Source: Streptomyces sp. TLI_171
GTDB taxonomy: Bacteria > Actinomycetota > Actinomycetes > Streptomycetales > Streptomycetaceae
Assembly: GCF_003610255.1 (NCBI RefSeq)
Contig: NZ_RAPS01000001.1
Coordinates: forward strand, 248,001-312,000
DNA length: 64,000 bases
Direction of reading: 5' to 3'
The notes under the pieces are model-generated. The model searched no databases. It was not told where the DNA came from and worked only from the letters and a program-made list of their open reading frames with translations. This document shows positions 1-64,000 of the stretch, in pieces (position 1 is the first letter of the stretch; each line of letters begins with the position of its first letter). Both the position numbers and the translations under genes were made by a program.

Positions 1-252
1 TCATCGGGTACCGCCGAGCTCCCGCACGTGCGCGGTGAGCCCGTCGAGTCCGGCGGTGTACAGGGTGCGGTCGGCGAGGTCGACGAAGACGCCGAACTCC
101 TCCTCCAGGCTGTCGGCGAGCCGCAGCAGGGACAGCGAGCTGACGCCGAGGGCGGTGAGCGGCGCGGTGGAGTCGAGCAGCTCCGGGACGCCCACCGTGC
201 CGTCGGTGGCGCGGGAGACGAGTTCGGCGACGCTGCGCCGCAGGTCGCTCAT
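1..252 (-). CDS. Small acyl/peptidyl carrier protein of the NRPS cluster
   Basis: An 83-residue acidic protein with the carrier-protein core GVSSL at residues 36-40; Ser39 is the expected phosphopantetheine attachment site. The length and the helix II pattern (SLLRLADSLEEEFGV) fit a free-standing ACP/PCP. The stop codon is the first three bases of the window, so the gene is complete. Its ATG overlaps the stop of the MbtH gene (ATGA, 249-252), so it is translationally coupled to the NRPS operon. The likely role is to carry the acyl or aryl group activated by the stand-alone ligase at 3442-4935 and hand it to a condensation domain; that pairing is inferred from the operon. It could instead carry an amino acid for tailoring. 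Confidence 0.85.
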   Translation of the reverse strand: MSDLRRSVAELVSRATDGTVGVPELLDSTAPLTALGVSSLSLLRLADSLEEEFGVFVDLADRTLYTAGLDGLTAHVRELGGTR

Positions 253-458
253 CGGGCGTCCGCGCGGGCGGCGAGGCTGCGGCGCAGGCCGAGCGGGCGG
301 ATGTCGGGCCAGACCCGGTCGACGTGCGCCGAGCATTCGGCCTCGGTGCCGGCGAAGCCCTCGGCGCGCCAGCCGGCGGGCAGCGGGGCGCCTTCGGGCC
401 ACAGGGCGTGCTGTTCCTCGTCGTTGACGGCGACCAGGTAGCGGATCTCGGTGCTCAT
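249..458 (-). CDS. MbtH-like NRPS accessory protein
   Basis: A 69-residue protein with the MbtH family pattern: an N-terminal strand ([15 protein letters not shown]), PAGW near residue 28, a conserved Cys, and the C-terminal [10 protein letters not shown] segment that matches the family W-T-D-x-R-P-x-S-L-R. MbtH-like proteins bind adenylation domains as chaperones and activators, so this one probably serves the three A domains in the operon. It overlaps the upstream NRPS by four bases (455-458) and the downstream carrier protein by four (249-252), both ATGA junctions. The family has no enzymatic activity of its own. Confidence 0.93.
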
Positions 459-3445
459 CGGGCTGCTCCTTGCAGGGCGCGGACGGCGGCTGCGACGCCG
501 CGGGCCGTGGGTTCGTCGAAGAAGACGTCCAGCGGGACGTCGACGCTGAGGGTGCGGGAGATGCGGGCGGCCATCGCGGTGATGGTCAGCGAGTGGCCGC
601 CGAGGTCGAACAGGTCCTCGTCGGGGCCGAGGTCGTCCAGTTCGAGGACTTCGGACCAGATGGCGAGCACCGCGGCGAGCGTCGCGTCCTCCGACCGGTC
701 GGCGAGGTCGGCGGCGGCGGGCGCGGGTTCGGCGCGGGCGGGGGCGGGTTGGGGCAGCGCGGCCCGGTCGAGCTTGCCGTTGGGGGTGAGCGGGAACGCG
801 TCCAGCGCCAGGTAGGCGGTGGGCAGCACGGCGGCGGGGAGGGTTTCGGCGAGGTGGGCGCGCAGGTCGGCGGCGGTGGGCGCGGCTCCGGTCGGAACGA
901 GGTAGGCGACCAGCTGGTCCGTCCCGTGCAGGGCGGCGGCGGCCTGGGCGACGGCCGGGTGGGTGGCGAGGCGGGCCTCGATCTCGCCGAGTTCGATGCG
1001 GTGGCCGCGGATCTTGACCTGGCTGTCGGAGCGCCCGAGGTACTCCAGCGCGCCGCCGGGCGAGCGCCGCGCCAGGTCGCCGGTGCGGTACATCCGGGAT
1101 CCCGCGGGGCCGTAGGGGTCGGGCAGGAAGCGGCTCGCGGTGAGGCCGGGGCGGCCGAGGTAGCCGTGGGCGACGCCGTCGCCGGCCAGGTAGAGCTCGC
1201 CCGGGATGCCGTACGGGACGGGCCGCAGCCGCTCGTCGAGGAGGTAGAGGCGGGTGTTGTCCAGGGGCCGGCCGAGGGTGACGGCGCGGTCCGGGCCGAG
1301 CGCGGGGTCGGCGCAGCTGGACCAGATGGTGGTCTCGGTGGGCCCGTACACGTTGACCAGGCGGGCGGTGGCGGCCGTCAGGGCGGCGGCGAGCGGGGCG
1401 GGGAGCGCTTCGCCGCCGGTGAGGGCGGTGAGGCGGGTGCCGGTGAGGCCGGCGTCGAGCAGCAGCCGCCAGCCGCTGGGGGTGGCCTGGACGTGGGTGA
1501 CCTGCTGACGGCGAATCAGTTCCAGCAGGGCGGGTCCGTCGCGGTGGGCGTCCTCGGGGGTGAGGACGACGCGGCCGCCCGTGACGAGCGGAAGCAGGAG
1601 TTCGACGGCGGAGATGTCGAAGGACAGCGAGGTGAGGGCGAGCCAGCGGTCGGCCGGGGTGGCGCCGAGCCGGTCACGCAGGCTGCCGAGCACGTTGGCC
1701 AGCGCGGAGTGCGGGATCTCGACGCCCTTGGGGCGGCCGGTGGAGCCGGAGGTGTACAGCACGTAGGCGGGCAGCGCGGGGTGCGGCGCCGGGGGCAGCG
1801 GCGGGGTGTCCGCGCTGCGGGGCGCCAGGTCGGCGGGCGTCAGGTCGCCGGGCTGCTCGGGGCTGCGGGTGATCCGCAGGGTGAGGGCGGCGTCCGTGCG
1901 CAGGTGGGCCAGGCGCTCGGCGGGGTAGCCGGGGTCGAGCGGGAGGTAGGCGGCGCCGGTGGCCATGGTGGCGAGGACGGCGACGAGCTGGTCGAGTCCG
2001 CGGGACAGTTCGACGCCGACCAGTTCGCCGGGGCCGGCGCCGCGCTCGGCGAGGGCCGCGGCAGCATGGGCGACCAGGCGGGCCAGGTCCCGGTAGGTGA
2101 GGGGTGTGTCGTCGGCGACGGCGGCGACCGCTTCGGGGCGTTCGGCGGCGCGGGCGGCGAACAGGGCGGGGACGGTCGTCGCGGCCAGCGCGGGGCGCGG
2201 CTCGGGTGCGGCGAGTTGGGCGTCGTGTTCGTCGGGTGTCAGCAGGCCGAGTTCGCCGAGCGGGGTGTCGGGGGCGGCGAGGGCGGAGTCCAGCAGGGTC
2301 AGGTAGTGACGGGCGATCAGTTCGGCGGCCTCCGCCGCGAGGGCGTCCGTGCGGTACTGCAGGCTGCCGAGGACCTCATCGCCGCAGTCGACGAGTTGGA
2401 GGTGCAGCAGGTTGCGGGCCGTTCCGGCGAAGCCGATCCAGCCGACCTCGGCCGTGACCGGCCCGAAGTCGGGTGCGGCGCCCTGCGGGCGGCGGCGGTA
2501 GCTGATCGACAGCGGGGTGAGCGCCGTGCGGGGCGTCAGGCCGGGGACGGCGCGGCCCAGCGGCACGGAGCGGTGGGCGTACAGGGCGCGGAGTTCGGCG
2601 CGGACGGTGCGGGCCCGGTCGGCGAACGTTCCGGTGGGCGTACCGGCGGACAGCGGCAGTTCGTTGACGGCCGGGCCGATGGCGACGGGTTCGCCGGGGC
2701 GGCGCTGGGAGAGTTCGACGGCGGTGGTGGGGGCCGGGTTGCCGTAGCGGGCCAGCAGGGTGTGCCAGGCGGCGGTGAGCAGTTCGAAGCGGGTGACGCC
2801 GAGGGTCCGGGCGGTGTCGGCGCACCGGCGGCCGTCGATCCGGAAGGCGTGTTCGGCGCCGGGGGCGGCGACCGTTCCGTGGTCGGGCAGCGGGGCGAGG
2901 CCGGGCAGCACGGGCAGGCCGGGTTCCTGCCAGCGGTCGGCCCAGTACGCGGCGGCGGCCGCGACGTCCGCCCGAGGGGTGGTCAGCGGTGCGGCGGGGG
3001 CGAGCGGTTCGCCCCGGTAGGCGGCGGCCAGGTCGGTGACCAGGCGTTCCTTGGACTCGCCGTCGAAGACCAGGTGGTGGGCGGTCACCAGCAGCAGGTG
3101 TCGATCGGGGGCGCAGCGGTACAGGGTGAACCGGCAGAGCGGGCCGGCCGGGTCGAACGGGGTGGCGCGGTCGGCGGCGAGCAGCCGGTCGAGGTCGGCT
3201 GCGGCGCACTCGACCCGGCGCGGCGCGGCCACGGTCGCGGTGGGCGCGGCGGTGCCGTCGGGGGCGGTCTGGGTGGCCAGCACGGGGTGCCGGGCGACGA
3301 CGGCCGCGCAGGCCCGGTCGAGGGCGGCGGCGTCGAGCGGGCCGGTGAGGTCGAGGGTGACGGCGAGGTGGTAGGCGGCGCCGGTGTCGAGCGTGCGCTC
3401 GGTGAGCCAGATGCCGTGCTGGGCGGGGGTGAGCGGGGTGGTCAT
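455..3445 (-). CDS. Nonribosomal peptide synthetase, C-A-T, predicted glycine module
   Basis: A 996-residue single-module NRPS. The condensation domain (about residues 5-430) has the intact active-site motif HHLVFDG near residue 123. The adenylation domain (about 440-910) shows [29 protein letters not shown] and LTPNGKLDR. The thiolation domain has DLGGHSL near residue 948. Aligning the pocket by eye to the GrsA positions gives D-I-V-Q-L-G-V-I-W-K, two changes from the glycine code DILQLGLIWK, so glycine is predicted. There is no epimerisation or thioesterase domain. The ATG at 3445 overlaps the ligase stop (3442-3445, ATGA). It probably takes an upstream acyl or peptidyl chain and passes it on; its place in the assembly order is inferred. 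Confidence 0.94.
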
Positions 3446-4935
3446 GGGGTGGCCTCGGGGGTGTCTGGGGTGAGGGCGCGGCGCAGTTCGCGTTTGAGGA
3501 CCTTGCCGCCCTCGTTGCGCGGCAGGGTGTCGCGGAAGTGCACGGTGGCGGGGAGCTCGTGGACGGCGAGCCGGTCGAGCAGGAAGGTCCGCAGGTCGGT
3601 CGCGGTCAGCTCGCCGTCGGGGACGACGACGGCGGTGACGACGCTGCCGAGCACGGGGTGCGGCACGCCGAACGCGGCGGCGTCCAGCACCTGCGGGTGG
3701 GCGTGCAGGGCGTTCTCGACCTGAAGGGTGGACACCTTGTGGGCCCCGGACTTGACCACGTCGCGTTCCCGGTCGAGCAGGTGCAGGAAGCCGTCGGCGT
3801 CGACCCGGCCCAGGTCGCCCATCCGCACCCAGCGGCCCTGGAACACCGCGCCGTCGCGCTCCCCCAGGTAGGCGCGCGGGGCGGCGGGCGAGCGCAGCCA
3901 CAGCTCACCGGGCTCGCCCGGTGCGACCGGCCGCCCGTCGGCGTCGGTGATGCGCAGGTCGGCCAGGGACGCGGGCCGGCCCGGGGAGTCCGGGCGGGCC
4001 GGGTCGAACAGCAGGGTGATCTGTGCGGGCGCCGCCTCGGTGGAGGTGTAGTAGTTGACGACCTGTGCGGCGGGGAAGGCCCGGCACAGGCCGAGCGCGA
4101 CCGGTTGCGGCAGCGCGGCGGCGGTCGAGCCGATCAGTCGCACGGAGTCCGGTCCGCCGCTGTCGGCGGCGGCGGCGAGCGCCCGGGAGGCGAGCAGTTC
4201 GATGGCGGTCGCGGGCACCAGGAACACGCTGCCGACGGCGTGTTCGGTGATCAGGCGGACGAACCGGGCGGGGGTGAACTGCGGGGCGGTGACGCAGGCG
4301 GCGTGCGCGTTCAGCGCGTTGACCAGCATGGTCTGCCCGGCGTTGGTGCCGACCGGGAAGGCGTGCAGGAAGGTCCGGGAGTGCCGCAGCGGTCGCCGCC
4401 GCTCGTCGAGGGTGCAGCCGTGCACCAGGTTGGCGTGCCGGGCGGTGACGCCCTTGGGGGCGCCGGTCGTCCCGGAGGTGTAGAGGATCTGCGCCGGGGC
4501 CTGCGGGTCGGGCTCCGGGAGGCCGGGGTCGGCGGGGTGGCCCTCGGCGGCGGCCCCGGTGAGCGTCCGGACGTCCGCCGGGACGCCCGCCGGCACAGCG
4601 CCGCCGTGCAGCAGCAGGCGCGCCCCGGAGTCGGCGAGGGCGTGCGCGACGCCGGCGGGCGAGCTGCGGTCGGACAGCGGCACGGCCACCGCCCCGGCCC
4701 GCAGCACGCCGAGGAACGCCACCGCGTACTCCGCCCAGCGGTCGGTGCCGAAGCACAGGCCGACCCGGTCGCCGTCCCGGACGCCGTCGGCGCGCAGCGC
4801 GGCGGCCAGCGCGCCGGAGCGGGCCTGCCAGGCGGCGAAGTCGAGCCGGGCGGGGCCGCAGACGAGCGCCGTGCGGTCGCCGTGCGCGGCGGCGCGGTGC
4901 GCGAGCAGGGCGGGCAGGGTGGCGGGGGCGCTCAT
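3442..4935 (-). CDS. Stand-alone acyl/aryl adenylate-forming ligase
   Basis: A 497-residue class I adenylate-forming enzyme (ANL superfamily) without a carrier domain. The P-loop [11 protein letters not shown] lies near residue 150, followed by YYTSTEAAP (A5-like), the aspartate of [10 protein letters not shown], and a C-terminal lysine in [11 protein letters not shown]. The middle segment resembles acyl-CoA ligases rather than amino acid A domains. It sits inside the NRPS operon with ATGA overlaps at both ends, which suggests that it activates a carboxylic acid (fatty or aromatic) and loads the small carrier protein at 1-252 as the N-cap of the peptide. The substrate cannot be read from the sequence. 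Confidence 0.88.
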
Positions 4936-7900
4936 GCGGCGCCCGTCCCGGTCCGGCGGGCGGCGGCGGCCCGGGCCCGCTCGCGCAGGCCCACCAGGTC
5001 GTCGGGTTCGGCGTCGGGCACGTCCCGGTCGAAGCGGGCGAGGACGGGCAGGCGCAGCCCGAGGGCGACCAGGCCGAGCATGGCGGCGGCGAACAGCAGG
5101 TACATCAGGGCGATGCCGCGCCCGGGCCCGGTGCCGATCAGCGGTCCGAAGACGGGGGCGAGCGCGCCGCCGGGCTCCATCAGCGGGCCGAACACGGCGG
5201 AGCCGACGGGGGCGACGACGCCGTGGCCGAGCGGCAGGGTGGACCAGGCGACCAGGGTGTTCAGGGCGAACACCCGGCCGTGGAAGCGCTGCGCCACCTT
5301 GACCTGGACGATGGTCGAGTAGATGCCGTTGACCAGGGCGAGGGCGAAGGACATCCCGAAGGCCCCGGCGGCGACCACCCACAGGTTGGCCCGCAGCCCT
5401 TCGACGGCGCCGGCCAGCGCGAGCACGGCGGCCAGCGCCAGCATGCCGCGCAGCCGGTGCCGGCGGGGGCCGCCCCAGAAGCCCATCGCGATGCCGCCGA
5501 GGACGGCTCCCGCGCCGGCGGCGACCGCGACCCGGGCGGCGCCGCCGAGGTCGTCGAAGGACAGCACGAGGGGGGTGGTGAGCAGGAACAGCGGCGACAG
5601 GAAGACGTTCAGCCCGGCGAACCAGAGCAGCATCGCCCGGAAGCCGCGGTGGCGCCAGGAGTGCGCGAGGCCGTGCCTGATCTCCTCGACCAGCGACTCG
5701 CGCCGGGTCCAGGGCAGGGTCTTCGGGAAGCGCACCAGCAGCAGGACGGCGACGGCGACGGCGTAGGAGGCCACGTCGATGATCAGGATGCCCTGCAGAT
5801 CGATCGCCGCGAGCAGCGCGACGGCGGCCAGCGGGACGACGAACTGGGCGGTGCCGAAGGCGAGTTGGACGATCCCGTTGGCGTGGCCGAGGTGCCGCTT
5901 GGGCACCAGTTGCGGGACGGCGGAGGCGTACGCCAGGCGTTGGAAGGTGAGCGCCACGGACAGCACGCCGAGCAGCACGTACACCTCCCAGGACTGCAGG
6001 TGCCCGGTGAGCAGCAGCGCCAGCAGTCCGGCCTGGGTGGCTCCGGCCGCGAGGTCGCCGAGCAGCATCACCCGGCGGCGATCGCAGCGGTCGACCAGGG
6101 CCCCGGCGAGCGGCCCGATCAGGATGCCGGGGAGCATCGCGACGACGGCGTACAGCGCGAACCGGGCCATCGATCCGGTGTGCAGCAGGATCCAGATCGG
6201 CAGCGCGAACTCGGTGAGCGCGGAGCCGGTGATGGAGGCCAGTTGGCCGCCGACGACCCAGAGGAAGCGGCCCATGCCGGGTTGCGGGCCGTCGGCGGCG
6301 GGGGCGGCGCCGTCCGGGTCGGCCTCGGTGGCGGACGCCTCGCCGTGGAACCACCAGGAGTTCTCCGGGTCCCGCGCGGGCAGGGTGTCGGTGGCGCCGT
6401 CGAGGACGGCGCGGTGCACGGTGGTGACGGCCTGCGCGGTCTCGGTGGCCCGGTGCGCGATGAAGAAGTGCCCGCCCTCGTCCAGGACGGCGACCGCGGA
6501 GCGTTCGGCCAGCAGCAGCCACTCGCGGTAGCGCTCCTGGAAGAAGTCGGCAGCCGGGTCCTTGTCGCCGACCAGCGAGACGACGGGGGCCCGCAGCCGG
6601 GGCGCGCCGGCCTCGGTCTCGGCGAGCGCCCGGGTGAAGTACTCCTCGGCGGCGCGGGTGTCGCGCCGCATGTTGCCGATGACGAACCTGACCTGTTCCT
6701 CGTCGAGTTCGGAGGTGTCGACGCCCATGCCGGTCAGCCAGTTGGCGTAGGCGCGGTCGCCGACCAGCGCGTCCAGGGCGGCGACCTTCCCGAGCGCGGT
6801 GAGCAGCTTGCTCCTGGGCCGGGCGAACGGGAACTGGGCGCCCGCGTACACGGCTTCGAGTTCGCGGCCGGAGGCTTCCAGCAGGCGGGAGACCGCGACG
6901 GCGAGGGCGGTGCCGACGGCGCAGTGCCCGTAGACGACGAGCGGGCCGTCGACCTTCTCGCGCACCTCGGCGGCGACGGCCTCGGCGAGTTCGTCGAACT
7001 CGAGGCGCCGTTCGGTGACGCCCAGGTCGTGGCCGGGGACGGCGACGGACCACAGTTCGACGTCCGGCGGCAGGGCGTCCGCGACGGGCTGGTAGACGAC
7101 GGCGCTGCCGCCGCCGTAGGGCACGCAGACCAGGGTGAGGCTGCGGCGGGCGGCGGGGACGGCGCGGGTGAGGCGGTGCAGCAGGGCGCGCGGGCCGCGC
7201 TGCTCGTCGTCCTGGGCGGCGAGGGCGGCGAGTTCGCCGACGGTGCGGTGGGTGAAGAGGTCCATCACGCTGACCGGGCGGGCGCCGATCGCGGTGAGCC
7301 GGTTGCGGGCCTTGGCGACGACCTGGGTGGCGAGCAGCGAGTGCCCGCCGAGGTCGAAGAAGTTCTCGTCGGTGCCGACTCCGGGCAGGTCCAGGACCTC
7401 GGCCCAGATCTCGGCGAGCACGGTCTCGGCGGGGGTGGCGGGCTTGCGCGCGCCGTCGGGGCGGTGGATCTGCGGTGCGGGCAGCGCCCGCCGGTCGAGT
7501 TTGCCGTTGGGGCTGAGCGGCAGCGCGGGCAGCACGGTGAACGCGGCCGGCACCTGGTGGTCGGGGAGGCTGCGCCGCAGGGTGGCGCGCAGCGCCGCCG
7601 GGTCGGGCTCCTCGGCGCCGGCGGCGACGACCAGGTAGCCGACCAGCCGGTCCTCGCGCAGGACGACGGCGGCGTCGGCGATCCCGGGCTGGGCGCGCAG
7701 CGCGGCCTCGGTCTCGCCGGGTTCGATCCGCAGGCCGCGCAGTTTGACCTGCCCGTCGATCCGCCCGAGGTGTTCCAGGGTGCCGTCGGGTCGGCGGCGG
7801 GCCAGGTCGCCGGTGCGGTACAGCCGGGAGCCGGGCGGGCCGTAGGGGTCGGGGACGAAGCGGGCGGCGGTGAGTCCGGGGCGGCGGTGGTAGCCGAGGG

Positions 7901-10298
7901 CGACCGCGGCGCCGCCGATGTGCAGTTCGCCGGGGGCGCCGGGGGCGACCGGGCGCAGCCGGGCGTCGAGCACGTACAGCCGGGTGTTGTCGATGGGGAG
8001 CCCGATCGGGACGGTGTCCAGCGGCCCGGTGCACTCCCAGGAGGACACGTCGACGGCGGCCTCGGTGGGCCCGTACAGGTTGGCCAGGCGCAGCCCGGGC
8101 AGTCGGGTGGTCAGTTCGCGGGCGGCGTCCGGGGGGAGCGCCTCGCCGCTGCAGATCACCCGGCGCAGGGTGGTGCAGCGCTCCACGCCGTCCTCGGTGA
8201 GGAAGACCCTGAGCATGGCGGGCACGAAGTGGGCGACGGTCACGCCGGCGGAGACGATCAGGTCGCGCAGGTAGCCGCTGTCCTTCTGCCCGCCGGGCTT
8301 GGCGAGCACCAGGCGCGCTCCGGTGGTCAGCGGCCAGAAGAACTCCCACACGGACACGTCGAAGCCGGTGGGCGTCTTCTGCAGGACGGCGTCCTCGGGG
8401 CCGATCCGGTAGGCGTCCTGCATCCACTGCAGGCGGTTGGCGATCGCCCGGTGGGTGTTCGGCACGCCCTTGGGGCGACCGGTGGAGCCGGAGGTGTAGA
8501 TGACGTACGCGGTGTCCTCGGGGGTCGGCCCGGCCGGGCGGGTCCGGGCCCGGGGCCACTCCGCGGGGTCGTCCAGCAGCAGGACGCGGGCCGCGCAGCC
8601 TTCGGGCACGGGCAGCCTGCGCTGGGTCAGCAGCACGGGGGCGTCGCTGTCCGCGAGCAGGAAGGCGAGGCGCTCGGCCGGGTAGTCGGGCTCCAGCGGG
8701 GTGTAGGCGGCTCCGCTGCGCAGCACGCCGAGCAGTCCGGCGACGAGTTCGGGCGAGCGTTCCGCGCTGACGGCGACCAGACTGCCGGGGCCGACGCCCT
8801 CGGCGGCCAGCCGGGCGGCGATCCGCCCGGCCTGCTCGTCGAGTTGACGGTACGTCAGGGCGGGTCGGCCTTCCACGGCGACGGCGACCGCGTCGGGGGT
8901 GCGGGCGGTCTGCTCGGCGACCAGGGCGCACAGCGTGGTGGCGGGGCGGTCGACCGCGGTGTCGTTGAACTGCGCGGTCTCGAAGGCCAGTTCTTCGTCG
9001 GTGAGGGTGTCGAGGGCGGACAGCGGGGTGTCCGGTGCGTCCGCGACGGCGGCCAGCAGCCGGCCCAGCTGGTCGGCGACCCGGGCGATGTCCTCCTCGG
9101 CGTACAGGTCGGTGTTGTAGTTGAACGACCCGTACAGCCCCTCGGGCCACTCCTGCAGGAACAGCTCCAGGTCGAACCGGGTGCCGGAGGCCCGGACGCC
9201 GAACGGCTCGACGGCGAGCGGGAGTTCGCCTGCGGCTTCGCGCTGGGTGGCGTAGTTCTGCACCGCCAGGACGGCCTGGAAGACCGGCGGCCGGGACACG
9301 TCGCGGGGCCAGTTCAGCTCGCTCACCAGTTGGGCGAACGGCAGGTCCTGGTGCCCGTAGGCGCTCAGGCAGGTCTCCCGGGTGCGGGCGACCAGGTCGG
9401 CGAAGCTGGGGTCGCCGTGGAGCCGCGCGGGGAGCGCGACGACGTTGACGAACATGCCGACCAGCGGCTCCAGTTCGGCCTCCGGTCGGCCCGCGACGGG
9501 CGAGCCCACGGCGAAGTCGGTGCGGCCGCTGCAGCGCGCCAGCAGCAGCTGGAAGGCCGCCATCAGCACCATGTACACGGTCGCGTCGTGGCGGCGTCCC
9601 AGCCGGGTGAGCCGGTCGAGCAGGTCCCGGTCGACCGCGAAGGCGTGGCCGGCGCCGTCGAAGGTCTGGCGCGGCGGGCGCGGCCGAGAGAAGGCGAGTT
9701 CGAGCGGCTCCACCCCGGCGAGTTCGGCGCGCCAGTGCGCGACCTCGGCGGCCAGCCGCTCGCCGCTCAGCACCTCGCGCTGCCAGATCGCGAAGTCGCC
9801 GTACTGGACCGGCAGTTCGGGCAGCGGGTCGGGCTCGCCCGCGACCCGGGCGGCGTAGCCCCGCAGCACCTCGCCGAGCAGCACCTCGCTGGACCAGCCG
9901 TCGCTGACGCTGTGGTGCACCACCAGCAGCAGCACGTGGTCGTCGGCGGCGAGCCGGATCAGTTCGGCCCGCAGCAGCGGCCCGTGCTCCAGGTCGAACG
10001 GCACGGCGGAGGCGGCGTCCACGATCCGTTCGGCGGCGGCTTCGTCGGCGGCCTCGGTGACGGTCAGCGCGGCCGGGCCCGGCGGGTCGACGACCAGCAG
10101 CGGGCGTCCGTCCTCGGTCGCCGGGTAGCGGGAGCGCAGCGTCTCGTGCCGGGCCACGCTCGCGTCCAGCGCGGCCCGCAGCGCCTCGGTGTCCAGCGGG
10201 CCGCGCAGCCGGCGGACCACGGGGATGTTGTACGCGGAGGTGCCCGGCGCGAACTGCTCCATGAACCAGAGGCGTTCCTGCGCGAAGGACAGCGGCAC
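4932..10298 (-). CDS. NRPS C-A-T-TE fused to a C-terminal MFS transporter
   Basis: A 1788-residue polypeptide. The condensation domain has HHSVSDG near residue 128. The A domain has [11 protein letters not shown] near 603, and its pocket D-V-W-H-I-S-L-V-D-K is close to the serine code DVWHLSLIDK. The T domain has DLGGHSL near 983. An alpha/beta-hydrolase thioesterase (about 1050-1290) has GHCAVG with Cys1126 as apparent nucleophile, plus GDKD and EGGHFF for Asp and His. A multi-pass MFS domain resembling EntS-like exporters (about 1338-1760) follows in the same frame without a stop. The GTG used here has no obvious ribosome binding site. The reading frame stays open upstream through a conserved LSAAKRELLRRRL segment to an out-of-frame ATG at 10438, so the N-terminus probably lies there if a one-base error near 10416 is corrected. 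The stop overlaps the downstream ligase ATG. Confidence 0.92.
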   Translation of the reverse strand: MPLSFAQERLWFMEQFAPGTSAYNIPVVRRLRGPLDTEALRAALDASVARHETLRSRYPATEDGRPLLVVDPPGPAALTVTEAADEAAAERIVDAASAVPFDLEHGPLLRAELIRLAADDHVLLLVVHHSVSDGWSSEVLLGEVLRGYAARVAGEPDPLPELPVQYGDFAIWQREVLSGERLAAEVAHWRAELAGVEPLELAFSRPRPPRQTFDGAGHAFAVDRDLLDRLTRLGRRHDATVYMVLMAAFQLLLARCSGRTDFAVGSPVAGRPEAELEPLVGMFVNVVALPARLHGDPSFADLVARTRETCLSAYGHQDLPFAQLVSELNWPRDVSRPPVFQAVLAVQNYATQREAAGELPLAVEPFGVRASGTRFDLELFLQEWPEGLYGSFNYNTDLYAEEDIARVADQLGRLLAAVADAPDTPLSALDTLTDEELAFETAQFNDTAVDRPATTLCALVAEQTARTPDAVAVAVEGRPALTYRQLDEQAGRIAARLAAEGVGPGSLVAVSAERSPELVAGLLGVLRSGAAYTPLEPDYPAERLAFLLADSDAPVLLTQRRLPVPEGCAARVLLLDDPAEWPRARTRPAGPTPEDTAYVIYTSGSTGRPKGVPNTHRAIANRLQWMQDAYRIGPEDAVLQKTPTGFDVSVWEFFWPLTTGARLVLAKPGGQKDSGYLRDLIVSAGVTVAHFVPAMLRVFLTEDGVERCTTLRRVICSGEALPPDAARELTTRLPGLRLANLYGPTEAAVDVSSWECTGPLDTVPIGLPIDNTRLYVLDARLRPVAPGAPGELHIGGAAVALGYHRRPGLTAARFVPDPYGPPGSRLYRTGDLARRRPDGTLEHLGRIDGQVKLRGLRIEPGETEAALRAQPGIADAAVVLREDRLVGYLVVAAGAEEPDPAALRATLRRSLPDHQVPAAFTVLPALPLSPNGKLDRRALPAPQIHRPDGARKPATPAETVLAEIWAEVLDLPGVGTDENFFDLGGHSLLATQVVAKARNRLTAIGARPVSVMDLFTHRTVGELAALAAQDDEQRGPRALLHRLTRAVPAARRSLTLVCVPYGGGSAVVYQPVADALPPDVELWSVAVPGHDLGVTERRLEFDELAEAVAAEVREKVDGPLVVYGHCAVGTALAVAVSRLLEASGRELEAVYAGAQFPFARPRSKLLTALGKVAALDALVGDRAYANWLTGMGVDTSELDEEQVRFVIGNMRRDTRAAEEYFTRALAETEAGAPRLRAPVVSLVGDKDPAADFFQERYREWLLLAERSAVAVLDEGGHFFIAHRATETAQAVTTVHRAVLDGATDTLPARDPENSWWFHGEASATEADPDGAAPAADGPQPGMGRFLWVVGGQLASITGSALTEFALPIWILLHTGSMARFALYAVVAMLPGILIGPLAGALVDRCDRRRVMLLGDLAAGATQAGLLALLLTGHLQSWEVYVLLGVLSVALTFQRLAYASAVPQLVPKRHLGHANGIVQLAFGTAQFVVPLAAVALLAAIDLQGILIIDVASYAVAVAVLLLVRFPKTLPWTRRESLVEEIRHGLAHSWRHRGFRAMLLWFAGLNVFLSPLFLLTTPLVLSFDDLGGAARVAVAAGAGAVLGGIAMGFWGGPRRHRLRGMLALAAVLALAGAVEGLRANLWVVAAGAFGMSFALALVNGIYSTIVQVKVAQRFHGRVFALNTLVAWSTLPLGHGVVAPVGSAVFGPLMEPGGALAPVFGPLIGTGPGRGIALMYLLFAAAMLGLVALGLRLPVLARFDRDVPDAEPDDLVGLRERARAAAARRTGTGAA

Positions 10299-10434
10299 GG
10301 GGGCGTCGGGGGCGCGCCGGGGGACGGCGGCGGCGCGGGTGGCGGGGCGGGCGGCCAGCCGGCGTCTGAGGAGTTCGCGCTTGGCGGCGGACAGGCCGGC
10401 CTTCGCGGGGGCGTCGGGAGGGTGGTGTCGGAGC

Positions 10435-13400
10435 TCATGACGGGGAGGTGCTTCCTTCCAGGGCGTCCGCGGCGGCCAGCAGTTCCGCCGCGGCGTCGTC
10501 GGACAGGTTGTCGATCTCGGCGACCAGCGCGTCCTCGACGGCCCCCGCGAAGGCGGCCACGGTGCGGTGGGTGAACAGGGCGCGCAGCGGGACGGCCAGG
10601 TCGATCGCGGCGCGGATCCGGGCGACCACCCGGGTGGCGAGCAGCGAGTGCCCGCCGAGGTCGAAGAAGTCGTCGTGCGCCCCGACGGAGTCGACGCCCA
10701 GCACCTCCTGCCAGACCTCCGCCACCAGTTCCTCCGCCTCGGTCCGCGGCGGCACGTGCGGCGCCCGGGGCAGCGCGTCGGCGTCGGGCTCGGGGAGGGC
10801 GCGGCGGTCCAGCTTGCCGTTGGGGGTGAGCGGCAGCGCCGCCAGCGGGACGATCGCGCCGGGCACGGCGTGCGCGGGCAGCTCCTCGGCGAGGGCGGCC
10901 CGCAGCGCCGCCGGGTCGAGGTCCGCGCCCACCGCGTAGGCGACCAGGGTGTCCCCGCGCGCGACCACCACCGCCTGGGCGACGCCGGGGCGGGCGAGCA
11001 GCGCGGACTCCACCTCGCCGGGCTCGATCCGGTAGCCCCGGACCTTCACCTGGTCGTCGATCCGGCCGAGGAACTCCAGTGCGCCGTCCGGGCGTCGGCG
11101 CACCAGGTCGCCGGTGCGGTAGCGGCGCGCGCCCGGCGGACCGTCCGGGTCGGGCACGAAGGCCCGCGCCGTGGCCCCGGGCCGGCCGAGGTAACCGTCC
11201 GTCACGCCGAGCCCGCCGATGACCAGTTCGCCCGGGCTGCCGGGCGGCACGGGCCCGCCGTGGCGGTCCAGCACCGCGATCGTGGTGCCGCCGATCGGCC
11301 GGCCGATCGGCGGGCGCCGCCGCGCGTCCTGCGCGCCTAGGTCGGCGGTGGTCGCGATGATCGCGGTCTCGGTGGGCCCGTAGGAGTTGACCAGCCGGAC
11401 CCGGTCGCCGAACCGCGCCCGCCACGCGGCGACGGCCTCCGGGCGGACCTGGTCGGCGCCCAGCACCAGCAGCCGCAGCCCGTCCGGCCAGGGGGTCTCG
11501 GCCAGGTCGGCGACCAGGTGGTGCCAGTACGGGGTGGGGAGGTCGAGGACCGTCACCCCGGCCGCGTACGGCTCGGCGAGCTGGTCGGGCAGCGCCGCGC
11601 CGGGGCGGGCGGTGACCAGGACGGCCCCGGCGGCCAGCGCGGGGAAGATCTCCTCGGCGCTGGTGTCGAAGGACAGCGTCGCGTACTGCAGCACCCGGTC
11701 GGACTCGGTGAGGCCGTAGCCCTCGCGCATCCAGGCGACCCGGGCGGCGAGCGCCCGGTGCGGGACCAGTACGCCCTTGGGGGTGCCGGTGGAGCCGGAG
11801 GTGTAGATCAGGTAGGCGGGGTCCTCGCCCGTGGCGGGGGTTGCGACCGGCACGGGCGCGTCCGCCGCCGTGGCCGGGACCCCGACCGGCGCGGGCGCGT
11901 CCGCCGCCCCCGGCACGGCGAGCACCGGACGGTCCGTCACCAGGCCCTCGGGCAGGGCGCCGTCCGGGGTGACCAGCGCGGCGGCGCCGCTGTCGGCGAG
12001 CATGAACGCCAGCCTGGCCGCCGGGTAGTCGGCGTCCAGCGGGACGTAGCCGGCGCCCAGCCGCCAGGCCGCGAGCATGGCGGCCACGGCGCGCGGGCCG
12101 CGCGGCAGGCAGAGCGCCACCAGGTCGCCGCGGCGGACGCCGTGGTCGGCGAGCCGGGCGGCGAGCGCCCGGGAGGCGTCGGCGAGGCCGCGGCGGGTGA
12201 GCGTCTCCTCGGGGCCGACCACCGCGGGGGCGTCCGGGTCGGCGAGCGCGGCGCGGTCGACGGCCGCCAGCACGGTGTCCGGTGCGGCGGGCAGCGCAGG
12301 CCCCTCGGACTCGGCCGCGAGCAGCGCCCGTTCGGCCTCCTCCAGCAGGGGCAGCCGGTGCACGGGGGCGGCCGGGTCGGCGAGGGCGGCCCGCAGCAGC
12401 GTCTCGAACCGGGCGGCGAAGGCCGCGGCCGTGGCGGCGTCCAGCAGGTCGGTCCGGTAGCCGAAGACGGCGTGCAGGTCGTCGCCGTCCGGCCGGACGT
12501 CCAGGCCGAGTTCGAACTTCGCGGCGGTGTGGCCGCCGTCGACCTCGGTGCAGCGCAGGTCGGCGAAGGGCTCCTCGCCGAGCGCGCCGCCGGTGTGGGT
12601 GTGCACGGCCAGCATGGTCTGGAAGACGGGCGTCCGCCCGGGGTCGCGGTCCAGCCGCAGTTCCTCGGTGAGCCGCTCGAACGGGACCCGGCGGTGGCTC
12701 AGCGCGCGCATCCACTCGCCCCGGACGGCGCGCAGCAGCGTGTCGAAGGCGGGCGCCCCGGAGAAGTCGGCGCGCAGCACCAGCGCCGAGGAGCAGTACC
12801 CGACCAGGGCTTCGCTCTGCACGGTCTCCCGGGCGGCCGTCGGCACGCCGACGCAGAAGTCGTCCTGGCCGGTGCACCGGTGCAGCAGGGTCTGGTAGGC
12901 GGCGGCGAGCACCATGAACGGCGTCACCCGGCGCGCCCGGGCGAAGGCTTCCAGCTCGGGCCGCACCCCGCGCAGCACCCGGGTGTGGTACGCCCCGCCG
13001 CTGCGCGGCTCGGCGGGCCGGGGCCGGTCGAGCGGCAGCTCCAGCGGGGGCGCGCCGGCGAGGCGCTCCCGCCAGTAGGCGAGTGCCTGCGCGGCCTCCG
13101 GGCCGTCCAGCCAGGCCCGTTCGGCGGCGGCGTGCGCCAAGTAGGATGGCGGTGGCGGGAGTTCGGCGCTCCGGCCGGCGCGGTGCGCGGCGTAGTGGGT
13201 GGCGAGTTCGGCGCGCAGCAGTCCCAGCGTCCAGCCGTCGGCGGCGATGTGGTGCAGCACCAGGCACAGCAGGTGCTCCTCGTCCCCGGTGCGCAGCAGC
13301 GCGGCGCGCAGCAGCGGGCCCGCGGCCAGGTCGAACCCGGCGTTGGTCAACCCGGCGAGCGCCGCGCCGACCTGGTCCGGCGTCCGGGTCCGCAGGTCGC

Positions 13401-13683
13401 GCTCGTCCAGCCGGGCGGGCCCGGGCGGGTCGACGACCACCGACGGACGCCCGTCCGCGGCCGGGAAGCGGCTGCGGAGGGCTTCGTGCCGGGCCACGAC
13501 CGCGTCGAGCGCCGACCGGAGGGCCGCCGGGTCGAGCGGGCCGGTGAGCCGCAGCACGAACGGGATGTTGTACGAGGGGTCCCCCGGCTCCAGTTGGTCG
13601 AGGAACCAGAGGCGTTCCTGTCCCACCGACAGCACCGCGGTGTCCGTGGCCACCGCCTCCGGTCCGGTGTTCCCGGTAGACAT
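10435..13683 (-). CDS. Nonribosomal peptide synthetase, C-A-T, unassigned substrate
   Basis: A 1082-residue single-module NRPS and the first gene of the operon. The condensation domain begins with LSVGQERLWFLDQ and has HHIAADG near residue 146. The A domain has YTSGSTGTPKG near 628, NSYGPTETA, YRTGDLVRR and LTPNGKLDR; the T domain has DLGGHSL near 1011. The pocket read by eye is D-T-E-D-L-L-S-I-I-K, which I cannot match to a known code; two acidic residues (239 and 278) could suit a basic side chain, but that is inference. A run rich in Ala, Pro and Val interrupts the region just before A3 (about residues 595-625). The ATG at 13683 is preceded by GGGAG nine bases away. The stop overlaps an ATG at 10438 (ATGA). 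Confidence 0.94.
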   Translation of the reverse strand: MSTGNTGPEAVATDTAVLSVGQERLWFLDQLEPGDPSYNIPFVLRLTGPLDPAALRSALDAVVARHEALRSRFPAADGRPSVVVDPPGPARLDERDLRTRTPDQVGAALAGLTNAGFDLAAGPLLRAALLRTGDEEHLLCLVLHHIAADGWTLGLLRAELATHYAAHRAGRSAELPPPPSYLAHAAAERAWLDGPEAAQALAYWRERLAGAPPLELPLDRPRPAEPRSGGAYHTRVLRGVRPELEAFARARRVTPFMVLAAAYQTLLHRCTGQDDFCVGVPTAARETVQSEALVGYCSSALVLRADFSGAPAFDTLLRAVRGEWMRALSHRRVPFERLTEELRLDRDPGRTPVFQTMLAVHTHTGGALGEEPFADLRCTEVDGGHTAAKFELGLDVRPDGDDLHAVFGYRTDLLDAATAAAFAARFETLLRAALADPAAPVHRLPLLEEAERALLAAESEGPALPAAPDTVLAAVDRAALADPDAPAVVGPEETLTRRGLADASRALAARLADHGVRRGDLVALCLPRGPRAVAAMLAAWRLGAGYVPLDADYPAARLAFMLADSGAAALVTPDGALPEGLVTDRPVLAVPGAADAPAPVGVPATAADAPVPVATPATGEDPAYLIYTSGSTGTPKGVLVPHRALAARVAWMREGYGLTESDRVLQYATLSFDTSAEEIFPALAAGAVLVTARPGAALPDQLAEPYAAGVTVLDLPTPYWHHLVADLAETPWPDGLRLLVLGADQVRPEAVAAWRARFGDRVRLVNSYGPTETAIIATTADLGAQDARRRPPIGRPIGGTTIAVLDRHGGPVPPGSPGELVIGGLGVTDGYLGRPGATARAFVPDPDGPPGARRYRTGDLVRRRPDGALEFLGRIDDQVKVRGYRIEPGEVESALLARPGVAQAVVVARGDTLVAYAVGADLDPAALRAALAEELPAHAVPGAIVPLAALPLTPNGKLDRRALPEPDADALPRAPHVPPRTEAEELVAEVWQEVLGVDSVGAHDDFFDLGGHSLLATRVVARIRAAIDLAVPLRALFTHRTVAAFAGAVEDALVAEIDNLSDDAAAELLAAADALEGSTSPS

Positions 13684-14002
13684 GAATTGAGCTCCCGTCT
13701 GGTTTCACGTGGTGCGCAACCCCGGGTCCTCGGTGGTGGGAGGGCGGCCGGGCGCTGCTCGTCCACAGGCGTCTCCCCTGCTGCGATCGGTGCGCAGGGG
13801 GAGGAGGGGGTGCCCAGGTTGGGGCTGCTGTGACACGGCGGATGCTAGGGATCGATGAGGCGCGCGGTCAATGGTCTGGACCTGCTGGACGTCTCGACCC
13901 TCCGCACTGGTACCTCCTCGTGATCATCCGGATCGACTGCCCCCGCCACCCGCTCCCCTCCCCCGCCGGCCCCCGCCCGGCGCGGCCCACTAGGGTGGGC
14001 CG
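13684..14002. other. Divergent intergenic region, NRPS operon and LRR gene
   Basis: A 319-base non-coding gap between the minus-strand NRPS operon and the plus-strand LRR gene, so it should hold promoters for both. The only recognisable element is a dre-like palindrome at 13872-13883. I see no long reading frame with coding character. Confidence 0.6.
13872..13883. promoter_or_regulatory. DasR-type (dre-like) operator upstream of the NRPS operon
   Basis: TGGTCTGGACCT matches the DasR core TGGTCTAGACCA at 10 of 12 positions. It lies 189 bases upstream of the NRPS start at 13683. DasR is the GlcNAc-responsive GntR-family regulator of streptomycetes. Assignment is by motif only; related GntR/HutC proteins could use the same site. 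Confidence 0.5.
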
Positions 14003-15250
14003 ATGGCTTTCCTGTTCTCCGACCGCTTCGCCGGCCGGGCCGCGCCCGGCCCCGAGCCGCAGGCCGACGAGTGCCGCTGCGCGAACCGGGGCAACCGGGT
14101 GCCGGTGCGCTTCCACGCCGAACGTCAGGACACCTCCGCGCCGGGCTGGTTGCGGCTGCTGGAGCTGATCGAGGAGGCCGCGGCGGACGGCCGCGAGGAG
14201 TTCGCGCCGCTGCGGGAGCTGACCGCGGAGCAGTGCCGCCAGCTGGTGACGCTGCCGCCGGACATCGGCCGGCTCACCCAGGTGCGCAGCCTGGTGCTGT
14301 ACCGCTCCAACCTGGTGCGGATCCCGCCGGAGATCGGCGGCATGCGCAGCCTGGAACAGTTCGACCCGTACACCTCGTACCGCCTGCACTGGTTCCCGTA
14401 CGAGCTGGCCCGGCTCCCGCTGCTGCGCCGAAGCACCGTCAGCACCCGTGCGCTGTACGGGAATCCGAAGACCCGGCCGCGCTTCCCGGTGCTCGCGCGG
14501 CCGGTGGACGGCCTGGAGCTCGGGTCGCTGGACCCGGCGCGGTGGGGCACCGGGGCGGTCGGGGCGTGCAGCGTGTGCGACGGGCCGATCGCCGGGTCCG
14601 GCGGGCTGCACCAGGCGTGGATCTCGCTGCACACCTCCGGGGCCGACGTGCTGCCGCTGCTGGTGAACGCCTGCTCGGCCGCCTGCCTGGCCGCGCTCCC
14701 CGCCCCGCCGAGCGGCTACCTGCCGGGCCCGCACCGCGGCGGGTCCCTGAACGGCCTGACGGCGACCGCCGCACTCGAGCTGTTCGCCGAACACTTCCAG
14801 TTGCACGTGATGGACGAGGACGCCGACGAGGACCTCGGCGCGGCCTGGACGCCGCAGGCGGTGGCGGACGGCCTGGCCGTCGGAGAGCGGACCGTCGGCA
14901 TCGGCACCGCGGTCACCATGGACGTCGCCGTCACCGTCGAGGTCTTCGACGCCCCTCCTCCGCCCGACCACGCCCGCTTCGACCACGTGGTGGAGGCCAC
15001 CGTCGACGTACCGTCCGGCCGGGTCGCCGTCCTGGGCTGCTCCGACTACCTCCCGGACGCCGCCACCTTCGACGTCCCACCGGGCCCGGTCCGGGTCCGG
15101 GCCTCCCGCTCCGACCTGGCGGCCGTCCGGCAGGTCGGCGAGGACGACTACCGGGACGAGGTGGTCGAGCGGGTCCGGATCCGGATCTGGCCGGCGTCCG
15201 GCCCGGAGGCCCCACGGGTCGTCAAGCGCTGGAACTCAGCCGTCGACTGA
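14003..15250 (+). CDS. Leucine-rich-repeat domain protein, function unknown
   Basis: A 415-residue soluble protein. Residues about 75-125 contain two or three LRR-like units (LVTLPPDIGRLTQVRSLVL, LVRIPPEIGGMRSLEQF), the usual bacterial LPxxIxxLxxL pattern. A CSVCDGP motif near residue 192 and a later Cys pair could bind metal. The C-terminal half has short beta-rich stretches with no family I recognise. The ATG at 14003 follows the divergent NRPS promoter region. LRR proteins usually mediate protein contacts, but no partner can be named. Confidence 0.75.
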   Translation: MAFLFSDRFAGRAAPGPEPQADECRCANRGNRVPVRFHAERQDTSAPGWLRLLELIEEAAADGREEFAPLRELTAEQCRQLVTLPPDIGRLTQVRSLVLYRSNLVRIPPEIGGMRSLEQFDPYTSYRLHWFPYELARLPLLRRSTVSTRALYGNPKTRPRFPVLARPVDGLELGSLDPARWGTGAVGACSVCDGPIAGSGGLHQAWISLHTSGADVLPLLVNACSAACLAALPAPPSGYLPGPHRGGSLNGLTATAALELFAEHFQLHVMDEDADEDLGAAWTPQAVADGLAVGERTVGIGTAVTMDVAVTVEVFDAPPPPDHARFDHVVEATVDVPSGRVAVLGCSDYLPDAATFDVPPGPVRVRASRSDLAAVRQVGEDDYRDEVVERVRIRIWPASGPEAPRVVKRWNSAVD

Positions 15251-15417
15251 CGTCACGCCACCCTGCCGCGGCCGGGCCCGCCCCGGTGCCCTGGCGGCGG
15301 CGACGGTCCAGGTGAACGGACTGACGATCGCCTGGGCGACGGGCCCCCGTTCAAGCCGCGCCGGGCGCCGCTTCTGCCGCCCGCACGACTGGAGACCGGC
15401 CGGTCGCGGTCGCGCCG

Positions 15418-16349
15418 TCAGAGCGGCTTGCGGTGGACCGCGATGCGGTGGTTGACGACGAAGCCCGCCTTCTCGTAGACGCCGGATGCGCCGGTGCTGC
15501 TGTCCGCGTCGGTCTCCAACGCGGCTTCGGTGTACCCGGAGCGGTGGGCCGCACCGAGCAGGTCGGCGAGCAGCGCACCCGCCACGCCCCGTCGGCGCCA
15601 GGACGCGGCGGTGCCGACCTGGCCGATGTAGAGGGTCTGCGGGGCGTCGGCGTACGGCAGCAGGTAGCCGACGACCTCCTCGCCGACGACCGCCAGCCGG
15701 GCCAGCTCGGGCAGGAAGGTCTCCGCCCGCACGGTCCTCGCGGCCCAGGACTCGAAGCTGCGCTCCTGATGGCCCCACCCGCCGCGGAACGCCGCGCTGT
15801 GGACGGCGTGCACCTCGCGCTCCCGCCCCGGCTCGTAGCGCACGATCCGGACGCCCTCGGGGGCCGGGCGCCGGACGGCGCGGAGGTGGGCGCGGCCATC
15901 TCCAGGAAGAACCGCTCGACGGTGAACCCCAGCCGCTCGTACAGCCGGGTCGCCGCCGTGTCGGGCACGCCGCTGTCGACCTCGGCCAGCCACCGCACCT
16001 CGGGCGCGGCCTCGGCGTGCCGTTCGGCCGCCCGGGCGAGCTGCCAGGCCAGCAGTTCCCGGCCGATCCCCCGCCCCCGGTGGTCGGGGTGCACCCCGCC
16101 CTCCAGGCTGACCCGGAACCCGCCCTCGGGCGGCAGGCGCACCAGCCCGGCGGCGAGCAGCCGCCCCTGCCCGTCGGTGATCAGCCGGGTGTCCAGCGCC
16201 GGGTCCCTGACCTCGGTCCGCACCACGTTCTCGACCGCACCGGCGGGCAGTTCGAGCTGCCCGCCACCGGCCCGGGAGATCGCGTTGAACAGACCGGCCA
16301 CGGCCCCCGCGTCCCCCGCGCGCCAGGCGCGGGCAACCAGGTCGTTCAT
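15418..16349 (-). pseudogene. Tandem GNAT acetyltransferase (MshD-like layout) broken by a frameshift
   Basis: Two GNAT domains occur in different frames. The first half starts at ATG 16349 (MNDLVARAWRAGD) and carries the acetyl-CoA loop pattern HRGRGIGRELLAW. The second half, in another frame down to the stop at 15418, carries WRRRGVAGALLADL and YEKAGFVVNH. The switch lies near 15870-15890, just after PTSAPSGARPP in the first frame and before PEGVRIVRYEPG in the second, at a short run of C on the coding strand. Restoring one base would give a single protein of about 310 residues, the length of two-domain GNATs such as MshD. It may be a real pseudogene or an assembly error. If not corrected, the first frame continues to 15351. 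Confidence 0.75.
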
Positions 16350-16399
16350 CAGTACCGCCTTTCGAGCAGGAGCCGGACGCCGCAGCCTAGTTGGCTCCT

Positions 16400-16416
16400 G
16401 CCCGCGGCGCGCGGGC
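16400..16416. terminator. Short GC hairpin followed by T on the + strand
   Basis: GCCCGCG-GCG-CGCGGGC, a perfect 7-bp stem, followed by four T on the plus strand. It lies between the minus-strand gene ending at 16448 and the acetyltransferase start at 16349, so it may stop transcription of the upstream gene. The T run is on the other strand, which lowers confidence. Confidence 0.35.
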
Positions 16417-16447
16417 TTTTCCGTCGCCCCGGTCCCCCGCGGCGGGG

Positions 16448-16945
16448 TCAGAGCGCGGGAAGCGGGCTGTGCCGGTCCGGGGAGCGGCGCTCCTGCAACC
16501 AGTACAGGTAGATCCGCAGGTCGTGGTGGAGCCCGTCCGCGAGGTACGCCTCGAAGGCCCGGACGGCCGCGACGGTGCCCTGGTCGTACTGGGCGTCGAG
16601 GCGCTCCCGGTCGGCCTGCCCGGCGGCCAGGTGTTCCAGCACCCGGGCCCGGACGTGCCACCGGGCGCGAACCGTCCCGGGAGTCCAGTGCCGGTCCCCG
16701 TCGCAGCCGTAGCCCCACGGGTCCTCGCACAACGCGCCGAGCACCTGCCGGGTCCCGGCCGGGTCGCGCGGCTGACGCCAGACGCACTCCCCGAACCGCT
16801 CCCCGTCGTAGAGCACGCGCCTGGTTGCGGCCTGCCGCCCGGTCAGGCAGTTGTCGGTCTCCGCCCCGTAGAACGGCCCGGGCACGTTCAACCAGTGCCG
16901 GTCGCGCTCGCCGAGGTGCGGCAGCGGATCGAAGTAGAGCGTCAT
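16448..16945 (-). CDS. Hypothetical protein, 165 aa
   Basis: A 165-residue soluble protein rich in aromatic residues, with Cys in ETDNCLTG, GECVW and CDGDRHW. It has no signal peptide or membrane segment and no motif I can assign. Its codon use and length fit a genuine gene, and homologous-looking sequences are common in streptomycetes as uncharacterised proteins. The ATG at 16945 gives an N-terminus of MTLYFDPLPHL. It stands alone between the broken acetyltransferase and the molybdenum oxidoreductase on the opposite strand. Confidence 0.7.
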   Translation of the reverse strand: MTLYFDPLPHLGERDRHWLNVPGPFYGAETDNCLTGRQAATRRVLYDGERFGECVWRQPRDPAGTRQVLGALCEDPWGYGCDGDRHWTPGTVRARWHVRARVLEHLAAGQADRERLDAQYDQGTVAAVRAFEAYLADGLHHDLRIYLYWLQERRSPDRHSPLPAL

Positions 16946-17204
16946 GTCTAACGGTCCGGGACCAGGGAGTCCGAGCCTCCGTTGCCACCGACCCGCGGGC
17001 GACGGCGGGGCGGACGGTCATCACGCGCCTTCGGGTCGGAACGGGTGCGGGCCGACCCGAGGACAGGTCGCCGTCCACCGGACGGCAACGAGATGCGCCC
17101 CCTGCCCCGCGGACGCGCACCCCGCCCCGCCGGGCGGGTGGTTCGCCCGGCGGCCTGCGGCGCGCCTGCCGGGCGGGCGCCGGGCCGGGGGGATCATCGC
17201 GGGC

Positions 17205-19508
17205 GTGAGCGCTACCGATGAGTCGCAGCCGGACCCGCAGCCCGAGCCGTCCGTCGAGCCGTACCGGCATCCCGCCGCGGGCTGGGGGGCGGCGAGGAGC
17301 GTGACCAAGGTGCTGGCGGGGAGCGGCGAGTGGGTGGACGGGCCGCGGGCGGTGCTGCGGATGAACCACGAGGACGGCGGGTTCGACTGTCCGGGGTGCG
17401 CGTGGCCCGACGACTACAAGGGCCTGCACCTGGACATCTGCGAGAACGGCATCAAGCACGTCACCTGGGAGATGACGGGCAAGCGGGTGACCCGGGAGTT
17501 CTTCGCCGCGCACACCGTCTCGGAGCTCGCGGGGTGGAGCGACTTCGCGCTGGAGGACCAGGGGCGGCTGACCGAGCCGATGCTGTACGACGCCGCCTCG
17601 GACCGGTACCTGCCCGTCGACTGGCAGCGCGCCTTCGACGTGTTCGGCGCGGCCGTCCGCGGGCTGGCCGACCCGAACGAGGCGGCGTTCTACACCTCGG
17701 GGCGACTCGGCAACGAGGCGACGTTCCTGTACCAGTTGATGGCCCGTGAGCTGGGCACCAACAACCTCCCGGACTGTTCGAACATGTGTCACGAGGCGTC
17801 GGGGCGGGCGTTGACGGCCGCGCTGGGCACCGGGAAGGGCACGGCGGACCTGAAGGACTGGGAGGCCGCGGACGCGCTGTTCGTCCTGGGCGTCAACGCG
17901 GCCTCCAACGCGCCGCGGATGCTGACCGCGCTGGCGGACGCCGCCCGGCGGGGCGCCAAGGTGGTGCACGTCAATCCGCTGGTGGAGGCGGCGGCGACCC
18001 GCACCATCGTGCCGCACGAGTTCGCGAACATGGCCCTGATGCGGGCGACGTCGACCAGCAGCCTGAACCTGCAGGTGCGGATCGGCGGGGACCTGGCGCT
18101 GCTGCGGGCCATCGCCAAGGCGATCCTGGAGCTGTCCGCGCACGACCCGAAGGCGATCGACCGGCAGTTCGTCGAGCGGTACACCACGGGGTTCGAGGAG
18201 TACCGGGCGCTGTGCGAGGCCACGCCGTGGGAGGAGCTGGAGCGGCAGAGCGGGCTGAGCCGGCCGCAGCTGCTGCGGGCCGCCCAGCTCTACCGGGAGG
18301 CGGACCGTTCGATCTTCTCCTGGTGCCTGGGCGTCACCCAGCACGAGCACGGGGTGGACACCGTCCGGGAGATCGTCAACGTGCTGCTGCTGCGCGGCAA
18401 CCTGGGCCGGGAGGGTGCGGGACCGTCACCGGTGCGCGGGCACTCCAACGTGCAGGGCAACCGGACCTGCGGCATCGACCACCGGCCCGCGCCGGAGTTC
18501 CTGGACCGCCTGGCGTCGGTGTGCGGGATCGACCCGCCGCGCGCGCACGGGCTGGACACCGTCGGGGTGATCGGGGCGATGGCGCGCGGCGAGGTGAAGG
18601 TGTTCGTCGGCATGGGCGGCAACTTCGCCTCCGCGGCGCCCGACACCGCGTACACCGCGCAGGCGCTGCGCCGCTGCGAGCTGACGGTGCACGTGTCGAC
18701 GAAGCTGAACCGCAGTCACCTGGTGCACGGGCGGCAGGCGCTGATCCTGCCCTGCCTGGGCCGCACCGAGCAGGACCGGCAGCGCGGCGGCGTGCAGGCT
18801 GCCTCGGTGGAGGACTCGATGAGCATGGTGCACCTGTCGGTGGGCATGCGGAAGCGTCCCGCGTCGCGGCAGCTCCTCTCCGAGCCGGCCATCATCGCCG
18901 GCCTGGCCCGCGCGGCGCTGCCCGACAGCGCGACCCCCTGGGAGTGGTACGTCGAGGACTACGACCGGATCCGCGACACCATGGCCGAAGTGCTGGACGG
19001 CTTCGAGGACTTCAACCGGCGGGTGCGCCTGCCGCTCGGCTTCCGGCTGCGCCAGCCCGCCCGCGAGCTGGTCTTCCTCACCCCGTCCGGCCGCGCCGAG
19101 TTCTCCACCGCCCCGCTGCCGGACGTGCTGCCCGCGCCGGGCACCCTGGTGCTGGGCACCATGCGTTCGCACGACCAGTGGAACACCACGATCTACTCGA
19201 ACGACGACCGCTACCGGGGCGTCAAGAACCTGCGCACCCTGGTCTTCCTGAACCGCCAGGACATGCGCGAACGCCACCTCGCCGAGTTCGACCCGGTCGA
19301 CATCACCGCCACCGCGCGGGACGGCTCCACCCGCTCCCTGCACGGGTACCTCGCCGTCCCGTACGACCTCCCGCGGGGCTGCGCGGCCGGCTACATGCCG
19401 GAGATGAACGTGCTCTGCGCGCTCGGCGACCACAGTGCGCAGAGCGACCAGCCGATCATGAAGCACCTCAACGTCACCGTCACCGCCGCGGCCGCCCCCA
19501 CGAGGTGA
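17205..19508 (+). CDS. FdhF/YdeP family molybdopterin oxidoreductase
   Basis: A 767-residue molybdopterin enzyme of the FdhF/YdeP type. Near the N-terminus DCPGCAWPD gives a CxxC pair, and the expected Mo-ligand Cys is in the SNMCHEASG motif around residue 195-200. Further molybdopterin-binding segments are visible (FVLGVNAASNAPRM; KVVHVNPL), and the C-terminal dinucleotide-binding domain has LGTMRSHDQWNTTIY. The length is normal for YdeP homologues (about 760). I chose the GTG at 17205, preceded by a GGGGGGA stretch; longer reading is possible but upstream sequence is low-complexity. These enzymes are presumed electron-transfer or acid-resistance oxidoreductases; the substrate is unknown. 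It appears monocistronic. Confidence 0.9.
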   Translation: MSATDESQPDPQPEPSVEPYRHPAAGWGAARSVTKVLAGSGEWVDGPRAVLRMNHEDGGFDCPGCAWPDDYKGLHLDICENGIKHVTWEMTGKRVTREFFAAHTVSELAGWSDFALEDQGRLTEPMLYDAASDRYLPVDWQRAFDVFGAAVRGLADPNEAAFYTSGRLGNEATFLYQLMARELGTNNLPDCSNMCHEASGRALTAALGTGKGTADLKDWEAADALFVLGVNAASNAPRMLTALADAARRGAKVVHVNPLVEAAATRTIVPHEFANMALMRATSTSSLNLQVRIGGDLALLRAIAKAILELSAHDPKAIDRQFVERYTTGFEEYRALCEATPWEELERQSGLSRPQLLRAAQLYREADRSIFSWCLGVTQHEHGVDTVREIVNVLLLRGNLGREGAGPSPVRGHSNVQGNRTCGIDHRPAPEFLDRLASVCGIDPPRAHGLDTVGVIGAMARGEVKVFVGMGGNFASAAPDTAYTAQALRRCELTVHVSTKLNRSHLVHGRQALILPCLGRTEQDRQRGGVQAASVEDSMSMVHLSVGMRKRPASRQLLSEPAIIAGLARAALPDSATPWEWYVEDYDRIRDTMAEVLDGFEDFNRRVRLPLGFRLRQPARELVFLTPSGRAEFSTAPLPDVLPAPGTLVLGTMRSHDQWNTTIYSNDDRYRGVKNLRTLVFLNRQDMRERHLAEFDPVDITATARDGSTRSLHGYLAVPYDLPRGCAAGYMPEMNVLCALGDHSAQSDQPIMKHLNVTVTAAAAPTR

Positions 19509-19740
19509 TCCGCCACCGCCGCCCGCCGAGCGCGGCCACCGGCTCCTGCCGGTCCGCCTCCGCGACCAGCTCCACCCGCGCCCGGTAAGAGGTGGCCCGC
19601 ATCGCCTCCTCGTACCCGCTCAGCGCCCCGGGCACCGCCGACGACCCGACCCCACCCCGCCGCCGCAGGGCCCGCCCGCCGAACCCCAGCGCCGTCAGCA
19701 CTGTGCCCACCACACCCAGCACGACCACATAGGGCATCAT
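19480..19740 (-). CDS. Small single-pass membrane protein, unknown
   Basis: An 86-residue protein starting at tandem ATG codons (19740/19737), with one hydrophobic N-terminal helix (VVVLGVVGTVLTALGF) followed by a basic, Arg-rich tail. Its 3' end overlaps the convergent oxidoreductase gene by 29 bases. No family is recognised. It is plausible because of the clear membrane segment, but a short GC-rich frame of this kind could also be spurious. Confidence 0.45.
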   Translation of the reverse strand: MMPYVVVLGVVGTVLTALGFGGRALRRRGGVGSSAVPGALSGYEEAMRATSYRARVELVAEADRQEPVAALGGRRWRITSWGRPRR

Positions 19741-19912
19741 CACCGCTCCGTCCTCGACCCCGCCCCCCAACGGCCCGGCCGAGGTCCCCGGTTCCCGGCG
19801 CGGCCGTGGCGGACGGCACACCGGCGGCCGGTGCCGACCGCCAGCGCGGTGCCGACCGACAACGGCAGGTGGCGGGGTCTCCAGGTGGCGCGGGCGTCAC
19901 CCCCGCTCCCTC

Positions 19913-20557
19913 TCACATCCCGAACAGCTCCGCGCACGCGGCCACGCCGGCGAGGTGGACCTCGGGGCGCGCCGTGGCCTCCCAGTCCGTGCGGGTGAGG
20001 CGGAAGCGCTGGGTGGTGGCGGGTTCGCCGTGGCGGTTCTCGCGTTCGAGGCCGTCGGGGCGGTAGCCGAGGCGGCGGGAGACGGCGATGGAGGCGGGGT
20101 TGTCGGTGTAGGAGGCGGAGGTGGCGTCCTCGGCGTGCAGGCCGGCGAAGGCGAGGTGGAGCACCGCGGAGCGGGCCTCGGTGCCGAGTCCGCGGCCGTG
20201 GTGCGGGAGGGTCAGCCAGGAGCCGGAGAGGGTCTCCCGGCGGACCGCGAAGTCCGTGGCCCGGATGGACTGGACGCCGATCGGGCGGCCGTCGAGGAAG
20301 ACCGTGAGCAGCAGCGCCCACGCCTCCGGCGTCCAGTCGGCCTGGGATCGCCAGGTGGCTCTGAGGACGGCGCGGGCGCGTTCGGTGGGTGTTCCGTACG
20401 CCCAGGTGGAGCGGAAGGGGCGGGTGCCGGGGGTGACGACGCCGTGCTCGGCGGCGGCGTCCGCGAGTTCGGCGAGTTCGTGCTCGGTGGGCAGTCGCAG
20501 TTCGAGGCGCGGGGAGCGGACCCGCAGGCCGGGCAGCGGCCAGTGATCGGTGGGCAT
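19913..20557 (-). CDS. GNAT family N-acetyltransferase (RimJ/RimL-like)
   Basis: A 214-residue protein of the RimJ/RimL-type GNAT subfamily. It shows LRSPRLELRLPTEHE-type N-terminal strands, a substrate-side motif (GVQSIRATDFAVRR), the acetyl-CoA loop PHHGRGLGTEARSAVL near residue 125, and the C-terminal NPASIAVSRRLGYRPDG. The length fits the family. The ATG at 20557 was chosen because an MPTDHWPLPGL start precedes the first conserved strand. The acceptor is unknown. It is a single gene facing away from the large regulator downstream on the plus strand. Confidence 0.85.
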   Translation of the reverse strand: MPTDHWPLPGLRVRSPRLELRLPTEHELAELADAAAEHGVVTPGTRPFRSTWAYGTPTERARAVLRATWRSQADWTPEAWALLLTVFLDGRPIGVQSIRATDFAVRRETLSGSWLTLPHHGRGLGTEARSAVLHLAFAGLHAEDATSASYTDNPASIAVSRRLGYRPDGLERENRHGEPATTQRFRLTRTDWEATARPEVHLAGVAACAELFGM

Positions 20558-20841
20558 CGGCCCAGTGTGCCCGCAACGGGGCGGGCCGGTCCGGTCGTTC
20601 TCGGGTATCGCGGCTCCGGTGGCATGGACGGTCGTGGGTGGGGCGGCCGGTCCGTCGCTTCCCTGTCGGCGGATAGGCTGGCGCGCGGCCTGCTGCGGAG
20701 ACCTGGCGCGGTGTCCATCGTTCGCGGTCGGGCGGGGCGGCGGCAAGGTGTTGCCTGTTGCCAGGGTGGAGGTGTCAACACCTGGCACCGGCGGGGCCGC
20801 GCGGGAGTGACAGCACATCAGGAGTGGGGGGACCGGGGCCG

Positions 20842-23277
20842 GTGACGTTCGGCGAGCGGTTGCGGCGGCTGCGGGAGGAGCGCGAGGTCTCGCTGGCGGA
20901 GCTCGCCCGGGCGACCCACTACAGCAAGAGCTATCTGAGCCGGGTCGAGACGGGGGGCCGGCACGGCACGGAGGCGCTGGCGGCGGCGTGCGCCCGCGCC
21001 CTGGGCGTGGAGGTCGAACTGCTGGGCCCGGTGGGCACCCCGGCGACCCCGGCCCGAGTGCCCGCCCCGCACCGGCCGCCGCCACAGGCAACACCCGAGG
21101 CACCGCCCCAGGCGTCGCCCCAGGCACCGCCCCGGGCACCGCTCCGGGTGCCGGCGCAGCTGCCGCCCGCGCCGGGCGTGTTCGCGGGCCGCGGGACGGC
21201 CCTGGCGGAGCTGGATTCGGCGTTGGCGGCGTCCCGGGCCCGCTGGGGCGAGGGTGGGCCGCGGGTGTGGGTGGTGGACGGGATGGGCGGGATCGGGAAG
21301 ACCGCGCTGGCGGTGCACTGGGCGCACCGGGCGAGGTCGTGCTTCCCGGACGGGGTGCTGTTCAGTGATCTGGCGGGGCACGGCAGTTCGGGGGCGCCGC
21401 GGGAGCCGGGCGAGGTCCTGGACGGGTTCCTGCGGGCGTTGGGCGCGGACGCCGAGCTGATTCCGCCGCAGTTGGCGGAGCGCAGCGCGCTGTTGCGGAC
21501 GATGCTGGCGGAGCGCCGGGTGCTGCTGGTGCTGGACAATGCGGCGGCGCCGGCCCAGGTGCGTCCGCTGCTGCCGGGGGCGCCGGGCTGCCTGGTGCTG
21601 GTGACCAGCCGGACCAGGATGGCGGGTCTGGTGGCGCGGGACGGGGCGCGCCGGGTGACGTTGGCGCCGCTGGAGCCGGAGCAGGCGGTGGAGTTGCTGC
21701 GCCGGACGGTGGGCGCGGAGCGGGTGGACGCGGATCCGGCGGCGGCCCGCGAGCTGGTGCTGCGGTGCGGCCGGTTGCCGCTGGCGCTGCTGGTGGCGGC
21801 GGAGCGGGCGGTGTCCCGGCCGGGTCTGACGCTGGCCCGGGTGAACGAGGAGTTGCGGTCGGACCGGGACCGGCTGCGGGTGCTGGCGGCGGCGGACGAC
21901 GGCGATTCGGCGCTGCGGGTGGTGTTCTCCTGGTCGTACCGGGCGCTGGACCCGGAGCCGGCCCGGGCGTTCCGGCTGCTGGCGCTGCATCCGGGTGCGG
22001 CGTTGACGCCGGAGACCGCGGCGGCGCTGCTGGGTACCACGCCGGGCAACGCCTGGGAGTTGCTGAACCTGCTCGCGGACGTGCACCTGCTGGAGGTGGA
22101 GGCGCCGGAGCGGTTCCGGTTCCATTCGCTGCTGCAGGTGTACGGCCGGGAGTTGACGGAGACCCAGGACGCGCCGCGGGACCGGATCGCCGCGCTGGAC
22201 CGGTTGTACGACTGGTACCGGCAGGCGGCGGACGCGGCGGGCCGGCTGCTGGAGCCGGGCGGCCGGACGGTGGTCGCCGCGCCGCTGCCGGGGGTGCGCC
22301 CGCCGGTGTTCGAGTCGTACGAGGACGCGGTGGCGTGGTGCGAGGCGCATCTGGCGGACCTGCTGGCGCTGATCCGGTACGCGGCGTCGGCGGGTCGTCC
22401 GCCGGCGGCCTGGCAGCTGCCGTTCGCGCTGTGGTCGTTCTTCCACCGCAGCCATCACCGGGCGGAGTGGCTGAACGCGGCGCGGATCGCGGTCGCGGCG
22501 GCGGCGGACAGCGCGGATCCGCGGGCGCTGACGGTGTCCCTGGTGCTGCTGGGCACGGCGCAGGTGCACGCGGGGCGGCCGGTGGAGGCGGAGATCCACC
22601 TGCGGCGGGCGCTGGAGCGCTGTGCGGGTGGTGCGGCGGACGCGGCGGGCGAGTGCGCGGCGCGCAACCACCTGGCGGAGCTGATGCTGCGTCAGGGGCG
22701 GGCGACGGAGGCGCTGGAGCTGCTGGATCCGGCGTTGGCGCTGTCCCGGGCGACCGGTTACCGCTGGGTCGAGCGGGTGACGCTGACCAATCTGGGCGAG
22801 GCGGCGCTGCGGCTGGGGCGGTTGGCGGAGGCGGAGCGGCTGCTGTTCGAGGCGTTGGCGCTGCGTTCGGGCGGCGGCGACCGGCGGACCGAGGGCCTGG
22901 CGCTGCTGCACCTGGGCACGGTGCACCGGGCGTTGGGGCGGCTGCCGCAGGCGGTGGGCTGTCTGCGGCGGGCGCTGGAGCTGCACCGGTTGGCGGGCAA
23001 CCGGTGGGCGCAGGGGCGGACGCTGGAGCAGCTGGGTCACACCTTCGCGGCCCTGGGCCGGTCCGCCGAGGCCGCGCCGCTGTGGCGGGAGGCGCTCGAC
23101 GTGATGGCGGAGACGGGCGATCCGCGGGCCGCCGCGCTGGCGGGGCAGGTGGGGCCGCCGGGCCTGCCGCGGCCCGCGGAGGCGGCGGCCCCGTCCGCGG
23201 CTCCGGTGCTGGGCCCGGTGATCGCCCGTCTTCCGCGCCCGACCGCGCCGGAGCCGGGCCGGGTCTGGCGGTGGTGA
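20842..23277 (+). CDS. XRE-HTH / NB-ARC / TPR signalling regulator
   Basis: An 811-residue multidomain regulator. Residues about 1-60 are an XRE-type helix-turn-helix (FGERLRRLREEREVSLAEL; YSKSYLSRVE). A Pro/Ala-rich linker follows (about 70-110). The NTPase domain has a P-loop GMGGIGKT near residue 150 and downstream LLVLDNAAAPAQVRPLLPG and GLPLAL-like motifs of NB-ARC/STAND proteins. The C-terminal third is TPR repeats. Proteins of this design (AfsR-like, but with an XRE rather than SARP DNA-binding domain) act as ATP-dependent switches, often near secondary metabolite genes. The GTG at 20842 is preceded by a GGGGGGA stretch; an in-frame GTG at 20824 is the alternative. It ends 13 bases from the convergent carrier protein gene, so a link to that cluster is possible but not shown. 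Confidence 0.88.
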   Translation: MTFGERLRRLREEREVSLAELARATHYSKSYLSRVETGGRHGTEALAAACARALGVEVELLGPVGTPATPARVPAPHRPPPQATPEAPPQASPQAPPRAPLRVPAQLPPAPGVFAGRGTALAELDSALAASRARWGEGGPRVWVVDGMGGIGKTALAVHWAHRARSCFPDGVLFSDLAGHGSSGAPREPGEVLDGFLRALGADAELIPPQLAERSALLRTMLAERRVLLVLDNAAAPAQVRPLLPGAPGCLVLVTSRTRMAGLVARDGARRVTLAPLEPEQAVELLRRTVGAERVDADPAAARELVLRCGRLPLALLVAAERAVSRPGLTLARVNEELRSDRDRLRVLAAADDGDSALRVVFSWSYRALDPEPARAFRLLALHPGAALTPETAAALLGTTPGNAWELLNLLADVHLLEVEAPERFRFHSLLQVYGRELTETQDAPRDRIAALDRLYDWYRQAADAAGRLLEPGGRTVVAAPLPGVRPPVFESYEDAVAWCEAHLADLLALIRYAASAGRPPAAWQLPFALWSFFHRSHHRAEWLNAARIAVAAAADSADPRALTVSLVLLGTAQVHAGRPVEAEIHLRRALERCAGGAADAAGECAARNHLAELMLRQGRATEALELLDPALALSRATGYRWVERVTLTNLGEAALRLGRLAEAERLLFEALALRSGGGDRRTEGLALLHLGTVHRALGRLPQAVGCLRRALELHRLAGNRWAQGRTLEQLGHTFAALGRSAEAAPLWREALDVMAETGDPRAAALAGQVGPPGLPRPAEAAAPSAAPVLGPVIARLPRPTAPEPGRVWRW

Positions 23278-23289
23278 TCCGCCGGCGGG

Positions 23290-23511
23290 TCAGGTCAGGA
23301 AGCGTTCGCCGACCCGGTTGAGGGTGCGGAAGTCGTCGATGGTGACGTCCTGCAGGTCGATGTTGTCGCCGGTGAGGTCCTCCAGCAGGTCGATGAACTC
23401 CAGGAAGTCCATCGAGTCGATCAGGCGGGCCTCGATCAGGTCCTCGTCGGGGCCGATCGGGCCGTCCAGGTCGGGGTTCTTCTCGTGCAGCCAGGCGGTG
23501 ATGCGTTCCAT
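23290..23511 (-). CDS. Dedicated small carrier protein for the aa:CP ligase
   Basis: A 73-residue acidic protein with IDSMDFLEFIDLLEDL; Ser33 in the DSM motif is the expected phosphopantetheine site. It lies 42 bases downstream of the SerRS-like ligase on the same strand. This is the arrangement described for amino acid:[carrier protein] ligases in Bradyrhizobium and Agrobacterium, where the ligase charges the phosphopantetheine thiol of a neighbouring small carrier protein. I therefore infer that this protein is the acceptor of the ligase at 23554-24402. It is unlike the carrier protein at 1-252 in sequence. Confidence 0.88.
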   Translation of the reverse strand: MERITAWLHEKNPDLDGPIGPDEDLIEARLIDSMDFLEFIDLLEDLTGDNIDLQDVTIDDFRTLNRVGERFLT

Positions 23512-23553
23512 GCGGGTGGTGTGCTCCTTGTCGGGTGTCGGGGTGACGGCGGG

Positions 23554-24402
23554 TCAGGACCGGGCGGCGTCGAGGCGGACCAGGGCGGTCTCGGCGCTGC
23601 CGTGGGCGAGGATCATGGCGTGCACCCAGCGCTCCAGGCCGAAGGCGACGCAGGCGCTGTGGGCGGAGCCGTGCTCGCCGGCGGTGATGCCGAGGCGTTC
23701 GCCGAAGAAGTTGCGGTGCCGGTTGACCGAGGCGATCGCGGTGCCGTCGGGGGCGCTGAACTCGTGCTTGACGGGGTCGAGCCGCATCAGCTTGGCGCGT
23801 GAGCCGCCCTTGTCGTAGAAGGGGTCGTCGGCGGCGGCGCGGGTGAGTTCGAGGCCGAGCAGTTCGGCGGTCGCGGTGATGTACGCGGCGCCGCGCTCCA
23901 GGTGGTCGGCGGCGCCCTGGGTGGTGCCCAGGTAGAGGACTTCGCGCATGTGGAAGCCCCAGAGGCGGCGCAGCCCGTCGTAGTGGGTCTCGTTGCGGAA
24001 GCAGCGGCCGGCGGCGGACAGCCGCAGTCCCGCGCCGACGTCCTGGCCCTCCAGTGAGAGCAGCAGGCCGTAGCAGGTGGCGGAGGGCAGCAGGTGCCCG
24101 GTGGGCTCCAGCGGCCGGTCGCCGGGGGTGTCGCCGGCGGCGAGTCCGGCGTGGGTGTCGGCGGTGAAGCGGCCGGCGGAGACGCCCAGGTGCGGGAAGT
24201 TGCGGAAGTAGTCGAGCTTGGCGAGGCCCTCGACGGTCAGCAGCGGCGGCCCGAGGACTTCGGGGGCGGCCAGCTGGGCGGCCAGTCCGGTGAGGAGGTC
24301 GTCGAGGCCGCGCAGCAGCGCGGTGCGCACGGGGTCGAGGGTGACCAGGCCGGGTCCGGGGTCGGCGAGGCGGAGGCCGGGCGCGGCGATGACGTTGCTC
24401 AT
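23554..24402 (-). CDS. Amino acid:[carrier protein] ligase, class II aaRS-like (SerRS homologue)
   Basis: A 282-residue stand-alone class II synthetase core. Motif 2 is RCFRNE (133-138) and motif 3 is FGLERW (254-259). Cys110 (ATCYG), Glu154 (HMREV) and Cys251 (HSACV) fall where atypical archaeal SerRS and the Bll0957-type ligases have their Zn-binding Cys-Glu-Cys. There is no N-terminal tRNA-binding arm, as expected for the family that loads amino acids onto carrier proteins instead of tRNA. The carrier protein gene follows directly. Characterised relatives prefer Gly or Ala; the amino acid here is not readable. Two dre-like operators lie upstream, shared with the divergent dioxygenase operon. 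Confidence 0.88.
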   Translation of the reverse strand: MSNVIAAPGLRLADPGPGLVTLDPVRTALLRGLDDLLTGLAAQLAAPEVLGPPLLTVEGLAKLDYFRNFPHLGVSAGRFTADTHAGLAAGDTPGDRPLEPTGHLLPSATCYGLLLSLEGQDVGAGLRLSAAGRCFRNETHYDGLRRLWGFHMREVLYLGTTQGAADHLERGAAYITATAELLGLELTRAAADDPFYDKGGSRAKLMRLDPVKHEFSAPDGTAIASVNRHRNFFGERLGITAGEHGSAHSACVAFGLERWVHAMILAHGSAETALVRLDAARS

Positions 24403-24618
24403 GGCAGGGATTCCCTCTCGGGGCGGGCGGGCGGTCGGGGCGCGGCGCGGTGCGCGGACGGACGCGGAAGGGGTCTCGTCGCGCGGGGGCCGCGGAGAAG
24501 GTGCGGACGGCGGGAGGTGCGGGGCCGTCGTCGGGCGGCGCGGCGCAGCGGGGCGGCGCGGACCGACGCTCCGTCAGGGACCGGAGCCGATGGGGACATT
24601 AGGTCAGTCTCGCTGCAA

Positions 24619-24630
24619 TTGTCTAGACCA
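24619..24630. promoter_or_regulatory. DasR-type operator 1 (dre-like)
   Basis: TTGTCTAGACCA matches the dre core TGGTCTAGACCA at 11 of 12 positions, including the central CTAG. It is 217 bases upstream of the aa:CP ligase start. It is part of a pair with the site at 24699-24710. Confidence 0.65.
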
Positions 24631-24698
24631 ACCTGCAACCGCACCGAGCTTGACGCGTCACCATCGCGGGTTACCGATCAGGAACTTGACAAGAGTTG

Positions 24699-24710
24699 TG
24701 GTCTGGACCA
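24699..24710. promoter_or_regulatory. DasR-type operator 2 (dre-like)
   Basis: TGGTCTGGACCA matches the dre core at 11 of 12 positions and is a palindrome apart from the centre. It lies 261 bases upstream of the dioxygenase start at 24971. The 80-base spacing from operator 1 would put both on nearly the same DNA face. Confidence 0.65.
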
Positions 24711-24970
24711 ATGCTGACGATCGGAGCGACCGCGGCGCACTCTGCGCGCCGCCCTTCCCCGTCGCCCGCGTCACGTTCGGCCCCGGCACTGTTCGGCTCC
24801 GTCTCCGTCCGGCCCCGCTGCGGGAGCCGCCGAAGCGACCGGCCGCTCTCCGACCCGGGGCGCACCCCCGTCCTTCCGCCGTACCCCCGTCCGCGGGCCC
24901 GCCGTGGCGCCCGTGCCCTCGCGGGGTCCGGCCGTCCGCCTCCCGCGTTCCCCTCAGGAGGAGCTGTTCC

Positions 24971-26053
24971 ATGAGGTCCGCACCATCCCGCCGCGCCCAT
25001 CTGTTCCGGGCCGCGAGCGAGCGCCCGTACTTCAGCAACGACGGCGAGTCCTACCTCGCCCAGCACACCCTGCGCGAGCTCACCAAGTCCCGTCCGCTGC
25101 GCGTGCTGTCCGAGCAGGACTTCGCGCACTGGCAGACCTACGGCTACGTGATCGTCCGCGAGGCGGTGCCGGCCGAGCACGCCCGCCGGATGCTCGACTT
25201 CGCGTGGGAGTTCCAGGGTCTGGACCCGCAGGACCCGGCCAGTTGGTTCGCCGACCGGCCGTTCCGCTCCGACCTGGACCAGCAGCTGCACATCTACGGC
25301 TTCGTCGAGGCGTACCACCACCAGCTGCTCTGGGACAGCCGGCAGCACCAGCGGGTCTACGACGCCTTCGTGGACGTCTGGGACTGCGAGGAGCTCTGGG
25401 TCACCCTGGACCGGCTCAACCTGAACCCGCCGAACCGCGGCAACCGCGACCGGGCGCTGATCGACCCCACCGACCGGGGCTTCGACATCGAGCTGCACTG
25501 GGACATCGACACCACGCTCGGCGTGCCGCCGCAGCGGGTGCAGGGCATCATCGCGCTCAACGACACCTCGCCGGAGACCGGCGGCTTCCAGTGCAACCCG
25601 GAGCTGTTCCGGCAGTTCGAGGCGTGGAAGCTGACCCAGCCGGCCGACCGCGACCCGATCCGGCCCGACCTCGACCGTGCCGAACTCCCGGTCGTCCGGC
25701 CGGAGTTGCATCCGGGCGACCTGCTGATCTGGAACGGCCTGCTGGCGCACGGCGTCGCCCGCAACCTGTCCGAGCAGGGCGTGCGCGCCGTCCAGTACCT
25801 GTCGATGATGCCCGCCCTGGAGGAGCACGAGCGGCTGCGCAAGTCCCGCGTCGACTCCTGGCGCCACCTGCGCACCCCGCGCTGGAACCGCACCCTGGTC
25901 GGCGACCCGGTCCTGCACGAGTCGAAGCGCTACCCGACCGCGCAGCTGACCGAGCTCGGCAGCCGGCTGCTCGGCCTGAGCTCCTGGCACGAGCCGGCCC
26001 CCGAGGCCGCTGCTGCCGCCACCGGGGTGACCGAGTGCGCCGCGTCGGCCTGA
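24971..26053 (+). CDS. Fe(II)/2-oxoglutarate dioxygenase, PhyH family
   Basis: A 360-residue phytanoyl-CoA dioxygenase-like (PhyH) protein. The metal ligands are visible as HWD (His176, Asp178) and His260 in GLLAHGVARN, with a downstream Arg in GVRAVQYL to bind 2-oxoglutarate. PGDLLIWNG before His260 is typical of the family. The start is clear: ATG at 24971 preceded by AGGAGGAG with good spacing. It is first in an operon with the GT-like gene, which overlaps it by 19 bases. I infer that it hydroxylates or otherwise oxidises an amino acid, possibly while bound to the carrier protein at 23290-23511; the free amino acid or final product are alternatives. Confidence 0.87.
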   Translation: MRSAPSRRAHLFRAASERPYFSNDGESYLAQHTLRELTKSRPLRVLSEQDFAHWQTYGYVIVREAVPAEHARRMLDFAWEFQGLDPQDPASWFADRPFRSDLDQQLHIYGFVEAYHHQLLWDSRQHQRVYDAFVDVWDCEELWVTLDRLNLNPPNRGNRDRALIDPTDRGFDIELHWDIDTTLGVPPQRVQGIIALNDTSPETGGFQCNPELFRQFEAWKLTQPADRDPIRPDLDRAELPVVRPELHPGDLLIWNGLLAHGVARNLSEQGVRAVQYLSMMPALEEHERLRKSRVDSWRHLRTPRWNRTLVGDPVLHESKRYPTAQLTELGSRLLGLSSWHEPAPEAAAAATGVTECAASA

Positions 26054-27330
26054 CCCTGCCCACCAACCGCCCCTGCTCCCCCGCACTGCGCGCGCTGCTC
26101 GACGAAGCCGCCTACGGCGCACGGGAGTTCGGTGTGGAGGTGGCTGTCCTGGTGCTGGACTCCGCGCCCGCCGCGGTGCGCGCCGAGCACGCCGCGGCGC
26201 TCGCGGCGCACCCGGCCGCCCCGGGCGTGACGGTCCATCACCTCGACGAGGACGCCCAGCGCGCCTTCCTCGCCCGGGCCCTGGCCCGGGCGGGGCTGCC
26301 CGACCCCGCCCGGCTGCTCGACCTGCTGCTGCCGGACGCCGTGTCCTACGGCGCCTGCACCGACCGGGCGTTCCTGCTCGCGGAGGCGCTGGGCTGCGCC
26401 TCGGTGCACCGGCGGGACTCCGACAGCCGCTACCAACTCCTGGACGGGCTACCGGTGTTCCCGCTGCATCAGGAACTCGCCGCGCTCGGTCTGCCGGCCG
26501 GACAGGTGGCGGGGCGGATCGGCGGCCGGCTGAAGCGGCTCGGCCCGGGCGCGGCGGAGCTCCCCGTGTCGCTGGTCGGCGCCTCCTTCATCGGCGAACT
26601 CTCGGTGGACCTCGCCGAGATCCTCGAACTCGACCCGGCGGTGCACGGCGAACTCGTCGGACTGACGCTGCCGCCGTCGGTGCCGCCGCCCTGGCGCGAG
26701 CAGGCCGTCAAGGTGGCGTTCCGCGGCGCGGGCAGCACGCCGTTCACCGCCGACCGCCCGGTGCTCGGCCAGGTCGCCCCGAGCCGGATCGACATGTGCA
26801 ACGTGGCGTTGGACCGCGAGGTGTACTCCCGGGTCCCGCTGCCGCCGGCCGCGGAGACCATCGGCACCGACTACTTCCTGCTGCACGTCCTGCACCACGC
26901 GGCGCTGCCCGGGGTGCTGCACAACCGGCACATCGTCAACTTCCACACCGGGGAGCGCCGCACCGGCTCCGGCCGCACCGCGTACCACCTGCGGCTGTCG
27001 AGATTCCTGCTGCTGGCCGGGTGCCTCGACGGGATCTACACCGCCCTGGCCGGGTCCGAACTGCTCGACCCGGACGGGCGGCTGCGCCCGCAGGCCGTGG
27101 CCGCGGCCGTCCGCCGGGCCCCCGACCCCGACCCGGAGCGGCTGACCACCGTCGAACGGGCCTACCGCCGGCTGGGCCCGGACTGGGCGCCGGTCGCCGA
27201 CACCCTCGCCGCGCGGCGGGCGGAGTTCCTGGCCGCCGCCCGCACCGATCTCGACGAGTTCGCGGCCTTGATCGACGCCTGGCCCGCCCTGAGCGCCGCC
27301 GCCCGCGACACCGCGCTGCCCGGCCGGTGA
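26035..27330 (+). CDS. Glycosyltransferase-like protein of unknown function
   Basis: A 431-residue protein starting at GTG 26035, 19 bases inside the dioxygenase gene. It opens VGLTLPTNRP with an alternating alpha/beta pattern like a GT-A nucleotide-sugar fold, and has an acidic RRDSDSRYQ near residues 124-132 that could serve as a DxD metal motif. A later VAPSRIDMCNVALDREV and TIGTDYFLLHVLHHAA are conserved-looking. I cannot assign a family with certainty. The position between dioxygenase and condensation protein suggests a tailoring step in the same pathway. It may be an uncharacterised DUF family rather than a true glycosyltransferase. Confidence 0.75.
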   Translation: MRRVGLTLPTNRPCSPALRALLDEAAYGAREFGVEVAVLVLDSAPAAVRAEHAAALAAHPAAPGVTVHHLDEDAQRAFLARALARAGLPDPARLLDLLLPDAVSYGACTDRAFLLAEALGCASVHRRDSDSRYQLLDGLPVFPLHQELAALGLPAGQVAGRIGGRLKRLGPGAAELPVSLVGASFIGELSVDLAEILELDPAVHGELVGLTLPPSVPPPWREQAVKVAFRGAGSTPFTADRPVLGQVAPSRIDMCNVALDREVYSRVPLPPAAETIGTDYFLLHVLHHAALPGVLHNRHIVNFHTGERRTGSGRTAYHLRLSRFLLLAGCLDGIYTALAGSELLDPDGRLRPQAVAAAVRRAPDPDPERLTTVERAYRRLGPDWAPVADTLAARRAEFLAAARTDLDEFAALIDAWPALSAAARDTALPGR

Positions 27331-27355
27331 GCCGCCCTACCGAAAGCGAACTCCC

Positions 27356-29050
27356 TTGTCTCCCTCCACCTCCCGTACCCTCGCCGTCCGCTGGGCGGGC
27401 GGCGAGCCGCGCCGGGGGCCGCTGACGCTCGGCCAGGCCAACATGATCCGCTGCATCCTCCGGGACGGCGCCGCCGACGTGGACATCCACGACGTCTGGC
27501 CCGTCCCCGCCGGCGCGAGCGTCGAGGCCGTGCTCGCCGCGCTGCGCGACCTGACCCTGCGCCACGAGGCGCTGCGCACCGTCTTCCCGCACCCGGAGCA
27601 CGCCCAGCCCGAGCAGCAAGTGGTCCGCACCGAGGGCGAGTTCACCGTCACCGTCGTCGACTTCGAGCAGCTCCCGGACGACCCGGCCGGGCACGCCGAC
27701 GCGCTGGCCCGCGAGGCCCGGCGGGCGCCCTTCGACCTCGGCCGCGACCACCCGCTGCGCTGCGTCCTGCTCACCGAGCGCGGCGCGCCCGCCTTCCTCG
27801 CCCTGGTCGCCGGCCACGCCGCGGCGGACGGCAGCGCCCTCGCCGTGCTCCGCGAGGAGTGGACCGCTCTCCTCCTGGGAAGCGAACTCCTCCCCCTGGA
27901 CGGCACGCTGACGCCCCTCCAGTTGGCGGCGGAGGAGGCCGCGCCGGCGGGGGTGCGCAAGGCCGAGTCCTCGCTGCGGTACTGGGAGAAGGTGCTGCGG
28001 ACCGGCCCGCAGGCGATGTTCGCCGAGCCGCGCGCCCGGACCGCCGGCGGCAGCGCCGCCCAGCTCACCCTGCGTTCGGCGCGCGGCGGCAAGGCGCTGG
28101 CCCGCGCCTGCGCCCGGCTGGGCGTGCCCGCGTCCACGGTGCTGCTGACCGCCTGGTGCGCGCTGGTCGCGCACCGCGCCGGACAGGACACCTACGTCGG
28201 CGCGGCGCCGACCGCCAACCGCTACAAGGCGCAGCTGACCCGCACCGTCACCCCGCTCTCGCAGGACGCGCTGCTCCGGCTCGACGTGACCGCGCCGGGT
28301 TTCGACGCGCTGCTCGGCTCGGCCTGGACGGCCGCGCTGAACGCCTACCGGCACAGCCGCTTCGACCCGCTGCGGCTGTGGGAGATGATCGACGCCACCA
28401 CCGTGCAACGCGGCAGCCGGTTCGGCCGCGACGTGGTCTACAACGACGTGTCGGGCCTGGCGGGCGCGCTGCGGCCGGCCGCGGCGACCGCGGACGCCGA
28501 GCCCGAGCTGGAGCTCACCCGGGGCGGCGAACAGGCGCTGCCGACCGCCCTGTTGGCCTTCGTGTACCGCACCGAGCCGCTGCTGCACCTGGCGCTCTGG
28601 GCCGATCCGCAGCTGTTCGACGAGGCGGAGGCCGCCGGGTTCCTGACCGGCCTGGTCCGGCTGTTGGAGGCCGCGGCCGACGGCGACGTTCCGCTCGCCG
28701 ACCTGACCGCCGTGACCGGCGTCGCCGGGCCCGAGCGGGGCGGCGACTGGCAGCTGGTCGACGGCTGCTGGGTCTCGCCCGCCGCCGTCGCCGCGGCGCT
28801 CTCCGACGCCCTGGACGGCCGCCCGGTCCACGTCACCGCCGACCTGACGGCGTACCTCGCCGACGGGACCACACCGGAGCGGGCGCACGCCGCGCTGATG
28901 CGGCTCATCCCCTCGCGGCCGGGCGTGCTCGCCCCGCGCCGCTACCTGATCGTGCCGGACGCCCCGGCCGAACCCGGCCTCTCCCGGGCCTGGTTGCAGC
29001 AGCCGACACTCCTGGAAGGAAGCGGCCGCCCGGCGGCCGACCCGACATGA
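27356..29050 (+). CDS. Free-standing condensation-domain protein
   Basis: A 564-residue protein with an NRPS condensation-domain fold. LTLGQANMIRC matches motif C1, LRHEALRTVF matches C2, and the active site reads GHAAADG near residue 152, keeping the catalytic second His and the Asp-Gly but with Gly at the first His. RNGRD-like segments follow. A C-terminal extension of about 80 residues has no recognised domain. There is no adenylation or thiolation domain. It starts at TTG 27356, 25 bases after the GT-like gene, and overlaps the MFS gene by ATGA. I infer that it forms an amide or ester using the aminoacyl group on the small carrier protein (23290-23511). Confidence 0.85.
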   Translation: MSPSTSRTLAVRWAGGEPRRGPLTLGQANMIRCILRDGAADVDIHDVWPVPAGASVEAVLAALRDLTLRHEALRTVFPHPEHAQPEQQVVRTEGEFTVTVVDFEQLPDDPAGHADALAREARRAPFDLGRDHPLRCVLLTERGAPAFLALVAGHAAADGSALAVLREEWTALLLGSELLPLDGTLTPLQLAAEEAAPAGVRKAESSLRYWEKVLRTGPQAMFAEPRARTAGGSAAQLTLRSARGGKALARACARLGVPASTVLLTAWCALVAHRAGQDTYVGAAPTANRYKAQLTRTVTPLSQDALLRLDVTAPGFDALLGSAWTAALNAYRHSRFDPLRLWEMIDATTVQRGSRFGRDVVYNDVSGLAGALRPAAATADAEPELELTRGGEQALPTALLAFVYRTEPLLHLALWADPQLFDEAEAAGFLTGLVRLLEAAADGDVPLADLTAVTGVAGPERGGDWQLVDGCWVSPAAVAAALSDALDGRPVHVTADLTAYLADGTTPERAHAALMRLIPSRPGVLAPRRYLIVPDAPAEPGLSRAWLQQPTLLEGSGRPAADPT

Positions 29051-30312
29051 CCATTGACGACCACCTGGACGACGACCTGACGGTGCGTCCGCAACCCGAG
29101 GCGCTGCCCAGCCCGTGGCGCTCCCACCGCTTCCGCCTGCTGTTCCTGGCCCGCAGCTCCTCCCTGCTCGCGGACGGCATGCTGATGGTGTCGCTGACCG
29201 CCGCCGTCCTGAAGACCGGCTACGGGGAGAGCGGCGTCGGCTACGCGCTCGCCGCCTGGATGGCCCCGATCGCCCTGCTGGTGCTGTTCGGCGGCGTGCT
29301 GGCCGACCGCTTCAGCCCGCAGGTGATGATGGTCGGCGCGGACGCGGTGCGGATGCTCGCGATGCTGGCGCTGGCCCTGCTGCTCGCCACCACCGACGTG
29401 CGGCTCTGGCAGGTCATGGCGCTGATGGCGCTGTCCGGTGCGGCCACCGCGATGTTCCAGCCGGGCCTGGCCGGCCTGGTCCCGCAGGTCGCCGAGGACA
29501 TCCAGCGCGCCAACGCGCTGCTGCGGATCTCCGAGGCGGTCTGCACCCTGCTCGGCCCCGGCCTGGCCGGCCTGCTGGTCGGCTACTGGGACGTGGCCGG
29601 CTCCTTCACCGTCATCGCGGCGGCGTTCGCGCTCAGCGCGCTCGGCCTGCTGCCGCTGCGCCGCCTGGGTACCGTGAAGGACGAGACCGCCGAGCCGATC
29701 TGGCGCCGACTGGCCGTCGGCTGGCGGGAGTTCAGCTCCCGGCCGTGGCTGTGGGGCGTGATCGCGGTCTGGTCGGTGTACGGGCTGCTGGTGTTCGGGC
29801 CCGCGCTGCCGCTCGGCGCGGTCGCCCTGACCGACCAGCACGGCTCCGCCGGGTACGGCTGGATCGCCTCCGCCGACGGCGCGGGCACCATCGTCGGCGG
29901 CCTGCTCGGCATGCGGGTCCGCCCGGTCCGCCCGCTGGTCGCCGGGGCCTGCGCGATGCTGTTCTTCTCCCTCAACCCGCTGGCGCCCGCCCTGCACTGG
30001 CCGTTCGCCCTGACCGCCGCCACCGGCCTGATCGCGGGCTGCGGCTTCGCCTTCTGGGGCGTGATGTGGTCGACCAGCGTGCAGACCCACATCCCGCTCG
30101 GCGTCCTCAGCCGGGTCTCCGCCTACGACGTGGCGGGTTCCATCATGGTCATCCCCGTCGGCCGCGCCCTCTCCGGCCCGGTGGCCGCCGCGTTCGGCAC
30201 CGACCACGTCCTGCTGTTCTCCGCCGTCGCGGGCCTGCTGCTCCTCGCCCTGATGATCGCCGTCCCGGCCGTCCGCACCCTCGGCCGGACCCCGGCCCCG
30301 GCCTCCGCCTGA
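29047..30312 (+). CDS. MFS transporter, product exporter candidate
   Basis: A 421-residue major facilitator protein with about 12 membrane helices, starting RLLFLARSSSLLADGMLM and containing LADRFSPQVMM (the loop 2-3 motif GxLADRxxxxxxM). It is closest in style to the MFS_3/EntS-like exporters. The ATG at 29047 overlaps the stop of the condensation gene, so it is translationally coupled and last in the operon. It probably exports the product of this locus. A hairpin terminator follows at 30321-30358. Confidence 0.9.
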   Translation: MTIDDHLDDDLTVRPQPEALPSPWRSHRFRLLFLARSSSLLADGMLMVSLTAAVLKTGYGESGVGYALAAWMAPIALLVLFGGVLADRFSPQVMMVGADAVRMLAMLALALLLATTDVRLWQVMALMALSGAATAMFQPGLAGLVPQVAEDIQRANALLRISEAVCTLLGPGLAGLLVGYWDVAGSFTVIAAAFALSALGLLPLRRLGTVKDETAEPIWRRLAVGWREFSSRPWLWGVIAVWSVYGLLVFGPALPLGAVALTDQHGSAGYGWIASADGAGTIVGGLLGMRVRPVRPLVAGACAMLFFSLNPLAPALHWPFALTAATGLIAGCGFAFWGVMWSTSVQTHIPLGVLSRVSAYDVAGSIMVIPVGRALSGPVAAAFGTDHVLLFSAVAGLLLLALMIAVPAVRTLGRTPAPASA

Positions 30313-30320
30313 CCACTGCC

Positions 30321-30358
30321 GCCCGGAGCCGACGGCCCGTCAGGTCCCGGCTCCGGGC
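30321..30358. terminator. Bidirectional terminator between convergent genes
   Basis: A perfect 11-bp stem (GCCCGGAGCCG / CGGCTCCGGGC) with a 16-base loop, midway between the MFS stop at 30312 and the convergent GlxA-like regulator ending at 30371. Confidence 0.7.
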
Positions 30359-30370
30359 GGGGCGCACCGA

Positions 30371-31375
30371 TCAGGTGGTGCGGGGGTTCGACCCGGGCCC
30401 GAACCGCCGCCGGTAGGCCGACGGGGTGACGCCCGTGTCACGGCGCATCAGCGCGCGCAGGTTGGTCGCGGTGCCCAGCCCGCTCGACCGGGCGACCACC
30501 TCGAAGCGTGACTCGCCGCGCTCGATCAGCCGGCAGGCCAGGGCGAGCCGCTCCCCGGTGAGCCAGGTCAGCGGGGTCGTTCCCAGCTGGGCCCGGAAGC
30601 GCCGGTGCAGCGTCGCCGGACTGACCGCCGCCCGCGCCGCGAGGTCCGCGACCGTGAGGGGCGAGTCGAGCCGTTCCTGCGCCCAGGCCAGGAGCGGCGC
30701 CAGCGACTCGTCGGGGAGCCGGGGCACGGGACGTTCGACGAACTGCCGCTGGCCGCCGTCGCGGTGCGCCGCGAAGACCAGTCGCCGGCTGACGGAGTTG
30801 GCGACCTCGGCCCCGTGGTCGCGGCGGACCACGTGCAGGCCGAGGTCGAGTGCGGCGGCGCTTCCCGCGGCGGTGAGGATGTCGCCGTCGTCCACGAACA
30901 GCACGTCCGGTTCGAGGCGGACGGCGGGGAAGCGGGAGCGGAAGGCGTCCGCCCACTGCCAGTGGGCGGTGGCCCGGCGCCCGTCGAGGACGCCGGCCTC
31001 GGCCAGGGTGAAGGCGCCGCTGCAGAACCCGATCAGGCGCGTGCCGCGCGCGTGCGCCCGCCGGACTGCCTCCAGCACCGCGGGCCGGCGGGGAACCTCG
31101 ACGTCCGGGCGGTTGGGGACGATCAAGGTGTCCGCCGTGTCGGCCGCCTCCAGGCCGGCGACCCCCGTGAGGGTGAAGAACCCGTCCCGCATCTCGATGG
31201 CGGGTTCGGCGGAGCAGAGCCGGAAGTCGTAGAGCTCGCGGCCGACTTCCGGGCGGCGCAGGCCGAAGATCTCGGTGGCGCAGCCGAGTTCGAAGGGGTT
31301 CGAGTTCTCGTCCACGATCACGACCACCCGGTGCGGGCCGGCCGGCCGAGCCCGGTGCGAGGATTCTTTCGTCAT
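30371..31375 (-). CDS. GlxA-family (DJ-1/PfpI + AraC) transcriptional regulator
   Basis: A 334-residue regulator. Residues about 17-190 form a DJ-1/PfpI-like domain with the elbow Cys in IGFCSGAFTLAEAG. Residues about 225-325 carry two AraC-type helix-turn-helix motifs (LTVADLAARAAVSPATLHRRF; VVARSSGLGTATNLR). Such regulators sense small molecules through the N-terminal domain. The ATG at 31375 is divergent from the cupin gene at 31428 with a 52-base gap, so it probably controls that gene and itself. The effector is unknown. Confidence 0.92.
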   Translation of the reverse strand: MTKESSHRARPAGPHRVVVIVDENSNPFELGCATEIFGLRRPEVGRELYDFRLCSAEPAIEMRDGFFTLTGVAGLEAADTADTLIVPNRPDVEVPRRPAVLEAVRRAHARGTRLIGFCSGAFTLAEAGVLDGRRATAHWQWADAFRSRFPAVRLEPDVLFVDDGDILTAAGSAAALDLGLHVVRRDHGAEVANSVSRRLVFAAHRDGGQRQFVERPVPRLPDESLAPLLAWAQERLDSPLTVADLAARAAVSPATLHRRFRAQLGTTPLTWLTGERLALACRLIERGESRFEVVARSSGLGTATNLRALMRRDTGVTPSAYRRRFGPGSNPRTT

Positions 31376-31427
31376 GTGCGATTCCTAGCACTCACCCCGG
31401 CCGGACGGGGTGGCCGAGGATCGGGTC

Positions 31428-31829
31428 ATGAGCAATCAGCCGATCTCCCTGCCCGAGGCACTGGCCTCCTTCGACGCACTGTGGAGTCCGCGCATCGTCA
31501 CGGGGGTCAACGACTACGACGTCCGGATCGCCAAGGTCGAGGGCGAACACGTCTGGCACGCCCACGACGACACCGACGAGTTCTTCCTGGTCCTCGACGG
31601 GGAGCTGCACATCTCCTTGCGCGAACCGGGCGGCGAGCGCACGGTCGTGCTGCCGCGGGGGGCGGTCTTCGCCGTTCCCGCAGGCACGGAGCACAAGCCG
31701 TCCGCGCCGCGGCGAACCGCGATCCTGATGTTCGAGCCGACCGGGACGCCGACCGTCGGCGACCGCCACGAGGAGGTCCCCGCCCACGTGGACGCGACGA
31801 CCGGGCACCTCCTCGCCACGGAGGTGTGA
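31428..31829 (+). CDS. Cupin domain protein
   Basis: A 133-residue single-cupin protein. The metal-binding motif 1 is visible as VWHAHDDTDEFFLVLDGEL (two His, Glu), and motif 2 as PAGTEHKP. The ATG at 31428 has GAGGA upstream; a GTG at 31410 in frame would add six residues. It is divergent from the GlxA-like regulator, its likely controller. Small cupins of this type act as isomerases, dioxygenases or sensors; no substrate is suggested by the sequence. Confidence 0.87.
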   Translation: MSNQPISLPEALASFDALWSPRIVTGVNDYDVRIAKVEGEHVWHAHDDTDEFFLVLDGELHISLREPGGERTVVLPRGAVFAVPAGTEHKPSAPRRTAILMFEPTGTPTVGDRHEEVPAHVDATTGHLLATEV

Positions 31830-31836
31830 GCCGCCC

Positions 31837-32811
31837 TCAGGTACCGGCTCCGGGCAGGGCGAGGGCCAGTGCGTCCAGCGCGAGCAGCGGGTCGGGTCCG
31901 ACGGGGGCCAGGACCACGCTGGTCGCGCCGGCCGCGTGGCGGTCGGCGATCGCCGCGCGGGCCTCGGCGGGGGTGCCGGTGACGCTGAGCGCGCGGACCC
32001 AGTCGGCGGGCATGGTGCGGGCGAACTCGGCGCCGTCGGCGCTGGCCGCCCGGTGCGCGCGGAACTCCTCGGCGAACGGCAGCGGTTCGAGGTGCGCGGC
32101 CCAGTCGGGTTCGCCGATCGCGGACAGGCCGGGCCGGACGCGGTCGACGGCCGCGGCCCCGTCCTGGTCGACGGCGGCCACGTCGTAGACCACCACCTCC
32201 ATGCCCTCCCGCCCCAGGTGCTTGATCGAGGCGGCGATGTAGCCGGGCGCGGCGGGTTCGGCCAGCAGCAGTCCGTCCGCCACCTCCCCGGCGACGGCCT
32301 GCGACTTGGGGCCGCGCACGCCGAGCACCACCGGCGGCGCCTGCTCCGGAAGCTCCGTCAGCACCAGGCCCGCGCACCGCACGTACCGCCCGTCGGCCGG
32401 TCCGGCCTCGCCGCGCAGCAGGGCGCGCAGCGCGGTGGCGTACTCGCGGATCAGGGTGACCGGGCTGGCGGGCCAGGCGCCGGCCGCGCGCATCCACTGC
32501 GGCATCCCGTGGCCGACGCCGGCGATCACCCGGCCGGGGTGCAGCTGGGCCAGGGTGGCGAGTTCCATCGCGGCGAAGGCGACGTTGCGCGCCCCGGCGG
32601 GCAGGATGCCGATGCCGACGGTGATCCGGCCGGTGGCGGCGAGCACCGTCGCGGCCTGCGCGATGCCGCCGCGCCAGCCGAGGTCCTCCACCACCCACAG
32701 CTCGTCGAAGCCGGAGTCCTCGGCCCGCCGGGCGTAGCGGAGGAGGTCGCGCACCGGCAGGTCGCGCGGCAGCAGGACGCCGACCCGGCCGCGGGCGTGG
32801 TGGGTGGTCAT
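31837..32811 (-). CDS. LLM class flavin-dependent oxidoreductase
   Basis: A 324-residue luciferase-like monooxygenase family protein. Characteristic features are the N-terminal strand GVLLPRDLPVRDLLRYARRAEDSGFDELWVVED, the segment TVGIGILPAGARNVAFAAM, and GRVIAGVGHGMPQWM. The family uses FMN or F420 and is often annotated LLM/F420 oxidoreductase in actinomycetes. The ATG at 32811 is well placed. It is convergent with the cupin gene (7-base gap). The substrate is unknown. Confidence 0.9.
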   Translation of the reverse strand: MTTHHARGRVGVLLPRDLPVRDLLRYARRAEDSGFDELWVVEDLGWRGGIAQAATVLAATGRITVGIGILPAGARNVAFAAMELATLAQLHPGRVIAGVGHGMPQWMRAAGAWPASPVTLIREYATALRALLRGEAGPADGRYVRCAGLVLTELPEQAPPVVLGVRGPKSQAVAGEVADGLLLAEPAAPGYIAASIKHLGREGMEVVVYDVAAVDQDGAAAVDRVRPGLSAIGEPDWAAHLEPLPFAEEFRAHRAASADGAEFARTMPADWVRALSVTGTPAEARAAIADRHAAGATSVVLAPVGPDPLLALDALALALPGAGT

Positions 32812-32940
32812 CGCTGGTTCCTCCGTGGTGCGCGGCGCGGCTCCCGGACGGAACCCCTCCGCCGGATCATAAGATCATCAAGCAGCGAGTGGAACAGCCC
32901 GCCGGTCGGAACGCCGCCCGTCAGAGGCCCCGACGCCCCG

Positions 32941-34140
32941 TCAGAGCGCCGCCACCGGCTCCTCCGCCGCCGCCGCGTGGTCGGCGACCGCGACGGGCGC
33001 CCGCCGGTCGACGGCCCAGGAGGCGACGGCGATCAGGAAGCCGAGCAGCGACAGCCCGGCCCCGACCAACGTCGGCGAGGTCCAGCCGAGGCCCGCGGTC
33101 AGCGCGACGCCGCCGAGCCACGCGCCCAGCGCGTTGGACAGGTTGAACGCGCCCTGCACGGTCGCGGAGGCCAGCGTGGGGGCCCGGCGGGCCTTCTGGA
33201 TCACCAGGGTCTGCACGGTCGGGACGATCGCGAAGCCCGCCATGCCGATCAGCACCACGGTGACGGCGGCCGACCAGCGGGCGTGCGCGGTGACCGCGAA
33301 CAGCGCCAACGACCCGGCCATCGCCAGGAAGGCGGCGCAGATCGACGGGCGCAGCGCCCGGTCGGCCGCGTAGCCGCCGATCACGTTGCCGATGGTCATG
33401 CCGACGCCGAACAGGGCCAGGATCAGCGTGACGGAGCTGTCGGCGAACCCGGCGACCTCGGTGAGCGTCGGGGTGATGTAGCTGTAGCAGGCGAACAGTC
33501 CGGCGCAGCCGAAGACCACGGTGCCGAGGGCCAGCCAGAGCTGCCCGCTGCGGAAGGTCGCGAGTTCGCTGCGCAGCCCGGCCCCGGGGCGGCTGGGCAG
33601 GTGCGGGACGAGCCGGGCGATGGCGGCGACGCCGAGCAGTCCGACGGCGACCACCACCAGCATCGCGGCCCGCCAGCCGAGGCGCTGGCCGAGCAGGGTC
33701 GCGGCGGGGACGCCGACGATGTTGGCCACCGTCAGTCCGGAGAACATCACCGACACGGCGCGGGCCCGCAGGTGCGGCGCGGCGAGTTCGGCGGCGGCGA
33801 CCGCTCCGGCGCCGAAGAACGCGCCGTGCGGCAGTCCGGTGATCAGCCGGGCCACCGCCAGGAAGGCGAAGTCGGGTGCGACGGCGCACAGCAGGTTGCC
33901 GACCGTGAACAGCCCGGCCAGCCCGACCAGGACGGCCTTGCGCGGCAGCTTGGCGGCGGCCGCGGTGAGCAGCGGCGCCCCGAGCACCACGCCGAGCGCG
34001 TACAGCGTGATCAGCCAGCCGGCCTGCGGGATGCTCGCCCCGAGGCCGTCCGCGATCTGCGGCAGCAGCCCCATCGCGGCGAACTCGGTGGTGCCGATGG
34101 CGAACGCGGTGACGGCGAGGGCGACGAGCGCCAGGGGCAT
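32941..34140 (-). CDS. MFS transporter, DHA1 family (AraJ/Cmr-like)
   Basis: A 399-residue transporter with 12 hydrophobic segments beginning ALVALAVTAFAIGTTEFAAMGLLP, which is characteristic of the DHA1 sugar-efflux/chloramphenicol-type exporters; a conserved motif C-like segment is LTVANIVGVPAATLLGQRLG. I chose the ATG at 34140, preceded by GGGAGCC; an in-frame TTG at 34194 would add 18 non-hydrophobic residues. It is a single gene. The substrate cannot be predicted. Confidence 0.88.
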   Translation of the reverse strand: MPLALVALAVTAFAIGTTEFAAMGLLPQIADGLGASIPQAGWLITLYALGVVLGAPLLTAAAAKLPRKAVLVGLAGLFTVGNLLCAVAPDFAFLAVARLITGLPHGAFFGAGAVAAAELAAPHLRARAVSVMFSGLTVANIVGVPAATLLGQRLGWRAAMLVVVAVGLLGVAAIARLVPHLPSRPGAGLRSELATFRSGQLWLALGTVVFGCAGLFACYSYITPTLTEVAGFADSSVTLILALFGVGMTIGNVIGGYAADRALRPSICAAFLAMAGSLALFAVTAHARWSAAVTVVLIGMAGFAIVPTVQTLVIQKARRAPTLASATVQGAFNLSNALGAWLGGVALTAGLGWTSPTLVGAGLSLLGFLIAVASWAVDRRAPVAVADHAAAAEEPVAAL

Positions 34141-34258
34141 GGGGTGGCTCCATGGGACGAGCGGACTCCGGCGGGGCACCGACGCCGATGTCAACGTTGT
34201 CAGTGCCGCCCGAGTCTACCCGTCCCCCACCCCTCCTCCGCAGGGCCGTTCACATGGC

Positions 34259-34299
34259 GAGCGCCCGACGCCCGGGTGTCCCCCGGGTGCCGGGCGCTC
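34259..34299. terminator. Hairpin downstream of the 34315-35364 gene
   Basis: GAGCGCCCG pairs with CGGGCGCTC, continued after a short mismatch by CCCGG/CCGGG. It lies immediately 3' of the minus-strand hypothetical gene and before the MFS promoter. Confidence 0.65.
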
Positions 34300-34314
34300 C
34301 GCACCGACCTGCGG

Positions 34315-35364
34315 TCAGGCCGCGCTGCCCACCGTGGTCCGGGCGAACCAGGCCGCGGTCTCCTCGGCGGGCAGGACCCGGAGCAGGTCGGCGCGGCCCG
34401 GGAGCAGCGGGAAGAACCGGTCGGCGTTCCAGCCGCGGCCGTACGCCGGGGTGTCCAGGACCAGCAGGCGGCGGCCGTCGACCACGGGGATGTCGTCGGG
34501 CAGTCCCTCGTTCCAGATCGGCCCGCCGTCCGGGGCGAGCAGGTCGAACGACCCGAAGGCGGTCACGTCGGAGCGGCCCCGGGCCGGCGCCGGGTCGGTG
34601 GCCAGCCGGACGCTGGCCGCCGACGGGGCGTCACCCGGCAGGTGGCCGCCGCCGATCAGCACGTGGGCGAGCAGGGTGTGCAGTTGGAAGTTGTCGCCGA
34701 TGCCGCCGATCCGCACCTCGTAGCCGGTGCCGGTCGGGCGGTGCAGCACCACCAGGGGTTCCTCGTCGAGCACGGCGAGCGCGTACACCAGGCACTTCAG
34801 GTCGTGGCGCCCCAGTGCCTCCAGTTCGCGGGCGAGCGGCAGCAGCGCCGCGCCGAACTCCTGCCGCACCTGCCCGCTCCGGCACAGCACCGCGAGCGCG
34901 GGCGCCTGCCACTCCTCGATCCCGCACCACGCGAGGGCGAGCCGCAGCGCCTCGTACTCGTCCCCGCCCAGCCGGGCCACCAGCCCCTCGACGGCCTCGA
35001 CGTCCGCCGCCGGCAGTTCCGCGTCCGGCCACCGGCGGGCGAAGTCCAGCGCGGCCCGCACCTCCTCCTGAACGGTCGTCAGGATCGGCTCCGCACACAC
35101 CGCCGGATCGGCGCCCTGCTCCACGCAGAACCCGGCCGCCGTCGCCAGCACCGATCGCGGCCCGACCGGCGGGAACCCCGGCAGCAGCGCCGCCAGCCGC
35201 GGCCCGGCGTCGAGGTGCTCCGCACCGGTGGCCGCCTGCAGCGCACCGCCCAGGATCGCGCCGAACGCCCGCTCGGTGCGCTCCGAGTCCCGGGCGGCAA
35301 CGCCCTGCTCGAGTGCGGTCAGATGCTCACTGAGGCCCACGGCCTTCTTCTTCCGGAAGATCAC
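34315..35364 (-). CDS. Hypothetical protein, 349 aa
   Basis: A 349-residue soluble, acidic protein with an N-terminal MIFRKKKAVGLSEHL. It is mainly helical up to about residue 210, then has a beta-rich part (LVVLHRPTGTGYEVRIGGIGDNFQLHTLLAHVLIG). No signal, membrane segment or known catalytic motif is visible. The frame is long with normal codon bias, so the gene is real. It is flanked by a strong hairpin and by the HxlR regulator gene on the same strand, 39 bases away; function unknown. Confidence 0.75.
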   Translation of the reverse strand: MIFRKKKAVGLSEHLTALEQGVAARDSERTERAFGAILGGALQAATGAEHLDAGPRLAALLPGFPPVGPRSVLATAAGFCVEQGADPAVCAEPILTTVQEEVRAALDFARRWPDAELPAADVEAVEGLVARLGGDEYEALRLALAWCGIEEWQAPALAVLCRSGQVRQEFGAALLPLARELEALGRHDLKCLVYALAVLDEEPLVVLHRPTGTGYEVRIGGIGDNFQLHTLLAHVLIGGGHLPGDAPSAASVRLATDPAPARGRSDVTAFGSFDLLAPDGGPIWNEGLPDDIPVVDGRRLLVLDTPAYGRGWNADRFFPLLPGRADLLRVLPAEETAAWFARTTVGSAA

Positions 35365-35403
35365 CGGCGCACCCTAGAAGATCCGCGGGCAACCGATCAA
35401 CCG

Positions 35404-36090
35404 TCAGCTCACGCCGACGCCCGCGGAGCGGTCTCCGGCGGCGGGCAGCCGGAACAGGCCCGGCAGGGCGTGCAGGGCGTCGGCGTCGCCGGTGGCGGTC
35501 GCGGTGCCGTCCTCGACGGCCCGGGCCAGGGTCAGTTGCCGGGCGGTGAGGCGGCGGAAGGCGTCCGGTTCGAGGGTCAGGGTGGCGTCCGGGTGCTGGG
35601 CCGGGCCGTGCAGTGCTTCGATCGTCCCGCGGTCGATCCGTACGTGGAACACCTCGTCGCCGACCCGGAACTCGTAGGTGGCGCGCAGCCCGGCGGCGGC
35701 CTGCGGGTCGAAGCAGGCCCGCAGGCCGAGCACTGCCCAGCCGGGGTGGAAGGTCTCGGTCTCGCGCGGTTCGTCCATCGCCCACTTGAGGCCCCAGCGG
35801 GCCAGCGCCAGGACGGCGGGGCCGAGTTCCTCGCCCGCCTCGGTCAGCGCGTACGCGGGGGTGCGGGCGGGCGGGGGCAGGGTGATCCGGCGGGCGAGGC
35901 CCTCGGCCTCCAGGTGCTTCAGCCGGGCGGCGAGCAGGCCGCTGCCGAGGCCGCGCAGGCTGGCCTGGAGGTCGCCGTACCGCTTCGGGCCGGTCAGCAG
36001 TTCGCGGATCAGCAGGAGCGTCCACCGCTCGCCGACCAGGTCGAGGGTGCGCGCGGTGGCGCAGTACTGGTTGTACGTTCGCTGTTCCAC
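35404..36090 (-). CDS. HxlR-family winged-helix regulator with C-terminal SCP2-like domain
   Basis: A 228-residue protein starting at GTG 36090. Residues about 5-100 are an HxlR winged helix (YCATARTLDLVGERWTLLLIRELL; RYGDLQASLRGLGSGLLAARL). The conserved N-terminal Cys (residue 10) is the redox-sensing position in relatives such as YodB. The C-terminal part resembles the sterol-carrier (SCP2) domain common in actinobacterial HxlR proteins. It starts nine bases after the hydrolase gene, so the two form an operon, divergent from ohr. I infer regulation of the divergent pair. Confidence 0.88.
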   Translation of the reverse strand: MEQRTYNQYCATARTLDLVGERWTLLLIRELLTGPKRYGDLQASLRGLGSGLLAARLKHLEAEGLARRITLPPPARTPAYALTEAGEELGPAVLALARWGLKWAMDEPRETETFHPGWAVLGLRACFDPQAAAGLRATYEFRVGDEVFHVRIDRGTIEALHGPAQHPDATLTLEPDAFRRLTARQLTLARAVEDGTATATGDADALHALPGLFRLPAAGDRSAGVGVS

Positions 36091-36099
36091 TTCGGCATT

Positions 36100-36795
36100 C
36101 TAGAGCTCGCGCTTCCCGTTCCTGAAGGATGCGGCGTCGAGCAGCAGCCGGGCCAGGGCCTCGGGGTGAGTGAGCATCACGTCGTGCGGCCCGTCCAGCG
36201 CGCGGGTCCGGTACCCGAGGGACCGGCCGAAGCCCTCGAACGGGTAGCTCGCGGGCCGGCAGTGCACGGCGGTGCCCGGGATCCGGTCGACCTCGCCGGT
36301 CAGCCGGGTGGTCTCGGCGAAGGTCCGCAGCGGCTGCGGCCGCAGGCGGGCGGCCAGCCCCGCCGCGTCGGCGGGGTCGGTGATCCCGAACGCGGCGGGC
36401 GGCGGCGCCGGGACGTGCCGGCCGTCGCCGGCCGCCCGGGCCGCCGCGCCGATCGCTTCCACGAAGGACGCGGGGGCCAGGGTGAACATGCCGGCGCCGT
36501 CGGGCCCGGCCCAGCCGTCGACCAGCACCAGGTGCTCGACGGCGTCCGCTCGCGCGTCGGCCGCCTCCCGCACCACCAGCCCCGCGTAGCTGTGCCCGAC
36601 CAGGACCACCCGGTCACCGGCGGCGGCCCCGACCACCGCCGCCACCTCCGCCGCGTGGTCGTGCAAGCCCCGGTCCGCTCCGCCGGAGAGGTCGGGCGCC
36701 AGCGTGCGGGCCCCGGCGGCCTGCAGCAGCGGGGTCACCCGGCCCCAGGCCCAGGCCCCGTGCCAGGCGCCGTGAACGAGAACGAACGTGGTCAT
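36100..36795 (-). CDS. Alpha/beta hydrolase
   Basis: A 231-residue alpha/beta-hydrolase. FVLVHGAWHGAWAW is the oxyanion-hole HGxxH-like segment, GHSYAG near residue 72 is the nucleophile elbow, and DGPHDVMLTHPEALA carries the catalytic His. It resembles plant-type esterase/MES-like and salicylate-esterase-like hydrolases. The ATG at 36795 was chosen because it starts directly at the first strand and has GGGGAG upstream; an ATG at 36840 is a possible alternative. It is co-transcribed with the HxlR regulator. Confidence 0.87.
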   Translation of the reverse strand: MTTFVLVHGAWHGAWAWGRVTPLLQAAGARTLAPDLSGGADRGLHDHAAEVAAVVGAAAGDRVVLVGHSYAGLVVREAADARADAVEHLVLVDGWAGPDGAGMFTLAPASFVEAIGAAARAAGDGRHVPAPPPAAFGITDPADAAGLAARLRPQPLRTFAETTRLTGEVDRIPGTAVHCRPASYPFEGFGRSLGYRTRALDGPHDVMLTHPEALARLLLDAASFRNGKREL

Positions 36796-36841
36796 CTCCG
36801 TAGCTCCCCTCTCGGTCAGAGGTTCCAAACCATAAGCCATT

Positions 36842-36883
36842 GACTTCCTGTTTTTGAAGTGCCAGATTCCTTCTCAGGAAGTC
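36842..36883. promoter_or_regulatory. Inverted repeat between hydrolase/hxlR and ohr
   Basis: GACTTCCTG (36842-36850) and CAGGAAGTC (36875-36883) are perfect 9-base inverted repeats separated by 24 bases, in the divergent promoter region. A further partial repeat (ACTTC/GAAGT) lies inside. This is a plausible operator for the HxlR-type regulator or an OhrR-like protein. Confidence 0.5.
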
Positions 36884-36902
36884 GATCTGACGAGGAGTCA
36901 CC

Positions 36903-37340
36903 ATGACCGCAGCGCTGTACACGGCCCGGGCACACGTCACCGGAGGCAGGAACGGCCGCGGCCGGACGGCGGACGGCCGGCTCGACCTGGAACTGCGCCC
37001 GCCCGAGGAGCTGGGCGGCGACGGCGGAGGGACCAACCCCGAGCAGCTGTTCGCCATCGGCTACGCCGCCTGCTTCGGCGCCACCCTCGCCCTGGTGGGG
37101 CGGCGCGCCGCGCTCGAGGCCGACGACGCCAGGGTCGACTCCTCGGTCTCGCTCGTCCCCGCCGACGGCGGCCGCTTCCGGCTCGCCGTCGAGCTGCAGG
37201 TGTCACTGCCCTCGGTGACCGACGAACAGGCCGCCGGGCTGGCCAGGACCGCCCACCAGGTCTGCCCCTACTCCAACGCCACCCGCGACAACGTCGACGT
37301 CACCCTGCTGGTCAACGGCGCCCGGCTCCGACCCTCCTGA
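36903..37340 (+). CDS. ohr: Organic hydroperoxide resistance protein (Ohr/OsmC family)
   Basis: A 145-residue Ohr protein. Both active-site Cys are present: one in the YAACFGATL motif near residue 57-58 and one in VCPYSNATRDN near residue 121. Ohr reduces organic hydroperoxides using lipoyl-type dithiols. NPEQLFAIGYAACF and LLVNG are family hallmarks. The ATG at 36903 has GAGGAG a few bases upstream. It is divergent from the hydrolase/HxlR operon over a region with a perfect inverted repeat, which suggests peroxide-responsive control. Confidence 0.95.
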   Translation: MTAALYTARAHVTGGRNGRGRTADGRLDLELRPPEELGGDGGGTNPEQLFAIGYAACFGATLALVGRRAALEADDARVDSSVSLVPADGGRFRLAVELQVSLPSVTDEQAAGLARTAHQVCPYSNATRDNVDVTLLVNGARLRPS

Positions 37341-37417
37341 CGGACGGTCGGAGCAGCCCGGCAGCGGGCGGTGCGCCGTCGCCGCGCCTGCGCGCTTCTG
37401 TCCTAGATTGCCCAGCT

Positions 37418-39046
37418 GTGGGAGAACAGGATGGGATCGGCCGCCGCCTGCTGCTCAAGGCCGTCGCCGGCCTTGCGGCGGCGCCCGCCGGGCTGCGGAC
37501 GGCACGGAGCGCGGCGGCCGCGGAGCCGCCGGGCTTCCCGCAGCCGGCGGTCACGGCCGCCCGGCCGCTGACCGGCGTGCTGCCCGGTGGCCTTCCCGGC
37601 GCGCCGCCCCGGGTGGTGGAGCAGACCCTGGACGTCCGGTTCACCGAGGTCGCCGTGCCTGGGCACGGGGTGATCACCACCCGCACCTACAACGGCACGA
37701 TCCCGGGACCGACCCTGCGGGTGCGGGCCGGCGACACCTTGCGGCTGACGCACGTCAACGGCCTGCCGCCGAACGAACCGCACCGCGGCGGCCACAACAC
37801 GCCGCACCACGCCAACAGCTTCAACCTGCACACCCACGGGATGCACGTCTCCCCGTCCGGGCACGCCGACAACGTGCTGCGCGAGTTCGCGCCGCGCACC
37901 TCCGAGCAGGTCGCCGCCGGCGCCCCGGAACCGCGCTACACGACGACCGTCCGCATTCCGGCCGACCACCCCGCCGGCACCTACTGGTACCACCCGCACC
38001 TGCACGGGGCGACCGCCGAGCAGATCCTCGGCGGCATGGCCGGGGTGATCGTCGTCGAGGGCGACGTCGACGAACTCCCGCAGCTGCGGGCCGCCGCGGA
38101 CCTCGTCGTCTGCATCAACGAGCTCAAGCTCAAGGACGGCAAGGTCCCGCCGTTCACCTCCGGCGGCTGGGTGACCGGCATCCCGTCCGTCTTCACCGTC
38201 AACGGCGCGGTCAACCCGACGCTCCCGCTGCGCCCCGGCGAGGTGGCCCGGCTGCGTCTGGTCGCCGCCACCGGCCTCACCGCGCTCGGCCTCCGGATCA
38301 CCGGGGAGCACGGCGACCTGACCATGCACCAGATCGCCCAGGACGGCGTCACCTTCGCCCGCCCCGTCGCACCGGACGTGCTGGAGCTCGCCATGGGCAA
38401 CCGCGCCGACGTCCTGATCCGCGGCGGCGCACCCGGCAGTTACCAGCTGCGGGCCCGTGGCGTGCCGGGGCCGCTGATGACCGTCGAGGTCGCCGGACCG
38501 CCCGTCGAACCCCCGATGGAGCTACCGACCGCGCTGCCGCCCGGGAAGCCCTTCCTCGACGAGAACGACATCACCGACCCCTCCGCCGACCGGGAGGTGG
38601 TCTTCCACGCCGACCCCCGCGTCTTCCCCGAGCCCTTCCCCAACGCCTTCCGCATCCTGGGCAGCCACCCCACCCCCGCCGCCGACCCGGCCGGCGACCC
38701 CGCCCACGACCCCGCGTACGGCCTCTTCGACCCCGGCTTCACCAACCACACCCTGCGCCTGGGCACCGTGGAACGCTGGACGGTCCGCACCGACGAGACC
38801 ATGCCGGCCTTCAACCACCCCTTCCACCTGCACACCAACCAGTTCCTCCTCACCCACCGCAACGGCACCCGCCTCCACCCGCCCGTCTGGCACGACACCA
38901 TCGGCCTGCCCGGCGGCACCCCCGGAGACTCCGTCACCTTCCTGGTCAAGTACGAGGACTTCACCGGCCACACCATCGCCCACTGCCACCAGCTCCACCA
39001 CGAAGACCTCGGCATGATGCAGACCGTCCACTACACCGCCCCCTGA
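37418..39046 (+). CDS. Tat-exported multicopper oxidase
   Basis: A 542-residue multicopper oxidase starting at GTG 37418. GRRLLLKAVAGLAAAPAG near the N-terminus is a twin-arginine signal. All four copper motifs are visible: HTHG near residue 139, WYHPHLHG near 190, HPFHLH near 467 and HCHQLHHEDLGM near 522, the last with a Met as T1 axial ligand. The product should act outside the membrane as a laccase-like or metal oxidase. The gene is 77 bases after ohr but has its own start; co-transcription is possible. Confidence 0.93.
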   Translation: MGEQDGIGRRLLLKAVAGLAAAPAGLRTARSAAAAEPPGFPQPAVTAARPLTGVLPGGLPGAPPRVVEQTLDVRFTEVAVPGHGVITTRTYNGTIPGPTLRVRAGDTLRLTHVNGLPPNEPHRGGHNTPHHANSFNLHTHGMHVSPSGHADNVLREFAPRTSEQVAAGAPEPRYTTTVRIPADHPAGTYWYHPHLHGATAEQILGGMAGVIVVEGDVDELPQLRAAADLVVCINELKLKDGKVPPFTSGGWVTGIPSVFTVNGAVNPTLPLRPGEVARLRLVAATGLTALGLRITGEHGDLTMHQIAQDGVTFARPVAPDVLELAMGNRADVLIRGGAPGSYQLRARGVPGPLMTVEVAGPPVEPPMELPTALPPGKPFLDENDITDPSADREVVFHADPRVFPEPFPNAFRILGSHPTPAADPAGDPAHDPAYGLFDPGFTNHTLRLGTVERWTVRTDETMPAFNHPFHLHTNQFLLTHRNGTRLHPPVWHDTIGLPGGTPGDSVTFLVKYEDFTGHTIAHCHQLHHEDLGMMQTVHYTAP

Positions 39047-39302
39047 CCCCACCCCACCCCGGTCCGCCCGACGGCGGCATGCCCGGCTTCGAGCGGGAAC
39101 TGCGCCGCGAGCTCTCCCCCGGACACCCGCGGGTTCGCAACCCCGAACAGGACGTCGTCGCATCCTTCGCACCGGGCCGCAGCGGTGAACTCCGCTTCGT
39201 GCACGGCCGCGCGGAACGTGCGCCCTGGCCGATGACCACGCCCCTGGCGAGCCCGGCCCACCCACCCGGCCGGGCGGCCGGGGGGGCGGGACTGACCGGG
39301 TG

Positions 39303-39926
39303 TCAGTTGCCTTCGTTGAGCTTGCTCATGTCGCCGGTGCCGGGGATCCCGTCGGCCAGGCCGTAGCGCAGGAAGACGGTGCCCTTGGGGCTGGAGCGCG
39401 GCGGCGCGAGCAGCGTGACGTTGGTGGGGACGGCGCCGCCGTCGAAGACCTTCTTCCCGACGCCGAGCACGATCGGGTGCACCAGCAGGTCCAGCCGGTC
39501 GAACAGCTTCTCGCGCAGCAGCGTCTGCACCAGGTCGAGGCTTCCGACCACCTTCACGTGCTCGTGCCGCTCCCGGATCTCCCGCACCGCCGCGGGCAGG
39601 TCCGGCCCGAGCTGCGTGGACCCCGCCCAGGTCAGGTCGGGCTTGCCGCGCGAGGCCACGTACTTCGGGATGCGGTTGAACAGCTCCGCGAACGGGCTGT
39701 CCCCGGCCGTCGGCCAGTAGCCGGCGAAGATGTCGTACGTCCGCCGCCCGAGCAGCAGTGCGTCCGTCCCCTCGTACGCGTCGTCGATCTGCGCCCCGGC
39801 GACCTCGTCCAGCAGCGGCACCTGCCAGCCCCCGAACGGGAACCCCTCCGGGTCCTCGTCCGGCCCCCCGGGCGCCTGCCCGACGAGGTCGAGGGTGGTG
39901 AACAACTCGATGTGGATGAGGCCCAT
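39303..39926 (-). CDS. Dihydrofolate reductase family protein (RibD C-terminal-like)
   Basis: A 207-residue protein of the RibD C-terminal/YwjB-like reductase family. It shows MGLIHIELFTTLDLVGQAPGG, then DALLLGRRTYDIFAGYWP (NADPH-binding region), VASRGKPDLTWAGSTQL, VVGSLDLVQTLLREKLFDRLDLLVHPIVLG and a C-terminal strand. The family reduces pterin- or pyrimidine-like substrates, but the role of these actinobacterial copies is not established. ATG at 39926. Single gene. Confidence 0.9.
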   Translation of the reverse strand: MGLIHIELFTTLDLVGQAPGGPDEDPEGFPFGGWQVPLLDEVAGAQIDDAYEGTDALLLGRRTYDIFAGYWPTAGDSPFAELFNRIPKYVASRGKPDLTWAGSTQLGPDLPAAVREIRERHEHVKVVGSLDLVQTLLREKLFDRLDLLVHPIVLGVGKKVFDGGAVPTNVTLLAPPRSSPKGTVFLRYGLADGIPGTGDMSKLNEGN

Positions 39927-40092
39927 GGCGTGCTCCCGATGAGTGGCTTGTCCTGTCGGGAACGTAGACGACCCGGCCCGCGCAGACTCATCGCTCCGCC
40001 GCCAGTCGGCGAAAGTCCGCCCGCCCGGGCTCCCCGAGGACTCGTCCCTCCGGTCGCCCGTCGACTTCCCCGACGGTGCTGACGTCGGACGA

Positions 40093-40335
40093 TCGCTACC
40101 CGGGCCTCGGGCCCGTGGGTCTTCGGCCGCCCCGACCGTTCGGCGTCCCGCAAACCGTCCGGGCCCCGTACGGCGAACGCCCGCACCACTTGCGCACCGT
40201 GTTCACGCTGACCTCCGGTTCTCTGGCGATCGCGCGGATCGGCGAGTCCGGCCGCCGCCGTGAGGACGATCCGGGCCCGCAGCACCGCCCGCATCTCGGA
40301 CTTCACCGAGGCCACCGTCCGCACCAGCCGCTCGC
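40093..40335 (-). pseudogene. Decayed IS630-family transposase N-terminal fragment
   Basis: In one minus-strand frame the sequence reads RARIVLTAAAGL and, further on, FAVRGPDGLRDAERSGRPK; in another frame the missing middle reads IRAIAREPEVSVNTVRKW. Together these match the helix-turn-helix start of IS630-type transposases, but two frameshifts separate the pieces. Only the N-terminal part is recognisable; no catalytic DDE region, inverted repeats or target duplication is visible. Boundaries are approximate. Confidence 0.6.
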
Positions 40336-40524
40336 GGCCCCGCGAACCGATCGCCACCGCCACCGCTGTCCCCGCCCGTCGCCCACCTGCCCACCTGCCC
40401 ACCTGCCACGGCCAACGCTCATGGCGGGTCACTGCGGCACCCGGCAGGATGAGGCCCGTGCCGAAGAACCCCCGGAATCGATGCAGCACCACCTGCGCCG
40501 GCGTCTGAACCGCCACGCGCGCAC

Positions 40525-40680
40525 GTGCTGGCCGGGCAGGTGGACGCCATCACGGTCCGCTTCCGCGCAGGGTTCGCCTACCTGGCAGCCGAGTTGTCCG
40601 GCGTGAGGAGCCTGCCGCTGTGCCGACTGCGTTTCACCGGCGTGCTGTACACCTGGGACTTCGCCCGATCCTTCGCCTGA
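40525..40680 (+). pseudogene. Short coding-like remnant, 51 aa
   Basis: GTG 40525 opens a 51-residue frame reading AITVRFRAGFAYLAAEL and LPLCRLRFTGVLYTWDFA. The composition and patterning look like real protein, reminiscent of a small uncharacterised streptomycete protein, but it is short and ends abruptly. It is likely the leftover of a gene disrupted along with the neighbouring transposase remnant. Confidence 0.3.
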
Positions 40681-40710
40681 GACATCCCACGGGTCCGGAT
40701 CAGCTTTCCG

Positions 40711-40742
40711 GTGCCCCTCCACGACCGTCCGCGGAGGGGCAC
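40711..40742 (-). terminator. Terminator of the FUSC gene
   Basis: A perfect 10-bp stem (GTGCCCCTCC / GGAGGGGCAC) with a 12-base loop that begins at the last base of the FUSC stop codon. Confidence 0.7.
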
Positions 40743-43033
40743 TAGCCTGCGGCCGCCAGGGCGCGGATCCGGCGGACCTCGGCGAGTACGTCGTCCAACT
40801 CCGGTGGCAGCGCGGCGTCCGGGGTCTCGCCGCGGTCGGGGGCGGGGCCGGGGCGGTCGAGGGCGTCGGCGGCGTCGGCGAGGGTGCAGGTGAGGGTGCG
40901 GGCGGCCGGGCCGGTGGGGGCGGGGGCGCCGTGGTCGCGTTCGACGGCGTACGCGGTGGCGGCGTCGGCCAGCCGTTCGGCGTGCACGGTCAGCCGCAGC
41001 CAGTCGGGGCCGGACGGTCCGCCGGGCCTGAGCTCCGCGGCGGCGGTCTCGGCGGCGGCGCGCGCCTGGGCGAGCGTGCGGTAGGCGGTGCGGCGCAGTT
41101 CGGCCCGGCGGACGGCCGCGCTCGCGGCGGTGTCCTGACGTTCGGTCAGCACGTGGTCCAGGTACCGCTGGGTGTGCCGCAGGGCGTGCGCGGCACGCTG
41201 CCCGACCCGGGCGCGGGTGTCGGCGAGGCCCGGCAGGTGTCCGACCAGCAGCACCAGCAGGCAGGCCAGTGCGGTGTCGGTGAGCCGCCCGGGCGCGGCC
41301 CCGTGGTCGCCGCCGACGGTGACGAACGCCAGCACGGTGACGGTGATGACGGCGGTCTGCGCGGCGAAGTGCCGCTGCGCGACGGGTATCAGCGCCCCCG
41401 CCACGGCGACCGCGCCGACCGGCCACCACGGCTCGGGCAGCAGCGGCGCCGAGACGGCGACCAGCACCACTCCCGCGACCGTGCCCGCGAACCGGTTGAC
41501 GACCCGTGAGAACAGCGGCCCGTAGTCCGGTTTCACCAGGAACGCCGCGGTGACCGGCAGCCAGTACCAGTGCCCGGTCCGCAGTACCAGCGCCAGCGCG
41601 GCACTCGCCGCCACGCAGACCGCCACCCGCATCCCGTAGGCCCGTCCGGCCCGCCCCCACGGCCGTACCCCGGGCACCGCTCCCCCGCCACCCCGTCCGG
41701 CCGGACCGTCCGCGCCCGCCGCGTCGCCGGCAGCCGTTCGCCCGCCCGAGCCGCGCAGGGGGTCCCGAGGTCCGCGACCGCCCTGGCCCGCCCCCGCCCC
41801 CGACGCCCCCGGATCCGCCGAACCCTGCCGCCCCGCCCGAACCTCCGCGCCCTCCGCGTCGGCCGAAGCCGTTCGCCGGCCCGAGGCGCGCAGGGCCTCC
41901 TGGCGCGCCCGGGCCTGCACGCCCTCGGCGTTCGGCGACGCCGTTCGGCCGCCCGAACCTCGCCGGGTACCGTGTGCTCCCCCGCCCTCCCGATACCCGT
42001 CCCGCCGCTGCTCCCGGCCCGCGTTGCCCAGCACCCACCCCGCGACCGTCCGGCGCAGGCGCACGGCGGCGCCCGTTCCCGCGGGCCGAACCTCCGCCGG
42101 TGTGCCGAAGGCGAGTGCGGCGTGCAGGACGGCCAGGTCGAAGGCCGCGGTCGCGGGGGTCTCGGCGACGGGGACGGGCAGCGGTCCGGGGAGCCGGTCG
42201 GCGCGGACGGCGTCGGCCAGGCGGCGCGGGCCGGTGGCGAGCCGGGCGGGCAGCGGGCGCCCGTCGTGCAGCAGGGCGACGCCCGCCTCGCACAGGGCGG
42301 ACGCCGCGGCCAGGCGGATCCGCAGCAGGTCGGGCCGCTGGGCGTCGGTCGGCGGCCGCCCGGGACGCAGTGCTTCGCCGGCCCGGTCGAGGGCGGCGGT
42401 GAGTTGCCGCCGGGCGGCTTCGGCGCGGTCGGTGCCGGCGGCGTCCAGGGCGGCGGCGAGGGCGTCGAACACGGCGGCGACGGCGTGGCGTTCGGCGTGC
42501 CGGGGGCGGGGGTGGGTGGTGAGCTGACGCAGCACCAGGAGCCAGCCGGCGCCGGCCAGGTAGCAGGCGGCCTTGGCCCAGCCGGGCAGCGGGACGGGCA
42601 TGCCGCAGCCGAGGACGGTCAGCACCATCAGCTGCACGGCGGTGGCGGAGGCGACCGGCCCGGCGACGCTGATCGCACCGCACACCAGCCCGACCGCGGC
42701 CAGCAGCGGCACCGCCCACCATCCGACGGCGACGCCGATCAGCAGGCCGAGCGCACCGCCGAGGGCCGGGCCGGCCTGCTGCACCACGCCGCTGCGCCGG
42801 CCGCCGGGCCGGTCGTTGACGCCGGCGAACATCGCCCCGAGCCCGGCCAGCACCCCTTCGGCGGGCCGGCCGAGCGACACCGCCACGCCGAGCGGCACCG
42901 CCATCCCGGCCGCCCCGCGCACCGTCGCCGCCCACGGCACCGGCCCGCGCTGCCACCGCAGCGGATGCGTCAGCCAGTCAGGTCCCACCGCTCCGTACCG
43001 CCCGCCCTGTCTGTTCGTGACGACCCCTTCCAC
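40742..43033 (-). CDS. FUSC-family membrane protein with repetitive central linker
   Basis: A 763-residue membrane protein with an N-terminal cluster of hydrophobic helices (about residues 35-165), a helical soluble region, then a second cluster (about 465-590), matching the FUSC/aromatic acid exporter-like layout. GHWYWLPVTAAFLVKPDYGPLFSRVVNRFAGTVAG is the FUSC signature. Between the halves (about 360-450) is a Gly/Arg/Ala-rich linker of degenerate repeats (RxSGxRTA units). I chose the GTG at 43033 because GGAGG lies about 11 bases upstream; a GTG at 42988 is the alternative. It probably forms an efflux channel; no substrate is known. Confidence 0.85.
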   Translation of the reverse strand: MEGVVTNRQGGRYGAVGPDWLTHPLRWQRGPVPWAATVRGAAGMAVPLGVAVSLGRPAEGVLAGLGAMFAGVNDRPGGRRSGVVQQAGPALGGALGLLIGVAVGWWAVPLLAAVGLVCGAISVAGPVASATAVQLMVLTVLGCGMPVPLPGWAKAACYLAGAGWLLVLRQLTTHPRPRHAERHAVAAVFDALAAALDAAGTDRAEAARRQLTAALDRAGEALRPGRPPTDAQRPDLLRIRLAAASALCEAGVALLHDGRPLPARLATGPRRLADAVRADRLPGPLPVPVAETPATAAFDLAVLHAALAFGTPAEVRPAGTGAAVRLRRTVAGWVLGNAGREQRRDGYREGGGAHGTRRGSGGRTASPNAEGVQARARQEALRASGRRTASADAEGAEVRAGRQGSADPGASGAGAGQGGRGPRDPLRGSGGRTAAGDAAGADGPAGRGGGGAVPGVRPWGRAGRAYGMRVAVCVAASAALALVLRTGHWYWLPVTAAFLVKPDYGPLFSRVVNRFAGTVAGVVLVAVSAPLLPEPWWPVGAVAVAGALIPVAQRHFAAQTAVITVTVLAFVTVGGDHGAAPGRLTDTALACLLVLLVGHLPGLADTRARVGQRAAHALRHTQRYLDHVLTERQDTAASAAVRRAELRRTAYRTLAQARAAAETAAAELRPGGPSGPDWLRLTVHAERLADAATAYAVERDHGAPAPTGPAARTLTCTLADAADALDRPGPAPDRGETPDAALPPELDDVLAEVRRIRALAAAG

Positions 43034-43299
43034 CGGCCGGTTCTTCCTCCCGCACCCTAGGGGGTCGTCTTGTCGACTCCGCTGCCGCCGCGTTACGCCC
43101 GGGTGAAACCGCGCGCGGCGCAATCACTTGCCGCGTCGGCCAGTAGCCCGGCCCGGGCCGGCCGGCCCCCGGACGGTCGTTTTCGCGCGCGGCTGACGTC
43201 CCGTCAGCTGTGCGTGGCGGCGCGGGCTTCCCCGGTCCGGGGGGTCGCTGCGGTATACCTGCTGGCAGGCGGCGGTGCGAGCGGGTGAGGTGGGTGCAG

Positions 43300-43569
43300 G
43301 TGATCCGGCGGCGGGTGCTGGTGTCGGGGACGGTGCAGGGGGTGTTCTTCCGGGACTCCTGCCGGCGGGCCGCCCAGGCGGTGGGGGTGGCCGGGTGGGT
43401 GCGCAACCTGCCGGACGGGCGGGTCGAGGCGGTGTTCGAGGGGGATCCGCCGGAGGTGGAGCGGATGGTCGCCTGGATGGGCCACGGGCCGTCCCGCGCG
43501 GTGGTGGAGCGGGTCGAGGTGGCGGAGGAGCCGTTGGAGGGTCTGCTGGTGTTCGCCGTCACCGACTGA
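43300..43569 (+). CDS. Acylphosphatase
   Basis: An 89-residue acylphosphatase. SGTVQGVFFRD holds the phosphate-binding loop with the catalytic Arg18, and WVRNLPDGRVEAVFEG holds the catalytic Asn36. The enzyme hydrolyses acyl phosphates. The GTG at 43300 gives the usual start (VIRRRVLVSG); in-frame GTG codons at 43285 and 43294 are alternatives. Single gene. Confidence 0.92.
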   Translation: MIRRRVLVSGTVQGVFFRDSCRRAAQAVGVAGWVRNLPDGRVEAVFEGDPPEVERMVAWMGHGPSRAVVERVEVAEEPLEGLLVFAVTD

Positions 43570-43761
43570 CGGCGGGCCCGTGCGCGGCGGTGACGCCCCC
43601 GGAGGCTCCCGCCCGGTCCTGGACGGGGTGCCGGCGTCCGGTCAACTCGGGCGCGGTGTCCGCCAGTTGCTGAGCAACGGCCGTGCCGGGCGCCCGACCG
43701 GGGGCGGTGCGCGGCCGAGCCGGTCGCGGAGCCGGCTCGCCCGGTTCGGCCGGACCGGCGG

Positions 43762-44148
43762 TCAGGCCCCGGCGACGGCGGCCCGGTCGGACTCGCTGCG
43801 CAGCACGCAGAACTCGTTGCCCTCGGGATCCGCCAGCACGGCCCACCCGGTGCCGTCCGGGTTGCGGCGGTCCGCGACCAGGCTCGCGCCGAACCCGAGC
43901 AGCCGGGCGACCTCCTCGTCCCGGGTGCCCTCGGGCCGCAGGCACAGGTGGACCCGGTTCTTCACCGTCTTGGGCTCCGGCACCTGGTTGAAGTACAGGA
44001 CCAGCCCGTCCGCCAGCACCACCTGGGTCTCGTGCGCCCCGGGCCGGTCCTCGGGGTCCTGCGGACGCCCCGTCACCCGCGCCCAGAAGCCCGCCAGTTC
44101 GTACGCGTCCGCACAGTCGATCGCCACGTTCTGCACCACAGAGACCAT
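43762..44148 (-). CDS. VOC family (glyoxalase/bleomycin-resistance fold) protein
   Basis: A 128-residue single-domain VOC protein. It begins VVQNVAIDCADAYELAGFWARVTG, typical of actinobacterial VOC proteins, contains KNRVHLCLRPEG with a potential metal His, and ends with GWAVLADPEGNEFCVL, the conserved DPEGNEFC motif. The ATG at 44148 was chosen; an in-frame ATG at 44166 is the alternative. Function is unknown; VOC proteins include isomerases, dioxygenases and drug-binding proteins. It is divergent from the DUF2975 gene. Confidence 0.9.
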   Translation of the reverse strand: MVSVVQNVAIDCADAYELAGFWARVTGRPQDPEDRPGAHETQVVLADGLVLYFNQVPEPKTVKNRVHLCLRPEGTRDEEVARLLGFGASLVADRRNPDGTGWAVLADPEGNEFCVLRSESDRAAVAGA

Positions 44149-44197
44149 GCCGCGAGTCTTCCCCATCCCTGCGGGCGAATCGAGCACCCTTGCCCGA

Positions 44198-44216
44198 CCT
44201 ATCGAAATTCGATAGG
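44198..44216. promoter_or_regulatory. Perfect 19-bp palindrome upstream of the DUF2975/HTH operon
   Basis: CCTATCGAA-A-TTCGATAGG is perfectly symmetric around one central base. It ends 31 bases before the ATG at 44248 and 49 bases from the divergent VOC start, so it probably covers a promoter. The HTH protein encoded second in the operon is the obvious candidate binder. Confidence 0.6.
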
Positions 44217-44247
44217 TTTCCATCGTTGCTCGATGCAAGGATGGGTC

Positions 44248-44739
44248 ATGGGAAAGCTGACAGTGCGCGCGCTGCGCGCCGTGCTCGTGGTGGTGCTCAC
44301 CGGCACCGTGTTCGTCCAGGCCCTGATGGCCTACGTGCTGGTCGGCGGGAGCGATCCGGAGGACGGGACGATGCCGCTGACCGCGATGCGGGTGATCACG
44401 GTCCTGGGCCTCGGGACGGCCCAGGTCGCCCTGGTCTGCGTCTGGCGGCTGGTGACGATGGTGCGGCGCGGGACGGTGTTCTCGCACGCCGCCTTCCGCT
44501 ACGTGAACGGCATCATCGGCGCGATCGTCGCGGCCGCGCTCCTCTGGTTCGCGGTCACGGCCGTGAACGCGCCCGGCCAGCGGGACGACCCGGGCGTCAC
44601 CCTCGTCATGGGCGGCATCGGCGTGGCCGTTCTCGGGGTCGCGCTCATCGTGCTTCTGCTGCGGATGCTGCTCAGCCAGGCGGTCGCCCGCGACGTCGAG
44701 GCGGCGCAGCTGCGGGCCGAGCTGGACGAGGTGATCTGA
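44248..44739 (+). CDS. DUF2975 membrane protein
   Basis: A 163-residue membrane protein with four predicted helices: ALRAVLVVVLTGTVFVQALM, VITVLGLGTAQVALVCVW, GIIGAIVAAALLWFAV and GIGVAVLGVALIVLLL. This matches the DUF2975 family, regularly paired with a small Cro-type HTH protein, as here (the stop TGA overlaps the next ATG by one base). The ATG at 44248 follows AAGGATGGG. The pair probably forms an autoregulated unit; the physiological role is unknown. Confidence 0.88.
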   Translation: MGKLTVRALRAVLVVVLTGTVFVQALMAYVLVGGSDPEDGTMPLTAMRVITVLGLGTAQVALVCVWRLVTMVRRGTVFSHAAFRYVNGIIGAIVAAALLWFAVTAVNAPGQRDDPGVTLVMGGIGVAVLGVALIVLLLRMLLSQAVARDVEAAQLRAELDEVI

Positions 44740-44999
44740 TGCCGATCGCCGTCGACATCGACGTGATGCTGGCCCGGCGGAAGATGTCCGTGGGCGAGCT
44801 CGCGGACCGGGTGGGCATCACGCCCGCCAACCTGGCGGTGCTCAAGAACGGCCGCGCCAAGGCGGTGCGCTTCGCCACCCTCGCCGCGCTCTGCGAGGTC
44901 CTCGACTGCCAGCCGGGAGACCTGCTGCGCTGGGAGCCCGAGGACGGCGCGCAGGAGCGGCGGGCGGCTCCCGAGCGCGTGGCGGGCGTCGAAGGGTGA
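44739..44999 (+). CDS. Cro/XRE-type HTH regulator (YozG-like)
   Basis: An 86-residue DNA-binding protein whose first 65 residues are a Cro/XRE helix-turn-helix (MLARRKMSVGELADRVG; ANLAVLKNGRAKAVRFATL; CQPGDLLRW). It overlaps the DUF2975 gene stop (TGATG) and is translationally coupled. Proteins of this size paired with DUF2975 are thought to be autoregulators; the 19-bp palindrome upstream of the operon is the likely operator. Confidence 0.9.
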   Translation: MPIAVDIDVMLARRKMSVGELADRVGITPANLAVLKNGRAKAVRFATLAALCEVLDCQPGDLLRWEPEDGAQERRAAPERVAGVEG

Positions 45000-45040
45000 C
45001 CGGGCGTCCCGGCGCGCCGACCGGTCGTACGATCGTCGCC

Positions 45041-45538
45041 ATGGCCTCCGCACTGATCCTCGTCGACCTGATGCCGCGCATCGTCGCCCTTCCCCTCGCC
45101 CCGCACTCCGGTGACGAAGTGCTGGCGCGCTGCCGGGAGTTGGCAGCGGCGTTCCGGGCGGACGGCCGGCCGGTGGTGCTGGTCCGGGTGGAGCGCCCGA
45201 ACGTCGCCGAGCAGCCGCCGGGCAGCGGGTTCGCGGACGGCCTGGTGCAGGCCGGCGACATCGTGGTGGTCAAGCGCACCGTCGGCGCCTTCCACGCCAC
45301 CGACCTGGACGAGCAGTTGCGCGGCGTCGGCGCGGACACCCTGGTGCTCGCCGGGCTGGTCACCACGATGGGCGTGGAGTCCACCGCGCGGGCCGCGGCG
45401 GACCACGGCTACCGGGTCGAGTTCGTGGCCGACGCGATGTCCGGACTCGCCGCCGACGAGCACGAGTTCGCCGTGGCGCGGACCTTCCCGCGTTTCGGCG
45501 AGGTGCGGACGACCGCCGACTACCTCCGCCCGGCGTAG
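45041..45538 (+). CDS. Isochorismatase-like hydrolase lacking the catalytic Cys
   Basis: A 165-residue isochorismatase-fold protein. Asp9 (LILVDLMP) and Lys78 (IVVVKRTVGAF) are in place, but the nucleophile position reads TTMGVESTARA, with Gly111 where cysteine hydrolases have Cys. True isochorismatases such as EntB also lack this Cys, so the protein may act on an enol ether rather than an amide, or may be inactive. ATG at 45041. It is followed by a strong bidirectional terminator. Confidence 0.85.
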   Translation: MASALILVDLMPRIVALPLAPHSGDEVLARCRELAAAFRADGRPVVLVRVERPNVAEQPPGSGFADGLVQAGDIVVVKRTVGAFHATDLDEQLRGVGADTLVLAGLVTTMGVESTARAAADHGYRVEFVADAMSGLAADEHEFAVARTFPRFGEVRTTADYLRPA

Positions 45539-45579
45539 CGCTCGCGGGGCTCCGGCGGCCCGCCGGGGCCCCGCGAGCG
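45539..45579. terminator. Strong bidirectional terminator
   Basis: CGCTCGCGGGGC pairs perfectly with GCCCCGCGAGCG (12 bp), with a nested CCGGCGG/CCGCCGG stem inside. It lies between the convergent isochorismatase-like and alginate-lyase-like genes. Confidence 0.8.
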
Positions 45580-45585
45580 AGGGGG

Positions 45586-47187
45586 TCAGCCGACGGGGAG
45601 CGTCCACTGCTGGTTGGCGGTGGCGCCGCAGTCCCAGAGTTGGAGGCGGGTGCCGTTGGCGGAGCTCTGGCCGGTGGCGTCGAGGCAGCGGCCGGAGGCG
45701 GGGTTGAGCAGCGTGCCGTCGGCCCGTGGCTGCCAGCTCTGGGCAGCGGTGCCGTTGCAGTCGTAGAGCTGGGCCCGGGTGCCGTTGGCGGTGCCGGCGG
45801 CGGTGGGGTCCAGGCACTTGCCGAGGGCGCGCAGCGAGCCGTCGGCGGCGACCGTCCACTGCTGGGCGTTGCTGCCGTTGCAGTCGTAGAGCTGGACCGC
45901 GGCCCCGTTGGCGGTGCTCGCACCGGCCACGTCGACGCACTTGCCGCCGAGCCCGGTGAGCAGTCCGGCGTCGGCGGTGCCGGGCGGGCGGACGTTCGGG
46001 TTGTCGGCGTGGGTGAGGGTCTCCCAGGCGACGAACAGGTTGTTGCTGCCGTCGGGGCGGCTCTGCTCGGTGAGCGTCTGGGTGTTGGACATGGCGATGC
46101 CGTACCGGTTGTGCAGCGCGTTGAAGCCGGGTTCGGTGACGGGGCCGAGGCCGAGTTTCAGGGTGCCGCCGCAGAGCCAGGCCGGCGCGGCGGTGCCCAG
46201 CTGGTACTTGGCGTGGAAGCCGAGGGCCTGGCGCAGCCGCTCGCCGACCGCCGGGTACAGGTCCTGGCCCTGGATGGCCGCGGTCTCGGCGATGTGCGAG
46301 ATGGCGGAGATGCCGTAGCCGGTGTGGGTGAAGTCGCGGCAGGTCTCCTGGGTCAGTCCGGTGACGAAGGTGGACTGGCCCTGCCAGTAGTCGACGATCT
46401 GCTGGCCGGTGGTCAGTCCGCTGCCGGGGACGGTCCTCGGCAGCGCCCCGTCGGAGGCGAGGTAGATGTAGGCGGGGACCCGGTTGAGGTAGCGCGCGAT
46501 CGCCTTGTCGTACGAGGCCTTGTCGTCGAGGAAGATCGAGATGCCGACGGCGGCCTCGGTCATCGACAGCTCCCAGTTGCCGTTGGAATTGGAGCCGTTG
46601 ATCACCTCCGGCAGGTAGACGGTGCGCAGCATGGTGGAGAACCGGGAGATGTCGGAGGCCGACCAGCCGCTGTAGCTGTACCGGATGATTTCGGCGGCCC
46701 GCGGCCACACCGAGCCGGCCCAGCCGGTCTGCAGCGGGGCGTTGCTGTTGGTGTGGTCGGTGATCGTGGCCGACCAGGCGTTCATCAGCTTGACGGCTTC
46801 GGCGGCGTACGCGGTGTTGCCGGTGACGTACCAGGCCAGCGCGTCGGTGTACGCGGCGATCGCGTCCTCGCGCTCGTCGGTGCACCCGTAGTTGGGGTTG
46901 GACACCGGCCCGCACTCGACCACCGGGCGGGGCTTGGGCGTGCGGGTGGTGGACGCATAGGGGCTCGCGAGCAGTTGCTGCCAGGCGGACGCCCAGGGCT
47001 GCGCCCCGGACTTCACCTGCGCTTTGACGTAGTCGAGTTGGGCCTTGCTGACCAGCACGCCGGGGTGGGTGAAGGCGGTCGGCGCGGCGGTGGCGGGGGC
47101 GGGCGCGGCGAGCAGCGCGGCGGCGGCGAGCGCGAGGGTGCCGAGCAGGCCGAGCACGCGTCGGCGGATCGCATGCGGGGGGCGCAT
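45586..47187 (-). CDS. Secreted alginate-lyase-family protein with C-terminal CBM13
   Basis: A 533-residue exported protein. A Sec signal with an Arg-rich N-region and hydrophobic core (LLGTLALAAAALLAAP) ends near residue 35 at ATAAP. The catalytic part (about 40-395) resembles the alginate lyase superfamily helical barrel (HPGVLVSKAQLDYVK; NGNWELSMTEAAVGISIFLDD; HTGYGISAISHIAET). Residues about 405-530 form a ricin-type beta-trefoil (CBM13) with three QxW repeats (NAQQWT, AAQSWQ, NQQWTL). It should bind and cleave an extracellular polysaccharide. The palindrome at 47278-47294 lies about 90 bases upstream. Confidence 0.9.
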   Translation of the reverse strand: MRPPHAIRRRVLGLLGTLALAAAALLAAPAPATAAPTAFTHPGVLVSKAQLDYVKAQVKSGAQPWASAWQQLLASPYASTTRTPKPRPVVECGPVSNPNYGCTDEREDAIAAYTDALAWYVTGNTAYAAEAVKLMNAWSATITDHTNSNAPLQTGWAGSVWPRAAEIIRYSYSGWSASDISRFSTMLRTVYLPEVINGSNSNGNWELSMTEAAVGISIFLDDKASYDKAIARYLNRVPAYIYLASDGALPRTVPGSGLTTGQQIVDYWQGQSTFVTGLTQETCRDFTHTGYGISAISHIAETAAIQGQDLYPAVGERLRQALGFHAKYQLGTAAPAWLCGGTLKLGLGPVTEPGFNALHNRYGIAMSNTQTLTEQSRPDGSNNLFVAWETLTHADNPNVRPPGTADAGLLTGLGGKCVDVAGASTANGAAVQLYDCNGSNAQQWTVAADGSLRALGKCLDPTAAGTANGTRAQLYDCNGTAAQSWQPRADGTLLNPASGRCLDATGQSSANGTRLQLWDCGATANQQWTLPVG

Positions 47188-47277
47188 GGCTGACTCCTGT
47201 GGGGGGACCGGGGGCGGAGGGCTCGGCCGAGCACCCAGGAGTCAACCGTCATCGCCGGTACACGGTCAAGATGCTGA

Positions 47278-47294
47278 TAAGGAAAGCTTCCTAA
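47278..47294. promoter_or_regulatory. Palindrome upstream of the secreted lyase gene
   Basis: TAAGGAAAGCTTCCTAA is an inverted repeat with 6 of 7 paired positions on each arm (AGGAA/TTCCT core). It is 91 bases upstream of the lyase ATG. GGAAAG-type palindromes commonly precede secreted hydrolase genes in streptomycetes; the regulator is not known here. Confidence 0.45.
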
Positions 47295-47330
47295 TGTCTC
47301 GTCAACTGCGGTGCGCACCGCCCGCACCGC

Positions 47331-47828
47331 TCACCCCCCGGCGCCCCGGCCCGGGTCCCGGATCTCGGCCAGCGACTCGGCCATCGCGGCCCGGGCGCGG
47401 GTGAACCAGTCGGCGAGGACGGCCACCTCCTCGGGGCCGTAGTCCGCGAACAGCTCGGCGAGGCGCCCGTAGAACGGGCCGTAGACGCCCAGGATCCGCT
47501 CCTGCGCACCCTCGGCCATCGCCACCCGCACCCGGCGGCGGTCCTCGGGGTCGGCCTCGCGGCGCGCGTAGCCGGCCTTCTCCAGGCGGTTGAGCACGCC
47601 GGTGACGGCGCCGGTGGTGAGCTGGGCGCGTTCGGCGAGGTCACCGGCGGCGAGGGCGTGCCCCGCCCGGGCGGCCTCGATGACGAAGCCCAAGCAGGTC
47701 AGGTCGGTGACGTTGAGTCCGAGCCTGGCGGCGATGTCCTGCTGCCCGAACTGGGCCAGCGCGATCATGCGGTCCATGGCCTGCATGGCCTGCTCGGACG
47801 TCGCCTCTGGGCGCGGCTTGCCCTTCAC
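47331..47828 (-). CDS. MarR family transcriptional regulator
   Basis: A 165-residue MarR regulator with the winged-helix core LAAGDLAERAQLTTGAVTGVLNRLEKAGYARREADPEDRRRVRVAM. The GTG at 47828 is the better start because AGGAGA lies just upstream; the in-frame ATG at 47846 would place that ribosome binding site inside the coding region. The operator-like repeats at 47839-47859 overlap the leader, suggesting autoregulation and control of the divergent HGxxPAAW gene. The ligand is unknown. Confidence 0.9.
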   Translation of the reverse strand: MKGKPRPEATSEQAMQAMDRMIALAQFGQQDIAARLGLNVTDLTCLGFVIEAARAGHALAAGDLAERAQLTTGAVTGVLNRLEKAGYARREADPEDRRRVRVAMAEGAQERILGVYGPFYGRLAELFADYGPEEVAVLADWFTRARAAMAESLAEIRDPGRGAGG

Positions 47829-47838
47829 CCGATATCTC

Positions 47839-47859
47839 CTTAGCATCTAAGTTACTTAG
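47839..47859. promoter_or_regulatory. Overlapping CTTAG/CTAAG inverted repeats, MarR operator candidate
   Basis: CTTAG-CAT-CTAAG (47839-47851) and CTAAG-TTA-CTTAG (47847-47859) overlap on a shared half-site. They sit a few bases upstream of the MarR ribosome binding site, where bound protein would block the gene's own transcription. Confidence 0.55.
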
Positions 47860-47943
47860 CTCGTGAGATAAGTCGACCGCTCGAACGTCCACCGTCCCGG
47901 TCCGACCTGTCCCGCATCCGCCCATCACACCAAATGAGAAGAC

Positions 47944-48285
47944 ATGAGCGCACACGGCGACCACGACATGGGCCACACCGTCGCGGGTTGGACGGGCTCC
48001 GCCCTCGGCATCCTCGCCGCCCTCACCGCGGGTCTCGGCCTGATCCTCGCCTCCACCGCCGTCCTGCTCGCCGGCCTCGCCCTCGCCCCGACCGCCGCCC
48101 TCGTCACCTGGCTCCTCCACCTCACCGGCTGGGGCAAGCCCACCGGCCCCCGCCCGCCGCACCTGCGCCCCTGGCGCACCCGCGACCGCACCCCCCACCC
48201 CCAATGCCTCGGCTGCCGCCTCGCCCGCCCGCTGCACCGCCCGGCCCCCGCCCGCGACGTCCTGCTCGCTCCGGCCGCCGACTGA
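47944..48285 (+). CDS. HGxxPAAW-type small membrane protein
   Basis: A 113-residue protein beginning MSAHGDHDMGHTVAGWTG, followed by two hydrophobic helices and LTWLLHLTGWGKP-like sequence. This pattern matches the small HGxxPAAW-type proteins found across streptomycetes. The C-terminal extension (about 40 residues, Arg/Pro-rich with a CLGC pair) is longer than usual. Function is unknown. It is divergent from the MarR regulator and may be its target. Confidence 0.75.
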   Translation: MSAHGDHDMGHTVAGWTGSALGILAALTAGLGLILASTAVLLAGLALAPTAALVTWLLHLTGWGKPTGPRPPHLRPWRTRDRTPHPQCLGCRLARPLHRPAPARDVLLAPAAD

Positions 48286-48332
48286 CCGGAGCGACCCGAC
48301 GGGCCCGGACCGTGCAGCGGGTGGAAGCGGCG

Positions 48333-48360
48333 AGGGCCGCCCGCGCGTGCGGGCGGCCCT
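48333..48360. terminator. Strong bidirectional terminator
   Basis: A perfect 12-bp stem (AGGGCCGCCCGC / GCGGGCGGCCCT) with a 4-base loop between the convergent genes ending at 48285 and 48383. Confidence 0.85.
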
Positions 48361-48382
48361 CCTCCGGGACGGTGACGGGGCG

Positions 48383-49774
48383 TCAGCTGTCGAAGCCGAG
48401 GCCGAGCCTGTCCATGGTCTTCAGCCAGAGGTTGCGGCGGCCGGCGTTGCGGTCGGCGCGGTCCAGCGACCACTTGGTGATGCCGATGCCGGCCCAGCGG
48501 ACGGGCTCGGGCGGGAACGGCAGCGGCTTGCGCCGGACCATCTCCAGCGCGGTGCGCTCGGTCGGCTTCCCGGCGAGCAGGTCGAGCATCACCTCGGCGC
48601 CGAAGCGGGTCGCGCCGACGCCGAGTCCGGTGTAGCCCGCGGCGAGGGCGACCTTGCCGCTGTACGCGGTGTCGAAGAAGGCGGAGAACCGGGTGCAGGT
48701 GTCGATGGCGCCGCCCCAGGCGTGGGTGAAGCGCAGGCCGTCCAGCTGCGGGAAGGTCTGGAAGAAGTGCCGGGCCAGGGTCTGGTAGGTCTGCGGCCGG
48801 TGGTCGTACTCGGAGCGGACCTTGGCCCCGTAGTGGTAGATGGCGTCGTAGCCGCCCCACAGGATCCGGTTGTCGGCGGAGATCCGGTAGTAGTGGAACT
48901 GGTTGGCGCTGTCGCCGATGCCCTGCCGGCCCTGCCAGCCGACGGAGGCGAGCTGGGCGTCCGTCAGGGGCTCGGTCATCAGCGCGTAGTCGTAGACCGG
49001 CACCGTGTAGGGGCGGATCCGCTTGACCAGCGAGGGGAACACGTTGGTGCCGAGCGCGACCTGCCTGGCGTGCACCCGGCCGTAGGGGGTGCGCACGGCC
49101 ATGCCGTTGCCGGACTCGGCGATGTCGAGGGCCTTGGTGTGCTCGTACACGCGCACGCCGAGGCGCTCGCAGGCCCGCTTGAGGCCCCAGGCGAGCTTGG
49201 CGGGGTGGACCATCGCCACCCCGTCCTTGTCCCAGAGCGCGCCGAGGTAGGTCGGCGAGTCGACCTGGGCGCGCACGGCGTCGGCGTCGAGGAACTCGTA
49301 GTCGCCGTACTGCCGGGCGATCTCGTGGAACTCGGCGAGCTCCTCGACCTGGTGGGGCTCGGTGGCGACGTCGAGTTCGCCGGTGCGCTCCCAGTCGCAG
49401 TCGATGCCGTGGGCGGTGACGGCGTCCTCGATGGACTGGAGGTTGCGGGCGCCGAGCTGTTCGAGCGCGGCCATCTCGTCGGGCCAGCGCTCCAGGCCGT
49501 TGCCGAGTCCGTGGGTGAGGCTGGCGGCGCAGAAGCCGCCGTTGCGGCCCGACGCGGCCCAGCCGGTCTCCTGGGCCTCGATCAGGACGACGTCGCGCCC
49601 GGGGTCGCGCTCCTTGGCGATCAGCGCCGTCCACAGGCCGCTGTAACCGCCGCCGACCACCAGCAGGTCGCAGCGGACGTCTCCGGTGAGGGCCGAGTTG
49701 GCCTCCGGCCGTCCGGGGTCCTCCAGCCAGAACGGGGTGGGCTTGGCATCCCGCAGGGCGTGTACGGGGTCCAT
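48383..49774 (-). CDS. FAD-dependent amine/amino acid oxidoreductase (DAO family, PuuB-like)
   Basis: A 463-residue DAO-family flavoprotein. The FAD-binding motif is CDLLVVGGGYSGLWTALIAKE near residue 35, GWAASGRNGGF follows near 72, and the C-terminal FAD contact is GYTGLGVGATRFGAE near 385. The layout resembles gamma-glutamylputrescine oxidase and related amine oxidases. It lies downstream of a permease and a cupin gene on the same strand, with a hairpin (49801-49826) between it and the cupin. Together they suggest uptake and oxidation of an amine or amino acid; the substrate is inferred only in general terms. Confidence 0.9.
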   Translation of the reverse strand: MDPVHALRDAKPTPFWLEDPGRPEANSALTGDVRCDLLVVGGGYSGLWTALIAKERDPGRDVVLIEAQETGWAASGRNGGFCAASLTHGLGNGLERWPDEMAALEQLGARNLQSIEDAVTAHGIDCDWERTGELDVATEPHQVEELAEFHEIARQYGDYEFLDADAVRAQVDSPTYLGALWDKDGVAMVHPAKLAWGLKRACERLGVRVYEHTKALDIAESGNGMAVRTPYGRVHARQVALGTNVFPSLVKRIRPYTVPVYDYALMTEPLTDAQLASVGWQGRQGIGDSANQFHYYRISADNRILWGGYDAIYHYGAKVRSEYDHRPQTYQTLARHFFQTFPQLDGLRFTHAWGGAIDTCTRFSAFFDTAYSGKVALAAGYTGLGVGATRFGAEVMLDLLAGKPTERTALEMVRRKPLPFPPEPVRWAGIGITKWSLDRADRNAGRRNLWLKTMDRLGLGFDS

Positions 49775-49800
49775 GTTCTCGGTTCCTTGCCTAGGGAGTC

Positions 49801-49826
49801 GGCCCGGCCGTGAGGGCGGCCGGGCC
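49801..49826 (-). terminator. Hairpin inside the permease-cupin-oxidase operon
   Basis: A perfect 10-bp stem (GGCCCGGCCG / CGGCCGGGCC) with a 6-base loop, 18 bases past the cupin stop and 27 bases before the oxidase start. It could end the two-gene transcript or stabilise its 3' end so that the oxidase is made at a lower level. Confidence 0.55.
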
Positions 49827-49843
49827 GTCGGGTACTTCGGGGG

Positions 49844-50212
49844 TTACCGGTCCGCGTCCGGGTCGGGCCCGAGGTCGATCGCGTAGACCTTGCGGAGCGT
49901 CTCGTGCACGGTCCAGGTGGTGCGGTCGCCCTCGCGGAGCACCGCCAGGTCGCCGGGGCCGACCTCCAGCACGGTGCCGTCGTCGAAGGCGACGGTGGCC
50001 CGGCCGCTGAGCACGACGAACATCTCGTCGGCCTCGGTGTCGGTGACCACCCCGGGGGTGATCTGCCAGATCCCGCGCAGCCGGCGGCCGTCGGCGGACT
50101 CCCAGACCACCTTGCCGGTGACCTCGGGGGCGCCGGAGACGATCTGCTCGGGGTCGAGCGGCTCGGGCTCCAGCTCGGCGTCCGGGACGTGCAGGGCGAA
50201 GCTGTTGATCAT
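49844..50212 (-). CDS. Cupin domain protein
   Basis: A 122-residue single-cupin protein of the (S)-ureidoglycine aminohydrolase/DUF861-like class, with ITPGVVTDTEADEMFVVLSGRATVAF and VGPGDLAVLREGDRTTW. The metal His positions of classic motif 1 are largely replaced by Asp/Glu, which is common in this subgroup. The ATG at 50212 overlaps the permease stop (ATGA). Co-occurrence with a permease and amine oxidase resembles polyamine and amine catabolic operons. Confidence 0.87.
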   Translation of the reverse strand: MINSFALHVPDAELEPEPLDPEQIVSGAPEVTGKVVWESADGRRLRGIWQITPGVVTDTEADEMFVVLSGRATVAFDDGTVLEVGPGDLAVLREGDRTTWTVHETLRKVYAIDLGPDPDADR

Positions 50213-51750
50213 GCCTCGACGCTATCCGCTCCGGCGCCCGCGGCGGCCCTGTCACTGTGTGCCGAGTCCGCGTCGCGGCCTGACACCTCGTAGACGGCGG
50301 CGTCGGCCGACCGGGCCTCGCTCAGCGCCCGGTCCGCGGCGGCGGAGGCGCGGGCGGCCTTGCGGGTGGCCAGCAGCGGGTAGAGCAGCAGCGAGATGCC
50401 CACCACGACGAGGCAGTACAGGACGGCCTTGGTGCCTTCCTCGCGGTACTGCTCGATGGCGGCCCAGGCGCTGACGGAGGTCAGGCAGACGGTGATCGCG
50501 GTGATGCTCCACCAGCCGCCGGGGATCCTGTAGGGCCGCTCCAGGTGCGGTTCGCGGATGCGCAGCGCGATCAGCGCGGCGACCTCCAACAGGATGCCGA
50601 GGTTGGTGAGGAACACGTCGTAGATCACCAGGGTCTCGAACTTCGAGAAGCAGAACAGCGCGTAGACGACGGAGGATCCGATGATCGAGGCGATCGGCAT
50701 CCGGTAGCGCCGGGACTCCTTGGACACCCAGCCGGGCAGGTAGCCGTCGCGGGAGAGCGAGGAGGGCAGCCGGGAGTAGGAGGCGAGCAGCGCGGAGAAC
50801 ATCGCGACGGAGGCGAACAGGCCGCCGATGGTGACGGTGTACTGCAGCCAGGGGCCCGCGAGTTCGCCGGCGATGTCCGAGAACGAGCCGTCGTCCCAGG
50901 TCTTCCAGCCGGCGTCGCCGTTCGCGCCGACGGCCAGCGAGGCCAGCGAGGGCAGCAGGTAGCCGACGATGATCAGCAGCACGGACCAGAACAGCGCGCG
51001 CGGCAGGTGCTTCTTCGGGTTCTCCATCTCACCGGCGACGGTGGAGACCGAGTCCCAGCCCGAGTAGTTCCACATCACGATGAACAGGCCCGCGCCGAAG
51101 GCGTTCCAGCCGGACTGCCCCTGTTCGGCGGTCATCGAGGAGATCGGGTTGATGCCGTCGGCGAGCAGGTGGTAGGCGCCCACCGCGGTGAGGATCAGCA
51201 TCGGGGTGAGGCAGATGGCGGCGAACGCCACCGAGGACTCGCCGACCCAGCCGGCGCCCATCAGGTTGAGCAGGGTGAAGACCAGGATCACCGCGACCCG
51301 GATCAGCCAGTTCAGGTCGACCTGCAGGCCGACCACCTCGAACAGCACGTGCTTGCCGGGCGCGACCGCGCCGACCAGGCTCTCCAGGTACGAGGTGAAC
51401 ATGACGGGGTACAGCGCCATGTCGACGAAGCTGCAGACCCACTGCAGCAGGCCCTGCTGGAACGCCCAGAACCGGCCCAGGCCGCGCTTGACCCAGTGGT
51501 AGTAGCCGCCCTCGACGGGGATCGCGGTGCCCAGCTCGGCGCAGACCAGGGCGTGCGGCACGCTGTAGATCAGCGGGGCGACCACGATCAGCAGGATGCC
51601 CATGCCGGGCCCGGAGGTGGAGAACAGCGGCTCGATGCCGTAGGCGCCGCCGGAGACGCTGAAGAAGATCAGCGCGACCAGCGGAACCAGGCTCACGCGC
51701 TTGGGCGTCGCCCACCGGCTCTCCGGCGGGGCCACGGGGATGGCGGTCAT
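50209..51750 (-). CDS. APC family amino acid/amine permease
   Basis: A 513-residue transporter with about 12 membrane helices. The first segment VSLVPLVALIFFSVSGGAYGIEPLFSTSGPG is the APC signature near TM1, and IPVEGGYYHWVKRGLG is typical of the AGT/PuuP-like subgroup. The soluble C-terminal tail is Ala/Asp-rich. The ATG at 51750 begins MTAIPVAPPESRW. It is first in the operon and overlaps the cupin gene. It likely imports an amino acid or polyamine. Confidence 0.92.
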   Translation of the reverse strand: MTAIPVAPPESRWATPKRVSLVPLVALIFFSVSGGAYGIEPLFSTSGPGMGILLIVVAPLIYSVPHALVCAELGTAIPVEGGYYHWVKRGLGRFWAFQQGLLQWVCSFVDMALYPVMFTSYLESLVGAVAPGKHVLFEVVGLQVDLNWLIRVAVILVFTLLNLMGAGWVGESSVAFAAICLTPMLILTAVGAYHLLADGINPISSMTAEQGQSGWNAFGAGLFIVMWNYSGWDSVSTVAGEMENPKKHLPRALFWSVLLIIVGYLLPSLASLAVGANGDAGWKTWDDGSFSDIAGELAGPWLQYTVTIGGLFASVAMFSALLASYSRLPSSLSRDGYLPGWVSKESRRYRMPIASIIGSSVVYALFCFSKFETLVIYDVFLTNLGILLEVAALIALRIREPHLERPYRIPGGWWSITAITVCLTSVSAWAAIEQYREEGTKAVLYCLVVVGISLLLYPLLATRKAARASAAADRALSEARSADAAVYEVSGRDADSAHSDRAAAGAGADSVEA

Positions 51751-52058
51751 TTTCACCTTGGCAATCGGATCTCGGAACGGATGTGCGAGGCACGAGTCTC
51801 GTCGCCTGGCTGACCTGGGACAATCTTCCAAGCTGTCAGACGTCTTGTTGCGCCTCTGACACACTGGCCCCCGCCGCGCCGGATCCTTCGCGGTCTCCGC
51901 CCACGGACCACCTCCCGGACGCGGAACGGGCGCGGAACGGACACGAAACGGACCCGAACGGGCCGCGAACGGTTCCTGAGCAGGCGTCAGGCCGTGGTCG
52001 CGAAACCGCCCGCGCCTCCCACACCGCCGCGCCCCGCGCGGGTACCGTTCAGCGGGTC
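51751..52058. other. Divergent intergenic region, permease and SpoIIE phosphatase
   Basis: A 308-base gap holding promoters for both flanking genes. I see no clear operator. A TCAGAC/GTCTGA-like short repeat lies about 51835-51858 (CTGTCAGACG...CTCTGACAC), close to the permease side. No coding signal. Confidence 0.4.
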
Positions 52059-53168
52059 ATGCCCACCATCACCGACCAGCCGGACGGCGGCCGCCCGCGT
52101 CCGGTCCTCAGCACCCTCGTCCGCTACTCGCCCTTCCTGCTGATCGGCCTGTCCGCCGGCGCGGACGCGGAGACCCCGGCCGGGCAGCGCTACGACCGCT
52201 TCGTGGTCGCCGCGCCCGCCCTCGCCGCCGCCACCTGGGGCGCGCTGGGGACGCTGGTGATCGGCGCCCTCGCGGTGATCGCGGAGGTGGCCCTGGCCCT
52301 GCACCGGGACGGCCGGATCGGCGCGGCCGGCGCCTCGGTGATCGCGGCCACCGTCACCGTCACCTGCGCCGCCGCGTACACCGCCGGGATGCGGGTGCGC
52401 CGCGAACGCGACCTGGCACTGGTCCGCTCGGTCGCGCGCACCGCGCAGCAGGTGGTGCTGCGCCCGCTCCCGGACCGGATCAACGGCGTCGACCTGGCCC
52501 TCTACTACAGCGCGGCCGCCGAACAGGCCCAGATCGGCGGCGACCTGTACGAGGCCGTCCGCACCCCCCACGGCGTCCGGATCATCCTCGGCGACGTGCA
52601 GGGCAAGGGCCTGCCCGCCGTCGAGATGGCCGCCGCGCTGCTCGGCACCTTCCGCGAGGCCGCCTACGACTCCCCCGACCTGCCGTCCCTGGCCAGCCGC
52701 CTGGAGACCGGCCTGCAGCGGTACGCCGAACGCGCCTCCTCGACGGACGCCTCGGAGCGCTTCGCCACCGCCGTCCTGCTGGAGATCCCCGCCGACCGGC
52801 CCGAGGCCCACCTGCTCAACTGCGGCCACCCGCCGCCCGTGCTGATCCGGTCCGACGGCGTCCGCCTGCTCGAACCCGCCTCGCCGCTGCCCCCGCTCAA
52901 CCTCTCCGCCCTCGTCGCCTCCGACTACCACGCCCAGACCGTCCCCTTCGGCCCCGGCGACCGCGTCCTGCTCTACACCGACGGCGTCAGCGAGAGCCGC
53001 GACCGCCACGGCGAGTTCTACCCCCTCCCCGCCCGCCTCGCGGCCTGGACGGCCACCCCCTCCCCCACTCTCCTCGACAACCTCCGCCGCGACCTCCACC
53101 ACTACGCCGGCGGCCCCGCCGACGACGACGTGGCCGCCCTCCTCGCCACCCGCCGCACCGACCCCTGA
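52059..53168 (+). CDS. Membrane-anchored PP2C/SpoIIE-type serine phosphatase
   Basis: A 369-residue protein with an N-terminal membrane region of about three helices (PFLLIGLSAG; VVAAPALAAATWGALGTLVIGALAVIAEV; AGASVIAATVTVTCAAAYTAG) and a C-terminal SpoIIE-type PP2C domain (about 130-365). Metal-binding motifs are IGGDLYEA, ILGDVQGKGLPAVEMA, and the distal DRVLLYTDGVSESRD and PADDDVAALL. Such phosphatases act on anti-anti-sigma factors in streptomycetes. ATG at 52059. Single gene, divergent from the permease operon. Confidence 0.9.
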   Translation: MPTITDQPDGGRPRPVLSTLVRYSPFLLIGLSAGADAETPAGQRYDRFVVAAPALAAATWGALGTLVIGALAVIAEVALALHRDGRIGAAGASVIAATVTVTCAAAYTAGMRVRRERDLALVRSVARTAQQVVLRPLPDRINGVDLALYYSAAAEQAQIGGDLYEAVRTPHGVRIILGDVQGKGLPAVEMAAALLGTFREAAYDSPDLPSLASRLETGLQRYAERASSTDASERFATAVLLEIPADRPEAHLLNCGHPPPVLIRSDGVRLLEPASPLPPLNLSALVASDYHAQTVPFGPGDRVLLYTDGVSESRDRHGEFYPLPARLAAWTATPSPTLLDNLRRDLHHYAGGPADDDVAALLATRRTDP

Positions 53169-53320
53169 CCCCCGTCGACTCCGCGCTCGGGCGTCGCCCG
53201 GCGGCGAGGCCCCGGCGGATGCCGTTCACACCGCCGGAGGTTCTCCCGGTCCCCGGCACTGACACCACCGTTGACCGGACGGTAACCTCTGGGGCCGTGC
53301 CGATGACGAAGGAGCCGCCG

Positions 53321-54349
53321 GTGTCCGAGGACCGTCCCATGCCGCCCCGGATCGCCGTGTTCGGCGCGGGCAGCATCGGCTGCCGCCTCGGCGGCGCGCT
53401 CGCCGCGAACGCCGACGTCACGCTGGTCGGCCGCCCGGCCGCGATGGCCGAACTCGACCGCGAGGGGCTGACCGTGACCGGCCCGGGCGACCGCCGCCTG
53501 CACGCCCGGCCGCGGACCGCCGTCGAGCCGTCGGCCGTGGCGGGCGCGGACTTCGTCCTGGTGACCGTCAAGTCGACCGGCACCGCCGCGGCGGCCGAGG
53601 CGCTCGCCCCGCACCTCTCCGCGCACACGGTGGTGCTGAGTTTCCAGAACGGCCTGCACAACGCGCAGCTGCTCCGCGACGCGCTGCCGGGCCGCCCGGT
53701 GCTGGCGGGCATGGTGCCCTACAACGTGGTGCGCACCGGTCCGGCGTCGTTCCACCAGGGCACCGACGGCCGGCTGATGCTGGAGCGGGCGGAGGCGGCG
53801 CAGCCGTTCGTGGCGGTGGCGCGGGCGGCGGGGCTGCCGGTCGAGCTGCGCGAGGACATGCCGCAGGTGCAGGCGGCGAAGCTGTTGATGAATCTGAACA
53901 ACGCGGTCAACGCGCTCTCGGGGCTGCCGCTGCGCGAGCAGCTGGGCAGCCGCCCGTACCGGCTGGTGCTGGCCCGCTGCCAGCGCGAGGCGCTCGCGGT
54001 GTTCCGCGCGGCCGGCATCGGCCCGGCCCGGCTCGGCCCGGTGCCGGCGGCGCTGATGCCGGCCGTGCTGGGGTTGCCGGACGCGGTGTTCCGGCGGGCG
54101 GCGGCGGCGAGCCTGCGGGTGGACGCGCAGGCCCGTTCCTCGATGTGGGAGGACCTGCAGCGCGGCCGGCCGACGGAGATCGACGAGTTGCAGGGCGAGG
54201 TGCTCGCCCTGGCGGCCCGCCACCGCCTGCCGGCTCCGGCCAACCGCCGGCTGCACGCCCTGGTGCGGGCCGCCGAGTCGACGCCGGACGCGCCCCCGTG
54301 GGCGGGCCCGGCGCTGCTCGCCGCGCTCGACGACGTGGAGCCGCGGTAG
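53321..54349 (+). CDS. Ketopantoate reductase family protein (ApbA/PanE-like)
   Basis: A 342-residue protein with the NAD(P) motif IAVFGAGSIGCRLGGAL at the N-terminus, FVLVTVKSTGTAAAAE, and the catalytic Lys region VQAAKLLMNLNNAVNAL followed by a second domain. It is 2-dehydropantoate 2-reductase-like. I chose GTG 53321 because AAGGAG lies at good spacing; ATG 53303 and ATG 53339 are possible. Relatives exist that act on other 2-oxoacids, so a role in pantothenate synthesis is not certain. Confidence 0.88.
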   Translation: MSEDRPMPPRIAVFGAGSIGCRLGGALAANADVTLVGRPAAMAELDREGLTVTGPGDRRLHARPRTAVEPSAVAGADFVLVTVKSTGTAAAAEALAPHLSAHTVVLSFQNGLHNAQLLRDALPGRPVLAGMVPYNVVRTGPASFHQGTDGRLMLERAEAAQPFVAVARAAGLPVELREDMPQVQAAKLLMNLNNAVNALSGLPLREQLGSRPYRLVLARCQREALAVFRAAGIGPARLGPVPAALMPAVLGLPDAVFRRAAAASLRVDAQARSSMWEDLQRGRPTEIDELQGEVLALAARHRLPAPANRRLHALVRAAESTPDAPPWAGPALLAALDDVEPR

Positions 54350-54360
54350 CGGGGCCGGCC

Positions 54361-54792
54361 TCAGCCCTGCTGGTGGGTGTGGTTGTTGACGACCTGGTTG
54401 GTGCCGATCTGCAGGGTGATCCCGTGCCGGCCGCCGCTGATCTCGTTGTGGACGGTGGTCACCTGGACCCGGGGGTCGGCCGCCAGCCCGATCGTGTCGA
54501 GCAGGGACCGCAGTTCGGCGACCGCGTCGGGGTGGTCGGCGAGGACGAGCAGCAGGCGCTGCTCCCAGTCGCGTTCGACGCGCTCGCGCCGTTCGGGCCA
54601 ACCGTGCTCGTCGGCGTCCAGCAGTTCGGCGATGTCGACTTCGAGGCGGGCGGCTTCGACCCGGCCTTCGCGGCCGCGGGTGAGCAGGCGGCCGACCCGG
54701 TCCCTGACCTGGTGCCACACGTCGGTGGCGACGGCGCCCGCCATCGCGGACGCCCCTGCGGCGGCCAGTTCGGCCAGTTCGGTGCCCACCAT
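54361..54792 (-). CDS. Hypothetical protein, effector-associated-like
   Basis: A 143-residue protein. The first 30 residues are Ala-rich and hydrophobic (VGTELAELAAAGASAMAGAVATDVW), then a helical charged region (about 35-100), then a beta-rich tail (VTTVHNEISGGRHGITLQIGTNQVVNNHTHQ). The tail resembles short RHIM-like or effector-associated segments seen at the ends of small signalling proteins, but this is only a visual impression. ATG at 54792 with GGGGGGAA upstream. Function unknown. Confidence 0.7.
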   Translation of the reverse strand: MVGTELAELAAAGASAMAGAVATDVWHQVRDRVGRLLTRGREGRVEAARLEVDIAELLDADEHGWPERRERVERDWEQRLLLVLADHPDAVAELRSLLDTIGLAADPRVQVTTVHNEISGGRHGITLQIGTNQVVNNHTHQQG

Positions 54793-54936
54793 CGCCGTTC
54801 CCCCCTCGTCGGTTTCGGGTACTCGTACCCTAGTGACCCGTGCCCGCGCCGTGCCCGGGTTTCCCCTTCCAGCCCCCGTCCGGGAGGACCGGCCAGGCCA
54901 GACCCCTTTCTCCACCACGGGAGCTGACGGACCGCC

Positions 54937-55749
54937 ATGACCTCGCCCTGGAGCACCCACACCGTCGAACTGCTGCCCGACACGGTCCGCAAGCGCTTCC
55001 GTCCGGAGGCCAACGGCGACCCGGCCCGCGAGTGGCGGGCGCTGACCCTGCTCGACCGGTTCGCGCCCGGCCTCGCCCCGCGCCCGATCAGCTCGGACGG
55101 CGGCGTGATCACCATGTCCCGGCTGCCGGGCGGCCCGCTCCGCGGCGCCGCGCTGACGCCCGGTCAACTGGACGCCCTCGCGGCAGCCGTGGATCGGCTG
55201 CTGCGCGCCGTGCCGGCGGACGTCGCGGCCCGGCTGCCCCGCCGGCGCTGGGACGTGGCGCACACCGTCGCGGCGATCCGCGCCCGGACCCGCTCCGCCG
55301 CGCCGCCCGAGGAGCCGGCGGTGCGGCGGGCGCTGGCGGAGGGCATGCGCTGGCTGGCGAAGTCCGAGCCGGACCTGCGCGGATCGGGGCTGGCGGCCAC
55401 GCCGGTGCTCGGGCAGGCGGACGGCAACCTCGCGAACTTCCTCTGGGACGGCTCGGCGGTGCGGGTGGTGGACTTCGAGGACTCGGGGCGCAGCGACCGC
55501 CCGTACGAGTTGGCGGAGCTGGTGGAGCACGTGTCGGCGTGGGTGGATCCGGGGGCGGTGCTGGACCATGCCGGGTTCGTGGCGAGGTTCGAGCTGTCCT
55601 CGGCGGAGGCGCGGCGGTTGCTGATGTGCCGTCGGCTGTTCGCGCTGCTGTGGCTGGTGTTCCTCACCGGCGACCCGGGGACGGAGCGCGGCCATCCGCC
55701 GGGCACCGCGTCCCGGCAGGCCGGGCGGCTGCGGGCGCTGCTGGCCTGA
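54937..55749 (+). CDS. Aminoglycoside phosphotransferase/choline kinase-like protein
   Basis: A 270-residue small-molecule kinase of the APH fold. The catalytic loop is GQADGNLANFLWDG (Asp and Asn kept, with Ala-Asp replacing the usual His-Gly-Asp) and the metal-binding DFG-like motif is VVDFEDSGRSDRPYELAELVEH. ATG at 54937 is preceded by GGGAG. The family includes kinases for antibiotics, choline and sugars. Nothing points to resistance here. Confidence 0.85.
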   Translation: MTSPWSTHTVELLPDTVRKRFRPEANGDPAREWRALTLLDRFAPGLAPRPISSDGGVITMSRLPGGPLRGAALTPGQLDALAAAVDRLLRAVPADVAARLPRRRWDVAHTVAAIRARTRSAAPPEEPAVRRALAEGMRWLAKSEPDLRGSGLAATPVLGQADGNLANFLWDGSAVRVVDFEDSGRSDRPYELAELVEHVSAWVDPGAVLDHAGFVARFELSSAEARRLLMCRRLFALLWLVFLTGDPGTERGHPPGTASRQAGRLRALLA

Positions 55750-55756
55750 GGCGCGG

Positions 55757-56677
55757 TCAGTCGGCGACGAGGGTCCGGCCGACCACGGTGGTGCTCCGCC
55801 GGATCGTCATGCCGAGTTTCAGGTACAGGTCGAGGGCGCCCGTCCCGGAGTGCGTCCACAGCGTGCCGCTGCGCAGGCCGGCCAGGTGGCAGGCGCGGAA
55901 GCTGTACTGGAGCAGGTGGCGGGCGATGCCGCGGTGGCGGTGGTCGTGGTGGACGGCGAGGGTCTCGACGTAGCCGTCGGGGCTGCCGGGGAGTTCCAGG
56001 GCGAGGGCGGCGCCGACGGGGCGGCCGTCGACCAGGGCGACCGGGGAGCGTTCGGGGGCGAAGGTGGAGCGGTGCAGGTGGAAGCCGGCCCACTCCTCGA
56101 AGGGCCGGCGGCGCTCGCTCCAGCTGCCGAACGCCTCCTCGGTGAGCCGGTGGACGGCCTGTTCCTCGGCCGCGTCGCCGACGCGGATCGGGCGGACGGT
56201 GACGCCCGCGGGCGGCGGCGGGAGTTCCGCGCCGTCGAGCGGGATCTCCAGCAGCCAGTTGGTGGCCCGGGGGCGGTAGCCGTGCCGGTGCAGCAGCGCG
56301 GTGGCGGCGGGGTTGCGGTCGTCCACGGTCTGGGTGAGGACGGTGTCGCCGCGTTCCAGGGCCCGGCGTTCGGTCCACTCCAGCAGCGCGGCGCCGAGGC
56401 CGCGGCCCCGGTGGGCGGGGTGGACGGCGACGGCGGTGCGGCGGTCGGTCCAGGCCCAGGCGGCGAGCGAGCCGTCGGGGGCGTGGATCAGCACCACGTC
56501 GGCGGCGGGGTCGAGTCCGGTCCTGGCCAGGACGGTGGCGAGCGCGTCGGGGTCGGCGGTGGCGGCGTCGTCCAGGGCCCGCCGGCAGGCGCCGGCGAGG
56601 GCGTGGATCCGGGCCCGGTCGGCGGCGGGATCGATCGGGTGCGCGGTGTAGCCGTCGGGAAGCCGGACCTCGGCCAT
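55757..56677 (-). CDS. Tandem GNAT acetyltransferase (intact)
   Basis: A 306-residue protein with two GNAT domains. The first has VHPAHRGRGLGAALLEWTE near residue 90, the second VHHDHRHRGIARHLLQYSF near 250, each the acetyl-CoA-binding loop. The layout is the same as the broken gene at 15418-16349 and the mycothiol enzyme MshD, although identity as MshD is not established. ATG at 56677. It is a neighbour of the HAD and isomerase genes on the same strand. Confidence 0.88.
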   Translation of the reverse strand: MAEVRLPDGYTAHPIDPAADRARIHALAGACRRALDDAATADPDALATVLARTGLDPAADVVLIHAPDGSLAAWAWTDRRTAVAVHPAHRGRGLGAALLEWTERRALERGDTVLTQTVDDRNPAATALLHRHGYRPRATNWLLEIPLDGAELPPPPAGVTVRPIRVGDAAEEQAVHRLTEEAFGSWSERRRPFEEWAGFHLHRSTFAPERSPVALVDGRPVGAALALELPGSPDGYVETLAVHHDHRHRGIARHLLQYSFRACHLAGLRSGTLWTHSGTGALDLYLKLGMTIRRSTTVVGRTLVAD

Positions 56678-56771
56678 GCGGTGTCTCCCCCTCGGAGCTT
56701 CGGGTTCGCGTCGGTGACGGGTCGTCAGGCGGCGCCCGGTGCGGCGCCTCGGTGCAGTTGTCGGTCGGTGG

Positions 56772-57437
56772 TCAGTCGGTGGCGCGCAGCAGCGCGGGCA
56801 GCCGGCGCATGTCGTCGAACAGCACGGCGTCCGCGCCGAGCTCGCCGAGCAGCGCGCCGGTGGGGCCGCCGGTGTAGCCGAAGCAGCGCATGCCGGCGGC
56901 GCGCCCGGCGCGGACGCCGTTGGGGCTGTCCTCGACGACGGCGCAGACCTCGGGGGCGTAGCCCGTCCGGGCGGCGGCGTGCAGGAAGACGTCGGGGAAC
57001 GGCTTGCCCCGGGCCACCTCGCTCGCGCTGAAGATCCGTCCGGCGAACTGCTCGTACAGGCCGGTGCGGCCGAGGGTGTGCCGCATCTTCTGGTGGCTGC
57101 CGCTGGAGGCGACGCAGTAGGGCAGGCCGAGCTCGGCCAGTGCCTCCACGATGCCGTCGACGGGGGTGAGTTCGGCGTCCACCAGTTCGTGGTGCCGCTG
57201 TTCGAACCGGCGCTCCCATTCGGCGGCGGCCTCGGCGCCGAGCCGGTCGCCGATCTGCTGCCAGATCGCGGCGTGGGTGCGGCCGATGAACCGTTCGACC
57301 ACCTCGGCGACGGTGAGCGGCCAACCGAGCTCGGAACCGATCTCCACCTGCAGGCGGACGGCGATCCTCTCGCTGTCGACGAGGACGCCGTCACAGTCGA
57401 AAATCACCAGTTCGACGGGCTTGTGAGGGTCGGTCAT
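56772..57437 (-). CDS. HAD-family hydrolase (phosphatase/phosphoglucomutase-like)
   Basis: A 221-residue HAD phosphatase. Motif I is IFDCDGVLVDSE (two Asp) near residue 12, motif II Ser in CVASSGSHQKM, motif III Lys in ARGKPFPDVF and motif IV EDSPNGVRAG. The four-helix cap of subclass I lies between motifs I and II. It resembles YcjU/YieH-type sugar-phosphate phosphatases and mutases. ATG at 57437. The substrate is unknown. Confidence 0.93.
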   Translation of the reverse strand: MTDPHKPVELVIFDCDGVLVDSERIAVRLQVEIGSELGWPLTVAEVVERFIGRTHAAIWQQIGDRLGAEAAAEWERRFEQRHHELVDAELTPVDGIVEALAELGLPYCVASSGSHQKMRHTLGRTGLYEQFAGRIFSASEVARGKPFPDVFLHAAARTGYAPEVCAVVEDSPNGVRAGRAAGMRCFGYTGGPTGALLGELGADAVLFDDMRRLPALLRATD

Positions 57438-57478
57438 CCCGGCAGCATAGGTGCGTCGGACGCGAACCGCCGCCACGA

Positions 57479-58165
57479 TCAGCCCAAGGTGAGCCAGGTC
57501 ACACCGGCCCGGTCGACGGCGGCGCGTTCGGCGGCGGTGAGCGGCGCGCGGCCGGTGGCCCGGCGCAGGAAGCCGGGCCGGTCCCAGCCGAGCCCGGCCC
57601 GCACCGACGCCCCGTCACCGTGCCCCAGCAGCAGCTCCTCCAGCAGGTCGGCGGCCTGCCCGGTGAGCCAGGGCGCGCGCTCCAGGGCGTCGGCCAGGTC
57701 GAGTCCGTGCACGGCGAGTTCGACCACCCGGGTGGTGAGGAAGTCGGTCAGCAGCATCGGGTCGCCGTGCCGGGTGCGCACCACCCGGCCCGGCGGCTCG
57801 GCCCGGCAGCGCAGGTCGACCTGCTGCCAGGTGCGGCCGAAGTCGGCGAGCAGCGCGGGGCCGTCGGTGAGGTCGGCGGCATGGTCGCGGGCGAGCGCGA
57901 TCCGGGCGCCGTTGGTCGCGGCGTCGAACCGCTCGTCCGCCCGGTAGTAGCCCGCGGCGCTCACCTCGGCCCGCTCCGGCTCGGGCGCGTCCAGCATCCC
58001 GGGCACCCGCCCGACCGCCACCCGCACGTGCGCCAGCAACTCGCCCACCGTCCACGGCGCGCACCGCGTCGCCCGCCCCCACTCCGCCGCCGCGACCCCC
58101 GCCAGTCCGGCCTGCAGCGCCGCCGACTCGGCCGCGAACGCCCGCTCCACCTGCTCCTTGTCCAT
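57479..58165 (-). CDS. Mycothiol-dependent maleylpyruvate isomerase family protein
   Basis: A 228-residue DinB/MDMPI-type four-helix protein. It shows W-G-R-A-T-R-C-A-PWTVGELLAHVRVAVGRV (metal-binding His in the first helix) and DFLTTRVVELAVHGLDLADAL with further His and Glu ligands, matching the actinobacterial maleylpyruvate isomerase family. Mycothiol use is inferred from family. ATG at 58165. It lies 41 bases from the HAD gene on the same strand and may be co-transcribed with it. Confidence 0.9.
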   Translation of the reverse strand: MDKEQVERAFAAESAALQAGLAGVAAAEWGRATRCAPWTVGELLAHVRVAVGRVPGMLDAPEPERAEVSAAGYYRADERFDAATNGARIALARDHAADLTDGPALLADFGRTWQQVDLRCRAEPPGRVVRTRHGDPMLLTDFLTTRVVELAVHGLDLADALERAPWLTGQAADLLEELLLGHGDGASVRAGLGWDRPGFLRRATGRAPLTAAERAAVDRAGVTWLTLG

Positions 58166-58239
58166 CCCCGCACCCTAGACCCTCCCCTCGTGCCGCTCTC
58201 CGGCCCGAGGGGGCTGACGGTGCGGGGGCCGGCCGTCGT

Positions 58240-58276
58240 GCGCGGAGCTGGCGGACCGTCGGCCTCGGCTCCGCGC
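58240..58276 (-). terminator. Hairpin after the 58303-58842 acetyltransferase gene
   Basis: GCGCGGAGC pairs perfectly with GCTCCGCGC (9 bp) around a 19-base loop; an overlapping GGACCG/CGGTCC pair offers an alternative fold. It lies 3' of the minus-strand acetyltransferase. Confidence 0.5.
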
Positions 58277-58302
58277 CGGCGGTCCGAACGGTCCCGGTGG
58301 CG

Positions 58303-58842
58303 CTACGGCGTGACGTAGCGCCACATGTCGCGCGGCTGCCCGGCCACCTCCTGGTGGGCGGGCAGCAGGTCCCGCCGCCGGTAGCCGGCCCGTTCGGCGG
58401 TGCGCATCGACCCGGTGTTCCACGGCTCCACGGACAACTCCAGCCGGGGAATCGCGAGTTGCTCCAGCGCCCAGCGGGTGACGGCCCGCAGCCCGACAGC
58501 CGCCGCGCCCCGTCCCCGCGCCGATCCCGCCACCCAGTAGCCGGTGGTCGCCCAGCCGCGCAACGGCAGGTCCCCCACCCACAGGCCGACGTTGCCGACC
58601 GCCCGGCCGTCCGGGTCCACGATCACGAACGGGTACCCGGTGCCGATCTCGGTCCGCCGCCGCTGCCGCTCGACGAACGCCGCGGCCTCCGCCTCGGTGT
58701 ACGGTGCGGGCACGGTGGTGATCAGCGGAATGTACGGGTCCTGCGCGGCCTCCCGCAGCAGCCCGGTGTCCGCCGCGGTCCAGCCGCGCAGCCGAAAACC
58801 CCGCTCCCCCGCCAGCTCCGGCATCTCCCTCGGCAGTTCCAT
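58303..58842 (-). CDS. GNAT family N-acetyltransferase (RimJ-like)
   Basis: A 179-residue RimJ/RimL-type GNAT. The loop SARGRGAAAVGLRAVTRWAL carries the acetyl-CoA motif and LSVEPWNTGSMRTAERAGYRRRDLL is the conserved C-terminal region. ATG at 58842 gives MELPREMPELAG. It is divergent from the TPR-like gene at 58898. The acceptor is unknown. Confidence 0.88.
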   Translation of the reverse strand: MELPREMPELAGERGFRLRGWTAADTGLLREAAQDPYIPLITTVPAPYTEAEAAAFVERQRRRTEIGTGYPFVIVDPDGRAVGNVGLWVGDLPLRGWATTGYWVAGSARGRGAAAVGLRAVTRWALEQLAIPRLELSVEPWNTGSMRTAERAGYRRRDLLPAHQEVAGQPRDMWRYVTP

Positions 58843-58897
58843 GCCGCCATTCTCCCCGGTCGAGCCGCCGGGCGGCGCCGCTCCGTACACTGCGCCG

Positions 58898-60247
58898 GTG
58901 AATCTCGACGATCTTGACTGGCAGGTCCGGCACTACGGCGGTGTCTCGCCCCGGGTGGTGAACGCCCTGCTCCGGCACGGGTACGTCGAGGAGTTGGCCC
59001 GCGCGGCGGTGCACCGGCCCGACTGGTTCTGCGCCCGGGCCGCTGCCGAACAACTCGGTGCGGTCGGCGGCTCCGAGCGTGCCTGGGCCGTTCTGGAGCC
59101 CTTCGTCCGGGCGGGCTGGGCGCCTGCTCTTGAGCCCGCCGTCGATGCGCTCGTCGCTTGCGGCCGCAGCTGCGAGGCGCTGGGCCTGACCGCGCCGGAC
59201 GGCACCGCGGACGGCGACCGGGCGCACGCCCGCGCGCTGCTGCGGGCCGGGCGGCCCGACGAGGCGTTCGAGCTGCTCTCCCCGCACCTCGCGGCGGGCC
59301 GGCTGCTGCCCGCACTGGCCGAGCTGACGGCCGGTCAGGGCCTGGACGAGCGGGTGCTGGCCGTGCTGGCGCCGCTCGCCGAGGAGTTCCGCCGCACCGG
59401 GGGCGGCTCCCGGCACGGCTGGCGGGTGCTCGTGGTGCAGGCCGAGGTGCTGGAGCGGGCGGGCCGTGCCGAGGAGGCGATCGCCCGGCTCGGCGCGGAC
59501 GTGGCCGCCCGCCGCCACGGCCCCGAGAACACCGCCACCCGGTACGCCGAACTGCTGGCCCGGCACGGCCGGCTCGACGAACTGCACCGCCTCGCCACCG
59601 GGCCCGGCCGGTTCGCCGCCCTGGAGGTCCACGTCCGGGCGCTGGTGGCGGCGGGCCGGGCCGCCGAGGCGGAGGCGCTGCTCCGGGCGGGCGTCGACTC
59701 CGGCCGCCACCTCCCGCTCCACCGCGGCCTGCTGATGGACCTGTTGGCCCGGCAGGGCCGTCCGGCGGAGGCGGTGGCGGTGGCCGCCTGCACCTTCGAG
59801 TCCGCGGGCGACAACCTGCTGCAGGACGCCGTGCTGCTGCTGGCCGAACTCGGCCACCAGGAGTGGGCGCTGCGGCTGCTGGCGGAGCGCAGCCCGGAGT
59901 TCGCCGCCGAGAACGCGCACTGGATGCCGTCCAACCGCTGGTGGCTGCTGGGCGAACTCGGCCGGGGCCGCGAGGCCCTCGCCGAGGTCGGGACCGCCGA
60001 CCTCGACCCCGTCGAACGGGCCTGCACCGTGGTCGCCCTGCTCACCGCGGACGACCGGTTCGAGGAGGCGATCGCGCTGATCCCGTCCTGCACCGACCGG
60101 ACGGCGGAGGCCGCCGGGACGGTCGCCGTCCGGCTGATCGAGCGCGGCCGCCCCGTCGAGGCGCTGGCCCTGATCCCGGATCTCACCGCCCAGCGCGCCG
60201 AGTCGGACCGCCGGTGGGCGGCCTGGCGCGGCTCGGACGCACTCTGA
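58898..60247 (+). CDS. Helical-repeat (TPR-like) protein, unknown
   Basis: A 449-residue all-helical protein starting at GTG 58898. It is built from Ala/Leu-rich helical repeats (for example AEEAIARLGADVAARRHGP; AAEAEALLRAGVDSGRHLPLH) like degenerate tetratricopeptide or HEAT repeats. No catalytic motif or membrane segment is visible. Such proteins are frequent in streptomycetes and probably act as scaffolds. Confidence 0.8.
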   Translation: MNLDDLDWQVRHYGGVSPRVVNALLRHGYVEELARAAVHRPDWFCARAAAEQLGAVGGSERAWAVLEPFVRAGWAPALEPAVDALVACGRSCEALGLTAPDGTADGDRAHARALLRAGRPDEAFELLSPHLAAGRLLPALAELTAGQGLDERVLAVLAPLAEEFRRTGGGSRHGWRVLVVQAEVLERAGRAEEAIARLGADVAARRHGPENTATRYAELLARHGRLDELHRLATGPGRFAALEVHVRALVAAGRAAEAEALLRAGVDSGRHLPLHRGLLMDLLARQGRPAEAVAVAACTFESAGDNLLQDAVLLLAELGHQEWALRLLAERSPEFAAENAHWMPSNRWWLLGELGRGREALAEVGTADLDPVERACTVVALLTADDRFEEAIALIPSCTDRTAEAAGTVAVRLIERGRPVEALALIPDLTAQRAESDRRWAAWRGSDAL

Positions 60248-60428
60248 ACCGTGCTTCTCCGTCCGGCAATTGACGATCCGTCAGCGCGGGAACGGCGACC
60301 GGCCGGACCGACGCCGCCGGCCGCGGCCGACCCGGCGGTTCACCGTGGCCACACCTCCCGCTCGACGTGCCGGCCCGCTACCGGCGGGCGATGCCCGGCG
60401 GGGCCGAGTCCCGCGGCCCGACGGCCCG

Positions 60429-61052
60429 TCAGCCTGCCGCGGCGGCCCGCGGGCGTTCGACCGGTTCGCCGACCCGTCCGGTGGCGGGGTCGACGGTGAA
60501 CTCCTGCTCCTTCTTGTCGCGGAGCACCAGGAACCGGTCGGGGCCGGTCCACCTGACGCCCACGTAGTAGCCGCCGGCGCTGCCGTCGTAGCCCGCCCAT
60601 CGGCCGATCGCCCAGTGGCGGGCGGACCAGCCGCTGCCGGTGACCGGTTCCAGCTCGTAGTCGGGGTCGATGCCACCGACCGGGGTCTCGGTCAGCGCCA
60701 GCCCCGGATCACCGGGCGCGGCGAGCTGCGTCCGCTCGGCCGGCGGACCGCCGTAGGAGCCGAGGACGCCCAGCACGGCCAACGCGCACAACCCCACGGC
60801 GCCGACCAGCCCGACCCGGACCCCGGCCCCGTAGCTGCCGCGCCCGGTCGGGATTTCCGGCCCGATGTACAGCGATGCCAGCAGCAGCACGAACGCGACG
60901 GTGCTCAGCAGGACCGGGCGGTCGAGCCAGTCCCGGACCAGCACCCGCCCGCCGTCGGCGGCAGCCGCCCGGCCCGGTACGCACAGCAGCAGCACCGCGG
61001 CGGCAGTTCCCCGGATCCACCAGGCGATCCGCCTGCGCCACGCCTCCGTCAT
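60429..61052 (-). CDS. Membrane-associated hypothetical protein, 207 aa
   Basis: A 207-residue protein with three hydrophobic segments in the first 100 residues (AWWIRGTAAAVLLLCVPG; LLSTVAFVLLLASLYIG; GLVGAVGLCALAVLGVLG) and a soluble C-terminal domain (about 115-207) with aromatic residues (GWSARHWAIGRWAGYDGSAGGYYVG). ATG at 61052. It has no recognised family. It sits just after the MFS exporter gene on the same strand, with a gap of about 70 bases. Confidence 0.7.
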   Translation of the reverse strand: MTEAWRRRIAWWIRGTAAAVLLLCVPGRAAAADGGRVLVRDWLDRPVLLSTVAFVLLLASLYIGPEIPTGRGSYGAGVRVGLVGAVGLCALAVLGVLGSYGGPPAERTQLAAPGDPGLALTETPVGGIDPDYELEPVTGSGWSARHWAIGRWAGYDGSAGGYYVGVRWTGPDRFLVLRDKKEQEFTVDPATGRVGEPVERPRAAAAG

Positions 61053-61124
61053 CCCGGCCCCCCGGTCCGGCGATCGAGGGGACGAACTGTACTACGGGGC
61101 CCGGGCCTTCCCGGACGGAGCGGC

Positions 61125-62549
61125 TCAGGCGGCGCGGGCGGCCGACGGGAGGCGGCGCAGCTTGCGGTCGAAGGCGGTGAGCAGCAGGAACAGGACGGCC
61201 GCGGTCAGCATGATCCAGGCCAGGTGGTGCATGCCGCCGGTGCCGGCCTGCGGGCCGTAGGAGGCGGCGGTGGCGGCGGAGGCGATCATCGAGCCGAGGT
61301 AGGCGAAGGTGCGCAGCAGTCCGGCGGAGGAGCCGGTGCGGGCCGGGTCGGACTGGCGGAACACCGAGTTCTGCAGGGCCAGGCCGTTCGCGCCCTGCGG
61401 GATGCCGAACACCACGGCCAGCACCAGCAGCGCCCACAGCGGGCTGTGCACGCCGAGGGCCAGCATCAGCGCGCAGGCCGCGATCTGGCCGGCCGCGCCG
61501 AGCAGCAGCATGCCGCGGACGCCGCCGCGGCGCCCGAGCAGGACCGACACGCCGATCCCGACCAGGAAGGTCGGGGCCTGCACCAGCCCGGCCTGAAGGG
61601 GCGTCAGGCCGAAGCCCTCCTCGGTCCACTGCGCGAAGCCGTACAGGAAGGCGTAGGAGACGACGTAGGCGGCGAGCGCCCGGGCGTAGGTGGCGAGCAG
61701 CGGGGTGTTGCCGCCGAGCACCTTGAGGTCGATGAACGGTTCGGCGGCGCGCCGCTCGCGGACGGTGAAGCCGACGGCGGCGGCGAGCGTGAGCACCGGG
61801 AGGTACCAGGCGCCCGGGTGCGGGTTCATCAGGAACAGCAGCAGCGAGAGCAGCAGGGCCGCGAACAGCGCCATCCCGGGCAGGTCGATCCGCCGCACCA
61901 GGCTGCCCCGGTCGCCCCGCTCGCCCGCCGGCGCGGCCTGCCGGGGCAGCCGCAGCGCGCCGAGGGTGACGGCGAGCACCGAGAGCGGGATGTTCAGCGC
62001 GAAGGTGGCCCGCCAACCGCCGAGGCCGGTGAGCAGGCCGCCGAGCAGCGGGCCGATCACGGCGACGGTCTGGTTGGCGACGGCCAGCAGGGTGAGCACC
62101 CCCGCGGGGCTGTCCTGTCCGGTGCGCCGGGCCTCGGCGCGCAGCAGGGCCATCGCGGCGGGGTAGCCGGCGCAGGTACCGAGGCCGAGGACGACGCGGG
62201 CGGCGATCAGCGTCCCGAGGTCGGGGGCGAGGGTGCCGACCACGCCGGCCACGCCCACCAGTGCGGTGCTGGCGAGGAACAGCCGGCGCGGCCCGAACAG
62301 GTCGATCAGCCGGCCCACCACGGGCTGCCCGAGCGCGGTGGCCAGGTACAGCGCTGAGACCAGCCAGGCGGTCTGCGCGGGCGAGGCGCCCAGCGCGGCG
62401 CCGATCGGCACCAGCGCGACGGCGATGACGGTGGAGTTGATCGGGTTGAGGACGGAGCCCAGCACCATCGGCGGCACCAGCCGCCGGTCGAGGGCGGGTG
62501 CTGCGGTCTGCGCGCCGGGGACGGCGGCTGCGGTCGTTCGGTCGGTCAT
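61125..62549 (-). CDS. MFS drug exporter, DHA2/EmrB-like
   Basis: A 474-residue transporter with about 12-14 membrane helices. LNPINSTVIAVALVPIG is the DHA2-type TM1 (LDxTIVNVALP-like, with N-S-T), YLATALGQPVVGRLIDLFGPRR is the loop 2-3 motif, and RVVLGLGTCAGYPAAMALL the TM4 region. ATG at 62549. The MarR gene lies directly upstream on the same strand (64-base gap), the usual arrangement for a drug-inducible efflux operon (EmrR/EmrB style). Confidence 0.9.
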   Translation of the reverse strand: MTDRTTAAAVPGAQTAAPALDRRLVPPMVLGSVLNPINSTVIAVALVPIGAALGASPAQTAWLVSALYLATALGQPVVGRLIDLFGPRRLFLASTALVGVAGVVGTLAPDLGTLIAARVVLGLGTCAGYPAAMALLRAEARRTGQDSPAGVLTLLAVANQTVAVIGPLLGGLLTGLGGWRATFALNIPLSVLAVTLGALRLPRQAAPAGERGDRGSLVRRIDLPGMALFAALLLSLLLFLMNPHPGAWYLPVLTLAAAVGFTVRERRAAEPFIDLKVLGGNTPLLATYARALAAYVVSYAFLYGFAQWTEEGFGLTPLQAGLVQAPTFLVGIGVSVLLGRRGGVRGMLLLGAAGQIAACALMLALGVHSPLWALLVLAVVFGIPQGANGLALQNSVFRQSDPARTGSSAGLLRTFAYLGSMIASAATAASYGPQAGTGGMHHLAWIMLTAAVLFLLLTAFDRKLRRLPSAARAA

Positions 62550-62613
62550 GGTGCGTCTGCCGGTCGTTCGTAGGTGGGTCCGCGGTCGCTCGGGGGCGAG
62601 TCGATCGCGCCGG

Positions 62614-63066
62614 TCACTCGTGCACGAGGCGCTCCAGCACGGCCATCGCCGCGATCACGGTCTGCCGTTCCTCCTCGGTGCACTTCTGCTGCAGTTCGGC
62701 GGCCAGCCACTCGCCGCGGGCCCGCCGCCCCTCCTCGGCCCGCCGCCGCCCCTCGGCCGTCAGCACGATGAGCAGCCGCCGCCCGTCCTCGGGGTCGCGC
62801 CGCCGCTCGACCAGCCCTTCACCGGCCAGCGTCGCGATGGTGGTCGCCATCGACTGGTGCCGCATCCCCTCCGCCACCGCCAGGTCACTGGTGGTCAGCC
62901 CCTGGTCGCCGCTGTCCAACAGCCGCCCCACGGCCGACGCCTGAGTCAGCGTGAAGTCCCCCGTCCCGGCCGCCGCCCGGATCCGCCGCCGCAGCTTCCC
63001 GATCACCGACCGCACCTGCTGCGAGGCACGCACCGCGGACGGCGCCGGTTCGCGATCTCTGCTCAT
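62614..63066 (-). CDS. MarR family transcriptional regulator
   Basis: A 150-residue MarR regulator. The winged helix is LTTSDLAVAEGMRHQSMATTIATLAGEGLVERRRDPEDGRRLLIVLTAEG. It is followed on the same strand by the MFS exporter gene and probably represses the pair, released by an unknown ligand. ATG at 63066. The AT-rich stretch just upstream (63093-63115, GTACAG...CTGTACAT) holds an inverted repeat that could be its operator. Confidence 0.92.
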   Translation of the reverse strand: MSRDREPAPSAVRASQQVRSVIGKLRRRIRAAAGTGDFTLTQASAVGRLLDSGDQGLTTSDLAVAEGMRHQSMATTIATLAGEGLVERRRDPEDGRRLLIVLTAEGRRRAEEGRRARGEWLAAELQQKCTEEERQTVIAAMAVLERLVHE

Positions 63067-63094
63067 GCCCCCACCCTAGGTTCCCCGCCGCCGA

Positions 63095-63115
63095 ATGTAC
63101 AGTTTCCCTGTACAT
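63095..63115. promoter_or_regulatory. Inverted repeat upstream of the MarR/MFS operon
   Basis: ATGTACAG (63095-63102) and CTGTACAT (63108-63115) are perfect 8-base inverted repeats around a TTTCC spacer, 29 bases upstream of the MarR start. This is the form and place expected for an autoregulatory MarR operator. Confidence 0.65.
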
Positions 63116-63129
63116 CTCGTACTTCCGCG

Positions 63130-63278
63130 GTCCGGCGCCAGCCGCTACTGTCCGAGCCACGGATCCGGATCTTGCCCCCGAGGGCCGACCGTCACGCGCC
63201 GAGTTCGAGCAGCTCCGCACGCTCATGCGCGACCAGCGGGAGAACTGGGAGGTAAGCCCAACGGCTCCTGCTACGTGA
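63130..63278 (+). pseudogene. Short coding-like remnant
   Basis: One plus-strand frame reads DLAPEGRPSRAEFEQL followed by RTLMRDQRENWE before a stop at 63276-63278. The segment is protein-like (charged, helical) but has no start codon or ribosome binding site and no recognisable family. It overlaps the end of the CYTH-like gene by eight bases. It may be what remains of a small gene. Boundaries are approximate. Confidence 0.25.
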
Positions 63279-63864
63279 TGCTCCAGTCCAGCCGGAGCCC
63301 GTAGTCGGCCAGCCAGGCGTGCAGCGCGACGCGGTCGGCGCGGACCAGCGAGCCACCGGTGAAGCGGGGGTCCGAGGTGAGTTCGGCGACCGTGTCGGCC
63401 GGAGGGACGAACGTTTCTGCAGCTTCGGCGGTGTCGAATTCGGCCTCCGCCAGCACGAGTCCGCGCAGCGGGCCCTCGAAGACGTCGACGCCGAACGGGG
63501 CGACGCTCAGCCGGGTCTTCACCAGCTCCGGCCCCGGCAGGGTGGCCAGCAGCAGGCCGTACTCGGCACCCGACAGGTACAGATTGGTGATCAGGCCCTG
63601 CGCCGCGCCGGGCTCGCCCGGCGGGGCGGGGATCTTCTGGGTGAGCTTGTAGGTGCACTCTCCGGTGTCGAGCCGCTCCATCCGCCGCAGCCGCAGCCGG
63701 GTGCCGCTCACGTACCGGTCGGTGATCCGACGGGCGACGGTGACCGCGGCGGGCTCGGGCGCGCGGGCCAGCAGGAAGCGCCGCTCCCGCTCGACCCGCG
63801 CGTACTTGCCGGGCTCCGGCCCCGCGTACGCCCCTTCGACCGACTCCCCCGGGTGTTCCCCCAT
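63271..63864 (-). CDS. CYTH-like domain protein
   Basis: A 197-residue protein. VERERRFLL near residue 25 matches the CYTH ExExK-like opening (with ERER), and RITDRYVSGTRLRLRRME, CTYKLTQKIP and VLAEAEFDTAEAAETF follow the beta-tunnel pattern with charged residues pointing inward. CYTH proteins are triphosphatases or adenylyl cyclases. ATG at 63864 with GGGAGAA upstream; longer in-frame starts exist up to 63990 but add low-complexity sequence. The substrate is not known. Confidence 0.8.
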   Translation of the reverse strand: MGEHPGESVEGAYAGPEPGKYARVERERRFLLARAPEPAAVTVARRITDRYVSGTRLRLRRMERLDTGECTYKLTQKIPAPPGEPGAAQGLITNLYLSGAEYGLLLATLPGPELVKTRLSVAPFGVDVFEGPLRGLVLAEAEFDTAEAAETFVPPADTVAELTSDPRFTGGSLVRADRVALHAWLADYGLRLDWSIT

Positions 63865-64000
63865 GACGTGGTTCTCCCTTGCGCTGTCCCCCGTGGCCGC
63901 GCCGCGCCGCCCGTGGCGGCGACCCGCGCGGACTCCCCGTCGGCCGCCCGCACGGGACCCCCGTCGCGGTGTCGGGCGGCTGCCTTCCACAGTAGTGCGC

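Follow-up and report, generated by a model that had tools for sequence, protein, structure and literature searches.

Bacterial assembly lines are usually seen as soluble enzymes whose product later meets a separate exporter. The locus described here raises the question of whether synthesis, release and export can be carried by one polypeptide, and of what such an arrangement would do. In the window (the whole 64,000-nucleotide stretch of Streptomyces sp. TLI_171 that was analysed), an open reading frame on the minus strand (4932-10298) runs without internal stops for 1788 residues from a listed GTG, the real start probably lying upstream. It encodes a condensation (C) domain (residues 2-436; 8991-10295; Pfam Condensation), an adenylation (A) domain (residues 461-939; 7482-8918; code DVWHISLVDK) in which Pfam AMP-binding covers 461-804 and the C-terminal part of AMP-binding 862-933, a carrier (T/PCP) domain (residues 961-1026; 7221-7418; PP-binding), a thioesterase (TE) domain (residues 1055-1290; 6429-7136) and an MFS transporter domain with a C-terminal tail (4935-6275; MFS_1 at residues 1351-1683), all on the minus strand. 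Condensation, AMP-binding and its C-terminal part, PP-binding, Thioesterase and MFS_1 each score above the Pfam curated cut-off. The C, A, T and TE domains follow one another on a single chain, as in an NRPS termination module. An earlier note on this DNA had proposed a C-A-T-TE module and an MFS transporter in one polypeptide; the single open frame and the Pfam domains bear this out, and its coordinates, 4932-10298, are exact, to which the strand, absent there, can now be added.

The fused gene is probably the terminal module of a conserved acyl-peptide NRPS operon, in which release is covalently tied to export via an MFS on the same chain, and probably arose by fusion of an NRPS gene with an exporter gene. 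The upstream C-A-T protein and the C-A(Ser)-T module would build the chain end of a short, probably acylated peptide; the cysteine thioesterase would take the chain off the carrier and release it, and the MFS, of H+-antiporter/Mef-like type, would export the product from the same polypeptide. An exporter gene standing alone just downstream of an NRPS gene would have lost the separating stop and start, and the fused form would then have passed, as one unit, into many actinobacterial clusters that differ in substrate. Within this explanation we infer both the identity of the peptide and that the MFS exports the operon's own product. The enzyme would sit at the membrane, with the released product concentrated at the transporter mouth; the tethering of release to the membrane, already suggested in the earlier note, would follow from the MFS fold as modelled. 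It is plausible that release is coupled to export; the proximity of TE and MFS may be loose because the linker is flexible and fast-evolving. The cell may thus make, release and pump out its product from one machine, and a conserved family with TE and exporter on one chain makes the coupling directly testable.

Homologues in which a TE is followed by an MFS in one gene do occur in the genomes of dozens of other soil bacteria related to this strain. In Streptomycetaceae, Micromonosporaceae and Streptosporangiaceae together, verification gave 65 distinct fused loci: 63 after removal of duplicates, plus those on an Embleya plasmid and on the Streptomyces clavuligerus megaplasmid (L108 and L109); the plasmid matches carry no annotation in PLSDB. 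All 63 distinct homologues keep TE and MFS in one open frame. The same genome holds a second full-length fused copy, 55% identical (G000:C1:5742114-5747501; L002, L058); its cluster is a different one and also encodes E1/E2 2-oxoacid dehydrogenase, two glycosyltransferases and carrier proteins. Within the genus, 27 of 70 genomes matched the TE-MFS segment at 1e-60, and in nearly all of these a single open frame covers the two domains; within the family, 62 of 395 genomes gave a strong MFS match, mostly inside long open frames. The architecture was checked locus by locus, since a match alone in GC-rich DNA is no proof of fusion. Scanning the GTDB species genomes turned up 33 named loci, distributed over Streptomyces, Kitasatospora, Embleya, Dactylosporangium, Micromonospora, Plantactinospora, Nonomuraea and two metagenome bins of Streptosporangiaceae. 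A strong MFS match was rare in a phylum-wide sample: only 3 of 396 genomes gave one, namely the genome from which the window comes and two others that encode the MFS separately. The fusion is thus common in a few families of actinobacteria rather than general.

Between close pairs, dN/dS is 0.07-0.20 for the MFS versus 0.07-0.23 for the A domain and 0.03-0.44 for the TE, with MFS and TE values mostly at 0.03-0.26. Judged by these ratios, MFS and TE are both under purifying selection, and their pairwise distances correlate (r = 0.91). The TE-MFS fusion is real, and under-described rather than an accident. A full-text literature search found no description of an NRPS-MFS fusion; the NCBI pipeline names some products as NRPS and MFS transporter combined, and the architecture may already be known at the level of annotation. 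Its signature, a GHC thioesterase followed by an MFS, marks dozens of uncharacterised clusters for mining.

The operon around the fused gene lies on the same minus strand. It contains an upstream C-A-T NRPS gene (10435-13683; 1082 aa; code DTEDVGSIIK), an acyl-CoA/AMP ligase (3442-4935; 497 aa), which is a conserved operon member, a further C-A-T NRPS gene (455-3445; 996 aa; code DIVQLGVIWK), an MbtH-like protein (249-458) and an acyl/peptidyl carrier protein (1-252); beyond the window it goes on to encode a lone C-domain protein and then a DMFA2_C protein (L056:12004-8745). This order (C-A-T, fused C-A-T-TE-MFS, acyl ligase, C-A-T, MbtH, carrier protein, lone C-domain protein, DMFA2_C protein) is conserved in many relatives. 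The DMFA2_C (dimethylformamidase-like) gene at the operon end (L056:8745-10634, minus) was found in 12 of the 23 close relatives' loci, whose flanks are partly cut off. No second transporter is conserved in the operon among the relatives' loci; a stand-alone MFS gene near the operon (L056:6404-7696, minus) has no counterpart in them. Open frames of ~2900 aa in close relatives were considered as a larger fusion and rejected, as the upstream stretch is another frame of the preceding NRPS gene, GC-rich and domain-free, and a separate gene lies there.

Adenylation codes were extracted against GrsA. By the known code table, that of the fused module (DVWHISLVDK) is predicted to specify serine. We take the upstream C-A-T code, DTEDVGSIIK, to stand for a basic residue and the downstream one, DIVQLGVIWK, for glycine, both as leads only. 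Two relatives (L023 and L025) show a reduced operon, with only the C-A-T gene (NRPS1), the fused gene and MbtH recognised in the stretch, which suggests an X-Ser core as the minimum product. The terminal codes vary among fused clades (Ser, Asp-like, Orn-like and Gly-like), which would demand a transporter that handles more than one peptide. A siderophore cluster, suggested by the Ser, Orn-like and Asp-like codes and by the idea of an EntS-like exporter, was considered but not adopted: among the conserved operon members, no gene for a hydroxylase, for DHB or for uptake was recognised.

TE and MFS are joined by a flexible linker rich in Pro, Ala and Asp (6276-6335, minus), of low model confidence and variable length, which lies about where the earlier note had quoted it. 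The linker is free of stops in 63 of 63 distinct fused loci. Its GC content at codon positions 1, 2 and 3 is 0.79, 0.68 and 0.93, position 3 being the highest in 61 of 63, and its dN/dS between close pairs is 0.20-1.06. On such substitution patterns, the linker is a tolerated spacer between two constrained domains. An AlphaFold2 run on the TE-linker-MFS segment (pLDDT 86.6, pTM 0.83) gave a confident TE and a multi-helix MFS connected by a flexible low-confidence stretch, and hence no TE-MFS interface is readable from the model. Behind the TE the order is an extra strand with the sequence WWFHGEAS, a stretch of <50 confidence (288-295) and TM1. The WWFHGEAS motif (6333-6356, minus) is predicted to add a beta strand behind the TE. 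Most of the main clade has retained it, with WR instead in two members, and it is absent from L047 and from the ten distant fused members. This tryptophan-rich, lineage-conserved strand had been missed before.

The join had been described as showing neither a frameshift nor a start signal. Frameshift and ribosome-binding site are indeed absent, yet an in-frame ATG exists (6273-6275, minus; 'GMGRF') at the start of TM helix 1. Most members have it, aligned with the initial Met of stand-alone relatives, and from this placement it is likely a relic of the ancestral start codon. Such an ATG, next to a flexible and rapidly evolving linker, would fit a fusion that is only genetic, with internal initiation at ATG 6275 or proteolysis of the linker freeing a separate MFS that works as in unfused clusters. 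We consider this unlikely: the ATG lacks a preceding ribosome-binding site in the window and almost everywhere else, about a quarter of the members have another residue in place of the Met, and the frame has been retained throughout despite very large changes in linker length (23-144 residues). Moreover, three members (L029, L094 and L095) contain no ATG, GTG or TTG anywhere between the end of the TE and the 40th residue of the MFS and must therefore be translated through. The earlier note had named, as evidence against a fusion, homologues that are always separate genes with an internal start here; instead, the homologues are fused and these three have no usable start. In the other members, some internal initiation may occur to a limited extent.

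In the C-terminal domain, MFS_1 scores 83 bits against a cut-off of 33.4, and motif A is present (G1399..D1403-R1404..R1407-R1408; 6104-6075, minus), its residues G360, D364, R365, R368 and R369 (alignment numbering) being invariant in a 53-sequence alignment; fold and motif together identify an MFS transporter. Foldseek gave MdfA as the best MFS match, with VMAT2 also a fold neighbour, while a PDB sequence search with the MFS part gave no match up to E = 1. The fused MFS stays under every curated NCBIfam cut-off: it scores 180.2 bits with the H+ antiporter family TIGR00900 (cut-off 319.6), 99 bits with macrolide-efflux Mef(B), under its cut-off, and 41.9 bits with EntS (equivalog cut-off 324). 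The earlier label of 'EntS-like' does not hold as given, as the scores favour TIGR00900 and Mef(B) over EntS. EntS resembles the present case in being an MFS exporter of an NRPS product, but is encoded by a separate gene. The N-terminus of known MFS proteins is cytoplasmic, and the topology is compatible with the fusion because the NRPS lies on that N-terminal side.

The same likeness to the drug-efflux families Mef and TIGR00900 would suit an MFS that serves mainly as a membrane anchor or as a self-resistance pump, expelling product that re-enters the cell rather than accepting fresh peptide. The predicted structure, with no TE-MFS interface, and the differing terminal substrates among clades are in line with this. 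However, motif A and a purifying selection on the pore domain as strong as that on the synthetase go beyond what a bare anchor would need, and no other exporter is conserved in the operon; we therefore give the anchor or resistance function a low probability. Export of fresh product by the fused MFS remains the explanation that we prefer.

The releasing enzyme is a cysteine thioesterase. Its catalytic triad consists of Cys1126 (6923-6921), Asp1247 (6560-6558) and His1277 (6470-6468), all minus, with the elbow GHCAVG. The nucleophile is Cys in all 63 fused TEs and Ser in none; Cys87, Asp208 and His238 (alignment numbering) are invariant in the 53-sequence alignment, where the earlier Asp position (position I) of the fused TEs is Gly-Ala/Gly. 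Cys, His and an Asp at position II, with no Asp at position I, characterise the ObiF/SulM-type Cys-TEs; neither the Cys nucleophile nor the ObiF/SulM-position Asp had been noticed before. The ObiF TE, with a Cys nucleophile and the later-position Asp, closes a beta-lactone (PMC6668435), and the SulM TE, with the same two features, a beta-lactam (PMC11298585). ObiF1 and SulM TE are among the closest solved structures by sequence and are the best Foldseek TE matches. All are terminal NRPS domains with a Cys nucleophile, a later (RifR-like) Asp and Gly where EntF has Asp. However, ObiF runs on into MbtH (and an AAr domain) and has no transporter, SulM is not described with one, and the elbow of the main fused clade, as of most fused TEs, is GHC-x-x-G, one residue longer than the GxCxG of ObiF and SulM. 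The genus also contains Cys-TE NRPS genes that lack a fused MFS (L111-L117); Cys-TEs therefore form the broader class, of which those fused to an MFS are one branch. The family thus ties a less common class of TE, whose two best-studied members make strained rings, to dedicated export.

It is doubtful whether the Cys-TE closes a reactive warhead, which in the Ser-terminated clade might be a beta-lactone derived from serine, and delivers it straight into the cavity of the fused MFS. If so, the reactive product would not be free in the cytoplasm and the fusion itself would be a mechanism of self-protection. Beta-lactone formation is not to be assumed family-wide, because terminal codes elsewhere are Asp-like, Orn-like or Gly-like.

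As for how a termination module and its exporter came to share a chain, the unfused MFS most closely related to the fused ones are encoded separately, in most cases within NRPS neighbourhoods (L098, L100, L101, L102, L103 and L107), in agreement with the earlier statement that the exporter is normally a gene of its own. One stretch (L099) holds an NRPS ending in a Cys-TE together with a separate MFS; two actinobacterial unfused relatives (L105 and L106) have no adjacent NRPS. In Trichormus variabilis (AVA_RS27930/AVA_RS27925), a homologous MFS (39% identity) lies on the same strand directly downstream of an NRPS, but the two are separate genes, 14 bases apart, and comparison found no Cys-TE at the end of that NRPS. 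Because the closest unfused MFS mostly adjoin NRPS genes, an origin by fusion of neighbouring genes is likely. A single origin is not supported outright: in the MFS tree, which has long branches, the fused members fall into one or two groups, and the fused label requires two changes (bootstrap range 1-2).

Two other systems invite comparison. Epsilon-poly-L-lysine synthetase (Pls) of Streptomycetaceae is a membrane-bound NRPS-like enzyme that makes and excretes its product (PMC8117764). It is comparable in logic, but has six TM helices interleaved with three acetyltransferase-like domains and no C, TE or MFS fold (PMC8117764), all of which are present in the fused protein. In the LplT-Aas fusions, an MFS and an AMP-forming enzyme share one ORF, the unfused forms being neighbouring genes (PMC11416262). 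LplT-Aas (acyl-[ACP]-phospholipid O-acyltransferase; PRK08633, NF006386) is likewise MFS plus AMP-forming enzyme on one chain; however, it serves lysophospholipid uptake and repair, its MFS is N-terminal, and a PlsC acyltransferase stands in place of C-T-TE. The PRK08633 model gives 26.5 bits (MFS part) against a cut-off of 1221, and the domain order differs. The fused protein is a synthetase with a built-in exporter and belongs to neither the LplT-Aas nor the Pls class; such a fusion may be useful for secreting engineered peptides.

The 5' end of the window copy differs from those of its relatives. The listed GTG at 10298 falls at the beginning of the condensation domain, so that the usual N-terminal part is missing. 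In relatives the start is an ATG, mostly 42 to 82 codons upstream of that position (37 in two Dactylosporangium relatives), usually behind a GAAGGA-type site and often overlapping the stop of the upstream gene. In the window the expected start region (10414-10458, minus) has the same elements: a ribosome-binding site, GAAGGAAG, at 10458-10451 precedes an ATG (10438-10436) that overlaps the TGA stop of the upstream gene, and by this comparison the true N-terminus would lie about 47 codons upstream of the listed GTG. Compared with a 90% identical relative (L024), one G fewer is present between 10415 and 10414, which shifts ATG 10438 by one base relative to the reading frame of the module. The window copy lacks a complete N-terminus with an in-frame start, the relatives are intact, and the TLI_171 copy may therefore be broken or mis-assembled; the missing G would be either an assembly indel or a fresh frameshift in this strain. 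That assembly or sequencing joined two genes at the TE-MFS boundary, a suspicion to which this probable indel and broken frames in an orthologue lend some colour, can be dismissed, given that a homologous, unbroken join recurs in independent assemblies, at 65 distinct loci, and in the same-genome paralogue. The N-terminal frame problem leaves that join untouched. The orthologue in question (L104, from another genome of the genus) has frame breaks within C and MFS, which suggest indel errors of assembly or gene decay.
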